Of a stretch of 64,000 nucleotides of DNA, positions 1 through 64,000 are shown piece after piece (the stretch's first letter is position 1; each line of letters starts with the position of its first letter). The stretch comes from Pontiella desulfatans (GTDB lineage Bacteria; Verrucomicrobiota; Kiritimatiellia; Kiritimatiellales; Pontiellaceae): positions 4,216,001 to 4,280,000 of the forward strand of contig NZ_CAAHFG010000001.1 of NCBI RefSeq assembly GCF_900890425.1, given 5' to 3'. The notes beneath the pieces were generated by a model that made no database searches, was not told the DNA's origin, and was given only the letters and a program-made list of their open reading frames with translations. Both the position numbers and the translations under genes were made by a program.

Positions 1-2085
1 GACGAAATGGAAGGCTCGGTCAACATCCGCGCCATCAAGCGCTTCATGGTCGATTGGTACTACGACCGCCATCCCGAGCCGGACTACGGCCCGGTTGAAA
101 CCCAGCTCGATTCCAAGGTCGCCATCATTGGTTCCGGCCCCGGCGGACTGACCGCCGCGTTCCACCTGGCCAAACAGGGCCATCAGGTGACGGTCTTCGA
201 ATCCGAACCGCAGGCCGGCGGCATGCTGCGCCACGGGATGCCCGCCTACCGCATGCCCAAGTCGCTGCTCGACCGCGATATCAAAAACATCACCGCTCTT
301 GGCGTAGAGATTAAAACCAGTACACCGGTCGAAAGCATTGCCTCCCTCAAGGAAGCCGGCTACGACGCCGTCTTCGTGGGCGTCGGCAACCAGAATCCGC
401 GCATTATTCCAATCACCGGAAACAATCTCGCCGATGTTACCGACTGCATGTCGTTCCTGAAAGACACCAATGTCGGCGACGAACTGCCCGACATCGAAGA
501 TAAGGATTTTGTCGTGCTCGGCGGCGGCAACGTGGCGCTCGATGTGGCCCGCGCCGCGGTTCGCATGGGCACCAAGAGTGTTTCGATCGTCTGCCTGGAA
601 GAAAAAGACCAAATGCCTGCGCTCGACTTCGAAGTCCGCGAGGCGGACGAGGAAGGCATCACGTTCTACACCGGCGTCTCCACCAAGCGCATCTACACCG
701 ATGATGCCGGCAACAGCATCCTGGAAGTGCTGAAGGTCGACCAAATCAACTTTGACGAAAACGGCCGCATGACCGGCTTCTCCACTGCCGAAGGATCGGA
801 ACAGCAGATTCCCGCAGACGTGGTGGTGATGGCCGTCGGCCTTTCGCCGAGCACCATCCCGTTCGAGAATGAGCTGGAGCTCAACGGCAACAAAACCATC
901 CCGGTTAACAAGCAAACCCTCCAGACCGCGGATCCGATGGTCTTTGCCGGCGGCGATGCCGTGCTCGGCCCGTCGATCATCGTCGAAGCCATGGGACAAG
1001 GCCGCAAAGCCGCGTTCTACATCGACCGCATGCTCAAGGGCGAATCGCTCGACGTTGGCTTTGAAGTAGAGCTGGAAGCGGCCGACAAAGAGGAGATTCT
1101 CTCCTGTTCGAAGAACTGTTCCTCTCTGGCCCCGACCGCAATCCGCGAACTCGAACCGCACAAGCGTATTCAAAGCTTCGAGGCCTATGAAGAAACCATG
1201 ACCGAAAGCGAGGCGCGCCATTCCGCCAACCGGTGTTTAGGTTGCGGCGAGTGCTCGCAATGCCGGGAGTGCGTGAATGTCTGCCCCGGCGACTGCATCA
1301 ACTTCAACATGGGCACGGACAACCTCGAAATGACCGTCGGCTCGGTGATCATTTCCACCGGCTACGAAATTCTCGATCCGGCCGGCAAGGAACTCATGGG
1401 TTACGGCAGATATCCCAACGTCATCTCCGGCCCGCAGATGGATCGCCTGCTGGCGCCGACCCGCCCCTACAACGGCGTGCTGCGCCCGTCGGACGGCAAG
1501 GAACCGGAAAACATTGCCATCGTACTCTGCAACGGTTCGCGCGACCACACGGTCTGCAACCCGCTCTGCTGCCGCATCGGCTGCATGTATTCCGCCAAGC
1601 ACGCGCAGCTCGTGATGGGTGCGCTGCCGATGGCGGATGTGACCATCTACTACATCGACTTCCGCGCGTTCGGTAAAGGCTACGACGAATTCTACGAACA
1701 GTCGAAGGGCATGGGCGTGCAGTACACCAAAGGCAAGGTCGCCCGGATCGATGAGATCGAAGGCGGCAACCTGAAGGTGCACTACGAAGATATGGAAGGC
1801 GAAGGCGGCCTGCAGGAAGCGGAGCACGACATGGTCGTTCTGACCGTCGGCTTCCTGCCCAATCTCGAATCGCTCAAGCTCTTCAAAGGCAGCGAACTCG
1901 AAGCCGATGAATTTGCCTACATCAAGGAACCGGACGCGACCTCGCAACCGGGACGCACCAACATCGAAGGCTTGTTTGCCGCCGGCACCGTCATCGGTGC
2001 ACGCGACATTCCGGACACGGTACTCCATGCCTGCGCTTCGTCCGCCCAGGCCGCAGGATACATTCAAAAGCTGAGGAACGCGTGA
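1..2085 (+). CDS. GltD/HdrA-like FAD-dependent oxidoreductase, 5' end outside window
   Basis: Flavoprotein that probably moves electrons between NAD(P)H and the Hdr-like subunits encoded downstream. The frame is open from base 1, and the first residues (DEMEGSVNIRAIKRF) match the middle of the GltD/NfnL-type N-terminal region, so the true start lies upstream and the ATG at 7 is internal. An FAD-binding Rossmann motif (VAIIGSGPGGLTAAFHLA) is near residue 40 and a second nucleotide-binding motif (VVLGGGNVALDVA) near 170. A ferredoxin-like cysteine cluster (CLGCGECSQCRECVNVCP) is near 417. The C-terminal third resembles the central part of HdrA (CNGSRD, CCRIGCMYSAKHA, DFRAFGKGYDEFYE). It is thus a GltD-like module joined to an HdrA-like module. 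The HdrA gene follows after a 204-base gap. Class assignment is firm; the physiological donor and acceptor are not visible. Confidence 0.85.
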   Translation, partial: DEMEGSVNIRAIKRFMVDWYYDRHPEPDYGPVETQLDSKVAIIGSGPGGLTAAFHLAKQGHQVTVFESEPQAGGMLRHGMPAYRMPKSLLDRDIKNITALGVEIKTSTPVESIASLKEAGYDAVFVGVGNQNPRIIPITGNNLADVTDCMSFLKDTNVGDELPDIEDKDFVVLGGGNVALDVARAAVRMGTKSVSIVCLEEKDQMPALDFEVREADEEGITFYTGVSTKRIYTDDAGNSILEVLKVDQINFDENGRMTGFSTAEGSEQQIPADVVVMAVGLSPSTIPFENELELNGNKTIPVNKQTLQTADPMVFAGGDAVLGPSIIVEAMGQGRKAAFYIDRMLKGESLDVGFEVELEAADKEEILSCSKNCSSLAPTAIRELEPHKRIQSFEAYEETMTESEARHSANRCLGCGECSQCRECVNVCPGDCINFNMGTDNLEMTVGSVIISTGYEILDPAGKELMGYGRYPNVISGPQMDRLLAPTRPYNGVLRPSDGKEPENIAIVLCNGSRDHTVCNPLCCRIGCMYSAKHAQLVMGALPMADVTIYYIDFRAFGKGYDEFYEQSKGMGVQYTKGKVARIDEIEGGNLKVHYEDMEGEGGLQEAEHDMVVLTVGFLPNLESLKLFKGSELEADEFAYIKEPDATSQPGRTNIEGLFAAGTVIGARDIPDTVLHACASSAQAAGYIQKLRNA

Positions 2086-2101
2086 TGCAGCGGCGCAGTG
2101 A

Positions 2102-2220
2102 ATTTTTGATTGCCGATTTTAGATTGCCGATTTGCGGAACTCAGGCGGCGTTGGCCTTTTTTATGAGAAAGGCGTCGCAGACCCACCAATCGGAAATCAA
2201 AAATCAAAAATCGGCAATCC
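2102..2220. repeat. Inverted repeat in the gap before hdrA
   Basis: The left arm (2108-2132) reads GATTGCCGATTTTAGATTGC and onward; the right arm (2188-2219) read on the opposite strand begins GATTGCCGATTTTTGATTTT. Each arm also contains short internal repeats of GATTGCCGATT or its variant. The element fills most of the space between the two Hdr-type flavoprotein genes and is much more AT-rich than the genes. It looks like an interspersed non-coding repeat; I see no ORF in it. Confidence 0.7.
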
Positions 2221-2289
2221 CCAGCCAATCACTTGAGGTTGCATAATCATGAGACGAAACATGACCGAAGATTTAAGGAGACGGAACTA

Positions 2290-4029
2290 ATGGCTACGGG
2301 AAGAAAAATCGGGGTTTTCATCTGCCACTGCGGCGGGAATATTTCGGACTACGTTGATGTTAAGGCGGTCGCCGAGGCCGTTGCGACGGAGCCGGGCGTG
2401 GTGGTTTCCAAGAACCACATGTTCACCTGCTCCGACGCGGCCCAGCAGGAAATGATCGACGACATCGAAGGGCTGGAGCTCGACGGACTCGTGATTGCCT
2501 CCTGCTCGCCGAAACTGCATATGTTCACCTTCCGCGACATGGCGGAACGCGGCGGTATCAACAAATACCAGTATGTGCACGTCAACCTGCGCGAGCAGTG
2601 CTCGTGGGCGCACACCAACGACAAAACCGGGGCCACCGAAAAGGGCATCGCCCTCGTCCGCGCCGGGATCGCCAAGGCGTCGCTCTCCGTTCCGCTGACC
2701 GCGCTGCGGGTCGACACCATTCCGAAGGTGCTGGTGATCGGTGCAGGCATCAGCGGCCTGCGCGGCGCTCTGGCCCTTTCCGACATGGGCCTCTCCGTTT
2801 TCATCGCTGAAAAACAGAAGGAAGCCGGTGGTGCTGTGAAAAACTGGGGCCGCATGGCGCCGGACGACCAACAGGGAAGCACCATCGTTCAGAACCTGCT
2901 CGACGAGGTGAAGAAGCGCGAGAACATCATGCTCTACACCGATGCCGAAATGATTGAAAAGAGCGGCTACATCGGCGACTTCAAGGTCACGCTGCGGGTC
3001 GGCGAGAAAGAAGCCGTTCAACTGCAGGTTGGCGCAATGCTCGTGGCCACAGGCTACGATAACTATCAACCCGCCGAAGGCGAGTTTGGTTATGGTCTCG
3101 ACGGTGTGGTTACCCTGCCCGAGTTCCGCGACTTCGCCGACCAGCAGGAAGGTGAGCTCACCTACAAAGGTAAGGCCGTTAAGAACGTGGTGTTTGTCTA
3201 CTGCGTCGGCAGCCGCCAGAAAAAAACCGAAGCCTGCCCCGAGCCGAACCAGTATTGCTCGCGTTATTGCTGCAACGCCGGCACGCACATGGCCGTCTGC
3301 CTTGAAGACCGGCCGGGCGAGCTGAACCAGTATCACCTCTATCGCGACATCCGCACCTACGGCCACAACGAAACGATCTACGAAGAAGCCCGTACCCGCG
3401 GCGCCGTCTTCATGCGCTACCCGGACGCCGATGCGCCAACGGTTGCCAATACCGCCGACGGCCTCGTTGTTACGGTGAAGGACAAGCTGATGGGCGGCGA
3501 GGAAGTTGAAATCCAGGCCGACCTCGTCGTGCTCATCACCGGCATGATACCGAAGAAAAACGAAACCCTGATGAACCTGCTCAAACTGCCGGTCAGTAAG
3601 GACGGTTTCCTGAACGAGCTGCACATCAAGCTGCGCCCGGTGGAAACCGTGATCGACGGGGTCTTCCTAGCCGGCGCGGCGCAGAGCCCGAAGACCATGG
3701 CCGAAAGCGTCGGCGCATCGCTCGCGGCGGTCAGCAAGGCCGGCGGTCTGCTGATGAAGGGCTATGTTGATCTCGAGCCACTGATTGCGCGGGTCGATAC
3801 CGACAAGTGCCTGTGGTGCGATGAGTGCCTGAAGGCCTGCCCCTACGGTGCCATCGAAAAGATTCACTACGGTGAAAAGGAAGTGGCCTTTGTGGTCAAG
3901 TCGCTCTGCAAAGGCGAAGGCGCCTGCGTGCCGATCTGTCCGCACGATGCTCTGGATGTCGAAGGCTATACCGACCAGCAAATCACGGCAATGATTGATG
4001 CCTGCAGCAAAGAGGTGGTGACCGCATGA
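2290..4029 (+). CDS. HdrA-like iron-sulfur flavoprotein
   Basis: Subunit A of a heterodisulfide-reductase-like complex, 579 aa, expected to bind FAD and several [4Fe-4S] clusters in the cytoplasm. The N-terminus has the HdrA signature GVFICHCGGNI (Cys12, Cys14). An FAD Rossmann motif (VLVIGAGISGLRGALAL) follows near residue 145, then a cysteine-rich insert (YCVGSRQKK, YCSRYCCNAG). A C-terminal 2x[4Fe-4S] ferredoxin domain has CLWCDECLKACP and CKGEGACVPICP. An in-frame ATG at 2233 exists, but I chose 2290 because AAGGAG at 2275-2280 sits nine bases upstream and the HdrA signature begins right after. The stop overlaps the next start (ATGA). Family assignment is strong; the bifurcation partner is unknown. 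Confidence 0.9.
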   Translation: MATGRKIGVFICHCGGNISDYVDVKAVAEAVATEPGVVVSKNHMFTCSDAAQQEMIDDIEGLELDGLVIASCSPKLHMFTFRDMAERGGINKYQYVHVNLREQCSWAHTNDKTGATEKGIALVRAGIAKASLSVPLTALRVDTIPKVLVIGAGISGLRGALALSDMGLSVFIAEKQKEAGGAVKNWGRMAPDDQQGSTIVQNLLDEVKKRENIMLYTDAEMIEKSGYIGDFKVTLRVGEKEAVQLQVGAMLVATGYDNYQPAEGEFGYGLDGVVTLPEFRDFADQQEGELTYKGKAVKNVVFVYCVGSRQKKTEACPEPNQYCSRYCCNAGTHMAVCLEDRPGELNQYHLYRDIRTYGHNETIYEEARTRGAVFMRYPDADAPTVANTADGLVVTVKDKLMGGEEVEIQADLVVLITGMIPKKNETLMNLLKLPVSKDGFLNELHIKLRPVETVIDGVFLAGAAQSPKTMAESVGASLAAVSKAGGLLMKGYVDLEPLIARVDTDKCLWCDECLKACPYGAIEKIHYGEKEVAFVVKSLCKGEGACVPICPHDALDVEGYTDQQITAMIDACSKEVVTA

Positions 4030-4283
4030 GCACGGCAAGACGCGATATGCGCGAAGTGATGCGCGACGAAATGATTATGCGGGATCGCATTGTGGCGATC
4101 CTGCAGGAGGAAGCCAAAACGGTGCCGGAAGTTGCGGAGGCGCTCGGCGCCCCCGAACATGAAACGGTCTACTGGATGATGGCGATGCGCCGCTACGGCA
4201 TGGTTGAGGAGATCGGCCGCCCGGATATCGACGGCTACTTTAAATACGAGTTCAGGGAACAGGAGGAAGAAGGCCATGAGTAG
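4026..4283 (+). CDS. Small putative winged-helix protein inside the Hdr operon
   Basis: Protein of 85 aa starting four bases before the end of hdrA (ATGA) and overlapping the next gene by eight bases, so it is translationally coupled on both sides. The N-terminus is charged and helical; residues about 20-65 (ILQEEAKTVPEVAEALGAPE, then VYWMMAMRRYGMVEE) look like a small helix-turn-helix/winged-helix fold, as in MarR-like domains. It has no cysteines, so it cannot itself carry a cluster. Its position suggests either a structural subunit or assembly factor of the Hdr complex, or a regulator co-expressed with it. I do not recognise a named family and the fold is inferred by eye. Confidence 0.6.
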   Translation: MSTARRDMREVMRDEMIMRDRIVAILQEEAKTVPEVAEALGAPEHETVYWMMAMRRYGMVEEIGRPDIDGYFKYEFREQEEEGHE

Positions 4284-4581
4284 GGTATCATCAAAAATGG
4301 CTTTGGCCGTAAAGTGCTCCGACACATTCAACGCCGACGCCTGCATGCACTGCGGCGTCTGCACCGCCGTCTGCCCGATGGGCATCGAAATGCTGCCACG
4401 CAAACTCTTCCGCTATGTCCAGGTCGGGCTCGAGGACAAGGTGCGGGAAAATATTTCCACCATCTATTCCTGCCTGCTGTGCGGCATGTGCGCGGAAAAC
4501 TGTCCGGCCGAAGTGAACATTGCCGACAACGTGCGCTTCCTCCGCAAATACATTAACGAAAACGAATTCAATCTTTCCTAA
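4276..4581 (+). CDS. HdrC-like 2x[4Fe-4S] ferredoxin subunit
   Basis: Protein of 101 aa with two classical [4Fe-4S] motifs, CMHCGVCTAVCP and CLLCGMCAENCP, separated by a helical stretch, as in HdrC. It would relay electrons from HdrA to the HdrB-like catalytic subunit. The start at 4276 is supported by AGGAGG at 4261-4266, nine bases upstream; an ATG further upstream in frame lies deep in the previous gene and adds 24 residues unlike the family. It overlaps the small gene before it by eight bases, and the HdrB-like gene follows after nine bases. Confidence 0.88.
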   Translation: MSRVSSKMALAVKCSDTFNADACMHCGVCTAVCPMGIEMLPRKLFRYVQVGLEDKVRENISTIYSCLLCGMCAENCPAEVNIADNVRFLRKYINENEFNLS

Positions 4582-4590
4582 GGAGCCGCC

Positions 4591-5553
4591 ATGCCATTGC
4601 CAACCAAAGACATTCTGGGGATTCTGGCCGACAACTTGAACCAGCGTAAAAGCGTGCTGCCGATCTCATCCGCCGCCGCAACGCGCTGGGCCAAGGGGCT
4701 CGATCTTCCAAAGGGTGGAAAAACCGTTCTCTACACCGGACACCTCTACCAGCTCATCCCGATCATCGATGCGATGGCCGGCCAGATGGCCAAGTTCGAA
4801 GATTCCGCGCTGACGAAATATTTCGGCCTCGGCCGTAATGTGAACAAGTTCATTAACATGACCTTCTTCATGGGCATGATGGCCTCAAAGGACGAGCAGA
4901 AAGACTACGACCGCATGCTGCGCAACATTGCCTTGCTGCTCAAGAAAGCCAGCGTCGATTTCGGCTATCTCTACGGAGAAGAGCTCTATTCCGGCGCGCT
5001 CGTCTACGACGAAGGCGTCGACGGATCGTTTGCCAAACATGCGCAGCGCGTGGCCGAACTATTCAAAAAGAACGGTGTGGAAAAAATCATCACGGTTGAC
5101 CCGCACACGACGCACACTCTGCGCACCGTTTTCCCGGAATTCGTGAAGGGTTTTGACATTGAAGTTAAGAGCTACCTCGAAGTGCTTGCCGAAAGCGGCA
5201 TCGAACCGACGACGCAGATCAGCGATGAACTTTCGATTCATGATTCCTGCGTCTATGCCCGCCATGAAAACGTGGTCGAACAACCGCGCGCCCTGCTGGC
5301 AAAGACCGGGGCAAAAGTGAACGAGCCTCGCCTGTGCGGCAAGAACACGCATTGCTGCGGTGGCCCGCTGGAATCGCTCTTTCCCAGCGAGTCGCACCGC
5401 ATCGCCGGCAATCGCGCGGAGCAACTCAAAGAAAGCGGCGGCAGCATCGCCACCATGTGCCCGATCTGCCTGGTGAGCTTAAGAAAAGCCGCCAAGGGAT
5501 CGGTGAAGGTGAATGATCTATCCGATACGCTTGCAAAGGCGTATGGGGTGTAG
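4591..5553 (+). CDS. HdrB-like CCG-domain protein with a degenerate first domain
   Basis: Presumed disulfide-reducing subunit of the complex, 320 aa. The second half has a complete cysteine-rich CCG set: CVYARH, then LCGKNTHCCGGP, then CPIC, which in HdrB coordinates a non-cubane [4Fe-4S] cluster. In the first half the equivalent positions have lost their cysteines: GYLYGEELYSG stands where CCG is expected and TVDPHTTH where CxxC is expected. It can therefore hold at most one such cluster. It is the last gene of the operon, preceded by AAGGAG and followed by a strong terminator. The natural disulfide is unknown; CoB-S-S-CoM is unlikely outside methanogens. Confidence 0.85.
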   Translation: MPLPTKDILGILADNLNQRKSVLPISSAAATRWAKGLDLPKGGKTVLYTGHLYQLIPIIDAMAGQMAKFEDSALTKYFGLGRNVNKFINMTFFMGMMASKDEQKDYDRMLRNIALLLKKASVDFGYLYGEELYSGALVYDEGVDGSFAKHAQRVAELFKKNGVEKIITVDPHTTHTLRTVFPEFVKGFDIEVKSYLEVLAESGIEPTTQISDELSIHDSCVYARHENVVEQPRALLAKTGAKVNEPRLCGKNTHCCGGPLESLFPSESHRIAGNRAEQLKESGGSIATMCPICLVSLRKAAKGSVKVNDLSDTLAKAYGV

Positions 5554-5660
5554 CCTAGTCAGTCCTCCGAAACCGCCCCCCCTTCGGGCGATGAAGCGGT
5601 GCTACACCATGGGTCAATTCATGCATGGCAACAATGATCTCTGATTCTTGGAAGAAAAGA

Positions 5661-5686
5661 AAAGGCCCCGTAAGCGGGGCCTTTTT
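5661..5686. terminator. Bidirectional terminator between convergent genes
   Basis: Stem GGCCCCG (5664-5670) and CGGGGCC (5675-5681) with a TAAG loop, flanked by A residues on the left and TTTTT on the right. It can end both the plus-strand Hdr operon and the minus-strand FadL-type gene. Confidence 0.85.
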
Positions 5687-5709
5687 GATATCCTTGGGTT
5701 TGGGGGCGT

Positions 5710-6930
5710 TTAGAAGGTGTAGGTCACGCCAGCGGTCAGCGAGTTCTGGTACATAGTGATTTCGGTGCCAGCGCCCATTCCTCCCGCATCTTTTCCATTG
5801 GCCGTAACCGAATTCTCCAATGCATGGATATAGGCAAAATGAGCCGCCCACTTTTCCCATGCATAGGATGCACCGCAAGCCAAATGCGTTTCCATGATGG
5901 CCGGGAACAATGCATTGCCGAAGGCCGTGTTTTCATCAATAGGAGACTTGCCATAGGAGATGCCGCCGCGGAGGGTCAACGCATCGGTAGCGCCCCATGT
6001 GATACCAGCCTTAACAATATTCTGGTTGTCCCAATTAAAGGTATCGCCCAAGGTATCAAGCTCATCCCAACCAACCCACCGATAGTCCAGAGCGAGCTCA
6101 AGATTATCCAGTACGTTATAAGCCGCGCCGACCGTAAGCTGCTGAGGAAGGTTCAGGGATCCACCCAGAAGCCCATTGTAATCGTCGAATTCCGACATCC
6201 ACTGCTCGGTCATATAGCTTCCGCCAATGGAAAGTGCGCCAATTTTCTGGTTCACACCAACGATGGCACCAATACCATATGCGGTATCCCACTCACCGGA
6301 TGCATAATCATAGGGTCCGGGAGGGGGAATTGTGGGATCCTGAATGAGCATATCGGTTTTGAGGCGGGACAAGACAAAGATCGGCCCGGCACCAACGCTA
6401 AAACCGCTGTCCTTCGCTTTATAGGCATAGGTCGCTGTCATCTTGGCGATGGAAAGCTCGGTCATCATGTCACCGGTGGACTGAGGCTGGCCTGTAGGAT
6501 CCTGGGAGATACGGTTATTACCATAGTCAACGCCCATGCCGCTGGTTCCATAGATACCCAGACCGATAAAACCATTTTCACCATGGCAGCATCCAAAGGA
6601 GCCACTAATCGAAGGTATCACAAACGCACTGCTGTCTTCTTGTGCACCGACACTGCCAGAGCCGTCAGGGTTTGCCCGGTAGCTAACGGTCGAATCCATG
6701 GTCCGCACGGGTGCGAAAATCTGAAGCGAGGCATCGACGCCCATATCCACGTCGGTCAGTCCGGCGGGGTTGAGGATGAGCCAGGTGGAATCTTTGGCCG
6801 AGGCGACTCCGGCGCCGGCGGTTCCCTGCTGAACCGGACCGATACCGATGAGGTTGATGCCTTCCGTGGCGAATAGTTGGGTGGTTGCTGCCGCCGCGAT
6901 TATCGCGGTGGTGATCAGATGTTTTTTCAT
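5710..6930 (-). CDS. FadL/OmpP1/TodX-family outer membrane protein
   Basis: Outer-membrane beta-barrel of 406 aa of the hydrophobic-compound transport family. A signal peptide is visible (MKKHLITTAIIAAAATTQLFA), followed by the FadL-like N-terminal plug region with the LNPAGLTD motif. Many alternating strands with Gly/Tyr/Trp follow, and the protein ends in an aromatic residue (VTYTF), as barrel proteins inserted by BAM do. Length is typical. It is transcribed away from the ArsR-family gene, and the shared upstream region holds AT-rich palindromes that could be a regulator site. Substrate cannot be told; in this context a hydrophobic or sulfur-containing compound is possible but unproven. Confidence 0.88.
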   Translation of the reverse strand: MKKHLITTAIIAAAATTQLFATEGINLIGIGPVQQGTAGAGVASAKDSTWLILNPAGLTDVDMGVDASLQIFAPVRTMDSTVSYRANPDGSGSVGAQEDSSAFVIPSISGSFGCCHGENGFIGLGIYGTSGMGVDYGNNRISQDPTGQPQSTGDMMTELSIAKMTATYAYKAKDSGFSVGAGPIFVLSRLKTDMLIQDPTIPPPGPYDYASGEWDTAYGIGAIVGVNQKIGALSIGGSYMTEQWMSEFDDYNGLLGGSLNLPQQLTVGAAYNVLDNLELALDYRWVGWDELDTLGDTFNWDNQNIVKAGITWGATDALTLRGGISYGKSPIDENTAFGNALFPAIMETHLACGASYAWEKWAAHFAYIHALENSVTANGKDAGGMGAGTEITMYQNSLTAGVTYTF

Positions 6931-7024
6931 CCCCTGGCTCCTTATGGGTTAAGTGACGCGCTACCTATACGCGTTTTATAGATATACACCATTTTAAGCG
7001 CCAGAATTCAAGATTAATATATCG

Positions 7025-7036
7025 ATATTATAATAT
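7025..7036. promoter_or_regulatory. AT-rich 12-bp palindrome, candidate ArsR operator 1
   Basis: ATATTATAATAT is a perfect palindrome lying between the divergent FadL-type and ArsR-family genes. Its first ten bases recur at 7139-7148 and nearly recur at 7500-7509. ArsR-family repressors of the SqrR/BigR type bind AT-rich imperfect palindromes, so this is a candidate operator. Confidence 0.45.
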
Positions 7037-7138
7037 TCTATTATACGTTAGCTGATCATCATGTGCGCATTTCCCGCGCGATGGACCGGGGCTAATCCAT
7101 TGAAATAGTTGAACAATTGGTTTGGGCATAATATGAAA

Positions 7139-7148
7139 ATATTATAAT
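7139..7148. promoter_or_regulatory. Candidate operator 2 overlapping a -10 box
   Basis: ATATTATAAT repeats the first ten bases of the 7025 palindrome. It contains TATAAT (7143-7148), a consensus -10 hexamer about 30 bases before the ArsR-family start codon. Binding here would block transcription, which would give autoregulation. No good -35 box is evident. Confidence 0.45.
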
Positions 7149-7176
7149 GCTTAGTGTATTGAATTTGGAGAGATGC

Positions 7177-7476
7177 ATGGTTAAGCAAGAACGAGATGCG
7201 GCGGCCGAAGTGCTCAAGGCCCTCGCCCACCCGGTCCGACTTGGTGTGATTGAGATTCTGGCCAGCGGGGAGCGGACGGTAACCCAGCTTTATGAAGAAC
7301 TCGGGTGCAGCCAGTCGATGATGTCTCAGCAGTTGAAAATCCTGTGCCAGCAAAAGCTGGTGGAGATTCGCAAGGACGGCACGCAGAAATACTGCAGCCT
7401 GTGCAACCGCGACTTCCTGAAGGTGTTCACCTGCATGCACAAACATCTGCGCCAATTTTTGAATTTCCAGGACTAA
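7177..7476 (+). CDS. ArsR-family transcriptional regulator
   Basis: Winged-helix repressor of 99 aa. It has the typical ArsR layout: LKALAHPVRLGVIEILASGE, a recognition helix (CSQSMMSQQLKIL), then a wing (EIRKDGTQKYCSL). Cysteines occur at 44, 57, 73, 76 and 86, enough for a thiol or metal sensor, but they are not placed as in the ELCVCDLC motif of classical arsenite sensors. The start at 7177 is chosen over an in-frame ATG at 7147 because GGAG (7167-7170) lies six bases upstream and the 7147 ATG falls inside a -10-like box. It precedes the sulfur-transfer fusion gene by 73 bases, which suggests a persulfide/sulfide-responsive regulator like SqrR or BigR. The ligand is inferred. Confidence 0.85.
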   Translation: MVKQERDAAAEVLKALAHPVRLGVIEILASGERTVTQLYEELGCSQSMMSQQLKILCQQKLVEIRKDGTQKYCSLCNRDFLKVFTCMHKHLRQFLNFQD

Positions 7477-7499
7477 GGTCCTGATTTTTAACCACTCGT

Positions 7500-7509
7500 A
7501 TATTATATT
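7500..7509. promoter_or_regulatory. Candidate operator 3 before the sulfur-transfer fusion gene
   Basis: ATATTATATT differs from the 7025 and 7139 motifs at one position and lies 41 bases before the next start codon, in a short AT-rich gap (7497-7530) between the regulator and its presumed target. Confidence 0.4.
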
Positions 7510-7549
7510 ATTATTATGTTAGTATGTTTATGATTAGAAAGGTCATCTT

Positions 7550-10012
7550 ATGAATATGAAAAAGCTACTCATCATTGGAGGCGTTGCCGGCGGAGCCAGC
7601 GCTGCGGCGCGTGCGCGTCGTCTGGACGAAAATGCGGAAATCATCCTGTTTGAACGCGGGCCGGATATTTCGTTCGCCAACTGCGGCTTGCCCTACCACA
7701 TCGGTGGCGCGATTGCCGAACGAGACAAACTGCTGGTCACCACGCCCGCCGCCATGGTTGCCAAGTTTAACATCGATGTGCGGGTGCTGAGCGAAGTGGT
7801 TTCCATCGACCGCGACAAAAAGGAACTCACCATCAAGAACCTCAAGACCGGCGAGGAATATACCGAAGCCTACGACGCACTGGTTCTCAGCCCCGGCGCG
7901 GCCCCCATTCGCCCGCCGATTCCCGGTATCGACCAACCTAACGTGCTCACGCTTCGCAACCTCGAAGACATGGATCGGATTATCGAAGCGTTGGCAGGCA
8001 AGAAGAGCGCCGCCGTGATTGGCGGCGGATACATTGGCCTCGAAATGGCCGAGGCGCTGCGGGAAAAGAAATACGACACCACCCTGATCGAGCTGGCCCC
8101 ACAGGTCATGGGCCCGGCCGATCCCGAGATGGCCAGCCTCCTGCACCAGGAACTGCGGCTCTTCGGGGTTAATCTCAAGCTCGAAACCTCGGTGACCGCC
8201 TTCGAAGAAGCCCGAAACGGGGTTGATCTGATCCTGAGCGACGGCGATCGCCTGCACGTCGATGTGGCCATCCTGGCGATCGGAGTAAAACCGGAGGCAA
8301 CCCTCGCCATCGACGCGGGGCTGGAGCTCGGGGTTACGGGCGGCATCAAGGTGGACGACCACATGCTAACGTCCGATCCGTCCATTTATGCCGTCGGCGA
8401 CGCGGTCGAAGTGACCGACTTCACCACCGGGCAGCCGGCGCTGATTCCGCTGGCCGGCCCCGCCAACCGCCAGGGGCGCATTGCGGCCGACAATATTTTC
8501 GGGGGCGACAGCTCCTACAAAAACACGCAAGGAACCGCCATCTGCAAGGTCTTCAACATGGCGATCGGCATGACCGGCCTGAGCGAAAAAATGGCAAAGC
8601 GCACCGGGGTATCCTATGAAAAGGTCTATGTGCACCCGGCCAGCCATGCCTCCTACTACCCCGGCTCGCACCCGATCTCGCTCAAGCTGCTGTTTGATCC
8701 GCAAACGGGCAAGGTGCTCGGCGCCCAGGCCGTCGGCGCCGATGGCGTCGATAAACGCATCGATGTGCTGGCCGTGGCGATCCGCGCCGGACTGACCGTC
8801 CATGATCTTGAAGAGATGGAACTCACCTATGCCCCACCGTTCGGCTCCGCCAAGGATCCGGTCAACTATGCCGGCTTTGTTGCATCCAACGTGCTGCGCG
8901 GCGATGTGGCCCTGTTCCACGTGGAGGAAGCCTGCAATCCGGCCGACCACCAAAAATTGATCGATGTCCGCAATCCCGAGGAAGTGGAAGGCGGAACGAT
9001 TCCCGGAGCCAAGAATATTCCGCTCGGCCAGCTACGCGAAAAACTGGCCGACCTCGACAAGGAACGGGAATACCTGATCTTCTGCCAGGTTGGTCTTCGC
9101 GGATATCTCGCCTGCCGCATCCTGACCCAGAACGGGTTCAAGTGCCGCAACCTGACGGGGGGCTATAAAACCTATTCCATGGTCACGGCCCAGCAGCTCT
9201 CGGCCGTTCCGGAAAACGACCAAACCTCGGATGATCCAGGGGAAGAGTCGATCAGCAAAGCCGGAAAACCGACGGCGGCAGGCCATGTGGTGAAGCACAT
9301 TGATACCAGCGGACTCCAGTGCCCGGGGCCGATCATGAGCCTTAAGAACGCCCTCGACGAAATCCAACCCGGAGAAGCGCTGACCATCCTTTCAACCGAC
9401 AACGGCTTTGCTGCGGATATTCCGGCCTGGTGCAACTCCACCGGCAACCAGCTCGATTCCGTGGCCCCGGCCAAGGGCGGCGGCTATGAGGCAACCATTA
9501 CCAAACTCCAACGTGCCGATGTGTGTTCCGCCGTGCATGGAGGCCCCAAGCGCTTCACCAACGTGGTCTTCAGCAACGACCTCGACCGGGCGCTCGCTTC
9601 GTTCATCATTGCCAACGGCGCCGCCACCATGGGCTACGAGGTTACCCTGTTCTTCACCTTCTGGGGGCTTAACATCCTCCGCAAGCAGGGGCCGGTTACC
9701 CTCAAGAAAACCATGATCGAAAAAATGTTCGGCAAGATGATGCCGCAAGGGCCGGAAAAGCTATCCCTTTCGCAGCTCCACATGGGCGGAATGGGGACGG
9801 CCATGATGAAGGATGTCATGAAAAAGAAAAACGTCTCCACCCTGCCCGAGCTGATCAAGTCCGCCCAAAAGAACGGGGTCAAAATGGTGGCGTGCACCAT
9901 GACCATGGATCTGATGGGCATCAAGAGCGAAGAACTGATCGACGGCATCGAGGAAGGCGGCGTGGCGATGTATATCGACCACCTTGGAAACAATGCCAAC
10001 CTGTTCATCTAG
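7550..10012 (+). CDS. CoA-disulfide reductase / rhodanese / TusA / DsrE four-domain fusion
   Basis: An 820-aa protein with four sulfur-handling domains in series. Residues 1-450 are a pyridine nucleotide-disulfide oxidoreductase of the CoA-disulfide/persulfide reductase type (FAD motif LIIGGVAGGASAAARARR; redox Cys45 in SFANCGLPY). Residues about 465-545 are a rhodanese domain with catalytic Cys512 (FCQVGLRGY). Residues about 580-655 are a TusA-like domain with Cys591 in the CPGP motif. Residues about 665-820 are a DsrE-like domain with Cys782 (VACTMTMDLMG). Such fusions use NAD(P)H to reduce persulfides or polysulfides and pass sulfane sulfur between cysteines. The first two domains alone resemble known CoA-disulfide reductase-rhodanese proteins; the extra two complete a relay on one chain. 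It heads a run of small membrane-associated genes and is probably controlled by the ArsR-family protein upstream. Confidence 0.92.
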   Translation: MNMKKLLIIGGVAGGASAAARARRLDENAEIILFERGPDISFANCGLPYHIGGAIAERDKLLVTTPAAMVAKFNIDVRVLSEVVSIDRDKKELTIKNLKTGEEYTEAYDALVLSPGAAPIRPPIPGIDQPNVLTLRNLEDMDRIIEALAGKKSAAVIGGGYIGLEMAEALREKKYDTTLIELAPQVMGPADPEMASLLHQELRLFGVNLKLETSVTAFEEARNGVDLILSDGDRLHVDVAILAIGVKPEATLAIDAGLELGVTGGIKVDDHMLTSDPSIYAVGDAVEVTDFTTGQPALIPLAGPANRQGRIAADNIFGGDSSYKNTQGTAICKVFNMAIGMTGLSEKMAKRTGVSYEKVYVHPASHASYYPGSHPISLKLLFDPQTGKVLGAQAVGADGVDKRIDVLAVAIRAGLTVHDLEEMELTYAPPFGSAKDPVNYAGFVASNVLRGDVALFHVEEACNPADHQKLIDVRNPEEVEGGTIPGAKNIPLGQLREKLADLDKEREYLIFCQVGLRGYLACRILTQNGFKCRNLTGGYKTYSMVTAQQLSAVPENDQTSDDPGEESISKAGKPTAAGHVVKHIDTSGLQCPGPIMSLKNALDEIQPGEALTILSTDNGFAADIPAWCNSTGNQLDSVAPAKGGGYEATITKLQRADVCSAVHGGPKRFTNVVFSNDLDRALASFIIANGAATMGYEVTLFFTFWGLNILRKQGPVTLKKTMIEKMFGKMMPQGPEKLSLSQLHMGGMGTAMMKDVMKKKNVSTLPELIKSAQKNGVKMVACTMTMDLMGIKSEELIDGIEEGGVAMYIDHLGNNANLFI

Positions 10013-10023
10013 CAAAGGGCGCA

Positions 10024-10209
10024 ATGGACAAGACATCCGTCATTAGACTTTGCATCAGCATACTGGTTGGAGGTGTTTTGGGAGCCGTGATGGGATATTT
10101 CGGGAAATGCACTTCCGGCACCTGCCCCCTCACGGCCACCCCCTGGCGCGGCGCCATTTATGGCGCCGTGATGGGCGCCCTCTTCAGTTTTTCATTCGTA
10201 AAACAATAA
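10024..10209 (+). CDS. DUF6132-type small membrane protein
   Basis: Protein of 61 aa with two hydrophobic segments (residues about 7-25 and 43-60) and a central GKCTSGTCPLT motif followed by PWRGAIYGAVMGAL, the pattern of DUF6132 proteins. The CxxxxxC pair would lie at one membrane face. The function of the family is unknown; its place directly after the sulfur-transfer fusion (11-base gap) suggests a role in sulfur-compound passage or membrane-side redox. The start at 10024 gives the expected length; longer readings run into the preceding gene. Confidence 0.8.
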   Translation: MDKTSVIRLCISILVGGVLGAVMGYFGKCTSGTCPLTATPWRGAIYGAVMGALFSFSFVKQ

Positions 10210-10220
10210 GGAGCATCACC

Positions 10221-10679
10221 ATGAAACAATTCGTATACGGAGCCGTGTTCGGCATCGCCGTCGGGCTCGTTGCCGCAGCGCTGACCATGCCTAAACTCAT
10301 GCTGAAGGAGGCCGCCAGTCCATTGGGCTATGAAGAGACCATTGAACATATCCAGAAAAAAGTGACGGATGGCGGCTGGAAGGTGTCTGCACTGATGAGA
10401 TTGGATAAGTCGCTCGCCAAGGAAGGCAAGGACGTGTTGCCGGTCGCCTCGTTCAAGATTTGCCAGCCGGATCACGCCGAGCAGATCTTGCGGGACGACG
10501 ACGCGCGTTTTCTTTCGGTCATGATGCCCTGCTCCATTGGGGTGTATGAAAAGGCGGACGGCAAAACCTATATCTCGACCATGAACAGCGGCCTGATGGG
10601 CCGGTTGTTCGGCGGCACCGCCCAGCAAGTAATGGGAGGCGCCGTTGCGGACGAAACCGCCGAATTCGTGAAGTTTTAA
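10221..10679 (+). CDS. DUF302 domain protein with N-terminal membrane anchor
   Basis: Protein of 152 aa. It starts with a hydrophobic segment (FVYGAVFGIAVGLVAAAL), a membrane anchor or uncleaved signal, followed by a DUF302 domain (VTDGGWKVSALMRLDKSLAK, KICQPDHAEQIL, MMPCSIGVYEK). DUF302 domains are small dimeric folds of unknown activity often found near sulfur or heavy-metal genes. Cysteines in KICQPDH and MPCSIG are candidates for function. AAGGAG precedes the ATG at 10221. It lies 11 bases after the DUF6132 gene and nine before the next, so it is part of the same operon. Confidence 0.85.
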   Translation: MKQFVYGAVFGIAVGLVAAALTMPKLMLKEAASPLGYEETIEHIQKKVTDGGWKVSALMRLDKSLAKEGKDVLPVASFKICQPDHAEQILRDDDARFLSVMMPCSIGVYEKADGKTYISTMNSGLMGRLFGGTAQQVMGGAVADETAEFVKF

Positions 10680-10688
10680 GGAGAGAAA

Positions 10689-11507
10689 ATGACCCTACGC
10701 AAGACCACATCGCTGACCACGCTGCTATCGTTCATCCTGCTGCTGTTCACCAGCATCATCCTCTATGTCACCCCGCAGGGGAAAATCGCCTTCTGGGCCA
10801 ACTGGAAGATGCTGGGGATCGGCAAGGAGGAATGGGGCGCGCTGCACACCAACCTCGGCTTCCTGTTTATTATCGCGGGCATCCTGCACACGGTGCTGAA
10901 CTGGAAGCCGATCGTGGCCTACATGAAAAACAAGGCGCAACAGCTCAAGGTGTTCACCGGCGACTTTAATCTGGCGCTGGGAATCACACTGGTCATCGTG
11001 TTGTTCACCATGTTCGAGCTTCCGCCGATCGTTGGCGTCCAGCGCTTCAACGAAAAGCTGAAGGATGCCGCCGCCAAGGAATACGGCGAACCGCCCTACG
11101 GCCATGCCGAGGCCTCGCCGCTCAAGTCGTTCTGCAAGCGCACCGGACTGGATGTGGACGAATCCATCAAGAAGATGGAAGAGCAAGGTCTTGAAGGGGT
11201 TTCCGACACAGCCACGCTGGCCCAGATCGCCGAAGCCAATGCCATGACCCCGCAGCAGGTCTACAACCTCATCAAGCCCGCCCCCGTCGCCAAGAGCAAT
11301 GGCATGCCCGAACATCCCGGAACAGGCTTCGGGCGCAAAACCCTCGGCGACGTTTGCGGAGAATTCAAGCTGGATACCGATGCCATGATCAAGGGCCTGA
11401 AGGGCGAAGGCATCGAAGCCGAAGCAACGGCCACCATGAAGGCGATTGCCGAGAAGCACAGCATGGATCCCCACGGCATCTACGAAGTGATGCTTCAGTT
11501 GCAATAA
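10689..11507 (+). CDS. DUF4405 membrane protein with two cysteine-bearing helical repeats
   Basis: Protein of 272 aa. Three hydrophobic helices occupy residues about 8-28, 50-75 and 92-115. Histidines in WGALHTNLGF and AGILHTVLNW are spaced one helical stretch apart and could ligate haem b, as proposed for DUF4405-type cytochrome-like proteins. The soluble C-terminal half holds two copies of a module of about 55 residues, beginning SFCKRTGLDVDESIKKMEEQ and DVCGEFKLDTDAMIKGLKGE, each with one conserved Cys and an LxxIAExxxMxPxxVY tail. The paralogue downstream has one copy. Membrane electron transfer linked to the sulfur fusion is plausible but inferred. Confidence 0.8.
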   Translation: MTLRKTTSLTTLLSFILLLFTSIILYVTPQGKIAFWANWKMLGIGKEEWGALHTNLGFLFIIAGILHTVLNWKPIVAYMKNKAQQLKVFTGDFNLALGITLVIVLFTMFELPPIVGVQRFNEKLKDAAAKEYGEPPYGHAEASPLKSFCKRTGLDVDESIKKMEEQGLEGVSDTATLAQIAEANAMTPQQVYNLIKPAPVAKSNGMPEHPGTGFGRKTLGDVCGEFKLDTDAMIKGLKGEGIEAEATATMKAIAEKHSMDPHGIYEVMLQLQ

Positions 11508-11569
11508 GCGCCGGAGGGGATGCTGTTTTTCGAGTTTACGCCATACGGAATACGCAGTAGCTTGCCCCC

Positions 11570-12187
11570 ATGTCGCCGAGAAGAATTACATCGTTAACCG
11601 CCCTGCTCTCGTTCATGGCATTGGCATTCACCAGTGTCGTGTCCTATCTTGCCCCGCGCGGCCCCGGCTCCAGCAGCTGGGAAGCGCTGGGCATGGACAA
11701 GCACCGCTGGTTTGCCCTGCACACCGATCTCGGCGTCCTGTTCCTGGTCGCCTGCATCGTGCATACGCTCTACAACATCAAGCCGATCATCGCCTACATG
11801 AAAAACACGTTCGGGCACTTCCGGCTGTTCACCATCAACTTCAACATTGCCCTGGCCCTGACGTTGTGGATGATCATGAGTTCACTCTTCAGCCTGCCCC
11901 CCGTCAGCGCCATCCAGCGCTATAAGGAAAGCCGGGGCAACCGGGAGCGGCACCACCCGGAAGCCGTTGCAGCGGGAAAAGCATCCCTTCCCGCAAACCC
12001 GCCGTTTTTCTATAGCCGCAAATCCCTAGGCGGCCTTTGCGAAAAATACCACCTCAACGAGGGGAAGCTCCTCGAACAGCTTGAACGCCTCGGCATCAAG
12101 GCCCAGGGGGATTGGTCGATCAAGCGGATCGCCGAGGAAAACGACATGGCCTCCGAATCGGTGTACGAGGCGATCAAAGGGATGTAG
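11570..12187 (+). CDS. DUF4405 membrane protein, shorter paralogue
   Basis: Protein of 205 aa, clearly related to the preceding gene: same start (ITSLTALLSFMALAFTSVVS), same histidine pair (WFALHTDLGV, CIVHTLYNIKPIIAYMKN) and three membrane helices. It carries a single C-terminal copy of the cysteine-bearing module (SLGGLCEKYHLNEGKLLEQL, then IAEENDMASESVYEAI). A 62-base gap separates the two, with no obvious Shine-Dalgarno sequence before 11570. It ends the plus-strand run; the next gene is convergent. It probably arose by tandem duplication with loss or gain of one module. Confidence 0.78.
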   Translation: MSPRRITSLTALLSFMALAFTSVVSYLAPRGPGSSSWEALGMDKHRWFALHTDLGVLFLVACIVHTLYNIKPIIAYMKNTFGHFRLFTINFNIALALTLWMIMSSLFSLPPVSAIQRYKESRGNRERHHPEAVAAGKASLPANPPFFYSRKSLGGLCEKYHLNEGKLLEQLERLGIKAQGDWSIKRIAEENDMASESVYEAIKGM

Positions 12188-12219
12188 GGCACCGCCCAGG
12201 CAGCGCCCTGTCCGCACGT

Positions 12220-14550
12220 TTATTTCCGGACAATCACAACCCAATCCTTGCCGGGATCGGAGGGAGGGAGCCCAAGAGTCTGCATGCGGCCGCCCTTGCA
12301 CTTCTTGACGCTGCCTTTTTGCAGCGGTCCGCCTTCGCGCGGATTGAACCATTGCACCGCGAACGAACCGGACACCTCCGTAAGATCCAGCGAGGCGCCT
12401 TCGGCGTTGCGCAGGTAGGCCACATAGCACTCGCCGGCCTTGGCCAAACAGTATCCGGAGTTGTCGTTGGCCTCGTTCCCGATCAGCGCGTTGGCGTTGG
12501 CCATTTCCCAGAACGGAATTTCCTTATCGCGGAAAAAGTCGAGGGCAATGCGGCTGTAGCGCCAGGTCATTTCGCGGCTGCGCCAGTTTTCGGCGAGCAG
12601 GTCGTTCTCGGGCAGGCGGTAGCCAAAATAGTATTCGACGCCCGTTCCGCCGGCCATCAGCGTGCCCCAGAGGACTTCGGTGCGAACGTCGTCGACGGAG
12701 GGCACTTTCAGCTTTTGCTTGCCCTTCGCGATCTCGACCAAGGCCTCGGCCATGCCGGGCCAGTCGGGATCGGGCGGCGAACCGGCCCCGGCATTGCCCG
12801 CCTCGTCGAAGGCCACGATCCAGGGATGTCCGGAAGCCTCGGAGCGGGTAACCCACTTGAGCGTGTCGGTGTGGGTCATTGCCACATCGCTGTTCTGGAT
12901 CGAAAGTCCGGTCAGCATATCCTTGCGGCCGACAAACCAGCCATAGACCTCGTCCTGCTGGTTCGGGTAGGTGTGCAGCACGAGGTTGTGGCCATAGGGA
13001 TCGGTTTTACGGATATAGGCGGCCATCGGCTCGAGCTCGTCGAGTTTCTGGGTGTTTTCCTCGCCCATGTTCCAGTTGAGCGCAAGGTTGTGGCCAAAGC
13101 GTGCAATCATTTCGCGCAGGTAGGCCTCGCGCTCCTTGCCGAACCGGCCGCCGTCGAGGGCATTCAGCTTGCCCTGCTCGTTCTTGCCGCGCTTGTCGTC
13201 GTTCTCGGTTTCCTGCAGCTTGAAATGAAGATACATGCCCTTCGCCGTGCCGTGGTCGAACACGATGCCCCACTGGTCGAGCTTGGAACAGTCGAAGTGC
13301 AGTTTGTCGGCACGGGCAACGTGCGGCCAAACGTTGTCGCCATCGCCCCCGGCGTTGTAGGTCAGGAACGAAAACGCATTGGCCCCGGTGGACGAGAGAT
13401 AGTTGACGGCACCGATCAGGCCCTTGCCCTTTCCGCCTTTCCAGCTGGGATCGCCGGGCGCCCAATCGTTGGCGTGCGCGGAGAAGGTCTTGAGCGGAAC
13501 CTTCGGTTTGTTGGCGACGGTGTTGTCGAAGTCGGCATAGCCCAGCAGGGTTTCCGGCGCATCGGCCCCGGCCTTGAGGAACCATTCGCCCGAATCCGCG
13601 AAACGCAGGTAGCGCCCGCCGACATACTGCAACCGCCCCTTGCCGCGCAAATCGCGTCCGGTCTTGTCGGATTTCCCGACCTCGAACGACCCACCCTTCC
13701 CATCAAAGGCCGTACCCTTGAACGAAACCGCGTAGTTCCACTTCCCGGCCTTGTCCGGCGAAAGGTGCGCGCGCCATTTGGTGCCGCACTCGGCGGAGGT
13801 TTCGCCGGCATTGCCGTCGGCGGCGAAATAGCCGGGCACCACATATTCCGGCGAACCGGATTCATGGACAAAGGTCACATCCATGCGACGGTCGATGAAT
13901 GGATTGGGCTGGTTGTCGAGTTCGTGGGCAAAGGGCCCGTCGAGGGTCAGGGTTACCTTGTGCCACGTTTTCAATTCACCGGAAATCTCCACCGCGCCAT
14001 CCCCATCCGGCCCGCGTTTCCCGTGCAGGGGAACCACAATGGCCCCCGTTTCCGCGTTTGGCGTAGCGGATGCCTTCGCTGCAAGGGAAGCCCCGCCATC
14101 CACCGGCGCGAACGCGAGTGCGGCCCAGCGGGCGCGGCTCCACTCCTTGCCGTCGGCCGAGGCAATGAACCCCTTCACCCGCACAATGTCGCCGTCGTTA
14201 ATCGCGACCTTGCTCCAGCGCCGATGGAAACCGGCTCCCTCTTCGAACGTCTCCTTGCTGGGCGGGCAGACCACTTTGCCCAGGCTTTTCGACTCGACCA
14301 GCACCTCGAAGGAGGACTGGCCATCGTTTTCGCCCACCATTTCCAGGACAACATCGTAGGTTCCGTCGCGGTACGGGAAAACGAGGCTGGCCTCGCCGTC
14401 CTTATCCTGGTTCGGATTCACGGCCAGCCATTTGCCGCGGTCTTGGTAGAATCCCTTTTCAATGGAGAATTCCGTCGCCTTTATCCGCCCCGACCCGTTT
14501 GCGAGTGCAACACCCGCCGCCAGAAGAACAACCAACATGTGCTTAATCAT
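12220..14550 (-). CDS. Secreted DUF5060-domain glycoside hydrolase
   Basis: Protein of 776 aa with a signal peptide (MIKHMLVVLLAAGVALANGS). An N-terminal domain of about 120 residues is not shared with the neighbour. A DUF5060 sandwich domain (residues about 190-330) precedes a predicted TIM-barrel (about 335-680) and a C-terminal beta domain (VQWFNPREGGPL). Candidate catalytic acids are Glu in ALNWNMGEEN near 495 and Asp/Glu in WIVAFDEAGN near 579; both recur in the adjacent paralogue. The ATG at 14550 is preferred over the one seven codons upstream, because AAAGGGG lies seven to eight bases before it and the signal peptide then starts properly. Substrate unknown; neighbouring sulfatases suggest a sulfated or branched glycan. 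Confidence 0.8.
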   Translation of the reverse strand: MIKHMLVVLLAAGVALANGSGRIKATEFSIEKGFYQDRGKWLAVNPNQDKDGEASLVFPYRDGTYDVVLEMVGENDGQSSFEVLVESKSLGKVVCPPSKETFEEGAGFHRRWSKVAINDGDIVRVKGFIASADGKEWSRARWAALAFAPVDGGASLAAKASATPNAETGAIVVPLHGKRGPDGDGAVEISGELKTWHKVTLTLDGPFAHELDNQPNPFIDRRMDVTFVHESGSPEYVVPGYFAADGNAGETSAECGTKWRAHLSPDKAGKWNYAVSFKGTAFDGKGGSFEVGKSDKTGRDLRGKGRLQYVGGRYLRFADSGEWFLKAGADAPETLLGYADFDNTVANKPKVPLKTFSAHANDWAPGDPSWKGGKGKGLIGAVNYLSSTGANAFSFLTYNAGGDGDNVWPHVARADKLHFDCSKLDQWGIVFDHGTAKGMYLHFKLQETENDDKRGKNEQGKLNALDGGRFGKEREAYLREMIARFGHNLALNWNMGEENTQKLDELEPMAAYIRKTDPYGHNLVLHTYPNQQDEVYGWFVGRKDMLTGLSIQNSDVAMTHTDTLKWVTRSEASGHPWIVAFDEAGNAGAGSPPDPDWPGMAEALVEIAKGKQKLKVPSVDDVRTEVLWGTLMAGGTGVEYYFGYRLPENDLLAENWRSREMTWRYSRIALDFFRDKEIPFWEMANANALIGNEANDNSGYCLAKAGECYVAYLRNAEGASLDLTEVSGSFAVQWFNPREGGPLQKGSVKKCKGGRMQTLGLPPSDPGKDWVVIVRK

Positions 14551-14706
14551 TGTGCAGCCCCTTTCGTGCATAGTTTGAATAGGTACGCGAAAGCATGCCG
14601 GGATTAGGCACGCAAATCGATAATTTTTGCGCGACGGATTCAGGACCGCGGGACCGAGGAAAACAACGCAAACGCAGCAACCACTCCCGTCATCGGTTCC
14701 CCGTTT

Positions 14707-16521
14707 CTATTTTTTCCTGATCAACGCCACCCAGTCCTTTGCGGGTTCGGCAGGCGCCGAACCAATGTTGACGGACCGGCCCCCTTTAACCACCGCCGTG
14801 GAACCGTCCTGAAGGACGCCGCCATTGCGGGGGTCGAACCACTTAACCGTGTAGTTCCCATTGGCCAGCTCGACCTCAACCGTTCCGCCTTCCGGAACAT
14901 AGGCCATGTATGCCTCGCCAGGCTTTGCCAGGCAGTAGCCCTTGGAAACAAGCTGATCGTCCGGCGCCATTTCCCAATAGGGAACACCGCTCGCCTTGAA
15001 AAATTCAAGCAGGTGGCGGCAGCAGTCCCAGAAGCGGTCGCGCGAGCGGTAGTCCTGGCAGCTCAGGTCGGAGTGCGGCCATTTGTAGCCGAAATACCAT
15101 TCGACGCCCCAGCCGCCGGCCATGAAGGTTCCCCACAGCGCATTCTTGCGCGCATTGAAATGGTTTACGCCGTCCGGATCCTTTTCATCGGGCGCAAGCG
15201 AATAGGATGCGTCGCCCGGCTCGTCGCACGAAACCGCCCAAGGTTTGCCGGCCTTGGCCGATGCCTCGCGGAGTCCAAGCACGGAACCGTGCACCTGGCT
15301 GAAATCCGGCTTGCCGGTCTGCAACGAAGGCCCCGTGTATTGGCTATCCGGCCCCAACAGGTCGTCGAACCACTTTCCGTTGTGGATGACCCGGTGGTGG
15401 CCATAGGGATCCTGTTCGAACAGGCGCTGGGCGCAGGCCAACCGTTCCGGCGTTTCCTGCGGCGGGGTGCGGATGCTGTCGGGCTTGCCCCACTCGCCGC
15501 TCTCTTCGCAGACATTCCAGTTGAGCGCCAGATGGTGGCCGAAACGCGCGATCAGCTCGCGGTAGTAAAGCTTGGTCAAGGCGCCGACCGCCCCGTTGTC
15601 GAGCAATCCCTGGTTTTCCCATTCCATCATTTTGAAATGGAGGAAAAGGCCGAGTTGCTGGGCATGGGCGAACACCGTCTCCCACTGGTCGAGCTTCGAG
15701 CAGTCGAAACGGTCCCACGTATTGTAGTCCACGTACGGGAACACATTCTGGTCGTCGCCGCCGATGTTCATCGTCAGGAACGAAACGGAGTTGAGTCCCT
15801 CGGAGGCGAGGTAGTTCAACGCACCGATGATGGCCTTGCCCTTGCCCTCCTTCCAGCCTGGGTCGCCGGCCTTGAAATCCTTAAGGTGCGCCTCCCAGGT
15901 TTTGACCAGTTCATCCTTGTGGCCATCGTGGTGGAAGGTGCCGTCGAACTCGGCATAGGAAAGGAAGTTTTCCGGAGCGTCGGGGCCGATCTTCAGGAAA
16001 TATTCGCCACTCTCCGCCAGCTTCAGGTAGTGGCCGCCGACATATTGCAGGCGACCGCGCGCCCGGAAGTCGGGATAGCGCTTGTCCGAAGCGGCGATGG
16101 AGAACGAGCCCCTTTCGCCATCCATGAACTGGCCGCTTTCGCCGGTCTTCGGCTTGGTGCTGACCGCCGTCCACTTGCCGCGTCGGAAATCAACCGCATA
16201 GCTCCACTCGCCGGTTTCGTCGGGCGCAAAGTGGGCGCGCCATTGGTTGCCCTTGGCGGCGGAGGTGTTGCCGGCATTGCCATCGGCCGCGAAATAGCCG
16301 GGCACCACATATTCCTTGCCGGACGCCGTATGGGAGAACGTGACATTCAGGCGATAGTTCATGAACGGGTTATAGTCGTCGGATTCCGAGACCTCGGGGC
16401 CATCGAAGGTCAGGGTGACCTTGTGCCACTTTTTCAATTCCCCGGAACACTCGGTGCCCGCCAGCACCCCCGACACCGCCAGCAACAGGCCGGCAAATAA
16501 AACAACACCTTGTTTACGCAT
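14707..16521 (-). CDS. Secreted DUF5060-domain glycoside hydrolase, second paralogue
   Basis: Protein of 604 aa with signal peptide (MRKQGVVLFAGLLLAVSGVLA). It starts directly with the DUF5060 domain (WHKVTLTFDGPEVSESDDYN, VVPGYFAADGNAGNTSAAKG), continues into the barrel (LNYLASEGLNSVSFLTMNIG, FDCSKLDQWETVFAHAQQLG), and ends in the same small C-terminal domain as its neighbour (VKWFDPRNGGVLQDGS). Conserved acids fall at ALNWNVCEES (near residue 338) and WAVSCDEPGD (near 434). It is upstream of its paralogue on the same strand with a 156-base gap that holds no gene. The pair probably arose by duplication; the other copy gained an extra N-terminal domain. Confidence 0.8.
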   Translation of the reverse strand: MRKQGVVLFAGLLLAVSGVLAGTECSGELKKWHKVTLTFDGPEVSESDDYNPFMNYRLNVTFSHTASGKEYVVPGYFAADGNAGNTSAAKGNQWRAHFAPDETGEWSYAVDFRRGKWTAVSTKPKTGESGQFMDGERGSFSIAASDKRYPDFRARGRLQYVGGHYLKLAESGEYFLKIGPDAPENFLSYAEFDGTFHHDGHKDELVKTWEAHLKDFKAGDPGWKEGKGKAIIGALNYLASEGLNSVSFLTMNIGGDDQNVFPYVDYNTWDRFDCSKLDQWETVFAHAQQLGLFLHFKMMEWENQGLLDNGAVGALTKLYYRELIARFGHHLALNWNVCEESGEWGKPDSIRTPPQETPERLACAQRLFEQDPYGHHRVIHNGKWFDDLLGPDSQYTGPSLQTGKPDFSQVHGSVLGLREASAKAGKPWAVSCDEPGDASYSLAPDEKDPDGVNHFNARKNALWGTFMAGGWGVEWYFGYKWPHSDLSCQDYRSRDRFWDCCRHLLEFFKASGVPYWEMAPDDQLVSKGYCLAKPGEAYMAYVPEGGTVEVELANGNYTVKWFDPRNGGVLQDGSTAVVKGGRSVNIGSAPAEPAKDWVALIRKK

Positions 16522-16632
16522 GGAACCTTCCCTTCATGGTTTGGGCTCTCGCCCGTTTCGATAGCTTCCGCAAACCACCCGGTTTTTAGGCGCAACTTTT
16601 TCGAAAATGAGCCTTAAAAACTACGCAAAAAC

Positions 16633-16677
16633 AAAAAAAAAGGGCCGGGAAGCGGCAGTGCCTGCCCTTCCCGGCCC
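16633..16677 (-). terminator. Rho-independent terminator of the beta-solenoid gene
   Basis: An eleven-base perfect stem, GGGCCGGGAAG (16642-16652) with CTTCCCGGCCC (16667-16677), is followed on the minus strand by nine T residues (16633-16641). It lies 25 bases beyond the stop codon of the gene at 16702. Confidence 0.9.
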
Positions 16678-16701
16678 ATCAAGATGAAGCGTGTGTCTGG
16701 T

Positions 16702-19065
16702 TTATTCCTGCTTTTCGAGGAACACGCCGAGGAAGTCCTGCGTGCCGTCGATCGGAATCGCGTTGGTAGCCGGTGTGATGCCGTCAACGGTGACGCCGTA
16801 ACCCATGAAGGTGATCCCCGCATTGGTCCAGGTTCCAATCACCAGGTTATTGATTGTTTCGACGTCGTAGGTTACGCCCGGGTTGTCGTTGGTGCGCTCG
16901 CCGTAGACCATCGTCAGCCAGTTGGTGGAACCGTCGTCATAGGTGCCGGCCACCGGAACCAGGCCGGTGATCGCGGAGTTGGTCGGGTCGCCGCCGAAGG
17001 CGAATTCCTGGAAGTTGTTGTAGCCGTCGTCATCCGTATCGACCAGATCCGAGCCTTTCGGCAGGTCAAAGGTCGAGGCCCACTGGCCGTATTCGGAGGT
17101 ATCGACACCATCGATCGTGAGCCAAACGGTGTGGTTCGACAGCGAGAGCATCCCCGTTGCGCCGAGGTCGCCGACACTCCCGCCCAGGTCGGCCGCATCC
17201 AGCGTTCCAACGATCGACTGGGCAACCAGGATCGGATAAACACCGCTCGCCACCCCATTCTGATCCGTGAAGGTGAAGTCGCTGAATCCGAGGTCGGCGC
17301 CCGAGGGGCCATCCATATCGATGGTTCCTCCCAAACCGGAGGAATTGGTGCTGACCACAATCGAATCCTGAGCTGCGCCGAACCCGATCTTCAGTCCGCC
17401 CACATTGTCGTCTATCATGCCGCTGAGGTCGAGGTTGCCGCCCTGGATTTTAAGCGAGTTCCACCCACCGGGGTTGCCCGGAGAGAGCGCGCCGCCGGCA
17501 TTGACCACCACATCGTTGGTCAGCGTTCCGATGCCGCCCAAGGTGCCGCCGGAATTGACCGTCGTCAAACCGGACGGCCCGACATCGGAGTTCCAGACCA
17601 ACTCGCCCGCATTGACGGTTAGCGAGGCAGGCGGCGTTGTGTATCCGGTCTTTTCGAAACGCTGCGTGCCCAGGCCGCTTTTCACGATATGAATCAAGTT
17701 GCTGCCGTTAAAGTTGGCATTGTACGAGTAGTTCTCCCCGTTGGCCACGTCGATGGTCAGGGTCGAGTCGGAACCTCCGTTGTTATGGACTTCCTTGGTG
17801 TTGCCACCGCCCAGTGTCAGGCCGCCGATGGTCTGGTTGAAGCCGTTCATTCTGAAATGGCCATTCTTGCCGGAAAATGCGCCGATGGTCAGTAAGCCGT
17901 CCGTCGGCAGTGCATTGTCGACTCCCAGCTTCAGGGAGCCACTGCGGATTTTCGTTCCTCCCGTGTAGTCGTTGCCCGTCGAAGTCAGTGTAACCATGTT
18001 TGCAAAGTCGTCGTTGCGTCCCACCAGAAACGGGCCTTCCCCGGTAATCGGGCCATTGATGGTGTGCGCTTTTGCGGAGTTGATCACCCCACCGCTGCCT
18101 GACAGCGTAATTCCGCGGGTTGCTTCCAGTTCGATTACATTCGTGTCCATCTTCAGCAAACCACCGTTGCGAAGGATAATGTTGTCAGCAACCAAGGTTG
18201 CCGGAACTGGCCCCAAAACAGCTGTGTTGTCTATGACAAACTGCGTATCGCCGCCGGAGGTGCCGTTGTCCACGGCAATACCCCCCGTGAACGTGTTATT
18301 GGTATTGGACGGCTTGATCCAGATGCCATTCAGATTCTTCGCGACCAGCCTGGCGGTACCGCTAATCGTTCCACTCAGGCCTATCCCGCGAACAAAACGG
18401 TTGTCAAAGGTCACTTCATCGCCACCAAGCACCCAGTCGTTGGCCAACCATTGGTTGGAATTGCGCTCTTGGATAAACGTGCTACCTCCGGCCAGCTTGA
18501 CGGTTTCGAATTGGCCAATGCTGAATATCGCACCGCGAACGGTTGCGGCATCGGCAACGTCCAGCGTTGCCCCGGCAACCGTCCAATTGGCCCCGTTGCC
18601 CTTTTCCCCGGTATCGAACAGACCGCCGCCCACAACGGTCAGCGTGTCGCCGCTGGTCATGGAAAGCGCAGTATCGTTCAATGTATCGTTCAGAAACCGA
18701 ATATTGGCTCCGCCGGTGTTCCAGGTTGCATTGCCGGCAAGGGTGAGGGCCGTGTTGTCGACCAATGCCTTGAGCCACAGCGTGTTGGTGCCTTCGTAGG
18801 TCAGGTTGCCAACCGAGACGCCCGCATCAAGATCAACCGTGTAGTTGGCGGCATAATCACCGAAAACTGCGCTGCTGCCATTCACCCAGGTGGTGTTTGG
18901 GGCAGAGCCATCGTTATCCCAGTTGCTTGTGACCGTATCCCAAGTGCCTGCTCCGCCATTGCTGATTTGATCGTTATCAGGATCCCAGGTGAGCTGCGCC
19001 TGCACGACCGAAGCCTGCAGCAGGACAACCATTGCACTGCATGTAAGTAATTTAACCATTTTCAT
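16702..19065 (-). CDS. Secreted beta-solenoid (autotransporter-repeat-like) surface protein
   Basis: Protein of 787 aa with signal peptide (KLLTCSAMVVLLQASVVQAQ). Most of it is made of short Gly/Asn/Thr-rich strands such as TWDTVTSNWDNDGSAPNTTW, GGTLGGIGTLTNDVVVNAGG and ALSPGNPGGWNSLKIQGGNL. These are the autotransporter-associated beta-strand patterns that form a right-handed beta-helix. There is no translocator barrel, so it is not an autotransporter in the strict sense. The last 130 residues start with a calcium-binding-like run (DTDDDGYNNFQEFAFGGDP) and form a module also found at the end of the neighbouring M60 peptidase. It may be an adhesin, polysaccharide-binding protein or lyase; I see no catalytic motif. 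Confidence 0.7.
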   Translation of the reverse strand: MKMVKLLTCSAMVVLLQASVVQAQLTWDPDNDQISNGGAGTWDTVTSNWDNDGSAPNTTWVNGSSAVFGDYAANYTVDLDAGVSVGNLTYEGTNTLWLKALVDNTALTLAGNATWNTGGANIRFLNDTLNDTALSMTSGDTLTVVGGGLFDTGEKGNGANWTVAGATLDVADAATVRGAIFSIGQFETVKLAGGSTFIQERNSNQWLANDWVLGGDEVTFDNRFVRGIGLSGTISGTARLVAKNLNGIWIKPSNTNNTFTGGIAVDNGTSGGDTQFVIDNTAVLGPVPATLVADNIILRNGGLLKMDTNVIELEATRGITLSGSGGVINSAKAHTINGPITGEGPFLVGRNDDFANMVTLTSTGNDYTGGTKIRSGSLKLGVDNALPTDGLLTIGAFSGKNGHFRMNGFNQTIGGLTLGGGNTKEVHNNGGSDSTLTIDVANGENYSYNANFNGSNLIHIVKSGLGTQRFEKTGYTTPPASLTVNAGELVWNSDVGPSGLTTVNSGGTLGGIGTLTNDVVVNAGGALSPGNPGGWNSLKIQGGNLDLSGMIDDNVGGLKIGFGAAQDSIVVSTNSSGLGGTIDMDGPSGADLGFSDFTFTDQNGVASGVYPILVAQSIVGTLDAADLGGSVGDLGATGMLSLSNHTVWLTIDGVDTSEYGQWASTFDLPKGSDLVDTDDDGYNNFQEFAFGGDPTNSAITGLVPVAGTYDDGSTNWLTMVYGERTNDNPGVTYDVETINNLVIGTWTNAGITFMGYGVTVDGITPATNAIPIDGTQDFLGVFLEKQE

Positions 19066-19244
19066 CCTAACTCCTCATTTTCGTTTTGTTTCGACTCAAA
19101 GCACGGAACCAGCCGCCATCACGCCCAGTCCGCTTCCGACCTACAATTGCCTTAACGCCAGTTTCATCATGCGCGTGACATGGAAACCAAAAAAAGATCA
19201 GCGGGAAATGGAACCCGTTCCGGGATCACCGCTGCATGAATTAT

Positions 19245-22200
19245 CTACTGCACTTCCAACCGAATATACCGGGTGGTGCCATCGAGCGGGAGCAAGACCT
19301 CCACGGTCTCGACGTCCCCGTCGTCCCCAATAACGGTCACGGCCATGTTGTCCGTGCGCCAATCCGGATCGGTCAGGGAGAACGACCAGCTGGTTCCCAC
19401 GGCATAGCCGCTGTTGAGCCGACGGTTGTATTCGATTCTGAAATTCGAAGCCTCGGCCGTCGGGTTCATTGCCGGGAAATCGGAAACCAAGGGGTCGGTT
19501 ACCAACGCCCATTCCTGGGCATTGCCGAGATGGTCGCCGTCCGGGTTGCCGGAAGCGGACGTGTCGGTTCCGCCCGGGGCGCCGGCAAAGGCCGTGGCCG
19601 CCCAGGCGTCGTAGGCCGTTCCGCCCGCATCCACCAGGACGACATTATCGATGGCCGTATCGGCGGCGTGCCACTGCTCCTGCTTCGAGCGGAAGCGGAT
19701 CGTCACCTCGGCGTTTCCGGCAAAGGCCGAGAGATCCACCGTTGCGGTCGACCATGGGTCTTCGCTGCTGGTATGCGGATTCGGATTCCCCGATTGGGTC
19801 CAGACATTGGACGTCCAAGCGCTTCCGTCGTACACATCGACCGACAAATAGTCGATAAAGGGGCCGTACATGTGATAGTCGAACGTCATTTCCGGAGCGC
19901 TCGCCGAGCTGAAATCAAACTCGCACTCCACCGAAGAGGTTTTATAATAGGCGCCGTTGTCGTGGTTTTCCACATACAGGTACCAGCTTCCATCCGAAGC
20001 GGCGCTGGGTCCGGTGTTGGCCGTGTCGGTATAGCCGCTGTTGCGTTTCCATTCATGATCGTCGTCCGTCGACTGCACCCACAGCCCAAAGCCGCTCTCG
20101 AAGCTTTCGGCATAGGGCAGGGTCGGCAACGCCCCCTCGACGCGGATGTTGTCGATGGCGATGTCGGAGACGTGCCAATATCCCTGCTTGGCGCGGAAAC
20201 GGATGGTGACCTCGTTGTTGCCGACATAGGAAGACAGATCAACCACCGCGTTCGACCACGCGCTTTCGCTGCTGGCATGCTGCGCGTTCGTGCGGCTCCA
20301 GACATCGGAACTCCAAGTGGCACCGTCAAAGATATCGACGGACAAATAATGGACGTTGGCTCCAAACATGTGATAGTCGAAGCTTAGCTCCGCACCGGAA
20401 ACCGCACTCAAATCAAAAGCGCAATCGATCTGGGCCATCTTGTTATGCCCGTCATAATTATCGTGGGGTTCAATGTACAGATAGGTGTTGCCGTCCGAGG
20501 CACCGCTCGGGCCCGTTCCGGCCGTCGGGGTGCCGCCGCTGTTGAGCGTCCAGTCGAAGTCGTCGGCGGTCGATTGCACCCAGGCATCCAGTCCGTTTTC
20601 AAAGCTTTCCGCATAGGGCAGCAACACGTTGCCGACCTCGATCGCGATGTTGTCGATGGCCGGGTCGGCCGAGCTATACTGGGTGTTCTTGGTGCGGAAG
20701 CGGATGGTGACTTCCGGGTTGCCGGAAAACTCCGTCAGGTCGACGGTGGCGGTGGACCACGGCTCGGAGCTGGCGTTGTGCTGCTTCCCGTTCCTGATCC
20801 AGACATCGGTCGTCCAGGCGGTTCCGTTGTGGACATCCACCGCCAGAAAGTCGATGTAGTTGCCATACATGTGGTAGTCGAACGTCAGGGTGGTTTCGCG
20901 CCGGGTGCTGAAATCGAACGTGCACTGGAACGAGGCCGTTTTGGCGGAGCCGGGGGCATCGTGCCCTTCGGCATACATGTAGTAGTCGCCGCTGGAAGCG
21001 CCATCGGGTCCGGCCGCGGGGGAGAAGGTGCCGCCGCTATGACGCCGCCATTCAAAGTTATCGTCCGTCGCCTGCGCCCAACCGCCGATGCCGTCTTCGA
21101 AATCTTCGAAGTGCGGCAGGGTTTCGATCGGGCGGCCGTCCGGAAAATAGGTATCGATAATATCCTGGATGGCGTCCGCCGACTGCTGTCCCAGGGTCGA
21201 GGTCCACGTCGTGCGCCATGTGTCATAATTTGCCTGATCCACCGTGCTGACGAGATTGCCCACCGCATTGTCGTGCGTGACAAATTCGGCGGCGCTCATT
21301 GGGATGACGGATTTATAGTAGACCAATCGGTCATAGATTGCGGCGGAATGCTTGATGCCTTCGGAGGCCAGCGTGGATTCGATATAGGAGGCATTGTTCG
21401 GGTGCACGCCCCAGAAATGGATCAGCGGCAGCAGGTTGGCGCCGGCGGCGCGCGACATGCGGATGATGCGGCTGTCGGGCGGATCGTAGTTCTTGGAATA
21501 CTCGATCCCGTTTTCATAATCGACCGCGACGGATTTCCAGAAGTCGCCAACGGCATCCCAGCCGAACAGGGCGGCGGTCTCGACATACTTCGCGTAGCCA
21601 CGGTGCTGGTATTTCATTTCGGTCCCGGTCATGGCATTGCCGTTGCGGAAACTGGAGTGAACCATCCAGTTGATCGCGGCATGCTTGCGGTTCATGGCCC
21701 CGCCCCATGTCGAGTTCAGCGAACGGCCGAACGCTTCTTCGAGGGGGACGTTGAGCATCCGGTTGTGCACCGGGACATAGGGCAAGTTGACCGTGGCTTC
21801 CACTTCGCCGGAAAACTTGGTGATGGACATCGCATGCCCCAGCTCATGCAGGTGGACATGATTCGCGAACTTCGGCCCGTTGAGATAGTCGTGGTCCTTG
21901 TTGCCGCCCGCCGTGGAGGTCGGGGTCCAGGAGTCGTTCGACTGCGGGTAACCGGGGGAATAAGCCCCTGCATCCAGCAAGACATCAATGATGCAATAGA
22001 GCACGGTCTTGGGGCGGAGGCGCGGCAGCCCCTGCATATCGGAGACGGCATCCATCGCCAGATCCCAGTTGTTCATCAAGGTGACCGGGTCGTTGTAGGC
22101 ATAGATCCAGTCGGTGGGGACGGTGAGCATGAACTTGTCGGTTTCGAAGTCCGCCCAGGCGCCGGGATGGCTGCGCTCGGTGGTCTGCCATTCGGTCAGC

Positions 22201-23663
22201 GTGGTCTGGCGGGCGGCGGAGTTGGAATAGAACGGCGAACGGACGGTGTTCTGGAGTTCGACCGTCACCAGGCCTTCATCGATTCCGTACGGCACCTCGA
22301 TGTAGATGCCGCCACCGAGCGGGCTGGCGATCTCCGTGGAGGTGGAGTTGATGGCATAGGTCTTGGTTACCCGGTCGAACCGCTTGACCGTGCTTTTGTT
22401 GGAGAGGTCGGCCACATGGGCGCCAACACGGATCTCGAAGCCCTTGCCCACCAGCGCCGTCGGCACGGTGACGGTGGCAATGTCGCCCGGCGCCAGGTAG
22501 GCACCGGTCGGGCGGCGGGCCGACTCGGTCATGAAATCGACCGGGTAGCCCCACGCATTGGTTTGCGAGGCGTTGATCTGCACCGAATAGACGGCAAGCG
22601 GGTCGGACGGCGAAGCCACCGCGCCCGGGAAATAGCTGGAGGATTCAAACATGGCCCCCTCCAACGCACTGCGATGGGTCGTCAGGTTCCAGGTGTTGTA
22701 GGCATCGTCGACAATGCCCTGGTACACCTCGAGCATGGCGTGCTTGAGCGCCTTGGCGACGGACGAGGTGTCATCGCGGGTGAAGCTTCCACCGCTGACA
22801 AACATGGCCCCCACGTCGGTTTCATAGGCTTTCACCAGATCGAAGGCCTGGACAATGCGTCCGGCGTTATCGCCGACTTTTCCCGCATTGTTGCCGATGG
22901 TGGTCGTCAGCGCATTGATTTCGGAAACCGTCAGCGTCCCCGTTCCGTTGATATGCTCCTTCAGCTGGGTCAGTGCGTCGGCCAGTGCATCGCCCGCCGT
23001 GCCCGAGCCGAGAATGGCAATGTTGTCGAGCGCCAGGGCCTGCTGGTTGTTGCCGGCATTCGCCACGGTGAACCGGAAAACGGCGCGCTGGCCTTTGGCC
23101 AGGGTTTGATCGGCCAGTGCGGAGAGCGACCAGTCGAAATCCTCGTAGTCGTCCACGCTGGCCAAGCCGTTCCCGTTGACCCCGGTCGCCGAATTGATCA
23201 GGAAGCCGTCGGCCACCGCCAGGTCGCCGCTGTCGTAGTAGAGCGCGATATCCTGGGGCGAAGAGGTCGCAACGCTGGCGAGGTCGAACACAATACTGTC
23301 GAGCGTCACATCGGACGCCGTGTTGTTGATGATGGTGAGAAACATGTTCGGTTTGTCGGTGCGGTGCGAGATGGCCCCATCGGTCGCACTCGTCTCAACC
23401 GCAGTCGAACTTCCAAACGTTCCGTCGGTCGAACCCCATGTGCTGCGGGAGCCGTCGCCGCCATGCAGCATGCCCGACACACCGCTCATATATTCGTCCG
23501 GCGCCTTGGTGGATGTTTCATATTTATACAAGCCATCGGACGCGCCGAACTCGTGCCAGCCCGCCAGAACCGCGGCCTCAGCCGACGCCCCGCCCATCGC
23601 AACAATAAAAACAGCCACGACCACTTGAATCGATGCCTTGGTTTTCGAATTCATCAAACTCAT
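19245..23663 (-). CDS. Large secreted M60-family metallopeptidase with three MAM-like domains
   Basis: Protein of 1472 aa. A signal/transmembrane segment (IQVVVAVFIVAMGGASAEA) is followed by an N-terminal sandwich domain, then an M60 peptidase domain (residues about 400-830). The zinc motif HELGH is near 605, with the downstream GEVEATVNLPY segment matching the M60 pattern that supplies the third ligand. M60 enzymes cleave mucin-type O-glycoproteins. Three tandem MAM-like domains of about 165 residues follow (starting near 848, 1012 and 1179), each with SFENGxxxWxQSxxDDFxW- and AIDNI-like motifs. The end carries the NPDGDHLGNAQEW module shared with the solenoid protein. The start at 23663 is favoured by AGAGGAA about six bases upstream. 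It probably cleaves host or algal glycoproteins. Confidence 0.82.
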   Translation of the reverse strand: MSLMNSKTKASIQVVVAVFIVAMGGASAEAAVLAGWHEFGASDGLYKYETSTKAPDEYMSGVSGMLHGGDGSRSTWGSTDGTFGSSTAVETSATDGAISHRTDKPNMFLTIINNTASDVTLDSIVFDLASVATSSPQDIALYYDSGDLAVADGFLINSATGVNGNGLASVDDYEDFDWSLSALADQTLAKGQRAVFRFTVANAGNNQQALALDNIAILGSGTAGDALADALTQLKEHINGTGTLTVSEINALTTTIGNNAGKVGDNAGRIVQAFDLVKAYETDVGAMFVSGGSFTRDDTSSVAKALKHAMLEVYQGIVDDAYNTWNLTTHRSALEGAMFESSSYFPGAVASPSDPLAVYSVQINASQTNAWGYPVDFMTESARRPTGAYLAPGDIATVTVPTALVGKGFEIRVGAHVADLSNKSTVKRFDRVTKTYAINSTSTEIASPLGGGIYIEVPYGIDEGLVTVELQNTVRSPFYSNSAARQTTLTEWQTTERSHPGAWADFETDKFMLTVPTDWIYAYNDPVTLMNNWDLAMDAVSDMQGLPRLRPKTVLYCIIDVLLDAGAYSPGYPQSNDSWTPTSTAGGNKDHDYLNGPKFANHVHLHELGHAMSITKFSGEVEATVNLPYVPVHNRMLNVPLEEAFGRSLNSTWGGAMNRKHAAINWMVHSSFRNGNAMTGTEMKYQHRGYAKYVETAALFGWDAVGDFWKSVAVDYENGIEYSKNYDPPDSRIIRMSRAAGANLLPLIHFWGVHPNNASYIESTLASEGIKHSAAIYDRLVYYKSVIPMSAAEFVTHDNAVGNLVSTVDQANYDTWRTTWTSTLGQQSADAIQDIIDTYFPDGRPIETLPHFEDFEDGIGGWAQATDDNFEWRRHSGGTFSPAAGPDGASSGDYYMYAEGHDAPGSAKTASFQCTFDFSTRRETTLTFDYHMYGNYIDFLAVDVHNGTAWTTDVWIRNGKQHNASSEPWSTATVDLTEFSGNPEVTIRFRTKNTQYSSADPAIDNIAIEVGNVLLPYAESFENGLDAWVQSTADDFDWTLNSGGTPTAGTGPSGASDGNTYLYIEPHDNYDGHNKMAQIDCAFDLSAVSGAELSFDYHMFGANVHYLSVDIFDGATWSSDVWSRTNAQHASSESAWSNAVVDLSSYVGNNEVTIRFRAKQGYWHVSDIAIDNIRVEGALPTLPYAESFESGFGLWVQSTDDDHEWKRNSGYTDTANTGPSAASDGSWYLYVENHDNGAYYKTSSVECEFDFSSASAPEMTFDYHMYGPFIDYLSVDVYDGSAWTSNVWTQSGNPNPHTSSEDPWSTATVDLSAFAGNAEVTIRFRSKQEQWHAADTAIDNVVLVDAGGTAYDAWAATAFAGAPGGTDTSASGNPDGDHLGNAQEWALVTDPLVSDFPAMNPTAEASNFRIEYNRRLNSGYAVGTSWSFSLTDPDWRTDNMAVTVIGDDGDVETVEVLLPLDGTTRYIRLEVQ

Positions 23664-23932
23664 CTGTTTCCTCTTAGATTGGTGCCATAAAACCCCTCTA
23701 ACGCCGCAAGGGGATTCCGGATGACACCTCATAGACATAAAAATCCGGGGGAATGGAGATAAACGGCGCGATTACTGAAACCATAGACCGCAACGTATGC
23801 AGTCCGTTCAATAAAGAAGCCAACCCACCATCGAAAAGAAAGTTGCCAGATCGCGGACATCCCGAGCAAAACGATCGGGGGTTACCATGGTAAACCGCAC
23901 AGGCGACGCGTCCAGCGGGCGGCCCGCCCTTG

Positions 23933-25309
23933 TTAGTCGAGTTCCAAAACAATCACCGAGGCGATCGGGTCGGGGGCTTCATCGGGCAGGCTGATCGCCA
24001 GGCCCTCCACCGTCTTTTCAATCGGCAGGCTGGCTTTTTTTTCATCCGCGAGCAAATAGGCCCTTGCAACCTTGCGGTCCCCGGCCGGAACCATGAGCCG
24101 GGCGTCTTCGGGCCACTGGAAAACATGTGCATAGAGCCGATCCGGCTTGGCGGTATAGCGCCCCCAGGCAGGCATCTCGAAGGGGCTGGCGGTGGTCGCG
24201 TAGATCGCCTCGCCGTTGATGTCCATCCAGCGGCCGATTTCCTTCATGCGCGCGATGCTTTGCGGCGGAATCGTTCCATCCGCCTTCGGGCCAACGTTCA
24301 ACAGATAGTTGCCGCCCTTGGACACAATATCGATGAGGTTTCGAATTAACACCTGGGTGGGTTTCCAGTTGTTATCGTGTTTGTTGAAACCCCAGCCGGT
24401 ATTCATCGTCATGCAGGTTTCCCAATCGACGCCGTCCACGCCCGTATCGGGAATGTGCTGCTCAGGCGTGGTAAAATCGCCGCGCTCCGGCTTCCACTCC
24501 TTCAGGAGGCTGGAATTCCCCCCGACAAAAGCAGCCTTCGCGCTGTAAAGGCGGTCGTTCATGAGTATGTGCGGCTGATGCTTTCGAACCATCGCCATCA
24601 GTTCCTTCGCCCGCCAGCTTTCCCCTTGGCAGTCCGGCTTGCTGAAGTCCCACCAGATGACGTCGATGGGGCCGTATCCGGTCACGATCTCCTCCACCTG
24701 CCGGTGGAGGTAATCCACATAAACGGAATTATCGCGCCCCTCGTTCGTCACCCCTTTGATGGTCGGCAATCCAAAGCCCGCATAGGACTGCGGGTGGTGC
24801 CAGTCGATGATCGAATGGTAGGCGCCGACCTTAAGGCCCTCCGCGCGGGTTGCATCGGCAATCTCCTTGAACAGGTCGCGGCCGCAGGCGTCCTTGGCAT
24901 CAAAGGTGGTTTCCGCACTGTCGTGAAGCGCGAACCCTTCATGGTGCTTGCTGGTAAACACCAGATACTTGCACCCCGCCATGAGGGCGGTTTGCGCCCA
25001 TTCCTCGGCAAAACCTTCCTTGGGCCGGAATTGCGGAACCAGCTTCCGCTCGTAGACATCCGCCGGAATGGCGGCCCGCTTCTGAATCCATTCGAGGCCG
25101 CCTTTTTTCCAAACCTTCCCGTTCCATTCGCCGGCCGGAATGCTGTACAGCCCCCAGTGGACAAACATTCCGAAACGTGCCTCGCGCCACCACGCCATGC
25201 GCGCATCGCGCTCCGCCATGGTCTCAACTCCTGCCGGTGGTTCTTCCGCCAAAACCAGACCGCTCGCCGAACCGAGCAGCACTGCCGCAATCAATAGGTG
25301 CATTTTCAT
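23933..25309 (-). CDS. GH29 alpha-L-fucosidase, secreted
   Basis: Protein of 458 aa with signal peptide (MKMHLLIAAVLLGSASGLVLA). GH29 hallmarks are clear: WWREARFGMFVHWGLYSIPA near the N-terminus, KYLVFTSKHHEGFALHDS, GLKVGAYHSIIDWH, and IDVIWWDFSKPD, whose Asp near residue 218 is the likely nucleophile. NYLLNVGPKADGTIP and the C-terminal beta domain complete the family layout. It removes alpha-L-fucose from glycans outside the cytoplasm. The ATG at 25309 is preferred to an in-frame ATG at 25351, because GGAG lies eight bases upstream and the signal peptide then starts the protein. With the nearby sulfatases it suggests sulfated fucose-containing substrates. Confidence 0.92.
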   Translation of the reverse strand: MKMHLLIAAVLLGSASGLVLAEEPPAGVETMAERDARMAWWREARFGMFVHWGLYSIPAGEWNGKVWKKGGLEWIQKRAAIPADVYERKLVPQFRPKEGFAEEWAQTALMAGCKYLVFTSKHHEGFALHDSAETTFDAKDACGRDLFKEIADATRAEGLKVGAYHSIIDWHHPQSYAGFGLPTIKGVTNEGRDNSVYVDYLHRQVEEIVTGYGPIDVIWWDFSKPDCQGESWRAKELMAMVRKHQPHILMNDRLYSAKAAFVGGNSSLLKEWKPERGDFTTPEQHIPDTGVDGVDWETCMTMNTGWGFNKHDNNWKPTQVLIRNLIDIVSKGGNYLLNVGPKADGTIPPQSIARMKEIGRWMDINGEAIYATTASPFEMPAWGRYTAKPDRLYAHVFQWPEDARLMVPAGDRKVARAYLLADEKKASLPIEKTVEGLAISLPDEAPDPIASVIVLELD

Positions 25310-25366
25310 CGGGCCATCTCCATTAAGATCATACCCATAACGCCAAAGCAAAACGGAAAAGGACGT

Positions 25367-27367
25367 CTACCGAACGGAAACCTTCAGCGATTTGGGGAGC
25401 TGTGCAAGATCCTCAGCCGGGAATTGGCCCCGGCCGACAATCAGCGTCCGGAGCGAGGGAAACTCGAGGATGGGTTTCAGGTCGGCAACCATGGTTCCCC
25501 GGATATCCAGCGTTTGGATCGGCAGTGTCTTGATGTGGTTGAGATCGTGCAACCCGGTGCCTTGCGCATCCAGCGTCTCGATCTCCAGGAAACGCAGCGG
25601 GCTTTCCCCGGATGTATCTTCGGAAATGATCGCAAAACTCTTCAGCTGGTTTCCACGGAGCTGCAGCGTTCCCTTGCGCGGATCATATTCGAACCGCCCG
25701 TGCGTCCAGCGCAGGTTCCATCGCGCCAACACGGCCTGGACGAGCCTTTCATAGCCGGTCTTGTCCTCGCGGACCGCATGGTCGTAAACCAGCATTTTTT
25801 CCATCAGCGGTTTGCGGTTGATTTTATTCACATCCAGCTCACCCATCAATATTGCCAGCTGGTCGATGGATAGCATATCACCCGTCTTAAGCGCTCCGAA
25901 TTTACGGCTGATCGGGTGCAAATCGACAAATGCCTTGCTACCGGAATCAAAGAATTCGTTGGCCCCGGCAAAGTCCTGCATAATGAAATGCGCATAACCG
26001 ATTTGGGAAGAAACATTGACATGCGGCTCCCTCTCGGCCAACAGCTCCAGCCGCTGGATGGAAAGCTCGACCGCCTTGACCGGATCGGAATAGATGAAGG
26101 TTCGCGAGAGCTCATAGGACTCCGCTTTCAGATTGCCCGAAAAACTGCCCATCAGGCGCATGTTGCGCGTCAGTTCGTCGCGGTAGCGACCGGAGGCGGC
26201 CTCGGCCTCCTGCCGGCGGGTTTCGGCCAGATCGTGCGAGCGGCGGATTTCAACGATGCTGCCCTGGAGCTGGTTGATAAACAGCGCGGTCGTGACAACG
26301 ACCACCATAACCGCCGCCAGCCCGACCAGGCAGGCCGCCCGGTTCCGCTTGTAGAACAGCGCCACCTCCTTGATCAACCCGGCATTCTCGGCCGAGGTGG
26401 AATAGCCCGAGAGATAGTTTTTCACATCGTCGCGCAGTGCCACCACCGACGCGTAGCGGTTGGTCGGCTTCAAGGAAAGGGCTTTCATGACCACCGCATC
26501 CAGGCCCTTCGGAATATTCTTTTTCGGGAAAGCCATTGCCGGACTCACGATCTTTCCGGCCAGGGTCAGTTCGCGGATCTCCTCGGAACTCCCCTTGAAC
26601 GGCGGTTGCTGGGAGAGGATGGCGTAGAGGAGGCAACCCAGGGCATAGACATCGGTTTGATAGGTCTTGACCCCGTCCTTCTCGAACTGCTCCGGGGCCA
26701 TGTAGCCCGGCGTACCCTTCAGCTCCCCGGAGAGGGTCATGTTGTTCAGCAGGTCCGGATTGAAAAGGATTTCATCGAAATCCTTTCCTTCGCTCTCGTC
26801 GGAACCGGCGATTTTCCCCAGGCCCCAGTCGCAAATGAACACTTCGCCAAACCGCCCGATCTGTATGTTTTCCGGCTTCAGGTCCAGATGCAGCACCTTT
26901 TGCGAGTGGGCATAGGAGATGGCATCGCACAACTTGATGAAACTCTCGAGCAGTTGTTCGCGCGGCATCCTGTTTTTCTTGAGCACATCCCCCAGCGAAT
27001 CGCCCCGCTTCAGATCCATGGTAAAGAACGGCAGGCCATCCGGGGAAAGTCCAATGTCGTGCACGGAAATGATATTCGGGTGCTCCAGCAACGCCGTGAG
27101 CCGCGCCTCGCGCAGAAACGGTTCGTAGAGCTCGGATGGCGCGTTGGCACGCAGCTCGGCCATGGCCACCTGCCGCCCGGTCTTGGTATCGAACACGCGG
27201 CTGATCTTCTTCATCCCGCCGCGCGCCAAGACCTCCGCATCGGTATAGCGGTCGCCCGACTGGCGCAGATCCGCGTAGATGGCGCCCTGGACTTCCTCAG
27301 AGGCAACTTCCTCCTTGTAGAGCGAGGTGAGCCGGCGCGCCATGTCTCCAAACCGATTATCGTTCAC
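25367..27367 (-). CDS. Membrane Ser/Thr kinase-like protein lacking the VAIK lysine
   Basis: Protein of 666 aa. The kinase domain spans residues about 42-320. The catalytic loop is HLDLKPEN (His160, Asp162), the metal motif is DWG (180-182), and the activation loop ends in MAPEQ (223-227). The lysine of the VAIK motif is replaced: QVAMAE has Ala at 70. The glycine loop is also poor (ARGGMKKI). One membrane helix lies at about 344-365 (LVGLAAVMVVVVTTALFI), then a coiled-coil stretch, and the C-terminal domain ends in leucine-rich-repeat-like strands (LEIETLDAQGTGLHDL, LDIRGTMVADLKPI). The start is GTG at 27367, overlapping the sigma-factor stop (GTGA), with GGAG five bases upstream. It may be a sensor that signals with the co-transcribed sigma factor. 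Confidence 0.85.
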   Translation of the reverse strand: MNDNRFGDMARRLTSLYKEEVASEEVQGAIYADLRQSGDRYTDAEVLARGGMKKISRVFDTKTGRQVAMAELRANAPSELYEPFLREARLTALLEHPNIISVHDIGLSPDGLPFFTMDLKRGDSLGDVLKKNRMPREQLLESFIKLCDAISYAHSQKVLHLDLKPENIQIGRFGEVFICDWGLGKIAGSDESEGKDFDEILFNPDLLNNMTLSGELKGTPGYMAPEQFEKDGVKTYQTDVYALGCLLYAILSQQPPFKGSSEEIRELTLAGKIVSPAMAFPKKNIPKGLDAVVMKALSLKPTNRYASVVALRDDVKNYLSGYSTSAENAGLIKEVALFYKRNRAACLVGLAAVMVVVVTTALFINQLQGSIVEIRRSHDLAETRRQEAEAASGRYRDELTRNMRLMGSFSGNLKAESYELSRTFIYSDPVKAVELSIQRLELLAEREPHVNVSSQIGYAHFIMQDFAGANEFFDSGSKAFVDLHPISRKFGALKTGDMLSIDQLAILMGELDVNKINRKPLMEKMLVYDHAVREDKTGYERLVQAVLARWNLRWTHGRFEYDPRKGTLQLRGNQLKSFAIISEDTSGESPLRFLEIETLDAQGTGLHDLNHIKTLPIQTLDIRGTMVADLKPILEFPSLRTLIVGRGQFPAEDLAQLPKSLKVSVR

Positions 27368-27972
27368 ACCGACTCCAATTCGTCGCGCAGATGCTGGATT
27401 TCCTTAACGAGGCGCTCCTTCACCCGGTTCTTCAGCTTTACGACCGAGTTGGGTTTCACGCCGAGGTGCTCGGCGATTTGCGCCATGCCCTGGCCATCGA
27501 TGCTCATCGAAAACGCCTCGATGGCGCGGTCGGAAAACAGGGAGGAAATGTTCTTGAGGGCGAGCTGGACAATATAGACCTCCCACTCCTGCTGGATGAT
27601 CTTTTCCACATCCGGTTCGGTGATCACCGGGAGGTTCTCGACGGTTTCGTCCTCCGCGGCGGCGGCATGCTTGCGCGTCCGCCGTTGCGAAGCACGGATA
27701 TGGTCGAGCACCTGGTTGCGGATCAAACGGCTCAACCACGTGCGGAAGCGGGCGCGGTCCTGATCGTAGATATGGTTCGGCAGGCTCTTCCAGATCTTGA
27801 TCAGGATCTCCTGCGTCAGGTCATCGACGTCGACCGAATAGAGATTCATCTGGTGCAGCACCATGGCGATGAAATCGCGGTAGTATGCCACGAACTCTTC
27901 CCAGGCCACATGGTCGTCCTGGTTCTTGGCGCGCATCAAAAGCGTCTGTCTGGTTTGCCACTCTTCACTCAT
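27364..27972 (-). CDS. ECF-type RNA polymerase sigma factor
   Basis: Protein of 202 aa. Region 2 is clear (DFIAMVLHQMNLYSVDVDDL, then TQEILIKIWKSLPN, RFRTWLSRLIRNQVLD), and region 4 ends in a helix-turn-helix (GMAQIAEHLGVKPNSVVKLK). A linker with EDETVENLPVITEPDVEKII separates them. It resembles the sigma-70 group common in Planctomycetes and Verrucomicrobia, which is often paired with a Ser/Thr kinase, as here. No anti-sigma factor is adjacent, so the kinase may perform or replace that control. The gene overlaps the kinase start by four bases. Confidence 0.88.
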   Translation of the reverse strand: MSEEWQTRQTLLMRAKNQDDHVAWEEFVAYYRDFIAMVLHQMNLYSVDVDDLTQEILIKIWKSLPNHIYDQDRARFRTWLSRLIRNQVLDHIRASQRRTRKHAAAAEDETVENLPVITEPDVEKIIQQEWEVYIVQLALKNISSLFSDRAIEAFSMSIDGQGMAQIAEHLGVKPNSVVKLKNRVKERLVKEIQHLRDELESV

Positions 27973-28055
27973 AACGAAGCCAAGCTATCAAACCTTCCGC
28001 TTCGTGTCGCGGCAATTCCCCCCGCCTACCCGAACGGGTGGCTACGGCAGGGCCC

Positions 28056-29858
28056 CTATTTTTTCTTCTGGGGCGGCACCCGGCCATAGGCGGGATCGTA
28101 GACCGGCATGCCCATGCCTTCCGGCGTCTGCCAGCCCGGCCTGGGCCGGTGCGTGATGTAGGCATAGTAGGGCGTGGCCTCGACACCGCCGCCCATGAAC
28201 AGCGGCGCGAGGGAGGTCACGCCCTTCTCCAGTTGAACCTTGAAGGTGACCTCCTTCGCGCCCTCGGGAATCTCGATCGTTTGGTCGGCATCCCCAATGC
28301 GCAGGCGCGCCTGCGTGTAGCCGAAGGCCTTGCCATAGTCGCCGGAGTTGATGGGCTGGTCGGCTTCGGCCGGCCAGCGGCGCAGGGAGATTTCGTAGTT
28401 GCCGGCACGGACGACCTTGATGGCCCAATGGCCGGGCTTGGCGGATTTTCCGCCCGCGATTTGCCCCTGGTTCCACGCCACGCCCTCAACCAGCCAGTCG
28501 TGCGAAGTGAGGTTCACGATTTCCGCCTTGTCGTGGCCCACCACGATATGGCTGGTCAGGTCGTGCTCCGACGAAACATCCTCCCAGAACTGGTCGTAGC
28601 GGCCCTTCAGGCGCTCGAACACTTCGGGGTGCTGGCCCGCCACGTCGGTCGCCTGCCGGGGATCGGCCGGGAGATCGTAGAGTTCCGTACCGTTCACCAG
28701 GCGCCAGCGGTCGGTCATGACCGCGCACTTGCGCCACTTGACCGGATCAACCACGCGTTGCGATTCAACAACGAGGTCGCGATCCGGCCAGAGCACCCCA
28801 TTGCCGTAGAGCAGGTCGCGGATGCTGGTGCCATCGAAGTCGACCGCCGGCGCGGCCAGTTCGCACAGATCGATCAGGGTCGGGAGGATATCCACATGGG
28901 CGGTCAGCTGGCCAACCTCCTTGCCGGCGTCGATCTTTCCATTTGGCCAGCGAATCATGAACGGCACCCGGTGGCCGCCCTCGTATTCCGACCCCTTCCT
29001 GCCGCGCATGCCGCCATCGTATCCCGATCCGTTCTTGCCGACGCCCCCCGCCGTCCCGTTGTCGGTGGTGAAGACCAGGATGGTGTTTTCGGCGAGCCCC
29101 TCGGCCTCGAGGAAGGCCATGAGCTTGTCCATGTTTTCATCGATGTTGGCGATCATGCCGTAGAAAATGGCACTGGCGATCTTCTTGTTGTTCTTGTAGG
29201 GCTCGGCATACTTTTCCTCGACAAAATTCGGGCTGTGCGGCGCATTGGAGGCAATATAGGCGAGGAACGGCCCCTGCTTGTTGGCGCGGATGAAGTCCTT
29301 GGCCTCATCGAACCAGACGTCGGTGCAGTAGCCTTCGAAACGCTGGAACTTCCCGTTCTTCATGTAGGTGTCGTCGAAATAGTCGTTGCCCCAATAGTCG
29401 GGGGCCTGCCCTACCCCGCCCCCGCCGTGGTAGACGGTATGGCTGAAGCCGCGGTCCTCCGGCCGATAGGGAAAGTTGTCGCCGAGGTGCCACTTGCCGA
29501 ACATGCCGGTTGCATAGCCGTTCTTGCCAAACACATCGGCCATGGTGATTTCGCGCTCGCGCAGCATGTTGCGCCCCTGGATGGTGTGCCAAACGCCCAC
29601 CCGGTCGGAATAGCGGCCCGTCATCAGCGCGGAGCGGGTCGGGGCGCAGGTGGGATCGACGTGGTAGTTGCAGAGCATGGTGCTTTGTTCCCGCAGCTTG
29701 TCGATGGCCGGGGTTTTCAGCCAGGGGTTCCCGGTCGAGCCGAGATCGCCCCAACCCTGGTCGTCGGTGATCACGATCACGACATTGGGTTTTTCCTTGG
29801 CCGCCATTGCGCATGCCGACGCGATTGCCACAAAAATTGAGAGCCATCCAGCCTTCAT
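28056..29858 (-). CDS. Secreted type I sulfatase (C-A-P-T-R)
   Basis: Protein of 600 aa with signal peptide ([20 protein letters not shown]). The formylglycine motif [12 protein letters not shown] begins at Cys71 and metal ligands are in ITDDQGWGD (Asp32, Asp33). [15 protein letters not shown] and TDNGTAGG are typical arylsulfatase A-like elements. A C-terminal domain of about 150 residues ([20 protein letters not shown]) resembles those of large marine PVC sulfatases. It needs a maturase that converts the cysteine to formylglycine; none is in the window. GAGG lies seven bases before the ATG at 29858, which is why I reject the longer reading. Substrate specificity cannot be read from sequence alone. 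Confidence 0.9.
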
Positions 29859-30006
29859 TCCAACACCTCGCTTACCTTCCCTGGTTTCCATCCAATCCAG
29901 GCCCATGCCACCTGCGCCATGTTCCCGTGAATTCAACCATCCTAATCCCCACCGGATTCCAGATGCCACCCTTTTTTCATGATCAGTGCCATTCCGGGCA
30001 CCGGGA

Positions 30007-31269
30007 TCAACCAGCGAGCTGATCAATGTCGCCGGCGCCGATGATAAGCAGAAGGTCGCCGGGGCGGAGCTGGGACTGGAGGTCGGCCCAGGCGGTGTGC
30101 ATGGAATCGAAGACGCGCAGGCGACCGGCCCAGTCCGGAGGAAACCGGTCGGCGAGGTCGGGGGTTGTTCCGCCTTCGAGCGGTTGCTCGGAGGCGGCGT
30201 AGACGGGTACAAGCCAGAGTTTGTCCAGCCCCTCGAAGCTGGGCGGAAAATCCGCGCCCAACGCCAACGTGCGGGTGTAGCGGTGGGGCTGGAAAATGCC
30301 CAGGAGGCGTTCGGGCTTCAGTTCCCGCGCGGTCTGGATGAGGGCGGCGATCTCGGTGGGATGGTGCGCATAGTCGGAAACGATGCGGACGCCCCCCTCG
30401 TTGGAAACGGTTTCGAAGCGGCGGCGCACCGGCTGGATGGTTTCCCATGCCCGGTGGATTTCATCCCCGGTTTTCCAGACTGCGGCAACCGACCGCGCCG
30501 CCGATGCGTTCCATTGGTTGTGCCTGCCGGGCAGCGGCACCGGAATCGGCGGATGGGGAAAGGCATACGGCTCGCATTTGGGATTCCCGGAACAGAGCCG
30601 CGTGGCGATCGCATCGCCGGAACAGTAGAACACCTTCCGCTTGGTTTGTTCGATGAGTTTTTCGAAGCAGCCGATGAATGCGGCCTCGGAGGCGTGGTGC
30701 TCCATATGGTCGTATTCGATATTGGTGATGACGGCATAGTCGGGCGTGTAGCCGGCAACGGTGCCATCGGATTCGTCGGCCTCGACCACCATGATTTCGC
30801 CCTCGCGGGCCACCCCCTCGAAACCGGCAATCTCCCCGCCGACGCAATAGCCGCAACCCAGCACCTGCGCAATCATGGCGGTGGTGGTGGTTTTGCCGTG
30901 TGTTCCGCTCACGGCAACACAGGTGCGGGCGCGCATCAGGGCCGGCAGCACTTCGCCGCGGCGCGAAACCGGAATGCCCCGCTCCAGCGCCCGCTGCACC
31001 TCCGGATGGGAATCGGGCACGGCGGTGGAGCGGACGAGCCAATCCACCTTTTCCGTGATGTGCGCCCCGTCGTGCCCCGCCGCAACATCGACGCCGTTGC
31101 CGGACAGCCATTGGGTCTGGCGGTTTTGCTGGAGGTCGCAACCGGACACCTCGAAGCCGCGCTCCTTGAGCAGCCAGGCCACACCGGCCATGCCGATCCC
31201 GCCGATCCCCATGAGATGGACGCGACCACCGGCATGAATCAATTGTTCGGCGCGGGCAACCGGATCCAT
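30007..31269 (-). CDS. murC: UDP-N-acetylmuramate--L-alanine ligase
   Basis: Cytoplasmic peptidoglycan enzyme of 420 aa that joins L-Ala to UDP-MurNAc using ATP. Visible motifs are the N-terminal nucleotide-binding [14 protein letters not shown], the ATP loop [18 protein letters not shown] (near residue 111), [19 protein letters not shown] and [12 protein letters not shown]. Mur ligases acting on other substrates lack this N-terminus. Length is slightly short compared with the usual 450-480 aa. It starts two bases after murG ends, so the two are co-transcribed. Unusually, the rest of the division/cell-wall cluster is not beside them. Confidence 0.93.
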
Positions 31270-31271
31270 GC

Positions 31272-32366
31272 CTAGGCTCCGGCAACCTTTTCGAGCAGGT
31301 CGGCCAAGCGCGCGGCCGCATCGGACTGGCCGCGCTTTTTCATGGCCACCGCCATGCGCTCCAGCCGGGCCGGCTTTTCCGAAACATTGACGAGGTAGTC
31401 GCGCAACCAGCTGGCGCTCAGGTCTTCCTGGGCCACGACATCCGCCGCCTTGGCATCCTGCAGGATGCGTGCATTGCTCATCTGGTGGTCGCGCACGGCG
31501 TGCGGATAGGGAACCAGCAGGGCCGGCACCCCGAAGGCGGCCAGCTCGGCGCAGGTGGCGGCCCCCGAACGGCTGATGGCGAGATCGGTTGATCGGTATT
31601 TGTTTTCCATGTCCTGGACAAACTGGTGGACATGCGCGTTGGCGCCGAGCTTGGCATAGACGGCTTCGACCGCCTCCTTGTCCTGCAAGCCGGCAATATG
31701 CTCGACCTGCAGGTTCAACCCCTTTTCGGCCGCGGCCGCGATGGCCTTTGGAACGGTTTCGTTCAGGGCCTGCGCACCGCGGCTTCCGCCAACCACCAGG
31801 ATGCGCAACGGATCGTTTGCCCCGCGTTCCTTGCGGGGCTTTTCGCTGGCGAGCTGCAACTCCTTGCGCAGCGGCATGCCGGTGGTGACAATGTTGCCGT
31901 GCTTGAGGTAGTAGCTGGTCTTTTCGAAACTCACCGCAACGGTGTCGGCCCGGCGCGCCAGCAGGGATACAGCGCGCCCCGGAACCAGGTTGGCCTCGTG
32001 CAGCACATAGGGAATGCCAAGCTTGGTGGCGGCCTTGATGGGGCCATAGGATGCATAGCTTCCCATGGCCAGCATGACCCGCGGCGCCTGCTCGCGCATG
32101 GGGGCAAGGGAGAGGCGGTAGGCCTTGCGCAGTTTGGCGATGGTTTGAAGACTGCGAAGCGAAAGCCCGAACTGGAAGCCCTCCGCCGGAATCGTTACCA
32201 CCTTGCCCTGCCAGGCCTTGACGGCATCGTGCTCAATGTCTTTTCCGGCCAACCACAGCGTAACATCGTGCCCGCGGTCCGCCAGCTCGTTGGCTGTCGC
32301 CAGGCCCGGAAAGATGTGGCCGCCCGTACCGCCGCACGCCACGCCGAATCTAAGTTTTTCCCCCAT
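31272..32366 (-). CDS. murG: MurG, lipid II-forming GlcNAc transferase
   Basis: GT28 glycosyltransferase of 364 aa that adds GlcNAc to lipid I at the inner face of the membrane. It shows the N-terminal GVACGGTGGHIFPGLATANE loop, HEANLVPGRAVSLLARRAD, the sugar-nucleotide region LRILVVGGSRGAQALNETVP, and ISRSGAATCAELAAFGVPAL near the C-terminus, all characteristic of MurG. A GTG two codons upstream (32372) is an alternative start. murC follows after two bases. Confidence 0.93.
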   Translation of the reverse strand: MGEKLRFGVACGGTGGHIFPGLATANELADRGHDVTLWLAGKDIEHDAVKAWQGKVVTIPAEGFQFGLSLRSLQTIAKLRKAYRLSLAPMREQAPRVMLAMGSYASYGPIKAATKLGIPYVLHEANLVPGRAVSLLARRADTVAVSFEKTSYYLKHGNIVTTGMPLRKELQLASEKPRKERGANDPLRILVVGGSRGAQALNETVPKAIAAAAEKGLNLQVEHIAGLQDKEAVEAVYAKLGANAHVHQFVQDMENKYRSTDLAISRSGAATCAELAAFGVPALLVPYPHAVRDHQMSNARILQDAKAADVVAQEDLSASWLRDYLVNVSEKPARLERMAVAMKKRGQSDAAARLADLLEKVAGA

Positions 32367-32492
32367 GTGCACCTACCCTTGAAAGTGAGAGCAGGTTCTA
32401 GCAGACCCCTCCATTGATTGACACGCTAATTTGTTGATGAAAGCACATCCATACCTATAATGAATCTCAATAGCAAACGGAGTTATTGAACC

Positions 32493-32927
32493 ATGGAAGA
32501 ACTAGACCCAATCAAACTCAAGGCCGAGCTAGACCAGTTCAAGAAGGAGAAAGAAAAAATCCGCCAGCTCATGGGGCAGATCGGCGGAAAGGATGCCGAA
32601 AAACAGGATCGATTGGTGAACCGGATATTCATCCTTGCCATTGCAATGCTGGCGATCAACGACTTTGTAAACCACCTGCTACATATCAAGGATCCCTTGA
32701 TCCCGCCGCTCTTTTCATTGGAAATCGCGGTTCTGCTGGTCTCGATCAAGATTATCTGGATGATGCACAAGTCGACCAAGGTGGAGCACTTCCAGTTCTG
32801 GATCCTCAACTCGATCGAATACCGCCTCAACGACGTTGCCAAGCAATTGCGGCACCTCGAAAAAACGGTCGAGAAATACCACACCGGGGAAAATGAAGGC
32901 GACGCGCAGGATGAAGCGACGGGTTAG
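32493..32927 (+). CDS. Small membrane protein with coiled coils, unknown function
   Basis: Protein of 144 aa. An N-terminal charged helix (LKAELDQFKKEKEKIRQLMG) is followed by two hydrophobic segments (residues about 45-64 and 70-90) and a C-terminal amphipathic helix (YRLNDVAKQLRHLEKTVEKY) likely to form a coiled coil. I do not recognise a family. Shine-Dalgarno support is weak (GGAG about 12 bases upstream). It is convergent with epmA, and the two stop codons overlap (TAG at 32925, TAA read from 32926), so it is a compact but isolated gene. Base composition matches the neighbours, and codon use with an uninterrupted frame supports a real gene. Confidence 0.6.
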   Translation: MEELDPIKLKAELDQFKKEKEKIRQLMGQIGGKDAEKQDRLVNRIFILAIAMLAINDFVNHLLHIKDPLIPPLFSLEIAVLLVSIKIIWMMHKSTKVEHFQFWILNSIEYRLNDVAKQLRHLEKTVEKYHTGENEGDAQDEATG

Positions 32928-33769
32928 CGGAACGGCAGTACCGCATCCAGCGAGCGGGCTCCGGCCATGAGCATCAGCAACCGGTCAACCCCCAAGGCCA
33001 CTCCGCCCGAAGGCGGCATGTTGCCCAGGGCGGAAATGAAGGCCTCGTCGATCGGATAGACCTCTTTCCCCATCGCCTTGCGCTGCTTGGCGCACGCCTC
33101 GAAGCGCGCGCGTTGCTCAACGGGATCGGTCAGTTCGGAATAGGCATTGGCCAGCTCGATGCCTTCGATGTAGAGCTCCCAGCGCTCGGCGACGAGCGGA
33201 TTGCCGGCCTTGCGGCGCGAGAGCGCGGCGGCCTCGACGGGAACATCCTTCAGCACCACCGCCCCACCGATGGCCTTGATGGCGGGTTCGACCTTTTCAA
33301 CCAAATCCAGATCGAAGCGGTCTTCATCGTAGTTACCCACCGGATCCCATCCGGCATATTCCAGGAACGCCTCCGAGACGGTCAAGATGCGCCAGTCCAC
33401 CGGTCCATCATTCCAAACGGCCGAGACGAGCGCCTTGGTTTCTTCGAGGATGCCCATGTAGTCGGCGTGGGCCCGGTACCACTCGAGCATGGTGTATTCC
33501 GGGTGGTGCAACGCCCCGCGCTCGCCCCGGCGGAAACATTTCCCCACCTCGAAAATCCGCTCGTGCCCGGCGGCCAGCAATTGCTTGTGGAAGATTTCGG
33601 GCGAGGTGCGCAAAAAATGGTCGCCGCTGGGTTCGGCATCGATGTGCAACTCCATGCAGGGTGTTTCGAGCCGGACCGGGGTCTCCACCTCGACAAAGCC
33701 CCGTTCATGAAAAAACGCCCGCATGCGGCGCATGAGGGCGTCTCTCAGTCGTATGCTGTCGATGGCCAT
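32924..33769 (-). CDS. epmA: EpmA-type EF-P lysine ligase (LysRS paralogue)
   Basis: Protein of 281 aa with the catalytic core of a class II lysyl-tRNA synthetase but no anticodon-binding domain, as in EpmA (PoxA/GenX). Motif 2 is visible as FEVGKCFRRGERGALHHPEY and motif 3 as GVALGVDRLLMLMAGA. EpmA attaches (R)-beta-lysine to a lysine of elongation factor P. The gene starts inside the stop codon of efp (TAATG), so enzyme and substrate are translationally coupled. The aminomutase EpmB that supplies beta-lysine is not in the window. Confidence 0.9.
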   Translation of the reverse strand: MAIDSIRLRDALMRRMRAFFHERGFVEVETPVRLETPCMELHIDAEPSGDHFLRTSPEIFHKQLLAAGHERIFEVGKCFRRGERGALHHPEYTMLEWYRAHADYMGILEETKALVSAVWNDGPVDWRILTVSEAFLEYAGWDPVGNYDEDRFDLDLVEKVEPAIKAIGGAVVLKDVPVEAAALSRRKAGNPLVAERWELYIEGIELANAYSELTDPVEQRARFEACAKQRKAMGKEVYPIDEAFISALGNMPPSGGVALGVDRLLMLMAGARSLDAVLPFR

Positions 33770-34335
33770 TAGCCCTTGGACACGCGGTCGGCGTAGGTTC
33801 CGTCGCGGGTGTCGATGCGGACCACGTCGCCTTCGTTAATGAAGATCGGGACGTTGATCTCGTAGCCGTTTTCGAGCTTGGCGGGCTTCATGACGTTGGT
33901 GGCGGTGTCGCCCCGGGCGCCGGGTTCGGTTTCGGCAATGGTCATTTCCACGAAGTTCGGCAGGGTGATGTCGAGCGCACGATCGTTGTGGAAAAGGATT
34001 TCCACCTGCATGTCGTCGACGATGAAATGCTTGAGGTCGCCGAGCAGCTCTTCGTTGAGGTGGGCTTCCTCGAACGTGGCGTTGTCGGAAAAGACATAAT
34101 CGTTGCCGTCGATGTAGGAAAAGGTGTAGTCGCGCGAGATGAGCGCGCAGCGGTTTACCTTTTCGACGGAACGGTAGGTTTTGTCGAACTGGTTGCCGGT
34201 GACAAGGTTCTTGATCTTGCAACGGTAGAGCGCCTGGCCTTTGCCGGGCTTCGAAAACTCGAAGTTGGTGATCATGCAGGGGTCGCCGTCGATCTCGATC
34301 TTCAAGCCTTTCTTCAGGTCTGATGCACTGTACAT
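33769..34335 (-). CDS. efp: Elongation factor P
   Basis: Three-domain translation factor of 188 aa that relieves ribosome stalling at polyproline. The modification loop is KPGKGQALY with Lys32 as the target, consistent with lysylation by the adjacent epmA. The KOW-like N-terminal domain (SASDLKKGLKIEIDGDPCMI) and C-terminal OB domain (VRIDTRDGTYADRV) are intact, and length is typical. It overlaps epmA by one base and is divergent from the small secreted-protein gene at 34552. Confidence 0.95.
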   Translation of the reverse strand: MYSASDLKKGLKIEIDGDPCMITNFEFSKPGKGQALYRCKIKNLVTGNQFDKTYRSVEKVNRCALISRDYTFSYIDGNDYVFSDNATFEEAHLNEELLGDLKHFIVDDMQVEILFHNDRALDITLPNFVEMTIAETEPGARGDTATNVMKPAKLENGYEINVPIFINEGDVVRIDTRDGTYADRVSKG

Positions 34336-34551
34336 ATTGGTCTATCCTCGGTTGTAAACTTAAAAAAGAGCGCGGATTATGCAGAATGCCCCCCTCCCTG
34401 CCAAGTGTGGATTTTGGCTTTTCCCTCTGCCGGAAAACAAAAAACAAGCGGAAAAGCATGGTGGATTTGGCCAAAAAGCCCTATAAGTATCGTTATATTG
34501 CCTTGGATAGACCAGAAGGCGCACTGCGGAACACTAGCGAAGGAGAAAAAT

Positions 34552-35295
34552 ATGAAGACTAAATGGATAACCCTTTTCACGGCAACCGCGGCTATTGCGT
34601 TAAGCCTGAGTTCAATGGACGCGCAAGCCAAGACCAAGAAGAACGACCCCGACAAGAAAGAGGTCGAGAAGATTCTGAAGGAAGTCGGCGGTGAGCACTA
34701 TGTTGAAAAAATGAAAATCAGCTCCCTGTGCTCGATGGAGTTCGAGGATGCGGCTGGCGAGGAATTGTACTACCACATCTACAATGTTTCGCTGAAAGAA
34801 GGCGGCTATCGCATTGTATTCTTCGACAATGTCCCGAACTATCTCGGTTTTTACGCCAGCCAGTTCGAAGCAACCGACTATGAGGAAGGTGCCGTTCTGC
34901 TGGACTCCGGCGACAGTGACGAAGATGGAAACACCAGCTACTTCAACCTCGCGGTCTCGGACAAAGGCCCCGCGGACAAGACGCGTATCGACGGCGTTCC
35001 CACTCCTTTCGTGAAGAACCCCAAACTCGAAGAGAAGGGCAAAGCCGCAGGAACCGGCGGCAGCGGCGCCCTCGTTGTTCCCGTCCAGAAATCCGCCAGT
35101 GGCGCAACGGTTGAATACCGCGACTGGAAGATCACCATCAAGGGCCAGGAGCGCACCTACAACGCCATCTTTGTCCAGAAGTCCGGAAGCAACATCCAGA
35201 TCAAGGATTCCAAGCGCGGAAAAACCGCCACAATTCCGATTTCTTCGCTTTCGGCCGAAGACAAGGAATACCTGAAGGGACTCGGCGAGCTCTAG
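34552..35295 (+). CDS. Small secreted protein with a possible SHD1-like C-terminus
   Basis: Protein of 247 aa with signal peptide (MKTKWITLFTATAAIALSLSSMDAQA). The N-terminal two thirds (EVEKILKEVGGEHYVEKMKI, YRIVFFDNVPNYLGFYASQF) match no family I know. The last 55 residues (WKITIKGQERTYNAIFVQKS, then TIPISSLSAEDKEYLKGLGE) follow the pattern of the SLA1 homology 1-like (SHD1) domain frequent in secreted PVC proteins. AGGAG lies before the ATG at 34552, so the upstream reading is rejected. It ends at a bidirectional terminator. The role is unknown. Confidence 0.7.
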   Translation: MKTKWITLFTATAAIALSLSSMDAQAKTKKNDPDKKEVEKILKEVGGEHYVEKMKISSLCSMEFEDAAGEELYYHIYNVSLKEGGYRIVFFDNVPNYLGFYASQFEATDYEEGAVLLDSGDSDEDGNTSYFNLAVSDKGPADKTRIDGVPTPFVKNPKLEEKGKAAGTGGSGALVVPVQKSASGATVEYRDWKITIKGQERTYNAIFVQKSGSNIQIKDSKRGKTATIPISSLSAEDKEYLKGLGEL

Positions 35296-35317
35296 GCCAA
35301 ACCGGTTCCAACCCTGC

Positions 35318-35346
35318 AAAAAAGCCGCCCATCGGGCGGCTTTTTT
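35318..35346. terminator. Bidirectional terminator between convergent genes
   Basis: Stem GCCGCCC (35324-35330) and GGGCGGC (35334-35340), loop ATC, with six A residues before and six T residues after. It serves the plus-strand secreted-protein gene and the minus-strand sulfatase. Confidence 0.92.
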
Positions 35347-35380
35347 CATGATAGCGGAAGCCGCCATTCGAAGCGGGGTG

Positions 35381-37201
35381 CTATTTCGCGAAAACCTTTA
35401 CGCCTTTCAGGTGGAAATATCCCGGCTCGGAATTCACCAGGCCGATTTTCACGAAACGGGCCATTACGGGCTGTTGAAGTTCCACCAACCAGCGGGTTTC
35501 GGGGTTTTCCGTCTTGAATACCTGCCGCCAGTTTTCCCTGTCGGAGGAAAGCCAGACATGAAGATTTCGGGTGCGCCCTGCATGGCCGTCCGGACGGTTC
35601 AGGATTTCGAAACCAACCACGGGTTGCTCCTGCTTCAGGTCGATGATCACCCACGGGGTCTTTTCCGCATCGGTATGGAACGACTGCTTGCCCTCCATCG
35701 TCGTGAGCAAGGTATGGTTGTGCGGCACGCCCCATTCGGAGGAGAGCGAACTGTGGGCCACCGCGCCCTCGCGCGAAACCCATTGCCAACCGGCAGGGAT
35801 TTTTGAGGAAGCCTGCCCCGCGTCCACGACGCCGGAAGCCCTACGGGCGGCATCGACGTTGAACATGCGCCCGGGGAACGATTTATCCCACAACGGGCTG
35901 GGCACATGCGCCTCGTTCATGGCCGTGCGGATGCGCTCCACCACCTCGGGGAACCGGTCGGCCACATCCACCTGCTCGCCTTCGTCGGCGGACAGGTCGT
36001 ACAGCTCGATCCTCTGGCCCTCGCGGCGATCCACCACAACGCCCTTCCACTTGCCCATGCGCACGGCCTGGTTCGGTACGCGCTCGTAGAGTTCCCAATA
36101 GAGATAGTCGTGTTGTTTCTGCCGCGTCGTGTTGCCTAGCAAGGTCGGAAGCATGGAGATTCCATCCGTATCCCCGCGCACCGGCTCTCCGGTCAGTTCG
36201 GAAAACGTCGGCAGCATATCCCAGAAAGCGGACAGATGGTCGCTGACCGTTCCCGCCATGATGGTGCCGGGCCAATAGGCAAACATGGGCGAACGCACCC
36301 CGCCCTCGTACATGCTGCGCTTAATGCCGCGCAGCTCGCCGGAGGTGTTGAAAAAGGTTTCGGAGCCCTGCTCCCCGTGCGCCCCGTTGTCGCTGTTGAA
36401 AATCACCAGGGTGTTTTCGGCCAGCGTCAATTCATCCAGCAGGCTCATCAACCGACCGACATCGCGATCCATGCGCGAGGTCATCGCGGCATGTTTTTTG
36501 AACTTTTCCGGCCAGTCCATTTTGGCGTACTGCCCAAGCTCCGGAACCTGGTATTTCGTATGCGGAATCGTGTAGGCCAGATAGAGGAAGAAGGGAGCGT
36601 CCTTGTTTTCCGCAACAAACTTCAGCGCTTCCTCCGTCATCAGGTCGTGGCTATAGACGTTGCCGCCGAGCGGCACCTTCTCGTGGTTGCGCCAGAGGAA
36701 TTGGGGATAATAGTTGTGCGCCCGGCGCTGGTCGGCATAGCCGAAGAAATAGTCGAACCCCTGCTTGGTCGGGAAGCCGTAGTTGAGCGTCCCATCCGGC
36801 TTTTCGCCGCCGAGGCCCCACTTGCCGATGCACGCGGTTTTATATCCCGCCCGCTGCATCAGTTTGCCTAGCGTTTCCGATTCAGGCGGGATGGGCGTCT
36901 GCCCGTTGGGATAGCCCGGGCTGTTGGCGCGGATATAGCCATGCCCCGGATGCTTCCCGGTCATCAACGAACCGCGCGAAGGCGCGCAGACCGAGCTTCC
37001 GCAATAGTGCGCCGTGAAACGCATCCCCTTGGCCGCCAGGGCGTCCAGCTCCGGTGTTTGGATCATCTCCTGCCCGTTGTAGCCCACCTCGCCATAGCCC
37101 AGATCATCGCACAAAATATAAACCACGTTCGGCGATCGCGCCTCTTCCGCAGCGGCAACGAAAGCCAAACATGCGGCCAGCATACTCGAATAAATCCTCA
37201 T
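35381..37201 (-). CDS. Secreted type I sulfatase (C-A-P-S-R) with C-terminal discoidin-like domain
   Basis: Protein of 606 aa with signal peptide (MRIYSSMLAACLAFVAAAEE). The formylglycine motif CAPSRGSLMTGK begins at Cys72; metal ligands are in CDDLGYGE (Asp32, Asp33); GKWGLG and FNSDNGAHGE are typical. The final 130 residues (VVGFEILNRPDGHAGRTRNL, then MARFVKIGLVNSEPGYFHLK) look like an F5/8 type C (CBM32-like) sugar-binding domain, which would hold the enzyme on its polysaccharide. GGAAG lies before the ATG at 37201. It lies 38 bases after the neighbouring glycosidase on the same strand, so they are likely co-transcribed. Confidence 0.9.
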   Translation of the reverse strand: MRIYSSMLAACLAFVAAAEEARSPNVVYILCDDLGYGEVGYNGQEMIQTPELDALAAKGMRFTAHYCGSSVCAPSRGSLMTGKHPGHGYIRANSPGYPNGQTPIPPESETLGKLMQRAGYKTACIGKWGLGGEKPDGTLNYGFPTKQGFDYFFGYADQRRAHNYYPQFLWRNHEKVPLGGNVYSHDLMTEEALKFVAENKDAPFFLYLAYTIPHTKYQVPELGQYAKMDWPEKFKKHAAMTSRMDRDVGRLMSLLDELTLAENTLVIFNSDNGAHGEQGSETFFNTSGELRGIKRSMYEGGVRSPMFAYWPGTIMAGTVSDHLSAFWDMLPTFSELTGEPVRGDTDGISMLPTLLGNTTRQKQHDYLYWELYERVPNQAVRMGKWKGVVVDRREGQRIELYDLSADEGEQVDVADRFPEVVERIRTAMNEAHVPSPLWDKSFPGRMFNVDAARRASGVVDAGQASSKIPAGWQWVSREGAVAHSSLSSEWGVPHNHTLLTTMEGKQSFHTDAEKTPWVIIDLKQEQPVVGFEILNRPDGHAGRTRNLHVWLSSDRENWRQVFKTENPETRWLVELQQPVMARFVKIGLVNSEPGYFHLKGVKVFAK

Positions 37202-37239
37202 CGGTCTTCCTTTCCAACATTGGGTTGCACGGTTTCCAA

Positions 37240-40131
37240 TCACGGTGCAACCCCTTCGCTCAGGCGGAAAAACCGGGCCGGATGGATTTCCGTTTCGAGC
37301 GGGAGCTCAATCCGCCACGGGCTGACATCCGGGATAAAGGTGGTGCCGGGTTCGGCGGCAAAGAGCATGCCGGAGGTTGCGGTTTCAATATGGTAGGTGG
37401 TTCCAATCTCCGGGACATCGACCATCATGACCAGGTTGGTTTCCCCGGTTTGGAAGTTGAAGGTATCGATATATAGATCGCGCAGGTCGGGTTGGATGGA
37501 GAGGGCGACATCGTCGATCGTCGAGAACGCATTCTTCTGCTGGGAACACTCCATCTTTTCGAGCAGCGATCCCGCCACCGGAGCCTTGCCGAGCACCACA
37601 TCGCCGCTCCGCCATTTGGCGCCATCCTTCAGCACCCGGTAGCGCACCTGGGTAAAGTTTCCGGAAACCCGCTTGAACGATGCGGTCACATCGTAGACGG
37701 CATCGGCCTCCTGGCTCCCTACCGCACCAACGAAAACCGTCGCGGTGGCGCCGCCGGACAGCACGCGCAGCAAGACCGGGGATTGCGAATCGGTCTCCGA
37801 GCGCGCCATGATGCCGTAGCCGTTTTGCCGGGTGCCATCAACGGCATAGACCCGCGTATCGGTGTTGCCATCGGTGGTGAGCGCATTGAAGGCAAACGCG
37901 GCCTGGAGCGTGACCCACTCGAACTTCATCGGATCGACGGTGCGGGGCAGCGGGGTTTCGGCATCGAGCGAAGAGCTGTGCGTGCCGGCGGTTTCGACCT
38001 CGAGCGCCCCTTCGGCGGAGATGCCCCAGTCGGTGCGGTTGCGGGCGTTATAGGTCCAGAGATTGTCGGCCTGCACACTGCCGATGCCAACCAGGGGCGC
38101 CGGAGCGGCGGCATCCCATGTTTCGGAAAGGAGCGCGGTGGCATCGAAGAACGCCAGCTGCTGGATTTCGGATTGTTCCAGCACGCGATCGTAGATGCGA
38201 ACCTCGTCAAGCTGCCCGGCAAAATGATTGGCCCCGGTTTGCAGGCAGCCGATCCGGAGGAGTGGCGGCGCGGCTTTGGTTCCGCCCGGGCCATGGGCAA
38301 CGGCTTCGGATGCGCCATTGATGAAGAGTTCCATTTCGCCGGTCGCGCTGTTTCGGGTTGCGGCCACGTGGCGCCATTGGCCATCCGCCATATCGGTTTG
38401 TGAAAGAATCGTGGTATCGGGCTGCCCCACCCCGAACGCCACATTCGATCCGTGGAGGGCGATGCCGAAGTCGCCAGCCGCCCCCGCCACTTCGCCATCC
38501 ACCAGGCCGCTCCCTTCCCACCATCGTCCGGCCCCTTCGGAACCGGCCACATCCGCGCGCATCCAGAACGCAATGGTGAATTCGGTGGAAATGTTCCGGG
38601 GAATGGAAACAGAGGCATCCACCCCATTGAATTCCAGGCATTGGGCGTCGCGCCCGTCAACAAAGGCGCCCCCGCCCGCCAGGGTGCCATGGTTTCCGCT
38701 GCCACTCGAATCGGAGGCATCGCCCTCGAACGAATAGATCGCCGCAATGTTCGTGGGCGAAGCATAGGGCAAGGTGAACAGCGTGATCGAGTTGGTCGGC
38801 AACGTGCCGGAAAACGTATTGGAGCCAACCACCGTTGCCGAACCGCCGCTCGAAACGAAGCTTCCGTCCACATTGGCCCAGCGCTTGTAGGAAACATCGC
38901 CGCAGATGCCTCCCTGCAACAGATTGAATGCATGATCGGCATATTCCGTGCCGCTCACATTCAGCGCCCATACGCGGAGCGATCCGCCCTCGCGGAAGGC
39001 CCGGGTGATCAACGTGCCCAACGGTTCCTTTTCATTGAAGCCATCTTCGTCGTCGATGGCGCATGGACGGCTGAGCGTCGAGCTGGTGGTGATGGCCTTT
39101 TCCATTTCGCCCTTGAAGCCCGTGCGCGTGTAGGCCCACCAAACATAGCCGCTGAGGCCAAGTTCGATGTTGTCGAAGATGGCGGCCAAAGCCGATTCCG
39201 CATCCTCCAAATCATCCAGGTCGCCCTGATTATCCCAATGCACTTCGCTGTTCCAGCAGGGCCGCCCTTCGCCATCGCCGATCATGTCGGCCAGCTTGGG
39301 ATAGGGGCGCCACCTGGGATAGTAGTGCGTACCGAGCAGATCCAGCGAGGCGCCGCCGCCCGGCAGCGCCAGCAGCTCTTCCACAAACGTATAGCTGGGG
39401 CCATAGTCCTCGGGGCCGATGATGACCGGCGGCATGGTGAACGCGGCGGGAACCGTTACCACCGGATGCGTCGGATGGGTGGTATCGATCAGATCAACCG
39501 TTCCGGCCTGTTCCGACATGGCCCGCAGGGCATTCACAATGGCCAAGTGCTTTTCCGGCGTGATGTTGCCTTCGTTGTAGACCTCTTCGTTGTCGACTCC
39601 AAGCATAGGGAAAACGAAGCTCTCGCTCTTGCGAACCAGATCGTGCTCCCAGAACCGGAGATAGTCGGCCAGCAGCCGCGCATATTGCTCGGGAACCACC
39701 CCATTGCCATCCTTCGTCCAGGCGGGAAAGCTGTTTTGCCCGTCCAGCTTTTTGCTGGGGAAGAAGACGACATCCGGTCGCGCATCACGCGCGTTTTTCA
39801 TAGCGGTGAACATTTTCTTGGAGTTAACGACCGCGGGATCGTAGACATAATAGGACACATCGATCTCGCCGGCGGCCGGATGTGCCGGTCGCGTGGCATC
39901 GCCCCAAACGGCAACCCGCAGCACACTCATGCGGTCGTCGATGAACAGCTCCTGCGCCTTCGAGGCCGTCAGGCCGTTGATCACACTGGCATTCTTGATG
40001 TCGTAGCCCCAATCGGTGATCAACACCCCCCGCAGCTCCGGGTTGATCTCGACCGTTCCCGCCGTTGTCGCCGCCCCCGCCAGGCGGGCAGCGAGCAGCA
40101 AACACAACCCCATCGCATTCATCCATTTCAT
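37240..40131 (-). CDS. Secreted clan GH-A-like glycosidase with LamG domain
   Basis: Protein of 963 aa with signal peptide (MKWMNAMGLCLLLAARLAGA). The N-terminal 440 residues form a predicted (beta/alpha)8 barrel plus sandwich, in the style of GH30/GH39-like endo-glycosidases. The acid/base candidate is in LGVDNEEVYNEG near residue 182 and the nucleophile candidate in PCWNSEVHWDN near 294. Residues about 462-675 are a LamG/concanavalin-like domain (IYSFEGDASDSSGSGNHGTL, QWRHVAATRNSATGEMELFI). The C-terminal 90 residues end in ARFFRLSEG, like modules found at the ends of other secreted PVC proteins. The exact GH family is uncertain; the context suggests endo-cleavage of a sulfated polysaccharide. 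Confidence 0.7.
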   Translation of the reverse strand: MKWMNAMGLCLLLAARLAGAATTAGTVEINPELRGVLITDWGYDIKNASVINGLTASKAQELFIDDRMSVLRVAVWGDATRPAHPAAGEIDVSYYVYDPAVVNSKKMFTAMKNARDARPDVVFFPSKKLDGQNSFPAWTKDGNGVVPEQYARLLADYLRFWEHDLVRKSESFVFPMLGVDNEEVYNEGNITPEKHLAIVNALRAMSEQAGTVDLIDTTHPTHPVVTVPAAFTMPPVIIGPEDYGPSYTFVEELLALPGGGASLDLLGTHYYPRWRPYPKLADMIGDGEGRPCWNSEVHWDNQGDLDDLEDAESALAAIFDNIELGLSGYVWWAYTRTGFKGEMEKAITTSSTLSRPCAIDDEDGFNEKEPLGTLITRAFREGGSLRVWALNVSGTEYADHAFNLLQGGICGDVSYKRWANVDGSFVSSGGSATVVGSNTFSGTLPTNSITLFTLPYASPTNIAAIYSFEGDASDSSGSGNHGTLAGGGAFVDGRDAQCLEFNGVDASVSIPRNISTEFTIAFWMRADVAGSEGAGRWWEGSGLVDGEVAGAAGDFGIALHGSNVAFGVGQPDTTILSQTDMADGQWRHVAATRNSATGEMELFINGASEAVAHGPGGTKAAPPLLRIGCLQTGANHFAGQLDEVRIYDRVLEQSEIQQLAFFDATALLSETWDAAAPAPLVGIGSVQADNLWTYNARNRTDWGISAEGALEVETAGTHSSSLDAETPLPRTVDPMKFEWVTLQAAFAFNALTTDGNTDTRVYAVDGTRQNGYGIMARSETDSQSPVLLRVLSGGATATVFVGAVGSQEADAVYDVTASFKRVSGNFTQVRYRVLKDGAKWRSGDVVLGKAPVAGSLLEKMECSQQKNAFSTIDDVALSIQPDLRDLYIDTFNFQTGETNLVMMVDVPEIGTTYHIETATSGMLFAAEPGTTFIPDVSPWRIELPLETEIHPARFFRLSEGVAP

Positions 40132-40330
40132 CGCTCTGTTTCCTTTTGAGATAACGGAACAGTACACTAGAACACGAGTACACCGGAAACCTTAAACACT
40201 CGGATGAGCAAAGAACTCCGCAATCTTACCGATGGCGAATGGATGGGTGGATTTTACCACGGCTCCGCGATGCCCGGTCGCCGCGATCGGCGCCCCTGGG
40301 TGAAGAGGCCATGGTTTGGATTTAGATGCG

Positions 40331-41917
40331 TTAGAGTCCGAAGTCCCCCGGAAGCGCATCCTGGATTTTTTTCATCTCGCGCATCATTTCCTCGAGCTTG
40401 TCCTTATATTCCGGATCGTTTGCCAGATTGACCTGTTCATGCGGATCGCGGGAAATGCGGTAGAGCTGGTCCGGGTCATAGTAGCCGGGATAATGCTCGG
40501 TTCCGGTTGACGGCATCTCCGCATGGCCGCCCCCGGGGATGGCGGTCAGATGGCTGAACGGCTTGGCCGGATCCTCGGTCACAATCGGAATATGCAACCG
40601 TCGGCGATTGGCATTCCACTCCTCCAGCACGCGCACGCGTTCTTCCTTCGACATGTTGGCAATGTGTTCCGGATAGCGGATGGCCACATATTTCCAGTCG
40701 CCCTTAAGAATGCCGCGCCCGAAGCCAAGCTCGAAATATAGCACACGCCCTTCAGGTTGTTTTTTGCCCTGCGTCAAATACGGCCAGAAGCTTTCGCCAT
40801 CCAACGCGGCATCCGCATAGTCCCCGCCCACGGCATCCAGGATCGTCGGGGCGAAATCAATGCTGTTCAGCAGCGCATCGCAGGTTTTGCCCACCGGGAA
40901 CCCGCCCTTGCGCCAGACGATGCCGGGTGTATGGACTCCGCCTTGATAGACCGTGCCCTTCGACTCCATCCACTGGTCGTTGAAGAAAAAGATGAGGGTA
41001 TTCTCCAACTGGCCGGTTTCCTCCAGGGTATCAAGCAGCGCCCCCAACGCATCGTCCATCCAGAGCAGGTTGCAGGCATCGTCGGTCGGCTTGAGCCCGG
41101 CGGCCCGGATCCGTTCGGGAATGGTTTTCCGGGCCGGTTGCACGGCGGGGGCTTCATCCAGATAACCCACCGCCGAAAGCAGCGGATTGGCATTCCAGGC
41201 ACTCGTTGCATTCACGGGCCCATGTGGCAACGTGGTGGCGAAATAGAGGAAGAACGGCTCACTGCGGTCATGGTGGTTCCTGATGAATTCCGTGCCACCC
41301 CCGGTAATCCAGTCCATGTTATGCACCGCCACCTCGTGTAACCCGAGAAAGTGCGGATTGTTATGGTAGACGCGATCGACATAGTCAAAACCGACCTCCC
41401 GCACGCCTTGGCAAACCTTATCGTGGTTGGCCTTGAGCTGCGCCTGGTTCTTCGGATCCTTCGCACTCGCATCATTATCCGGAAAGCGCTTGAGCCCCTG
41501 CACTTCAATCACATGGTTCTTTCCGACAAACCCGGTCATATAACCGGCACGCTTCATGAGTTGAGGAAGCGATTCGTCGGTTTCCAGTATATGGGTATTG
41601 AATTCGACATGGGTCTGCCCCCCGTTTTTCTCGGTTGTCTCCTTGAAAAAGGGATTATTGGCCCGGCTTGGATTTCGCCCGGTCAGCACACTGTAGCGGC
41701 TCGGCGTACACAACGGGGAGACGGTGTATTGATTCAGCAAAACCACCCCTTCATCCGCAATGCGTTCGATATTCGGCGTCAGCACCTTCCGCTCCACACC
41801 GGGAATAAAGTTGAAATGGTGCGGCAGCATATCATCGGTTATGAAGAAGATGACGTTGGGTTTTCCCGCCCACGCATGAGCCGCAAGCAAGGCGAAGACT
41901 AGCGCTAAAGTTTTCAT
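40331..41917 (-). CDS. Secreted type I sulfatase (C-T-P-S-R)
   Basis: Protein of 528 aa with signal peptide (MKTLALVFALLAAHAWAGKP). The formylglycine motif CTPSRYSVLTGR begins at Cys70, and metal ligands are in FITDDMLPHHF (Asp28, Asp29). The segment after the active site differs from the other two sulfatases in the window (PHHFNFIPGVERKVLTPNIE), so it belongs to a different subfamily and probably acts on a different linkage. The ATG at 41917 follows GGAGA and starts the signal peptide; the longer reading has no secretion signal. The 199-base gap downstream (40132-40330) holds no convincing gene. Confidence 0.9.
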   Translation of the reverse strand: MKTLALVFALLAAHAWAGKPNVIFFITDDMLPHHFNFIPGVERKVLTPNIERIADEGVVLLNQYTVSPLCTPSRYSVLTGRNPSRANNPFFKETTEKNGGQTHVEFNTHILETDESLPQLMKRAGYMTGFVGKNHVIEVQGLKRFPDNDASAKDPKNQAQLKANHDKVCQGVREVGFDYVDRVYHNNPHFLGLHEVAVHNMDWITGGGTEFIRNHHDRSEPFFLYFATTLPHGPVNATSAWNANPLLSAVGYLDEAPAVQPARKTIPERIRAAGLKPTDDACNLLWMDDALGALLDTLEETGQLENTLIFFFNDQWMESKGTVYQGGVHTPGIVWRKGGFPVGKTCDALLNSIDFAPTILDAVGGDYADAALDGESFWPYLTQGKKQPEGRVLYFELGFGRGILKGDWKYVAIRYPEHIANMSKEERVRVLEEWNANRRRLHIPIVTEDPAKPFSHLTAIPGGGHAEMPSTGTEHYPGYYDPDQLYRISRDPHEQVNLANDPEYKDKLEEMMREMKKIQDALPGDFGL

Positions 41918-41997
41918 GGTTCTCTCCAAATTCCATACCGTTTGAAACGTGGGCCGCGGTTCGCCCGGCCATGCTCCACGGCCCGGCATCCGCGCCT

Positions 41998-44262
41998 TCA
42001 TCTCAAAACGAATCCCACATTATCCAAATAAACCTTGCCCGACACGGGCACCTTCTTCCCGTCGTTTTGGTAGAGCTGGATGAACAGCGCATAGGTCTTG
42101 CCCATCGCCGCATAATACTTCGGATCGGGCAGCCTCAGCTCCAGCGTCTTCCATTTTCCGCGCACCTCCTCGAGCGTCAGCGACCCTAGCTCGATCCAAT
42201 GATCCATCTCGCTCTGCAGCACAACGCGAATGCCAACCTGCTTGTCGGCGCACTGGAAGTTGCTTGAAGCACCGACATCCAGCACAACGCCTGCAATGCG
42301 CTTCCGGTCGATGGAACCGGGCGGAGAAAAGACCGCCAGCCTATCGTTGCCGGAAGTCGGCTTGTCGCCATCGAGCACCACCGCCGCCACCTGTTGGTTT
42401 GGCCGGACCGCATCATCGCCGATCAGCTTGTACGAGGTTTCCGCGTTCCAATTCGCCGGAGCATCCTCGAACTGCCAGATGATTTGCCGACGCTCCTGCA
42501 CCGGCAGGATTTCGATTTCACGTTCCACGGAAACCTCGCCGGCCCGGGCGCGAACCGTTGCGGTTCCGGCCCCGGTCGGCGTCAGGAAAAAGCGGCCGGC
42601 GGCCTCGCCCAGCCAGACCGTGGCAACGTCCAGCCCGGCAGGGCCTTCGACCGAAACCTTCGCGGCATCGAATGTCCTGCCGACCTTTGCATCCGCGGGA
42701 TCGTTCTGCAGGAACACCCACCCCTCGACGGGCTGATCGGCAGGTGCCGATTCCGGCAGCAGGATTTCCAAGGGCTGGATCTCGGCGTTTTCGGTATCTC
42801 CGCTGGGCCGTACGGAACCGCCCTTGAACGGCAGTTCGAAGACGCGCGCGCTGTAGGGCGGCACCTCCAGCTTGCCATCAATCGCAAACCGCTCCTCGTT
42901 CGGCTTGCGGCTCCATTTCGGCTCGTGCTTGTAGATATCCCAAAAATATTCGCGGTGCGAGAGCGTCGCCATCCGGCCTTCGCTCGCAAACTCCACGCCC
43001 GGCACATCGAGTTCGATTTCGGCAAACGCATCGCGCGAAACATTCACGACCATCGCATAGAGCCGCCCGTCGTCGCGCGTCACCACGGCATAGGCATCGC
43101 CGTTGCCTTTCAGCTCCGAAGCAACGAGCTGGTTGCCCATGTATTTGCTCCAGAGGTAGAGTCCCCAATACTGGCTCTTCGGCATGCACCGCCCCGCGAA
43201 GTGAAAGAGGCCGTGCCCGCCCTCTTCCGTGGTGGTCAGCAAATCCCACTGCGTGGCGAAGGTGACGCCCTCGCGAAACATTTCGCCAACAAAGATGGCG
43301 CTCCACAAACCGTTGAGCAGTTCGCCCGTGTGGCGGTCTTCGAGCACCTTCGAGTTCCACTCGGTTATGGCAAATTCGATCTCGCCCACGCGGTGCGGCT
43401 GGTATTTTTCGACCAAGCCGCGGTAGCGCGTCATCGGCTCCTGGAGCGAAAAGGCCTGCTCGACCATTTCGCGCTCGCCCGCCAGATGCCGCTCGACGGG
43501 ATAGGTGTGGAACGAAATAAAATCAACATGCTCGCCGGCATCGCGCAGCAGCGCCTCCATGAACGGCGCGCGCGTGCTCGCCGCCGTGGGGCCGCCGATC
43601 TTGATGGATGGGTCGACCGCCTTCATGGCCTTGGCATATTCGATGAAGCGCTGCGCGTAAACCTCGCCGGTCATGCGCGAGCCATCGGGCAGGGTCGAGC
43701 CCATTTCCCAGCGGCCTTCGAGTTCGTTGCCAATCTCCCAATATTCAACGCCGTACCCCATCTCCAGGTTTGCCCAGCGCACCCATTCGGCCGCCATTTC
43801 CGGCGTGCCGGATCCAACGTTGACCGTCACGATCGAATGCGAGCCCTTGTCTTTGGCAAACTCGTGCAAGGCGTAGACATCAACATTGCCGTGCCACTCG
43901 TCGGGCTTGCCCGGGGCCAGCAGATGGAAGCCGGGTTTGTAGTCCGAATAGTCGATTTCCCACTGGCCGTCGACGAGCTTCGACATATCGAACGTATTGC
44001 CATCCCACACGCCGTTGCCGTTCCAGATATATTCGTCCGACCACGATCCGCCAGGAATGCGGATGAACGACGGGTTCAACTCGCGCAGGTAATATTGCAC
44101 ATCCGTATCGAACAGCTGCCGCGCCTCATGCCACAACCCCGCGTTCGTGCCGAGGAACCGATGGCGATCCACCTCCCGAACCACGGAAGGGTCGACCCGG
44201 AGCACCGCTGCCTGACAAGCCATCGTACCGACAGCGCCTACAACCATTATTAAAGTCCTCAT
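41998..44262 (-). CDS. Secreted clan GH-A glycosidase (GH51/GH39-like)
   Basis: Protein of 754 aa with a signal peptide (MRTLIMVVGAVGTMACQA). The barrel contains NPSFIRIPGGSWSDEYIWNG, the acid/base motif EYWEIGNELEGRW near residue 179 and the nucleophile candidate FAITEWNSK near 301, the arrangement of GH51 alpha-L-arabinofuranosidases and GH39-type enzymes. A beta-sandwich follows (LEVPPYSARVFELPF). The last 250 residues form a further domain (TVRARAGEVSVEREIEILPV, SKYYAAMG-like region) that may bind carbohydrate. The ATG at 44262 is chosen because GGAAGG lies upstream. The family is narrowed to clan A but not beyond. Confidence 0.75.
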   Translation of the reverse strand: MRTLIMVVGAVGTMACQAAVLRVDPSVVREVDRHRFLGTNAGLWHEARQLFDTDVQYYLRELNPSFIRIPGGSWSDEYIWNGNGVWDGNTFDMSKLVDGQWEIDYSDYKPGFHLLAPGKPDEWHGNVDVYALHEFAKDKGSHSIVTVNVGSGTPEMAAEWVRWANLEMGYGVEYWEIGNELEGRWEMGSTLPDGSRMTGEVYAQRFIEYAKAMKAVDPSIKIGGPTAASTRAPFMEALLRDAGEHVDFISFHTYPVERHLAGEREMVEQAFSLQEPMTRYRGLVEKYQPHRVGEIEFAITEWNSKVLEDRHTGELLNGLWSAIFVGEMFREGVTFATQWDLLTTTEEGGHGLFHFAGRCMPKSQYWGLYLWSKYMGNQLVASELKGNGDAYAVVTRDDGRLYAMVVNVSRDAFAEIELDVPGVEFASEGRMATLSHREYFWDIYKHEPKWSRKPNEERFAIDGKLEVPPYSARVFELPFKGGSVRPSGDTENAEIQPLEILLPESAPADQPVEGWVFLQNDPADAKVGRTFDAAKVSVEGPAGLDVATVWLGEAAGRFFLTPTGAGTATVRARAGEVSVEREIEILPVQERRQIIWQFEDAPANWNAETSYKLIGDDAVRPNQQVAAVVLDGDKPTSGNDRLAVFSPPGSIDRKRIAGVVLDVGASSNFQCADKQVGIRVVLQSEMDHWIELGSLTLEEVRGKWKTLELRLPDPKYYAAMGKTYALFIQLYQNDGKKVPVSGKVYLDNVGFVLR

Positions 44263-44307
44263 TGCAGATCCTTCCGAATTAGGCATCTAGGGTTTGAATC
44301 GTCTGCA

Positions 44308-46773
44308 TTATAAAGCCGCCGTGGCTTCCTGCACCTTATTCTTCATGCCGAAACCTGCATCGTTGCTTTCCCGCCCCATCAAAACCTCGACCGAATGTTC
44401 GCCGCCGTCGAAGACCGGCACCACATTGCCCTCGACGGGTTCGCCATCGACCACCACGGACGCGACGCCCTTGGAAATGTGTTCGGGGTTTTCGACTTCG
44501 ATGCGGTAGGTCGCGCCGCGGAACTTGCGAACCACCTTGAAGCCGTCCCATGCCTTGGGAATGCAGGGATTGATTTCGAGGCCGCCGTGGGTCGGCATGA
44601 TGCCGACGATAAACTTGGTGGCCGCCTGGTAGGTCCACGACGACGTGCCGGAGAGCCAACTGTTGCGGGCGAGGCCGAACTGCGGATGCTCGTCGCCGAG
44701 AATGTTTTGCGGGTAGCAGTAGGGTTCGCACTCGAAGCGGCCGATGTCGTCGTTCCGCGCGGCGGGGTTGATCTGGTTGTAGTATTGGAATGCGCGGTCG
44801 CCGTTGCCGACCAGCGTTTCGGCAATCATCACCCACGGGTTGGTGTGCAGGAAGATGCCGCCGTTTTCCTTGGCGCCCGGCGGATAGGTGGTGATGCCGC
44901 CCTTGGTCGGATCGAACCCGTTGTAGCCCGGCCAGCTGAGCTTGATGCCGCGGTCCGTGTTGAGTTTTCCATGCACCGACTCCAGCGCCTGCTCCGCGCG
45001 ATCGCCTTCGGCAAAGCCGGAAAAGACGCTCCACGACTGAGCGTTGGCGTAGATCTGCCCTTCGCTGTTTTGCTTGGAACCGATCGGGGTGCCGTCCTCT
45101 TCGTAGTAACGCACAAACCATTCGCCGTCCCAGCAGGTCTCGTTAACGACCTTTTTCATGCGCGCGTGGTCGGCGCGGTATTTTTCGGCCGCCGGCTGCG
45201 CGCCGAGATGGTCCATCAACTCGATCATTTCCTGCAGCGCGCGGCCATAGAGATTGGCAATCATTACGCTTTCGGCGGCGCCAAGCAGATTGACGCAATC
45301 GTTCCAGTCGGCGAATCCCAGCAGCGGCAGGCCGTGCGCGCCCGTGTTGGCTTGGGTGAACTCCATGGCGCGGTGCAGATGCTCCAGCACCGTTCCCTTT
45401 TCGCGTTTTTCGAGCGGGAGCGCCTTGGAATAGAACGGGATTTCCTCCTTCAGGAATCCATAGTCACCGGTCTCCTTGAGATAGGCGGAAACCGCCTGGA
45501 CGATCCAGAGGTGGTCGTCGCCATACCATTGCTTATGGCCGTCTTCGCGCGAGTCGCCCTCGTTGGCTTCCATGGTGAGCGGGAAAAACTGGTGCATCGC
45601 CGAACCGTTGGGCAACTGCACGCTGAGCAGCTTGCGCATCAGCGCCCGGGCATCGTCCGGCACCCCGGCCAGCACGCCCATCACATCCTGCGAGCTGTCG
45701 CGGAAACCAATGCCGCGCGCACCGAGGCCGAGCTGATAGAGCGAGAGATAGCGCGACCAGTTCATGGTCGTATGGCACTGGCGCGGGTTATGGATGTTGA
45801 CCATCGAGTTGAACGCGGCGTCCGGCGTTTCGATCCAGTTTTTGGAAAGATATTCATCCCAGAATTGTCCCAGAGACCGGAACGCGGCATCCACGTTTTC
45901 GAGGCAGCGGAACTTTTTCGCGGTTTCGGCCACCATGCCCGGCTCGTCCTGCCCGAGTTGGGTGACGATACGTTTTGTTTCGCCCGGCGCAAGTTCGCCC
46001 AGCTTGTGCAACAGCGCGGCGATGGTGTCGCCGCGCCGTGCCTCGCTGTTCGACAGGCTTTCGTTTTGCAGCTCCAAAGGGTTGGCCCAGGTGCCGTATT
46101 CGTTGTCGCCCAGGAATTCCTTGCGGTCGGTCTGGAACGAATCGACGGGCACATTCGAGGTGAAAAAGTTGTTTTCATACTGCTTCTTCATGAAGGCGTA
46201 CTGGCGCAACAGCACGGTGCCGTCGGCATTCCTTTCGGCGTCGACCGTCATGGTTTGCGGCACCCAGTCGGCATTGGTGTATTGCTTTAGCGCATCGAAA
46301 TGCGAGAACTCCACCACGGGAATCACATCCAGCTCCACCACTTCTTTCCGAAGGTTGGTAACGTTGATATCGCGCACCACCACATGTTCGCCGGGCGGCA
46401 CAAAGATCGCGACCTCCGTGCGGATACCATGGAACTCGGAGACAATGCGCTGGTAGCCGAGACCCACATGGCACTCGTATTTATCGTAGGCATCGAGCGT
46501 CGGCACGAAGAACGGCGAGAAGATTTTATAGCCGTCGCCTTCCTTGATGCGGAGATACATTCCCTCGCCCTTGAACTGCGAACTGGGCAGCTGGGGCATG
46601 TATTTGGTGATTCGGTTCAATGCGGGATCGCCTTTACAGATGAGCGAGCCGCCCGTATGGTCGACAATCCCGCCGAACGCCAGCGTGCCGACATAGTTCG
46701 TCCACTTGACGGGGGTCTTGGGATTGGTGATTACATACTCTCTTTTATCGTCGTCGAAATATCCGTATTTCAT
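44308..46773 (-). CDS. GH94 disaccharide phosphorylase, subgroup uncertain
   Basis: Cytoplasmic phosphorylase of 821 aa without signal peptide. It has the GH94 start (MKYGYFDDDKREYVITNPKT), the GARGIGFRDSSQDVMGVL motif and catalytic Asp in GFADWNDCVNLLG near residue 488. GH94 enzymes split beta-linked disaccharides with phosphate to give a sugar 1-phosphate, saving ATP. It differs clearly from the second GH94 gene here, so it probably handles another disaccharide (chitobiose, cellodextrin or a related unit). It follows the symporter gene after a repeat-filled gap of 76 bases. Confidence 0.88.
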   Translation of the reverse strand: MKYGYFDDDKREYVITNPKTPVKWTNYVGTLAFGGIVDHTGGSLICKGDPALNRITKYMPQLPSSQFKGEGMYLRIKEGDGYKIFSPFFVPTLDAYDKYECHVGLGYQRIVSEFHGIRTEVAIFVPPGEHVVVRDINVTNLRKEVVELDVIPVVEFSHFDALKQYTNADWVPQTMTVDAERNADGTVLLRQYAFMKKQYENNFFTSNVPVDSFQTDRKEFLGDNEYGTWANPLELQNESLSNSEARRGDTIAALLHKLGELAPGETKRIVTQLGQDEPGMVAETAKKFRCLENVDAAFRSLGQFWDEYLSKNWIETPDAAFNSMVNIHNPRQCHTTMNWSRYLSLYQLGLGARGIGFRDSSQDVMGVLAGVPDDARALMRKLLSVQLPNGSAMHQFFPLTMEANEGDSREDGHKQWYGDDHLWIVQAVSAYLKETGDYGFLKEEIPFYSKALPLEKREKGTVLEHLHRAMEFTQANTGAHGLPLLGFADWNDCVNLLGAAESVMIANLYGRALQEMIELMDHLGAQPAAEKYRADHARMKKVVNETCWDGEWFVRYYEEDGTPIGSKQNSEGQIYANAQSWSVFSGFAEGDRAEQALESVHGKLNTDRGIKLSWPGYNGFDPTKGGITTYPPGAKENGGIFLHTNPWVMIAETLVGNGDRAFQYYNQINPAARNDDIGRFECEPYCYPQNILGDEHPQFGLARNSWLSGTSSWTYQAATKFIVGIMPTHGGLEINPCIPKAWDGFKVVRKFRGATYRIEVENPEHISKGVASVVVDGEPVEGNVVPVFDGGEHSVEVLMGRESNDAGFGMKNKVQEATAAL

Positions 46774-46789
46774 GGTCGTTTCACTCCCC

Positions 46790-46846
46790 GTAACAAGTAA
46801 TCCGTAATTCGTAATTTTCGTTACGCATTACCCGTTACGCATTAGG
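46790..46846. repeat. GTAATnCGTAA-type imperfect hairpin repeat
   Basis: The left arm (46790-46814) contains GTAATCCGTAATTCGTAA and the right arm (46821-46846) contains TTACGCATTACCCGTTAC; 14 of 18 bases pair. The same words (TTACGCATTACGGGTTA) recur at 61158-61182. It occupies the gap between the symporter and GH94 genes. Confidence 0.75.
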
Positions 46847-46849
46847 TTT

Positions 46850-48274
46850 CTAAACTTTGCCCCTGCGCGCTTCAAGTTGCCTGCGGATTTCGGCCGCCTT
46901 CTGCGGCGTGATGGGGAAGATTTTCAAAAGACCCAGCGCCACCACCAAGGCAACAACGGGGATGGCGATGTAGCCGATGCGCATATTGCGCAGGACGGCT
47001 TCCGGTTGGGCGCCTTCGAGCGACGCATCGAATCCGGTGAATTCCAGCAACGGGCCGGAAATCAGGAACCCGATGCAGAAGGCAAACTTCAGGATCCAGG
47101 AAAAGATCGAAGCAAAGCTGCCCTCGCGACGCTCCCCGGTCTTCAACTCATCGAAGTCCACCACATCGGCCTGCATGGAGGAGAGCATCAGCCAAAGCCC
47201 CGCATAGCCCGCCCCGATAAACACGGTGTTCACCAGCATCAGGTACGGATAGGCCGGATTAAACGTCCACCAGGTGGTAGCCGCCGAAAACAAAACCAAC
47301 GCAACGGAGATGGCAAGGCACCGGGGCTTGCCGATGCGCTCGGAAAGCCATCGGAAAACGGGAATGAAAAGCAGGCTGAAAACGGTATAGACCACCGTTC
47401 CATAGCCCGCGAACCGGGCCGCCACCGTCCAGTCGGCATTCAACACATAGTAGGTGCCCACATAGCGGCCGTAGCTGTCGAAGATCGCCGTCCCCAGCAG
47501 GAAGAACACGGTGAAGAGACACAGCACGCGGAACGGAACGTTCTTGAGCGTTTCGCTCAAACTCTTGATCACGCCCACCTTTTCCTGGTGCTTGTTCACG
47601 CTCTCGTAATAGCGCTCCTTCACAAAAACCGCAGGGACAATCCCGAGCACCAGAATGATGGCGCCAATCACCAGGCTGAGCCAGCGCATGCCGTTCACCG
47701 TGCTCGCTTCGCCATTCAGGAAAAAGATCGGCAGCAGCGAAACCCACCACATCCAGCCGTTCACGAAACCGGCCAGCGTCTGGAAATATCCGCGGATTTC
47801 AGTCACCCTCGTCCGCTCGTTGTAGTCGGGGGTCATTTCCATCAGCAAGCTTTGGTAGGGCATCGCCCAGACCGTGAAGCAGGAGTAGAAAAGAATGCCG
47901 AAGCCGATCACCCACGCCATGATCAGTTCCTGGCTCCAGTCCATCGGGAACCACCAGATCAGGGGATAGGTCAGGCCGGCCAGGATGGACCCCACCAGAA
48001 TGAACGGTCGGCGGCGCCCCCACTTCGAGCGGAAGTTATCGGAGATGCACCCCATGATCGGATCGATGATGCCATCCCACAACCGCAGCGACATCAAGAT
48101 GATCGACACATAGAGCGGCCGCATATGCAGTTCCATGTTGAAGAACGGATAGGCAATGCTGACCAGAATCCATACCGCCAGAATATCAACCGGACCGCCG
48201 AGCGCGTAGGCCAGCTTGGTGCCGAACGGAACGCGGTCTTCCGCCGCCACGACAGGTTGTGCTTGATCAGCCAT
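46850..48274 (-). CDS. GPH-family sugar:cation symporter
   Basis: Inner-membrane transporter of 474 aa with about twelve hydrophobic helices. The glycoside-pentoside-hexuronide (GPH) family signature is present: [20 protein letters not shown] followed by [11 protein letters not shown], and a central loop with [20 protein letters not shown]. It imports glycosides with a cation. Its start overlaps the end of the cellobiose-phosphorylase-type gene by eight bases, and the second GH94 gene follows, so substrate import and phosphorolysis are encoded together. A disaccharide is the expected cargo. Confidence 0.9.
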
Positions 48275-50708
48275 GATCGACTCCCATTACCACTTCGATT
48301 TGATGCACCCGGTCTTTTGCCAGGACGGGTACGAGGTTGCCTTTTACCAGCTCGCCGTTGACCAGCAGCAGGATGACGCCCTTGGACACCCCTTCAGGAT
48401 TCTTGATGGTGATGTTGTATTCCGCGCCGCGGAAACGGCGGACGATGGTGTATTCCTTCCACTCCTGCGGGATGCACGGGTCGATGCGCAGTCCGTCGTA
48501 GTCGGGGTGGACACCCAGAATATATTGCGAGATCGCCACCCAGTTCCACGCGGCGGTTCCCGTTAGCCACGAGTTTTTGGCCTCGCCCGGTTTGAAGGCA
48601 TCCTTGCCCGCAATCATCTGCGAATAGACATAGGGTTCCATGCGGTGCAGCTCCGAAATCCCTTCGCGATAGGCCGGCGCGATGCGCCTCCAATAGTCGA
48701 ACGCGCGGTCGCCGCGACCGATCATCGTTTCGCCGATCATGATCCACGGATTGTTGTGGCAGAAGATGCCGGCGTTTTCCTTGTAGCCCGCCGGATAGGT
48801 CGAGATTTCGCCGTACGCCAGGACATATTCCGTGAAGGCCGGGTTGTTCAGCACGATGCCGTGCTCGCAGGCGAGCTTGTCGGCCACGGAGTCGAGCGCC
48901 TTTTCGCACAAGCCTTCGTCCTTGCCGATCCCGGCCATCGTGCACCAGCCCTGCGACTCGATAAAAATCTTGCTTTCGTCGTTTTCGTCGGAGCCGACCT
49001 TGTGGCCGAAAAAGTCGTAGGCGCGCAGGAACCATTCGCCATCCCAGCCATGTTGCTTGACCGCCTCGACCATGGCATCGACCTGCCTTTGCGCCTCGAT
49101 GGTTTCCATGCCGCGCAGCTCGCAGAGGCGGATGTATTCGCGGCCATAGAGCACAAACTCTCCGGCAATCATCAACGACTCCGCCGTGCTACCCGATTGG
49201 TTTTCGGTGGTCTGGAACGATTCGTTCGGATCCTTCGAAAAGCAGTTGAGGTTGAGGCAGTCGTTCCAGTCGGCGCGCCCGATGAGCGGCAAGCCATGCG
49301 GACCGAGGTGGTTGACCGTGAAGTTGAACGAGCGGGTCAGGTGCCCGAATAGGTCGGTGGCCGTTGCATCGTCGTTGTCGTACGGCACGGTTTCGTCGAG
49401 GATGCTCCAGTCGCCGGTCTCCTTGATGTAGGCCGAGACGGAGAGGATCAGCCAGAGCGGATCGTCGTTGAAGTTTCCGCCGATCTCGGCGTTGCCGCGC
49501 TTGGTGAGCGGCTGGTACTGGTGGTAGGCCGAGCCATCCTCGAACTGCGTGGCGGCAATGTCGAGAATGCGCTGCTTGGCGCGCTCCGGCACCTGGTGCA
49601 CGAAGCCGATCAGATCCTGGTTGGAATCGCGGAAGCCCATGCCGCGGCCGATGCCCGACTCGAAGAACGAGGCGCTGCGCGACATGTTGAAGGTGACCAT
49701 GCACTGGTACTGGTTCCAAATGTTGACCATGCGGTCGAGCTTGCCATCGCCACTGTCCACCTGGTAGGTGCCGAGGAGGTTTTCCCAATAATCAGCCAGC
49801 TCCGCCAGCGCGGCATCGACCTTTTCAACCGTCTCGAAATTTTTGATGACCCGCCTGGCGCCGGCCTTGTTGATGATGCCCTTCGACTCCCACTTTTGGT
49901 CTTCGGCCTTTTCGATGTAGCCCAGCACAAAGACCAGCTCGCGCTTTTCACCGGGCGCCAGATCGATTTCAAGATAGTGCGAGGCAATCGGCGACCAGCC
50001 GTGCGCCACGGAATTGCGCGGCGCACCTTCGGCCACGGCCTGCGGATTTTCGAACCCGTTGTAGAGCCCAACAAACGATTCGCGGTCGGTGTCGAAGCCC
50101 TGGATCGGGGCGTTGACGGAATAGAAGGCATAGTGGTTGCGGCGCTCCTTGTATTCGGTCTTGTGGTAGAGCACCGATTCCTCGATCTCCACCTCGCCGG
50201 TCGAAAGGTTGCGCTGGAAGTTTTCCATATCGGTCTGCGCGTTCCACAGGCACCATTCCGCCAGCGAGAAGAGCTTCAGGCTTTTGTGCTCGCCGGATTC
50301 GTTTTCGATGGAGAGCTTGTGCACCTCGGCATTCACGCCCAGCGGCACGAAGCAGGTCAGCTCCGCTTTCACCCCGCCCTTTTCGCCGATGAACTTCGAA
50401 TAGCTCAAGCCATGGCGGCATTCGTAGGAATCGAGCGTGGCCTGGGTCGGCTTCCAGCCCGGGTTCCACACCGAGTCGCCATCCTTGATATAGTAGTAGC
50501 GCCCACCGGTGTCGATCGGCACGTTGTTGTAGCGGTAGCGCGTCAGCCGGCGGAACTTGGCATCCTTATAGAAGCAATAGCCCCCGCCTGTATTCGACAC
50601 CAACCCGAAAAACTCGTCGTTGCCCAAATAGTTGATCCACGGAAACGGCGTCTTCGGCTCCGTAATTACATACTCGCGGGCTTCATCATCAAAATAACCA
50701 AACTTCAT
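48267..50708 (-). CDS. GH94 cellobiose phosphorylase-type enzyme
   Basis: Cytoplasmic protein of 813 aa. The sequence follows known cellobiose phosphorylases closely: [80 protein letters not shown], and catalytic Asp in [15 protein letters not shown] near residue 479. It would convert cellobiose (or a close beta-glucoside) and phosphate to glucose 1-phosphate and glucose. The ATG at 50708 is preferred to one ten codons upstream, as it matches the conserved family start. It is the first gene of the GH94-symporter-GH94 set. Confidence 0.92.
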
Positions 50709-50824
50709 CCAGTAGCTTCTCCCGTTAAAACAAAACACTTCTATATCACTACTAAAACAACGTCAACCTCGTTTGCTATTTTTTCTTGCGATTTTGCGCA
50801 TGTTATCCTAAATACCGGATCATC

Positions 50825-51904
50825 ATGAATATAACATTTACATATCTATCAAAACCGTACTGCTATATCACCCTCCTAACGGCGGTCCTTGCCGCATCGG
50901 CCCCGGCCACACCGGTTCCGGCCACCGATCCCGGCATCGAGGTGCGCGGCACAAAATATGCCCAGCCCCGGAATGCCGGACTGCGGTTCCAACGCCACCG
51001 GGAGGATGTTCTGCAACTGCCGCGCAAGGAGCTGGGCATCAATCCCGACAAGGCACGGAATGGTTCCGGCATCGTTCTGGCCTTCCAAACCGACAGCGAT
51101 AGCATCCGGGCCAACTTCAGGATTCTATCCGCCAACTACATGGGCTCGGCCTTCGGCCTGTTCGAGGACGGGAAGCTGGCGAAGGAATTCAAATTCAACC
51201 CCAAGACCTCGGAAGCCAAACTGGAATTCGAGCGCAGAGGCAGCGGCTGTTTCGAAATCGCCCTCCCCAGCTTTGCCAATGTGGAATTCCTGGGGCTGGA
51301 ACTCGATGGCCAACTGAAAAAGCCATCGCCACCCAACGCCCCCGTCTACGTGGCGCTGGGCGACTCGATCAGCCACGGGGTCGGGCAGCACGGCGCAACC
51401 CACACCACTTGGCCATTCCTGCTGTCCCGGAAGCTGAACGCGGAACTCTTCAACCTGGCCGTCGGGGGCGGCAAGGTTTCGGTGCCGATCGGCAACATGC
51501 TGGAGGACTGGAAGCGGATCGACTACATCACCATCCTCGTCGGCTACAACGACCTGCACTTCGACCAAAAGACGCCGGAGGGCTTCGCGACCCAATACGG
51601 CGAGCTGCTGGACGCCATCCGGGCAAACCATCCCGACACCCCGGTCTACTGCATCTCCCTGCTCCACACCAAAAAACCAACCAGCGAAAAGACCGGCCAC
51701 ACCGCGAACGAATTCCGTACCGCCCTGTCGAAGCTGGTCGGCACGCGCGCACAGACGGATGCACACCTCCACTTTGTTGCCGGGGAAACAATTACATCCG
51801 CAAAAAACCTGCAGGCCGACAACCCGAAAGATCCCGTGCACCTGGGCGAAGAAGGGGCCGCCATGCTGGCCGATGAACTGTATCGCATCATAACCCGCAA
51901 ATAG
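50825..51904 (+). CDS. Secreted SGNH/GDSL hydrolase
   Basis: Protein of 359 aa with a hydrophobic N-terminus (YITLLTAVLAASAPATPVPA). An N-terminal sandwich domain (residues about 30-165) precedes the SGNH hydrolase domain: block I VALGDSISHGVG (Ser near 180), Gly in LAVGGGKVS, Asn in VGYNDLHF, and the Asp-His pair in DPVHLGEEG near 336. Such two-domain enzymes often remove acetyl or other acyl esters from polysaccharides. Shine-Dalgarno support at 50825 is weak; ATG 50786 is an alternative. It lies 85 bases before the DUF1549 gene on the same strand. Confidence 0.85.
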   Translation: MNITFTYLSKPYCYITLLTAVLAASAPATPVPATDPGIEVRGTKYAQPRNAGLRFQRHREDVLQLPRKELGINPDKARNGSGIVLAFQTDSDSIRANFRILSANYMGSAFGLFEDGKLAKEFKFNPKTSEAKLEFERRGSGCFEIALPSFANVEFLGLELDGQLKKPSPPNAPVYVALGDSISHGVGQHGATHTTWPFLLSRKLNAELFNLAVGGGKVSVPIGNMLEDWKRIDYITILVGYNDLHFDQKTPEGFATQYGELLDAIRANHPDTPVYCISLLHTKKPTSEKTGHTANEFRTALSKLVGTRAQTDAHLHFVAGETITSAKNLQADNPKDPVHLGEEGAAMLADELYRIITRK

Positions 51905-51989
51905 GAGGGCCGATTTAGCGGCAGCCAAACTGCAATATCCGTCCCCCTCGTCCGTTGGATTCCCAACGCATGAAACAAAGGACGATGGA

Positions 51990-53537
51990 ATGGTAAAAAC
52001 TCTTTCACTGATCGCCGCAGGCATTGGGTTCGCGAGTCTTTCACTGGCCCAATACGAAACCACAGGCAACCCAGCGCCCCCCACGAAGATCGACCTGCCC
52101 CTGCTAAAGCAGTACACGCAACTGGGCATCCGCCCCGCCGGCACCTGCTCCGATAGCGTCTTTGTGCGCCGGGTCCATCTCGACCTTACCGGCAGCATCC
52201 CCACGGCCGACCAGGCACGCGACTTTATTGATGACCGCTCGAAGGACAAGCGCGCGAAACTCATCGACGAGCTGCTGGCAAGCGACGGCTTCAGCCACTA
52301 TTGCACCACCCTTTGGTGCGACCGCCTGCGGGTGAAGTCCGAATTCCCGATCAACCTCTGGCCCAACGCCGTGCAGGCCTACCACCGCTGGATCCTCGGC
52401 TCCATCCGCGAAAACAAACCCTATGACCAATTCGTCCGCGAAATCCTGACTTCAAATGGAAGCAACTTCCGCGTGCCGCAGGTCAACTTTTTCCGCGCCG
52501 TGCAAAACAGCGACCCCGAAACCATCGCCCGCGCGGCCGCCCTCACCTTCATGGGCACGCGCCTCGACTCCTGGCCGAAGGACCGGCAACAGGACCTGGC
52601 CGTTTTTTTCTCCGATTTGGCCTTCAAGAAAACCAGCGAGTGGAAAGAGGAGATCGTCTATGCCGACCTCTTCAGCCAACGGGAAAACCGGCGCGGCACA
52701 ACACTCACCCTGCCCGATGGAAAAACGGTTGAAGTTCCGCTCGACCACGATGCACGGAAGGTCTTTGCAGACTGGCTGACGCACGAAAGCAATCCCTGGT
52801 TCGCACGCAATGCGGTCAACCGCATCTGGCACCAGCTCTTTGGCTCCGGCATCATCCAGGAACCGGACGACATCCGCCCCGACAACCCCCCGGCGAACCA
52901 GGAAATGCTCGCGCTGCTCGAAAAGGAGCTCAACGTATCCGGCAACGACCTGCGCCACATCTACCGGCTCATCCTCAACTCCGCCACCTACCAACGCTCC
53001 AGCATCCCGGCAACCAACACCCCCATGGCCGAACAGCTGTTCGCCCACTACCCGCTCCACCGGATCGACGCCGAGACCTTGATCGACTCGCTCTGCCACA
53101 TCACCGGAACCACGGAACAATACTGGAGCATGATTCCGGAGCCCTTCTCCTTTATTCCGGTTGAACAGGGGTCCGTCACGCTCGCCGACGGAAGCATCAC
53201 CAGCCCCTTCCTGGAAAAATTCGGCCGCCCCCCGCGCGACACCGGGCTTGCAACCGAACGCAACAACGAAATCACCGCCGCCCAGCAACTGCATCTGCTC
53301 AACTCCGGCCATATCCGCGAAAAGCTCAACCGCATCGGCCTCCAGCTGCCGCGCCGCAACACCCCCGTGGCCAACACCGACGAACTCTACCTTTCCATCC
53401 TTTCGCGCCATCCGACCCAAGCGGAGCTGCTCGCGCTGAGCGACTACACCCTGATGGCCGAGGCGGAAGGGCGCGATCTCGCCACCGACATTGCCTGGGC
53501 GCTCATCAACAGCCCGGAATTCCTTTTCAAACACTAG
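51990..53537 (+). CDS. DUF1549/DUF1553 protein without cytochrome c domain
   Basis: Secreted protein of 515 aa with signal peptide (LIAAGIGFASLSLAQ). Residues about 30-215 match DUF1549 (DSVFVRRVHLDLTGSIPTAD, DGFSHYCTTLWCDRLRVKSE, PYDQFVREILTSNGSN) and about 245-500 match DUF1553 (FADWLTHESNPWFARNAVNR, IYRLILNSATYQRSS). Family members in Planctomycetes and Verrucomicrobia usually carry an N-terminal planctomycete cytochrome c domain and reach 800 aa or more; here it is absent and no CxxCH motif is seen. These proteins nearly always accompany a DUF1501 gene, which follows after ten bases. Activity of the family is unknown. Confidence 0.88.
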   Translation: MVKTLSLIAAGIGFASLSLAQYETTGNPAPPTKIDLPLLKQYTQLGIRPAGTCSDSVFVRRVHLDLTGSIPTADQARDFIDDRSKDKRAKLIDELLASDGFSHYCTTLWCDRLRVKSEFPINLWPNAVQAYHRWILGSIRENKPYDQFVREILTSNGSNFRVPQVNFFRAVQNSDPETIARAAALTFMGTRLDSWPKDRQQDLAVFFSDLAFKKTSEWKEEIVYADLFSQRENRRGTTLTLPDGKTVEVPLDHDARKVFADWLTHESNPWFARNAVNRIWHQLFGSGIIQEPDDIRPDNPPANQEMLALLEKELNVSGNDLRHIYRLILNSATYQRSSIPATNTPMAEQLFAHYPLHRIDAETLIDSLCHITGTTEQYWSMIPEPFSFIPVEQGSVTLADGSITSPFLEKFGRPPRDTGLATERNNEITAAQQLHLLNSGHIREKLNRIGLQLPRRNTPVANTDELYLSILSRHPTQAELLALSDYTLMAEAEGRDLATDIAWALINSPEFLFKH

Positions 53538-53547
53538 GAGCAGCACC

Positions 53548-54831
53548 ATGAACCTCTCGCGCAGAACGATCCTCCAGTCCGCCGCCGCGGCACCGTTGCT
53601 CGCCCAGGCCGCCGCGGCACCCAATGCCAAAGCCAAGGCCGTGATCCAGATCTGGATCTGGGGCGGCCCGGCCCACCTCGACACGTTCGACCCCAAGCCG
53701 GACGCGGGGTACGACTACTGCGGCGCCTACACCAAGCCCATCGCCACCAACGTCGACGGCATCCGCATCGGCGAAGCGCTCCCCGAATTGGCCAAGCAGG
53801 CCGACAAGTTTTCGATCATCCGCAGCATGACCCACGGGATCAACGCCCACGAAAGCGCGTCATACTGCACCCAGACCGGGCGCCTGCCCGGCGGGCGCAT
53901 CGTCTATCCGGCCATCGGCTCGGTGGTTTCGCTCAAACACGGCTACGATGCGGGCTACAACGGGCTCATCCCGCCCTACGTCGTGCTCACCGAACCGCAG
54001 GGCCGCTTTTCCGAAGCCGGGTTCCTGGGCCCCCGCTACAAGCCCTTCGCCACGGGCGGCGACCCCGCGCAAAATCCGTTCGCCGTGGAAGGCATCGTTG
54101 CCGAAGGCATAACCGACCGCCGCCAGCGCGAACGCCGCGAGTTGCTCCGCTGGCTCGACACCTTCGGCAAACGCTTGCCAGGCAATGCGCAACTGGAAAC
54201 CTACTATGCCTCCAAGGAGAAGGCCTACGACCTGATCATGGGCGACGGCGCGAAAATCTTCGACCTCTCGCAGGAGAGCGACGAGCTGCGCGAGCGCTAT
54301 GGCCGCAACACGTTCGGCCAATCCTGCCTGGCCGCCCGGCGGCTGGTGGAAGCCGGCGTCAAATACATCACCATCAACTTCAAAGGCTGGGACACGCACA
54401 AAAAGCATTTCGAAGAGATGCGCCGCAAGCTGCCGCAAATGGACGCCGGGTTCGCCACCCTGCTTTCGGACCTTTCCGACCGCGGCCTGCTCGACAGCAC
54501 CATCGTCTGGTGGGGCGGCGAATTCGGCCGCACCCCGAAGATCCAATGGGAAGCCCCGTGGGACGGCGGTCGCGGCCACCACGGCGCATGCTTCTCCCAC
54601 GTCCTGGCCGGCGGCGGCTTCAAGGGCGGACAGGTGGTCGGAGCCTCCGACGCCAAGGGGGTGGAGGTCGCCGAGCGCCCGGTCCGCCCATGGGACCTGA
54701 TCGGCAGCATCCATCAGCAAATGGGCGTCGATCCCGCCAGCACCATTCCCCACTCCGATGGCCCCGTCAGCCTCGTTCCCGGCGAAATCGACGGCTACTC
54801 CACCGGCGGCCGCTTGAAGGAGCTGATCTGA
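53548..54831 (+). CDS. DUF1501 protein, Tat-exported
   Basis: Protein of 427 aa with a twin-arginine signal (SRRTILQSAAAAPLLAQAAA). The family pattern includes IWIWGGPAHLDTFDPKPDAG, FSIIRSMTHGINAHESASYC, KYITINFKGWDTHKKHFEEM and VWWGGEFGRTPKIQWEAPWD. DUF1501 proteins belong to the alkaline phosphatase/sulfatase superfamily, and some annotations call them sulfatase-like. The Tat signal implies export after folding, possibly with a metal cofactor. It lies ten bases after the DUF1549 gene and overlaps the next start (TGATG), so the three are one operon. Confidence 0.9.
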   Translation: MNLSRRTILQSAAAAPLLAQAAAAPNAKAKAVIQIWIWGGPAHLDTFDPKPDAGYDYCGAYTKPIATNVDGIRIGEALPELAKQADKFSIIRSMTHGINAHESASYCTQTGRLPGGRIVYPAIGSVVSLKHGYDAGYNGLIPPYVVLTEPQGRFSEAGFLGPRYKPFATGGDPAQNPFAVEGIVAEGITDRRQRERRELLRWLDTFGKRLPGNAQLETYYASKEKAYDLIMGDGAKIFDLSQESDELRERYGRNTFGQSCLAARRLVEAGVKYITINFKGWDTHKKHFEEMRRKLPQMDAGFATLLSDLSDRGLLDSTIVWWGGEFGRTPKIQWEAPWDGGRGHHGACFSHVLAGGGFKGGQVVGASDAKGVEVAERPVRPWDLIGSIHQQMGVDPASTIPHSDGPVSLVPGEIDGYSTGGRLKELI

Positions 54832-57155
54832 TGAAACCATACAGTATTTTTTATTCACCGCAAAGGAACGCAAAGAACACAAGGGATGCTTTCCTGCCGG
54901 CTTTGCGTTCCTTGCGTTCTTTCGCGGTTAAAAATATCCTGCCCGCCATGTTGGCACTTCCCGTCCTAGCTGTAGGGCAGCAGCAGGTGCGGCCGGAGCA
55001 AATGGATCCGCACATCGGCTACATCTATCCCGCCGGGGCGCAGCGAGGAGCCACAGCCACCATCGTCGTCGGCGGGCAATACCTCGAAGGCGCGGACGGC
55101 ATCCACGTTTCCGGCGGAGGCGTGCGCGCCAAGGTGCTCGACTTCGAGCGCCCTCTCAACCAGCGCGAGATCCAGCAGATGCGCAACAAGTTCGATGAAA
55201 TCCGCGAGGAGATGGGCATGGAGGAGGACGAACGCCCAACCAGGCAACCGGAGCAGTTCCGCACCATGATCGAGCAGGCCGAAAAGTCCGGCATCACCAT
55301 GGAGGATGTCCAAAAAATGCGCGAACAAGGCCGCATCCGCAACGATCCCAAACTTCAGGAAAATGCACAGATTGCCGAAGTGGTTACGGTCGAAATCGAG
55401 GTGCTTCCCGACGCCAGGCCTGGACGGCGCGAACTGCGGATCATGAAGGATGGCAGAATCTCCGCCCCGCTCGCCTTTTTTATCGGCGACCATGCGGAAT
55501 GGGTGGAAGCCGACGGAAAAAATATTGAGAAACCATTGCCGGTCGTGCTCAATGGCCAGATTCTGCCCGGCGAGACCGACCGCTATTCCTTCAAGGCCTC
55601 CAAGGGCGACCAGCTCGTTGTGGCCGCCGCCGCGCGCGAACTGATCCCGCATTTGGCCGATGCCGTGCCCGGCTGGTTCCAGGCCGTCATGGCGCTCTAC
55701 GATTCAAAAGGGAGCGAACTGGCCTATGCCGACGACTACCGCTTCAACCCCGACCCTGCGCTCTATTATGAGATTCCAACCGACGGAACCTATACGCTTG
55801 AAATCCGCGATTCCATCTACCGCGGGCGGCAGGACTTTGTCTACCGCATCACCCTCGGCGAGATCCCGTTCATCACCTCCATCTTCCCGCTCGGCGGCAA
55901 GGAGGGCACCACCACGGTCGCGATCCAAGGCAAGAACCTGCCCGCAACCACCGGCACCGTAGGCAACCAGGACTCGCTCGATTCGGTTAAGGGCATACCG
56001 CTCGCCTATCCCGTCCCGTTCGCGCACAGCACCCTGCCCGAGCTGCCGGAAACCGAACCCAACAACACGGTCACCGATGCCATGCCCATCCGCTCGACCT
56101 GCGTCATCAATGGCAGGATCGGCCACCCCGGCGACCTCGACGTATTCGAAATCCAGTTGAAAAAAGGCGAAGCCTTCGTGGCCGAAGTCAACGCGCGCCG
56201 GCTCAACTCGCCACTAGATTCCGTGCTGAAGATCACCGATGCGCACGGCAGGCAGGTGGCCTTCAACGACGACCACGAAGACAGGGCGCTTGGTTTGCTC
56301 ACCCACCACGCCGACTCGCGCATCGCGTTCGTCGCGCCGCACCAGGGCACCTTCCTTATCCACCTGGGCGACACCCAGAACGCCGGGGGCCCGGACCATG
56401 GATATCGCCTCCACCTTGGACGCCCCGAACCGGACTACGAGCTACGCATTGTGCCCTCCCATCTCAACGGAGCCCCGGGAGCCAGCATCCCCTTCACCGC
56501 CTTCGCCCTACGGAAGGATGGTTTCAACGGAGAAATCAAACTGGAACTGAAAAACGAAATCGACGGGCTACGGCTCGATGGCGCCCGCATACCCGCCGGG
56601 CAGGAGCAGGTCGAACTGACCCTGACGCTACCGACCGATCCGCTCTACGTGCCCGAACCCCTGAAGATCGAAGGCCGTGCCGTGATCGACGGCAAGCCCG
56701 CCGTCCGCCCCGCCGTCCCGGCGGAGGACATGATGCAGGCGTTCATCTACCACCACCTCGTCCCCGCCGAGGAGATCCTGCTCGCCAACATCGAGAGCCG
56801 CTTCCTGCGCCCCCAGATCAACTGCAAGACCAAGGATCCGCTGAAGCTCAAACCCGGCACGACCACCTCCGTGACCTTCGAGGCCCCCACCGCCTTCGGG
56901 CGCCAACAGCTCGACTTCAACGTGGAACCGCATAGCGTACCGGCCGGGGTGGGCATCGAGGACGTGACCATCGGGAACGGCACCATCGAAGTCATGCTCG
57001 CGACCGACCCAGCGCTTTCCGTCAAGGGCCAGGAAGGCAACCTGATCTTCGAGCTGGTCATCGAGCGCAACATGCAAGCGCGCGAAGGACGCGAGGCGCG
57101 CACCCTCCGCATCCCCGCCGGCCACCTCCCCGCCGTGCCGTTCAAGATTATGTAG
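54831..57155 (+). CDS. Secreted protein with two PPC-type domains
   Basis: Protein of 774 aa coupled to the DUF1501 gene by a one-base overlap. After the export signal (ILPAMLALPVLAVGQQQ, residues 36-52) comes an IPT/TIG-like start (GYIYPAGAQRGATATIVVGG) and a charged helical insert (MRNKFDEIREEMGMEEDERP). Two bacterial pre-peptidase C-terminal-like domains lie at about 238-335 (LPGETDRYSFKASKGDQLVV) and 423-520 (HPGDLDVFEIQLKKGEAFVA), with further beta domains after them. The signal peptide is preceded by an unusual 35-residue extension encoded by an inverted repeat (54857-54928); an ATG at 54948 would start at the signal peptide itself. A partner of the DUF1549/DUF1501 pair; function unknown. 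Confidence 0.82.
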   Translation: MKPYSIFYSPQRNAKNTRDAFLPALRSLRSFAVKNILPAMLALPVLAVGQQQVRPEQMDPHIGYIYPAGAQRGATATIVVGGQYLEGADGIHVSGGGVRAKVLDFERPLNQREIQQMRNKFDEIREEMGMEEDERPTRQPEQFRTMIEQAEKSGITMEDVQKMREQGRIRNDPKLQENAQIAEVVTVEIEVLPDARPGRRELRIMKDGRISAPLAFFIGDHAEWVEADGKNIEKPLPVVLNGQILPGETDRYSFKASKGDQLVVAAAARELIPHLADAVPGWFQAVMALYDSKGSELAYADDYRFNPDPALYYEIPTDGTYTLEIRDSIYRGRQDFVYRITLGEIPFITSIFPLGGKEGTTTVAIQGKNLPATTGTVGNQDSLDSVKGIPLAYPVPFAHSTLPELPETEPNNTVTDAMPIRSTCVINGRIGHPGDLDVFEIQLKKGEAFVAEVNARRLNSPLDSVLKITDAHGRQVAFNDDHEDRALGLLTHHADSRIAFVAPHQGTFLIHLGDTQNAGGPDHGYRLHLGRPEPDYELRIVPSHLNGAPGASIPFTAFALRKDGFNGEIKLELKNEIDGLRLDGARIPAGQEQVELTLTLPTDPLYVPEPLKIEGRAVIDGKPAVRPAVPAEDMMQAFIYHHLVPAEEILLANIESRFLRPQINCKTKDPLKLKPGTTTSVTFEAPTAFGRQQLDFNVEPHSVPAGVGIEDVTIGNGTIEVMLATDPALSVKGQEGNLIFELVIERNMQAREGREARTLRIPAGHLPAVPFKIM
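54857..54928. repeat. ACCGCAAAGGAACGC-type inverted repeat inside a coding region
   Basis: The left arm 54857-54884 starts ACCGCAAAGGAACGCAAAGA; the right arm 54901-54928 read on the other strand starts ACCGCGAAAGAACGCAAGGA. They match at 23 of 28 bases. It lies just after the start codon of the PPC-domain gene and encodes residues about 10-33, with no frame break. Confidence 0.8.
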
Positions 57156-57163
57156 AAGTCGTG

Positions 57164-57208
57164 GGGCAGACGTTCCAGTCTGCCCTGCGCAGGCAAGAAA
57201 GCCTGCGC
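57164..57208. repeat. Two tandem perfect hairpins after the PPC-domain gene
   Basis: Hairpin 1 is GGGCAGAC (57164-57171), loop GTTCCA, GTCTGCCC (57178-57185). Hairpin 2 is GCGCAGGC (57187-57194), loop AAGAAA, GCCTGCGC (57201-57208). No T-run follows, so it is not a standard terminator; it looks like an interspersed repeat, though transcript-end stabilisation is possible. Confidence 0.75.
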
Positions 57209-57223
57209 CACACATCGCACCCG

Positions 57224-57679
57224 CTACTTCTCCGGCAGGTTATCGAGGTCATCCAAATCTTTGTAACGTCCCGAAGCCTTTTTGTTTAGCCGTAAGTCGG
57301 CAAGAGAAATAAGGGGAACGTCCACGTCATCAATTTGAGTGCTTAACGAACGTCTACGGCACTCATCGAATTCAACGCCGTCGATTTCATTAAGCACTTC
57401 GATTCTTACCGGAGCCAATCCCATGCGCACAATATTTCCGGGCTCAAGAAAGAGATTTTCCGAGATGTCATCCGACACCATGCCGAACTCGTGAAAGACG
57501 CCGACCAGCTTTCTTGCATTATCGGGATTCAAAGCCACCCAGACATCCATATCCGCAGTCGTTCGTGGGTATCCGTGGTAGCCCACTGCATACCCGCCGA
57601 TCAGCAGATACTCAACCTCATGAGCGTTTAGCAACTTCAAGAATTCTTTGAAGTCGTCCGGTAGCACTTGGTTTTCCAT
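57224..57679 (-). CDS. Nucleotidyltransferase-fold protein (putative toxin-antitoxin component)
   Basis: Protein of 151 aa. The nucleotidyltransferase core is visible near the N-terminus: LLIGGYAVGYHGYPRTTADM, with the Asp-x-Asp pair at 43 and 45 (DMDVW). VRIEVLNEIDGVEF and DVPLISLADLRLNKKASGRY follow, as in AbiEii/DUF6036-type proteins, where the last segment (KDLDDLDNL) is common. These act with a small partner; some add nucleotides to tRNA or to the partner. The adjacent 76-aa gene overlaps it by 62 bases, the expected two-gene arrangement. The cassette lies between a gene end and a decayed copy of that end. Confidence 0.75.
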   Translation of the reverse strand: MENQVLPDDFKEFLKLLNAHEVEYLLIGGYAVGYHGYPRTTADMDVWVALNPDNARKLVGVFHEFGMVSDDISENLFLEPGNIVRMGLAPVRIEVLNEIDGVEFDECRRRSLSTQIDDVDVPLISLADLRLNKKASGRYKDLDDLDNLPEK

Positions 57680-57848
57680 AAGCCGCCTGCCTGTTCATTT
57701 GAATCGCCTGCAACCGCTCTTCCGGAGAACGAGATTGCCAATACGCCTTGTCGTCGCCTGCTGCATGCAATGACACCACAGACAACACGCTTCGATCCAA
57801 TTTCAGTTCGTTTTTCACACCGGCATAATAGGTTTGCTTGCCGTACAT
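57618..57848 (-). CDS. Small partner of the nucleotidyltransferase (putative antitoxin)
   Basis: Protein of 76 aa with DDKAYWQSRSPEERLQAIQM followed by NRQAAYG and a terminal RLQRILEVAKRS. The pattern SPEERLxxxxxxRxxxYG...RLQRxLEV is typical of short ORFs preceding nucleotidyltransferase genes of this class. It is upstream of the nucleotidyltransferase gene on the same strand and overlaps it by 62 bases in another frame, suggesting tight coupling. The start at 57848 follows GGGG about seven bases upstream. Naming it an antitoxin is inference. Confidence 0.7.
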   Translation of the reverse strand: MYGKQTYYAGVKNELKLDRSVLSVVSLHAAGDDKAYWQSRSPEERLQAIQMNRQAAYGKPSATGRLQRILEVAKRS

Positions 57849-57890
57849 ATCAAACCCCTATTGCCCACATTCGGCCACTGAAAAAGGATT

Positions 57891-57999
57891 GGAAGGCAAC
57901 CTGCCCTTCGAGCTGATCGCCGAACGCACGCCACACGCCACAAGCACGCGAGGCTCGAACCCTCCGCATCCCCGCCGTGCCGTTCAGGATTTTGTAGAC
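57891..57999 (+). pseudogene. Decayed copy of the 3' end of the PPC-domain gene
   Basis: Bases from 57891 (GGAAGGCAACCTGCCCTTCG) to about 57999 align with the last 125 bases of the PPC-domain gene (57032-57157, GGAAGGCAACCTGATCTTCG). Shared stretches include ACCCTCCGCATCCCCGCC and GCCGTGCCGTTCA followed by a TAG. The copy has lost a segment encoding GHLP and is frameshifted. It has no start and no function as a gene; it is a relic of a duplication on the far side of the two-gene cassette. Confidence 0.7.
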
Positions 58000-58069
58000 G
58001 AAGCTTCCAGCTTCGTTAGGCAGAACAACGCGCGTTGCAGAATCAAACGAAGCTGGAATCTTCGTCTAC
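57994..58069. repeat. 24-bp inverted repeat overlapping the lipB 3' end
   Basis: Left arm GTAGACGAAGCTTCCAGCTT plus CGTT (57994-58017), and right arm 58046-58069, which reads the same on the minus strand except for one base (23 of 24). The 28 bases between include GCGCGTTGCA. The right arm is exactly the last eight sense codons of lipB. Confidence 0.85.
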
Positions 58070-58762
58070 GATGAACCTCGCCAGATCAGGAGGCAGCTCC
58101 CCATCCGCATCGAACCGTTCCAGTTCGCGGTTGCAGACGGTGGAGAAATGGTTGAGGAGGGAGTCGCCGACGGCGGGCATTTCCGGGCATTGGTCGCCGA
58201 GGATGGTTTTCATGGTGGCGACGGGTTCGCCGACGAGGCCGCACGGCACGATGGTGTCGAAACCCATGAGGTCGTTGGCGACGTTGAAGCTCATGCCATG
58301 GAAGGAGACCCATTTCTTGAGGCGGAAGCCGATGGCGGCGATCTTTCCGGCCTGGGTCCACGCGCCGGACTTGCCTTCGCGGCGAAAGCCTTCGATGCCA
58401 TGGTCGGCCAACGTGCGGATGGCGGTCTCCTCAAGGTTGTTGAGGTAGCCGTGCGAATCGGCGTCGTTCCCGCCGAGGTAGAGGATGGGATAAAGCACCC
58501 ACTGGCCGGGGCCATGGAAGGTGACATCGCCACCGCGCTCGACATGGAAAAGGTCGATGCCCAGCTCGCGGTATTCCGCTTCGGTCTTGAGCAGATAGTT
58601 ATCGCGCCCGCGGTTGCCCAGCGTGACGGTCGGTGTATGCTGAAGAATCAACACGGTGTCCGGAATCAGCCCATCCTGACGCGCCTTGAGCAAACGGCGC
58701 TGGATGTCCAGTCCTTGCCGATAGGGAACGGGATTGCTGAAACTGACCGACCAGGCCTTCAT
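58043..58762 (-). CDS. lipB: Octanoyl-ACP:protein N-octanoyltransferase (lipoate biosynthesis)
   Basis: Protein of 239 aa that moves octanoate from acyl carrier protein to lipoyl domains, the first step of lipoate synthesis. Motifs are the RGGDVTFHGPGQWVLYP loop (residues 76-92), catalytic Lys140 (AGKIAAIGFRLKKW) and Cys174 (IVPCGLVGEPV). The ATG at 58762 follows AGAGGA and begins the conserved N-terminus; the longer reading covers a hairpin and is rejected. The C-terminal eight residues (VDEDSSFV) come entirely from an inverted-repeat arm. Its substrate GcvH is encoded directly upstream. LipA is not in the window. Confidence 0.92.
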   Translation of the reverse strand: MKAWSVSFSNPVPYRQGLDIQRRLLKARQDGLIPDTVLILQHTPTVTLGNRGRDNYLLKTEAEYRELGIDLFHVERGGDVTFHGPGQWVLYPILYLGGNDADSHGYLNNLEETAIRTLADHGIEGFRREGKSGAWTQAGKIAAIGFRLKKWVSFHGMSFNVANDLMGFDTIVPCGLVGEPVATMKTILGDQCPEMPAVGDSLLNHFSTVCNRELERFDADGELPPDLARFIVDEDSSFV

Positions 58763-58781
58763 GGTTTTCCTCTTGGCGGAG

Positions 58782-58798
58782 GCAGGCGGTGCGCCTGC
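58782..58798. repeat. Short GC hairpin in the lipB leader
   Basis: GCAGGCG (58782-58788), loop GTG, CGCCTGC (58792-58798). It resembles the AGGC-containing hairpin at 57187-57208 and lies 20 bases before the lipB start; it may be another repeat remnant. Confidence 0.5.
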
Positions 58799-58802
58799 GG
58801 CA

Positions 58803-58836
58803 CAAAAACAAAAAGAGGAGGATAGGCATCCTCCTC
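58803..58836 (-). terminator. Terminator after gcvH
   Basis: Stem GAGGAGGAT (58815-58823), loop AGGC, ATCCTCCTC (58828-58836). On the minus strand it is followed by a T-rich tract (complement of 58803-58814). It lies 24 bases beyond the gcvH stop and partly separates gcvH from lipB. Confidence 0.8.
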
Positions 58837-58859
58837 GACATTCCATGCATGGAAAACGA

Positions 58860-59243
58860 CTAGTCGTCGGGGCAGAGTTCCTCGTAGGAATCCGCATCCA
58901 TCATGTCATCCACTTCCGACTCGTCGTTCACCCGGATCTTGAAGAGCCAGCCAGCGCCGAAAGCGTCTTTGTTGATGAGTTCCGGGTTGTCTTCCAGCTC
59001 GCTGTTGACTTCGATGATTTCGCCACCCACGGGGGCGTAGACATCGGCGGCGGCCTTGACGGATTCAACCACGGCGGCTTCGTCGCCGGCAGAAAACTCG
59101 GTTCCCACCTCGGGCAATTCAACAAAGGTCAGGTCAGAGAGCTGGCTCTGGGCAAAGTCGCTGATGCCGACCGTTGCGATGCCGTCATCGAGAGATACCC
59201 ATTCATGGGTTTTGGCGTAGAACAGATCTTGTGGAACCGACAT
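58860..59243 (-). CDS. gcvH: Glycine cleavage system H protein
   Basis: Lipoyl-carrier protein of 127 aa that shuttles the aminomethyl group between the P, T and L proteins. The lipoylated lysine is Lys63 in VVESVKAAADVYAPVGGEI. The N-terminus (DLFYAKTHEWVSLDDGIATV, GISDFAQSQLSDLTFVELPE) is typical. The genes for P, T and L proteins are not in this window. lipB, which lipoylates it, is the next gene downstream; a terminator stands between them. The C-terminus ends in an unusual acidic tail (DDMMDADSYEELCPDD). Confidence 0.95.
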   Translation of the reverse strand: MSVPQDLFYAKTHEWVSLDDGIATVGISDFAQSQLSDLTFVELPEVGTEFSAGDEAAVVESVKAAADVYAPVGGEIIEVNSELEDNPELINKDAFGAGWLFKIRVNDESEVDDMMDADSYEELCPDD

Positions 59244-59284
59244 ATTACATCTCCTGGTTATCGATTAATGACCTGAATAAAAAG

Positions 59285-59358
59285 TGGAGGTGCGGATCGG
59301 AGTCGAACCGATCTAGATGGATTTGCAATCCACTGCCTAACCGCTTGGCTACCGCACC
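59285..59358 (-). tRNA. tRNA-Cys (GCA)
   Basis: Read on the minus strand, acceptor strands GGTGCGG (59358-59352) and CCGCACC (59295-59289) pair. The anticodon loop holds GCA within GGATTGCAAATCC, and a GGTTCGACTCC T-arm segment is present. The discriminator is U, as usual for tRNA-Cys, and the 3' CCA is encoded (59287-59285). It lies between panC and gcvH. Confidence 0.93.
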
Positions 59359-59461
59359 TTTGTTCCCAAAGCGGTCACCAATGTAATGATGAGCTCATCG
59401 CATTCAAACAAAAATATCCAAAAAATGAAGGGAATCCTGCAAGCGTTTCCGTTGCAAACCA

Positions 59462-60307
59462 CTACGGCACGACCACGGCATTGTCAATTAGGCGCGTTGT
59501 TCCAATTTTCACGGCAAGCGCAACCAAGGTTTTCCCTTTGACCCGCCCGACGGGCTGCAATGTTTCGTCATCGACGAACTCGACATAGTCGACAACCGCA
59601 TCGGGCACGCTGGCCATAAGATTCGCGACGGACTTTCCAAGAACGGCAACATCCACCACCCCCTGGCCAACCAGATCCACCACGTGGTCGAGCGCCTGCC
59701 TGAGGCAAAGCGCATTCCGGCGCTGGAGTTCGGTCAGGTATTTATTGCGCGAGCTCATCGCCAAGCCGTCCGGTTCGCGAACAATGGCGCCCCGCACAAT
59801 CTCCACCGGAAAGTTAAGGTCGCGCACCATGCGTTCGATGATGCGCAGTTGCTGCGCATCCTTTTCGCCAAAGACGGCCAGATCCGGCAGCACCAGATTG
59901 AATAGCTTGGCAACGACGGTGCAAACCCCGCGGAAATGGCCGGTGCGCGATGCGCCGCAGAGCACGCCCGAGAGCGACTCCTCGTCCACCCACACGCTGG
60001 CGTCGGCGGCATACATGTTGCCGGGCTCCGGATAAAAAACAATATCGACGCCCTCCTCTTCGCAGAGCAATTCATCCCGCTCGAAATCGCGCGGGTAGGC
60101 ATCGAGATCTTCGTTGGGGCCGAACTGGGTTGGATTCACGAAGATGCTCGCAACCAGCACATCGCATTTTTCGCGGGCCAGTCGCATGAGCGAAAGATGG
60201 CCTGCGTGCAGGAACCCCATGGTGGGCACAAAGCCGATCGTCTTGCCCGACCGCTTCAGGAACAGCGCAAGGCGCTGCATCTCTTCGGGAGATTCAATGA
60301 TTTGCAT
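59462..60307 (-). CDS. panC: Pantothenate synthetase
   Basis: Enzyme of 281 aa that condenses pantoate and beta-alanine using ATP. It has the nucleotidyltransferase HxGH motif in FVPTMGFLHAGHLSLM, the FVNPTQFGPNEDLDAYPR loop, VFGEKDAQQLRIIERM, and MSSRNKYLT, the KMSKS-like element. Length is typical. It starts one base after the panB stop, so the two form an operon for pantothenate and CoA synthesis. Confidence 0.95.
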   Translation of the reverse strand: MQIIESPEEMQRLALFLKRSGKTIGFVPTMGFLHAGHLSLMRLAREKCDVLVASIFVNPTQFGPNEDLDAYPRDFERDELLCEEEGVDIVFYPEPGNMYAADASVWVDEESLSGVLCGASRTGHFRGVCTVVAKLFNLVLPDLAVFGEKDAQQLRIIERMVRDLNFPVEIVRGAIVREPDGLAMSSRNKYLTELQRRNALCLRQALDHVVDLVGQGVVDVAVLGKSVANLMASVPDAVVDYVEFVDDETLQPVGRVKGKTLVALAVKIGTTRLIDNAVVVP

Positions 60308-60308
60308 A

Positions 60309-61100
60309 TCAATAGGTGTGTTCTTCGGACGGGAAGGAACCGTCCTCGACTTCGGACTTGTAGGACGCGAGCGCCTCGCTGATCAGCGGATGGAGCGTTG
60401 CGAATCTTTTCACAAACCGGGGCGCGGGTTTCCCGCTGATCCCGAGCAGGTCGGTGAATACCAGCACCTGGCCATCGCACCCGACGCCGGCCCCGATGCC
60501 GATGGTGGGAATGGAGAGCGCGCCGGAAATCATTGCGCCCAGCTCGGCGGGAACGCATTCAAGCACAATGGCAAACGCCCCGGCCTGCTCGACCGCCATG
60601 GCATCGTCCATCAGTTGCCGGGCCTGCTCGGAGGTCTTGCCCTGAACCTTGTAGCCGCCCATCTCCTTGATGCTTTGCGGGGTTAGGCCAATATGCCCCA
60701 GCACCGGCACGCCGTTCTTCACCAACGACTCGATCAACTCGCCGCGCAGCGCGCCGCCCTCGACCTTCACGGCATCGGCATGTGCTTCCTTGATGAAGCG
60801 TCCGGCATTTTCCAAGGCCATGGCGATGGAGGGTTGATAGGACATGAACGGCATATCGGCAATGATCAGGGCATTCTTCACCCCGCGCGAAACCGCCGCC
60901 GTGTGGTGCAGCATTTCGTCCATGCCGACGGGCAGGGTTGTTTCATAGCCGAGCACGGTCATGCCCAGCGAGTCGCCCACCAGAATGGCAGGGATGCCGG
61001 CATCCTCCACCAGCGATGCCGTGAGCGCATCATACGCCGTTAGCATGGCAATCCTTTGTTCGCCCTTCAGGGCCTTAATCTTTGCGGCTGTCCATTTCAT
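60309..61100 (-). CDS. panB: 3-methyl-2-oxobutanoate hydroxymethyltransferase
   Basis: First enzyme of pantothenate synthesis, 263 aa; adds a hydroxymethyl group from methylenetetrahydrofolate to alpha-ketoisovalerate. Motifs: MLTAYDALTASLVEDAGIPA, the metal-binding ILVGDSLGMTVLGYETTLPV, ADMPFMSYQPSIAMALENAG, VLGHIGLTPQSIKEMGGYKV, and FAIVLECVPAELG with the catalytic Glu. The leader between panB and folK is filled by an interspersed repeat. Confidence 0.95.
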   Translation of the reverse strand: MKWTAAKIKALKGEQRIAMLTAYDALTASLVEDAGIPAILVGDSLGMTVLGYETTLPVGMDEMLHHTAAVSRGVKNALIIADMPFMSYQPSIAMALENAGRFIKEAHADAVKVEGGALRGELIESLVKNGVPVLGHIGLTPQSIKEMGGYKVQGKTSEQARQLMDDAMAVEQAGAFAIVLECVPAELGAMISGALSIPTIGIGAGVGCDGQVLVFTDLLGISGKPAPRFVKRFATLHPLISEALASYKSEVEDGSFPSEEHTY

Positions 61101-61103
61101 AAC

Positions 61104-61182
61104 TTGTACCGTAATGAGTAATGCTCAACTCGTAACCATCCCATCGGAGCCAATGCAATTACGGGTTACGCATTACGGGTTA
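61104..61182. repeat. Second copy of the GTAATnCGTAA-type repeat
   Basis: The left part (61104-61123) has TTGTACCGTAATGAGTAATG and the right arm (61158-61182) has TTACGGGTTACGCATTACGG. It shares TTACGCATTACGGGTTA-type words with the repeat at 46790-46846. It sits in the 85 bases between folK and panB. Confidence 0.7.
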
Positions 61183-61185
61183 TTC

Positions 61186-61692
61186 CTACCAACGCTCGTC
61201 GAAAACGCTGAGGCCTTCATCGGGCGGGAGGGAGCCCAGGATTTGCGCGACGGATTTGCTGGCCTCCGGCAGGATCAAATCGGGCCGCACATCATTGAGC
61301 GGTTGCACCACGAAGCGACGTTCCGCCCAGCGCGGGTGCGGCACCTCCAGCCCACCGCTATCGATGATCTGCCCGCCGGCATAGATGATGTCCACATCGA
61401 TCGGGCGCGGCGCGTTGCGGTCCTCCTGGTCGCGCTCGCGCCCCAGGCTCACCTCGATCTTGCCGATATAGGAGAGCCAGCTATCGAGCGGCAACTCGCT
61501 TTCGACAATCACGACCGAGTTGAGGTAGGCCATTTCCTGGTATTCCGGTTTCACATCCACCGGCGTGGTTTCATAGATTGGCGACTGGTCGACAAACTTG
61601 GTACGCGGCGCGGACAACAGCAGATTCTTCGCCTGCATCAGCAGCCGTTTGCGATTGTAAAGATTGGAACCTAGGCTAAACCCGATCTCCAT
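61186..61692 (-). CDS. folK: HPPK, folate pathway
   Basis: 2-amino-4-hydroxy-6-hydroxymethyldihydropteridine pyrophosphokinase of 168 aa. Motifs: GFSLGSNLYNRKRLLMQAKN, SPIYETTPV, GRERDQEDRNAPRPIDVDII and LEVPHPRWAERRFVVQPL, including the metal-binding Asp pair of PIDVDI. The start at 61692 overlaps dapF by 17 bases; GGGAGG lies six bases before it, and the family N-terminus (MEIGFSLGSN) begins there. The longer upstream ATG lies inside dapF. Confidence 0.93.
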   Translation of the reverse strand: MEIGFSLGSNLYNRKRLLMQAKNLLLSAPRTKFVDQSPIYETTPVDVKPEYQEMAYLNSVVIVESELPLDSWLSYIGKIEVSLGRERDQEDRNAPRPIDVDIIYAGGQIIDSGGLEVPHPRWAERRFVVQPLNDVRPDLILPEASKSVAQILGSLPPDEGLSVFDERW

Positions 61693-62470
61693 ATTCGACC
61701 TCCCCATCAAAAACGTATTCGGCACCACCCGTGAGCGTGGTGATTCCCTGAACTGAATCAATTACCAAATCAAAGCCCCCGGCGCAATGCACGGTAACGG
61801 GCAACTTGGCCCACCCTCTTTCGGATGCAAGCACCGCCACGGCCGTTGCCCCGGTGCCACAGGCCAAGGTTTCGGCCTCCACACCGCGCTCGTAGGTGCG
61901 CACACTCAGTGTTCCATCCGCCTCAACCTTCGCAAAGTTGGCGTTCGCCCCATTCGGTCTGAACAGGGCATGGTGGCGCAAGGCACTGCCGACCGAACCC
62001 AGCTCCAGCGATGCAAGGTCCACCACCCAGGCCACGGCATGCGGAACGCCGGTGTTCACGAAATCGACCGGCCAATCGAACCCGGTTTCGAGATCCAGTT
62101 CCAGCTCCGTCGGTTCGGTCAGCTCCAGACGGATCTGGTTTTCACGAACGGTCGCTTTCACAAGCCCCGCCCCGGTCTCGATGTTCATGGAGGCCGGCGC
62201 GATGCCTTGGTCGAAAGCCAGACGGGCGATGCAGCGCGCCCCGTTGCCGCACATATCCTGCTCCCCTCCGTCGGGATTGATGAAACGCATGCGGAAGTCG
62301 GCCACATCCGAGGGCTGGATCAAGAGCAAGCCATCGCATCCAATTCCAATGCGCCGGGAAGCGATCCGCCGGACAAACCCCGTGTCGTGCAACGGAAACG
62401 ACAGCGAACGGTCGTCGACCATGATGAAGTCGTTACCCGCGCCGTGCATCTTGGTGAAGGGAATCTTCAT
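61676..62470 (-). CDS. dapF: Diaminopimelate epimerase
   Basis: Cofactor-independent racemase of 264 aa that makes meso-diaminopimelate for peptidoglycan and lysine. The two catalytic cysteines are Cys74 (DMCGNGARCIARLA) and Cys204 (ETLACGTGATAVAVLA); the N-terminal KMHGAGNDFIMVDD motif is intact. The start at 62470 overlaps the stop of the DUF4139 gene (ATGA). folK follows with a 17-base overlap, so the three genes are one transcription unit. Confidence 0.95.
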   Translation of the reverse strand: MKIPFTKMHGAGNDFIMVDDRSLSFPLHDTGFVRRIASRRIGIGCDGLLLIQPSDVADFRMRFINPDGGEQDMCGNGARCIARLAFDQGIAPASMNIETGAGLVKATVRENQIRLELTEPTELELDLETGFDWPVDFVNTGVPHAVAWVVDLASLELGSVGSALRHHALFRPNGANANFAKVEADGTLSVRTYERGVEAETLACGTGATAVAVLASERGWAKLPVTVHCAGGFDLVIDSVQGITTLTGGAEYVFDGEVEYGDRV

Positions 62471-64000
62471 TCGAGTCCATCGATCTTCATGTCCTTCGGT
62501 GCTTCCACGTGGAAGGAGAACGGGATTTCCCATTCCGTTCCGGGCTCCAGCGTCCGGAACCAGCTGATCCGCTGCTCGTCGTCGAGCTTGAGCGAATCGG
62601 TGTCCTTCGAATATTTGGGTTCGAGCAATTTAACCTTCAGCCCCTCGCTCCCGGAAATGGGAAGCTGATCCCACACGATGACCTCCTCGGCAACCGAATG
62701 GGTATTCTTTACGGTCATCAGGTATTCGTAGGTATGCCGAACGTCCCGTCCGGTGAGACCTTCGCGGCTCTGGTATCTTTTGATGAGCCGATGCTCCACC
62801 TTAATGCTTTCGTCCGCACCGAGGAAGATCCAGAACTCCTCCTCCGGAGCAACCAGCTCCATGGTCGAGGTGGTCACGAAGCTGCCATCGAGAAACACAT
62901 TGGCCTTCCCTTCAAGGAATGGATGGACTCCCTTGTTGACCGCCTTGGCCTTGAGATAGGCATGCGGATCGACTTTCGGAATCGTGGAGTAGCGGAAGGT
63001 GGATGGGAGCGTCACGCTCGACACGGAAACCCGGTGTTCCACGTTATCGGAAACCACCTCGCTTTCGCCCTTCACTGCGAACACAACCGAAGCCCCTTGG
63101 CGAACAACCTCAGTCTGGCGGGACTGGATGGAGGCGGGGGCTGGTTCCTCCAACTCAAAATCCACGTCCGACACCAACGCATCCCCATATAGATTCGCCG
63201 ACTCATAGGCATTGAACCCAACAGAAAAACTGCCCTTAAGAAAGGCGCCCGACTCGGCCGCCGGCTGCACCATTCGGATGCGCCAGGGTTGCAACTCGGG
63301 ATGGCGCCCGCCGAGACCGGGATTCGCCGTCGAGAGCTTGAGGGCAACATTCGCCCAATCCTCGCCGGTGTTTTGGCGAACGAGGGCAAAATATTTCACC
63401 TCCACATCGCGCGTCTTCGTATCGACGCGAATGTCGTAGGTCGGCACCCATTTGGGACCACGGACGATGTAGGAGAGCTTAAGCTCGGCCTTGCCAGCCG
63501 TCGCCGCCTCCAGATCGACCTCGACCACCCGGCGCTGCTTGCGCGTATCGGCACCGGCGTCGTGGATATCGGCCTGCACTTTCCCCAGGACCTCGCGGAC
63601 TTGCTTGAGTTCACGTTCCGTTTTGCGCAAACCGTCGTCGTATTCCTTGCCCTTGTCCGCGTAGAGCGCCAGCATCTGGCTCCAGCTTTCGGGATCGAGC
63701 TGCGCGTCCCCGGCTTCCTTTTCCGGCGTGTTCGTGACCTTGGCGCCGATCGCTTTCAGCAGTCCCTTGGAATCACCGATGCGAGCAATCCTTTGCAGTA
63801 GAGCCTTTTCCTCATCCAGCAAAGCGGTTTGTTTTTCGTAGAGTTCCTTCCAGGCCTCCTGGGGAATCTCCTTGAAGTTTTCGGTCTTGAAGCGGACGTC
63901 GAGAACGGTGGCCGCACCGGAACCTTCGACCTGGATACCGCGCGAATCGACCGCATCGGGCAAATCCCCGAACACGAGTTTGTTGATTCCCGCCTCCAGT
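62467..64000 (-). CDS. DUF4139 (mucoidy inhibitor A-like) protein, 5' end outside window
   Basis: The frame is open to base 64000 and continues beyond it: the residues just before the apparent GTG start at 63975 (LEAGINKLVFGDLPDAVDSR) are the family's normal N-terminal sequence, so the start lies outside. At least 510 aa are present. A coiled-coil region (LLDEEKALLQRIARIGDSKG, ERELKQVREVLGKVQADIHD) is followed by the DUF4139 beta domain (ELKLSYIVRGPKWVPTYDIR, FWIFLGADESIKVEHRLIKR, YLMTVKNTHSVAEEVIVWDQ). Proteins of this family are often secreted; their function is not established. It is coupled to dapF by a four-base overlap. Confidence 0.85.
   Translation of the reverse strand, partial: LEAGINKLVFGDLPDAVDSRGIQVEGSGAATVLDVRFKTENFKEIPQEAWKELYEKQTALLDEEKALLQRIARIGDSKGLLKAIGAKVTNTPEKEAGDAQLDPESWSQMLALYADKGKEYDDGLRKTERELKQVREVLGKVQADIHDAGADTRKQRRVVEVDLEAATAGKAELKLSYIVRGPKWVPTYDIRVDTKTRDVEVKYFALVRQNTGEDWANVALKLSTANPGLGGRHPELQPWRIRMVQPAAESGAFLKGSFSVGFNAYESANLYGDALVSDVDFELEEPAPASIQSRQTEVVRQGASVVFAVKGESEVVSDNVEHRVSVSSVTLPSTFRYSTIPKVDPHAYLKAKAVNKGVHPFLEGKANVFLDGSFVTTSTMELVAPEEEFWIFLGADESIKVEHRLIKRYQSREGLTGRDVRHTYEYLMTVKNTHSVAEEVIVWDQLPISGSEGLKVKLLEPKYSKDTDSLKLDDEQRISWFRTLEPGTEWEIPFSFHVEAPKDMKIDGLE

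Follow-up and report, generated by a model that had tools for sequence, protein, structure and literature searches.

Pontiella desulfatans, P. sulfatireligans and K. glycovorans are on record as reducers of elemental sulfur that do not reduce thiosulfate (PMC7356697). No genes for a polysulfide reductase, a molybdoenzyme or Dsr proteins were found by the authors of that study, who called the mechanism of sulfur reduction unclear (PMC7356697). Which gene could be responsible is the question raised by a locus of P. desulfatans, analysed here within a stretch of 64,000 nucleotides (the window). The source genome comprises 8,658,305 bases in 6 contigs and the named members of the group are Pontiella and Pontiellaceae. 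The window has a G+C content of 59.1%; for P. desulfatans the published average over the whole genome is 56.0%.

The original prediction was that one gene of this locus encodes a reductase, a rhodanese, a TusA carrier and a DsrE-type acceptor on a single chain, with cysteine centres at residues 45, 512, 591 and 782. A Pfam domain search of the 820-residue protein recovered all four domains, each of the five domain matches exceeding its curated cut-off, and the cysteine positions proved exact (Table 1). Against the NCBIfam CoA-disulfide reductase equivalog TIGR03385, the protein scored 499.5 bits, which is under the cut-off of 578.8, and it is therefore not filed as a member of that equivalog.

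Table 1. The four-domain gene, its domains and cysteine centres, and the neighbouring genes (positions in the window; aa, residues of the encoded protein)
Feature	Position	Strand	Evidence or remark
OmpP1/FadL-type outer-membrane transporter, divergent	5710..6930	-	PF03349; conserved beside the ArsR gene in several relatives (synteny)
ArsR/SmtB-family repressor, 73 nt upstream of the four-domain gene	7147..7476	+	PF01022, NF033788
Four-domain CoADR-rhodanese-TusA-DsrE2 protein, 820 aa	7550..10012	+	ORF, Pfam, conservation, AlphaFold2
Flavin CoA-disulfide/persulfide reductase domain, aa 5-432	7562..8845	+	PF07992 (Pyr_redox_2, aa 5-300, 215 bits); PF02852 (Pyr_redox_dim, aa 330-432, 66 bits); nearest solved structures in the text
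Cys45, flavin-site cysteine, motif FANCGLPY	7682..7684	+	59/59 Cys
Rhodanese domain, aa 466-542	8945..9175	+	PF00581 (Rhodanese, 54 bits)
Cys512, rhodanese cysteine	9083..9085	+	59/59 Cys
Flexible linker between rhodanese and TusA, aa 548-574	9191..9271	+	pLDDT <50; 20-51 aa among homologues
TusA domain, aa 583-652	9296..9505	+	PF01206 (TusA, 69 bits)
Cys591, TusA CPGP cysteine	9320..9322	+	59/59 Cys
DsrE2 domain, aa 670-815	9557..9994	+	PF13686 (DrsE_2, 203 bits)
Cys782, DsrE2 cysteine	9893..9895	+	59/59 Cys
DUF6132 small membrane protein	10027..10209	+	PF19628
DUF302 protein	10224..10679	+	PF03625
DUF4405 membrane protein	10689..11507	+	PF14358
Second DUF4405 membrane protein	11570..12187	+	PF14358

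Conservation was assessed in 59 full-length homologous ORFs (45-100% identity), taken from 122 loci as those spanning at least 90% of the protein; this set includes the gene of the window itself and a few loci fetched twice, and 47 of its members differ mutually by more than 15%. All four cysteines are kept throughout, down to 45% identity, so that the objection named at the outset, that orthologues might lack these cysteines, fails. The six remaining cysteines of the window protein are variable among the 59 ORFs; Cys628, in the TusA domain, is Cys in 48 of them. Tyr369 and Tyr427 are invariant in an alignment of 60 sequences and would correspond to the catalytic tyrosines Y361 and Y419 of S. 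aureus CoADR, an equivalence read from the motif rather than from an alignment with 1yqz. E181, an acidic residue that follows the second Rossmann strand at a position bearing on a preference for NADH, is present in 56 of the 60 sequences and also in Npsr.

The AlphaFold2 model, for which 41 aligned sequences were supplied and five plasmid-record sequences left out, has all four domains folded (mean pLDDT 86, pTM 0.65); residues 548-574 form a disordered linker, and there is a weak hinge near residues 657-664. At this pTM the relative placement of the four domains is unproven. In a Foldseek search, the first two domains were 49-56% identical to Shewanella Npsr, B. anthracis CoADR-RHD and E. 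faecalis CoAPR, the nearest solved structures being 3nta/3nt6 (NADH-dependent persulfide reductase) and 3ict (CoADR-RHD). The resemblance extends over the first 546 residues and includes a common fold and both catalytic cysteines; the single flavin-site Cys and the C-terminal rhodanese Cys are present as in the NADH-dependent persulfide reductase and CoADR-RHD (3nta alignment; invariance). These three enzymes end after the rhodanese domain, whereas the window protein adds TusA and DsrE2. In E. faecalis CoAPR, the rhodanese Cys508 is persulfidated in vivo and both cysteines are required; a distance of about 27 angstroms separates the two, from one protomer to the other, and a CoA ferry has been proposed to bridge it (PMC9405070). 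By analogy, the N-terminal half of the window protein very probably works as a persulfide reductase, with CoA as the sulfur ferry linking the rhodanese cysteine and the one at the flavin site.

Such modules had been expected to occur as separate proteins, or with at most two or three of them fused, but this expectation does not agree with the literature, where a chain of all four is on record (PMC3543383; PMC6158253), or with its wide occurrence. The four domains were described for Pcar_0429 of Pelobacter carbinolicus, which is among the genes most upregulated for S0 reduction (Aklujkar et al. 2012, PMC3543383) and was proposed as a cytoplasmic sulfur reductase, with rhodanese sulfur passing through TusA and DsrE to sulfide and electrons supplied by NADH through FAD (PMC3543383). 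The same domains were listed in a 2018 study of BmoR for BF638R_0572 of Bacteroides fragilis, which is 50-fold upregulated in a bmoR mutant and whose loss leads to diamide sensitivity (PMC6158253). Compared by their published descriptions, both have the four domains in identical order, the spans in BF638R_0572 being also the same, both are sulfur or redox regulated, and the mechanism of relay to sulfide proposed for Pcar_0429 is similar to the one set out below. Their surroundings are unlike those in the window: BF638R_0572 adjoins the MarR-type BmoR and Pcar_0429 adjoins periplasmic thioredoxins and an outer-membrane protein, in contrast to the ArsR, FadL and DUF6132/302/4405 genes found here.

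S. aureus CstA, with one cysteine in each of its three domains, resembles the three C-terminal domains of the window protein on one chain. A review citing Higgins 2015 describes CstA as a rhodanese-TusA-DsrE chain (PMC9918477). CstA is without the flavin reductase, and its oxidation operon, which is under CstR control, also encodes SQR and a persulfide dioxygenase; assignment of the window protein as CstA was rejected on its fused reductase domain and its neighbouring regulator, which is ArsR and not CstR.

A match to the protein at E <= 1e-200 was found in 87 of the 288 well-completed genomes sampled from the phylum, and 85 of these matches span essentially the whole protein, a full-length count that omits genomes G071 and G245. 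In the class sample the figure was 64 of 184 genomes (about 60 full length). DsrE2 domains across the class lie mostly inside open frames at least about 800 aa long and so form part of the fusion; stand-alone DsrE2 is absent from many of the fusion-carrying genomes, and other genomes of the class have the two-domain reductase-rhodanese form only. Full-length copies also occur in Clostridia, Mycoplasmatota, Lentisphaerae, Bacteroidota and Fusobacteriota, and the Parabacteroides and B. finegoldii homologues align over the full length at about 48-50% identity. In Bacilli the modules are separate genes grouped within a few kilobases in one cluster, namely a reductase-rhodanese (sometimes with TusA), TusA, DsrE2 and extra rhodaneses. 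Rarity of the fusion is ruled out by this distribution (85/288 genomes of the phylum, and other phyla) together with the literature; the architecture was already described in 2012 and the window protein adds one more member. The copy in one relative with a 7.4 Mb genome is 89% identical. In one relative (G071:C10:926133-928582) two adjoining frames encode the protein, parted at the linker between rhodanese and TusA by a natural split or a frameshift.

Among the loci fetched around the four-domain gene, 28 have an ArsR homologue, three of these being duplicate fetches. ArsR relatives with differing cysteine patterns precede the gene in Peptoclostridium, Peptostreptococcus, Haloimpatiens and Clostridium, and the pairing thus recurs in clostridial genera; the adjacent ArsR regulator probably controls the four-domain gene. 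Two known identities were considered for the regulator and rejected. The BigR model gave 53.7 bits against a cut-off of 155, and a persulfide sensor of the SqrR type, whose cysteine pair is C41/C107, is contradicted by an Ile aligned at the SqrR helix-2 Cys. Residues Cys54, Cys67, Cys83 and Cys96 are conserved in most near relatives, none of them at the SqrR helix-2 position, and the clostridial ArsR neighbours have a different cysteine pair. These four cysteines possibly form a separate thiol or metal sensing site.

On the observed domains, conserved cysteines, fold and gene context, the protein is best read as a persulfide relay that ends in a sulfur reductase, and the original interpretation is partly supported. 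We consider it moderately probable that the protein is an NAD(P)H-dependent (probably NADH-dependent) persulfide or polysulfide reductase whose relay has its own sulfur-collecting arm; the direction of transfer, the substrate and the physiology are what we infer. Sulfane sulfur, as polysulfide or as protein or CoA persulfide, would load the cysteines of DsrE2, TusA and rhodanese. The persulfide on Cys512 would then pass to bound CoA and on to Cys45 beside the FAD, after the E. faecalis CoAPR proposal, and reduction of FAD by NAD(P)H would release sulfide. The long disordered linker may let the TusA-DsrE2 arm swing, so that the tethered arm could bring in sulfane sulfur, or hold and buffer it. 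For a fermenter of the Pontiella type, the enzyme may offer an electron sink for elemental sulfur or polysulfide as well as protection from excess sulfane sulfur. The reading draws on the identity of 49-56% to characterised persulfide reductases, the invariance of the four cysteines and of Tyr369 and Tyr427, the Pcar_0429 precedent, the module clusters of Bacilli, the ArsR pairing in Clostridia and the absence of PF00384 described below. Counted against it are the TIGR03385 score under the cut-off, the pTM of 0.65 and the diamide sensitivity of the B. fragilis mutant, which also fits a thiol-redox role (PMC6158253).

That role can be stated as an explanation in its own right, in which the enzyme keeps CoA and protein thiols reduced and clears reactive sulfur species, with no part as a respiratory enzyme or electron sink. 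It would account for the 50-fold derepression of the homologous B. fragilis gene without BmoR and the diamide phenotype of its loss (PMC6158253), the CoAPR and CstA systems are sulfide- or persulfide-stress operons, and a thiol-rich ArsR-type regulator adjoins the gene in the window. That Pcar_0429 belongs to the most strongly upregulated genes when S0 is the electron acceptor speaks against it, though this may itself be a stress response, and we regard this explanation as rather unlikely.

Upstream, an Hdr-like cluster on the same strand occupies window positions 7-5553 (+) and continues past the left edge (L092, 9542-14085). It encodes an ArsR protein, a stand-alone DsrE2, FlpD/MvhD, an HdrA/GltD-like hybrid, HdrA, and HdrC-like and HdrB-like proteins. 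With a DsrE2 of its own, this cluster is plausibly a sulfur-related electron-transfer system in a glycan-fermenting bacterium, and a functional link to the fusion is suggested by position only. Its proximity bears on another explanation, that sulfur runs outward from rhodanese through TusA and DsrE2 to a partner, for example this HdrABC-like/DsrE2 system or a biosynthetic pathway. Transfer from rhodanese through TusA to DsrE is reviewed as established in Allochromatium, and from rhodanese to TusA as established in CstA (PMC9918477). A fused NAD(P)H reductase domain, however, would drain the persulfide, and many fusion-holding genomes are without a stand-alone DsrE2; outward delivery is judged improbable.

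Returning to the reductase relay, a profile search found the molybdopterin oxidoreductase family PF00384 absent from the source genome and two relatives, one of them the 7.4 Mb genome with the 89% identical copy. Since the organism reduces S0 without a known reductase and without PF00384, the four-domain protein is a good candidate for S0 reduction in Pontiella and the most obvious one, a link not met in the literature examined. The match between gene and phenotype is incomplete, as it covers the Pontiella-type genomes, with K. glycovorans outside the comparison. A fuller version, in which the fusion is the missing S0 or polysulfide reductase of the Pontiella-type Kiritimatiellales, molybdenum-free, cytoplasmic, fed by a FadL-type transporter and tied to the DsrE2/HdrABC-like system, is put forward tentatively as a possibility. 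The organism was also expected to be rich in sulfatases, which is true, but sulfatases release sulfate and not sulfane sulfur, so that this richness gives no mechanistic link. The novelty does not lie in the architecture; the value lies in a concrete, directly testable gene for the puzzle of S0 reduction in Pontiella and Kiritimatiella. Members of the four-domain family are common among anaerobes of gut and sediment, and a literature search turned up no biochemistry for any of them; a thorough study of one member would therefore clarify how sulfur is handled in many genomes.

The genes that follow the four-domain gene had been described as an operon of small membrane proteins forming, with the fusion, a self-contained machine. 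The downstream run is real, with successive gaps of 14, 14, 9 and 62 nt from the four-domain gene through DUF6132 and DUF302 to the two DUF4405 genes, but three of its products, DUF302 and both DUF4405 proteins, are 151-272 aa long and so not tiny. In tblastn searches the DUF6132, DUF302 and DUF4405 genes lay beside Pontiella-type copies only, and not beside clostridial, Lentisphaerae or other copies, and they were rejected as core partners; the notion of a self-contained machine is weak because these genes were found only at Pontiella-type loci. The FadL-type transporter was likewise detected at Pontiella-type loci only. The two DUF4405 proteins are possibly partners of the sulfur genes with a link to quinone or haem. 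They share 38% identity along part of their sequence and have a C-terminal region of no recognised kind, and their membrane segments contain histidines that are possible haem ligands.
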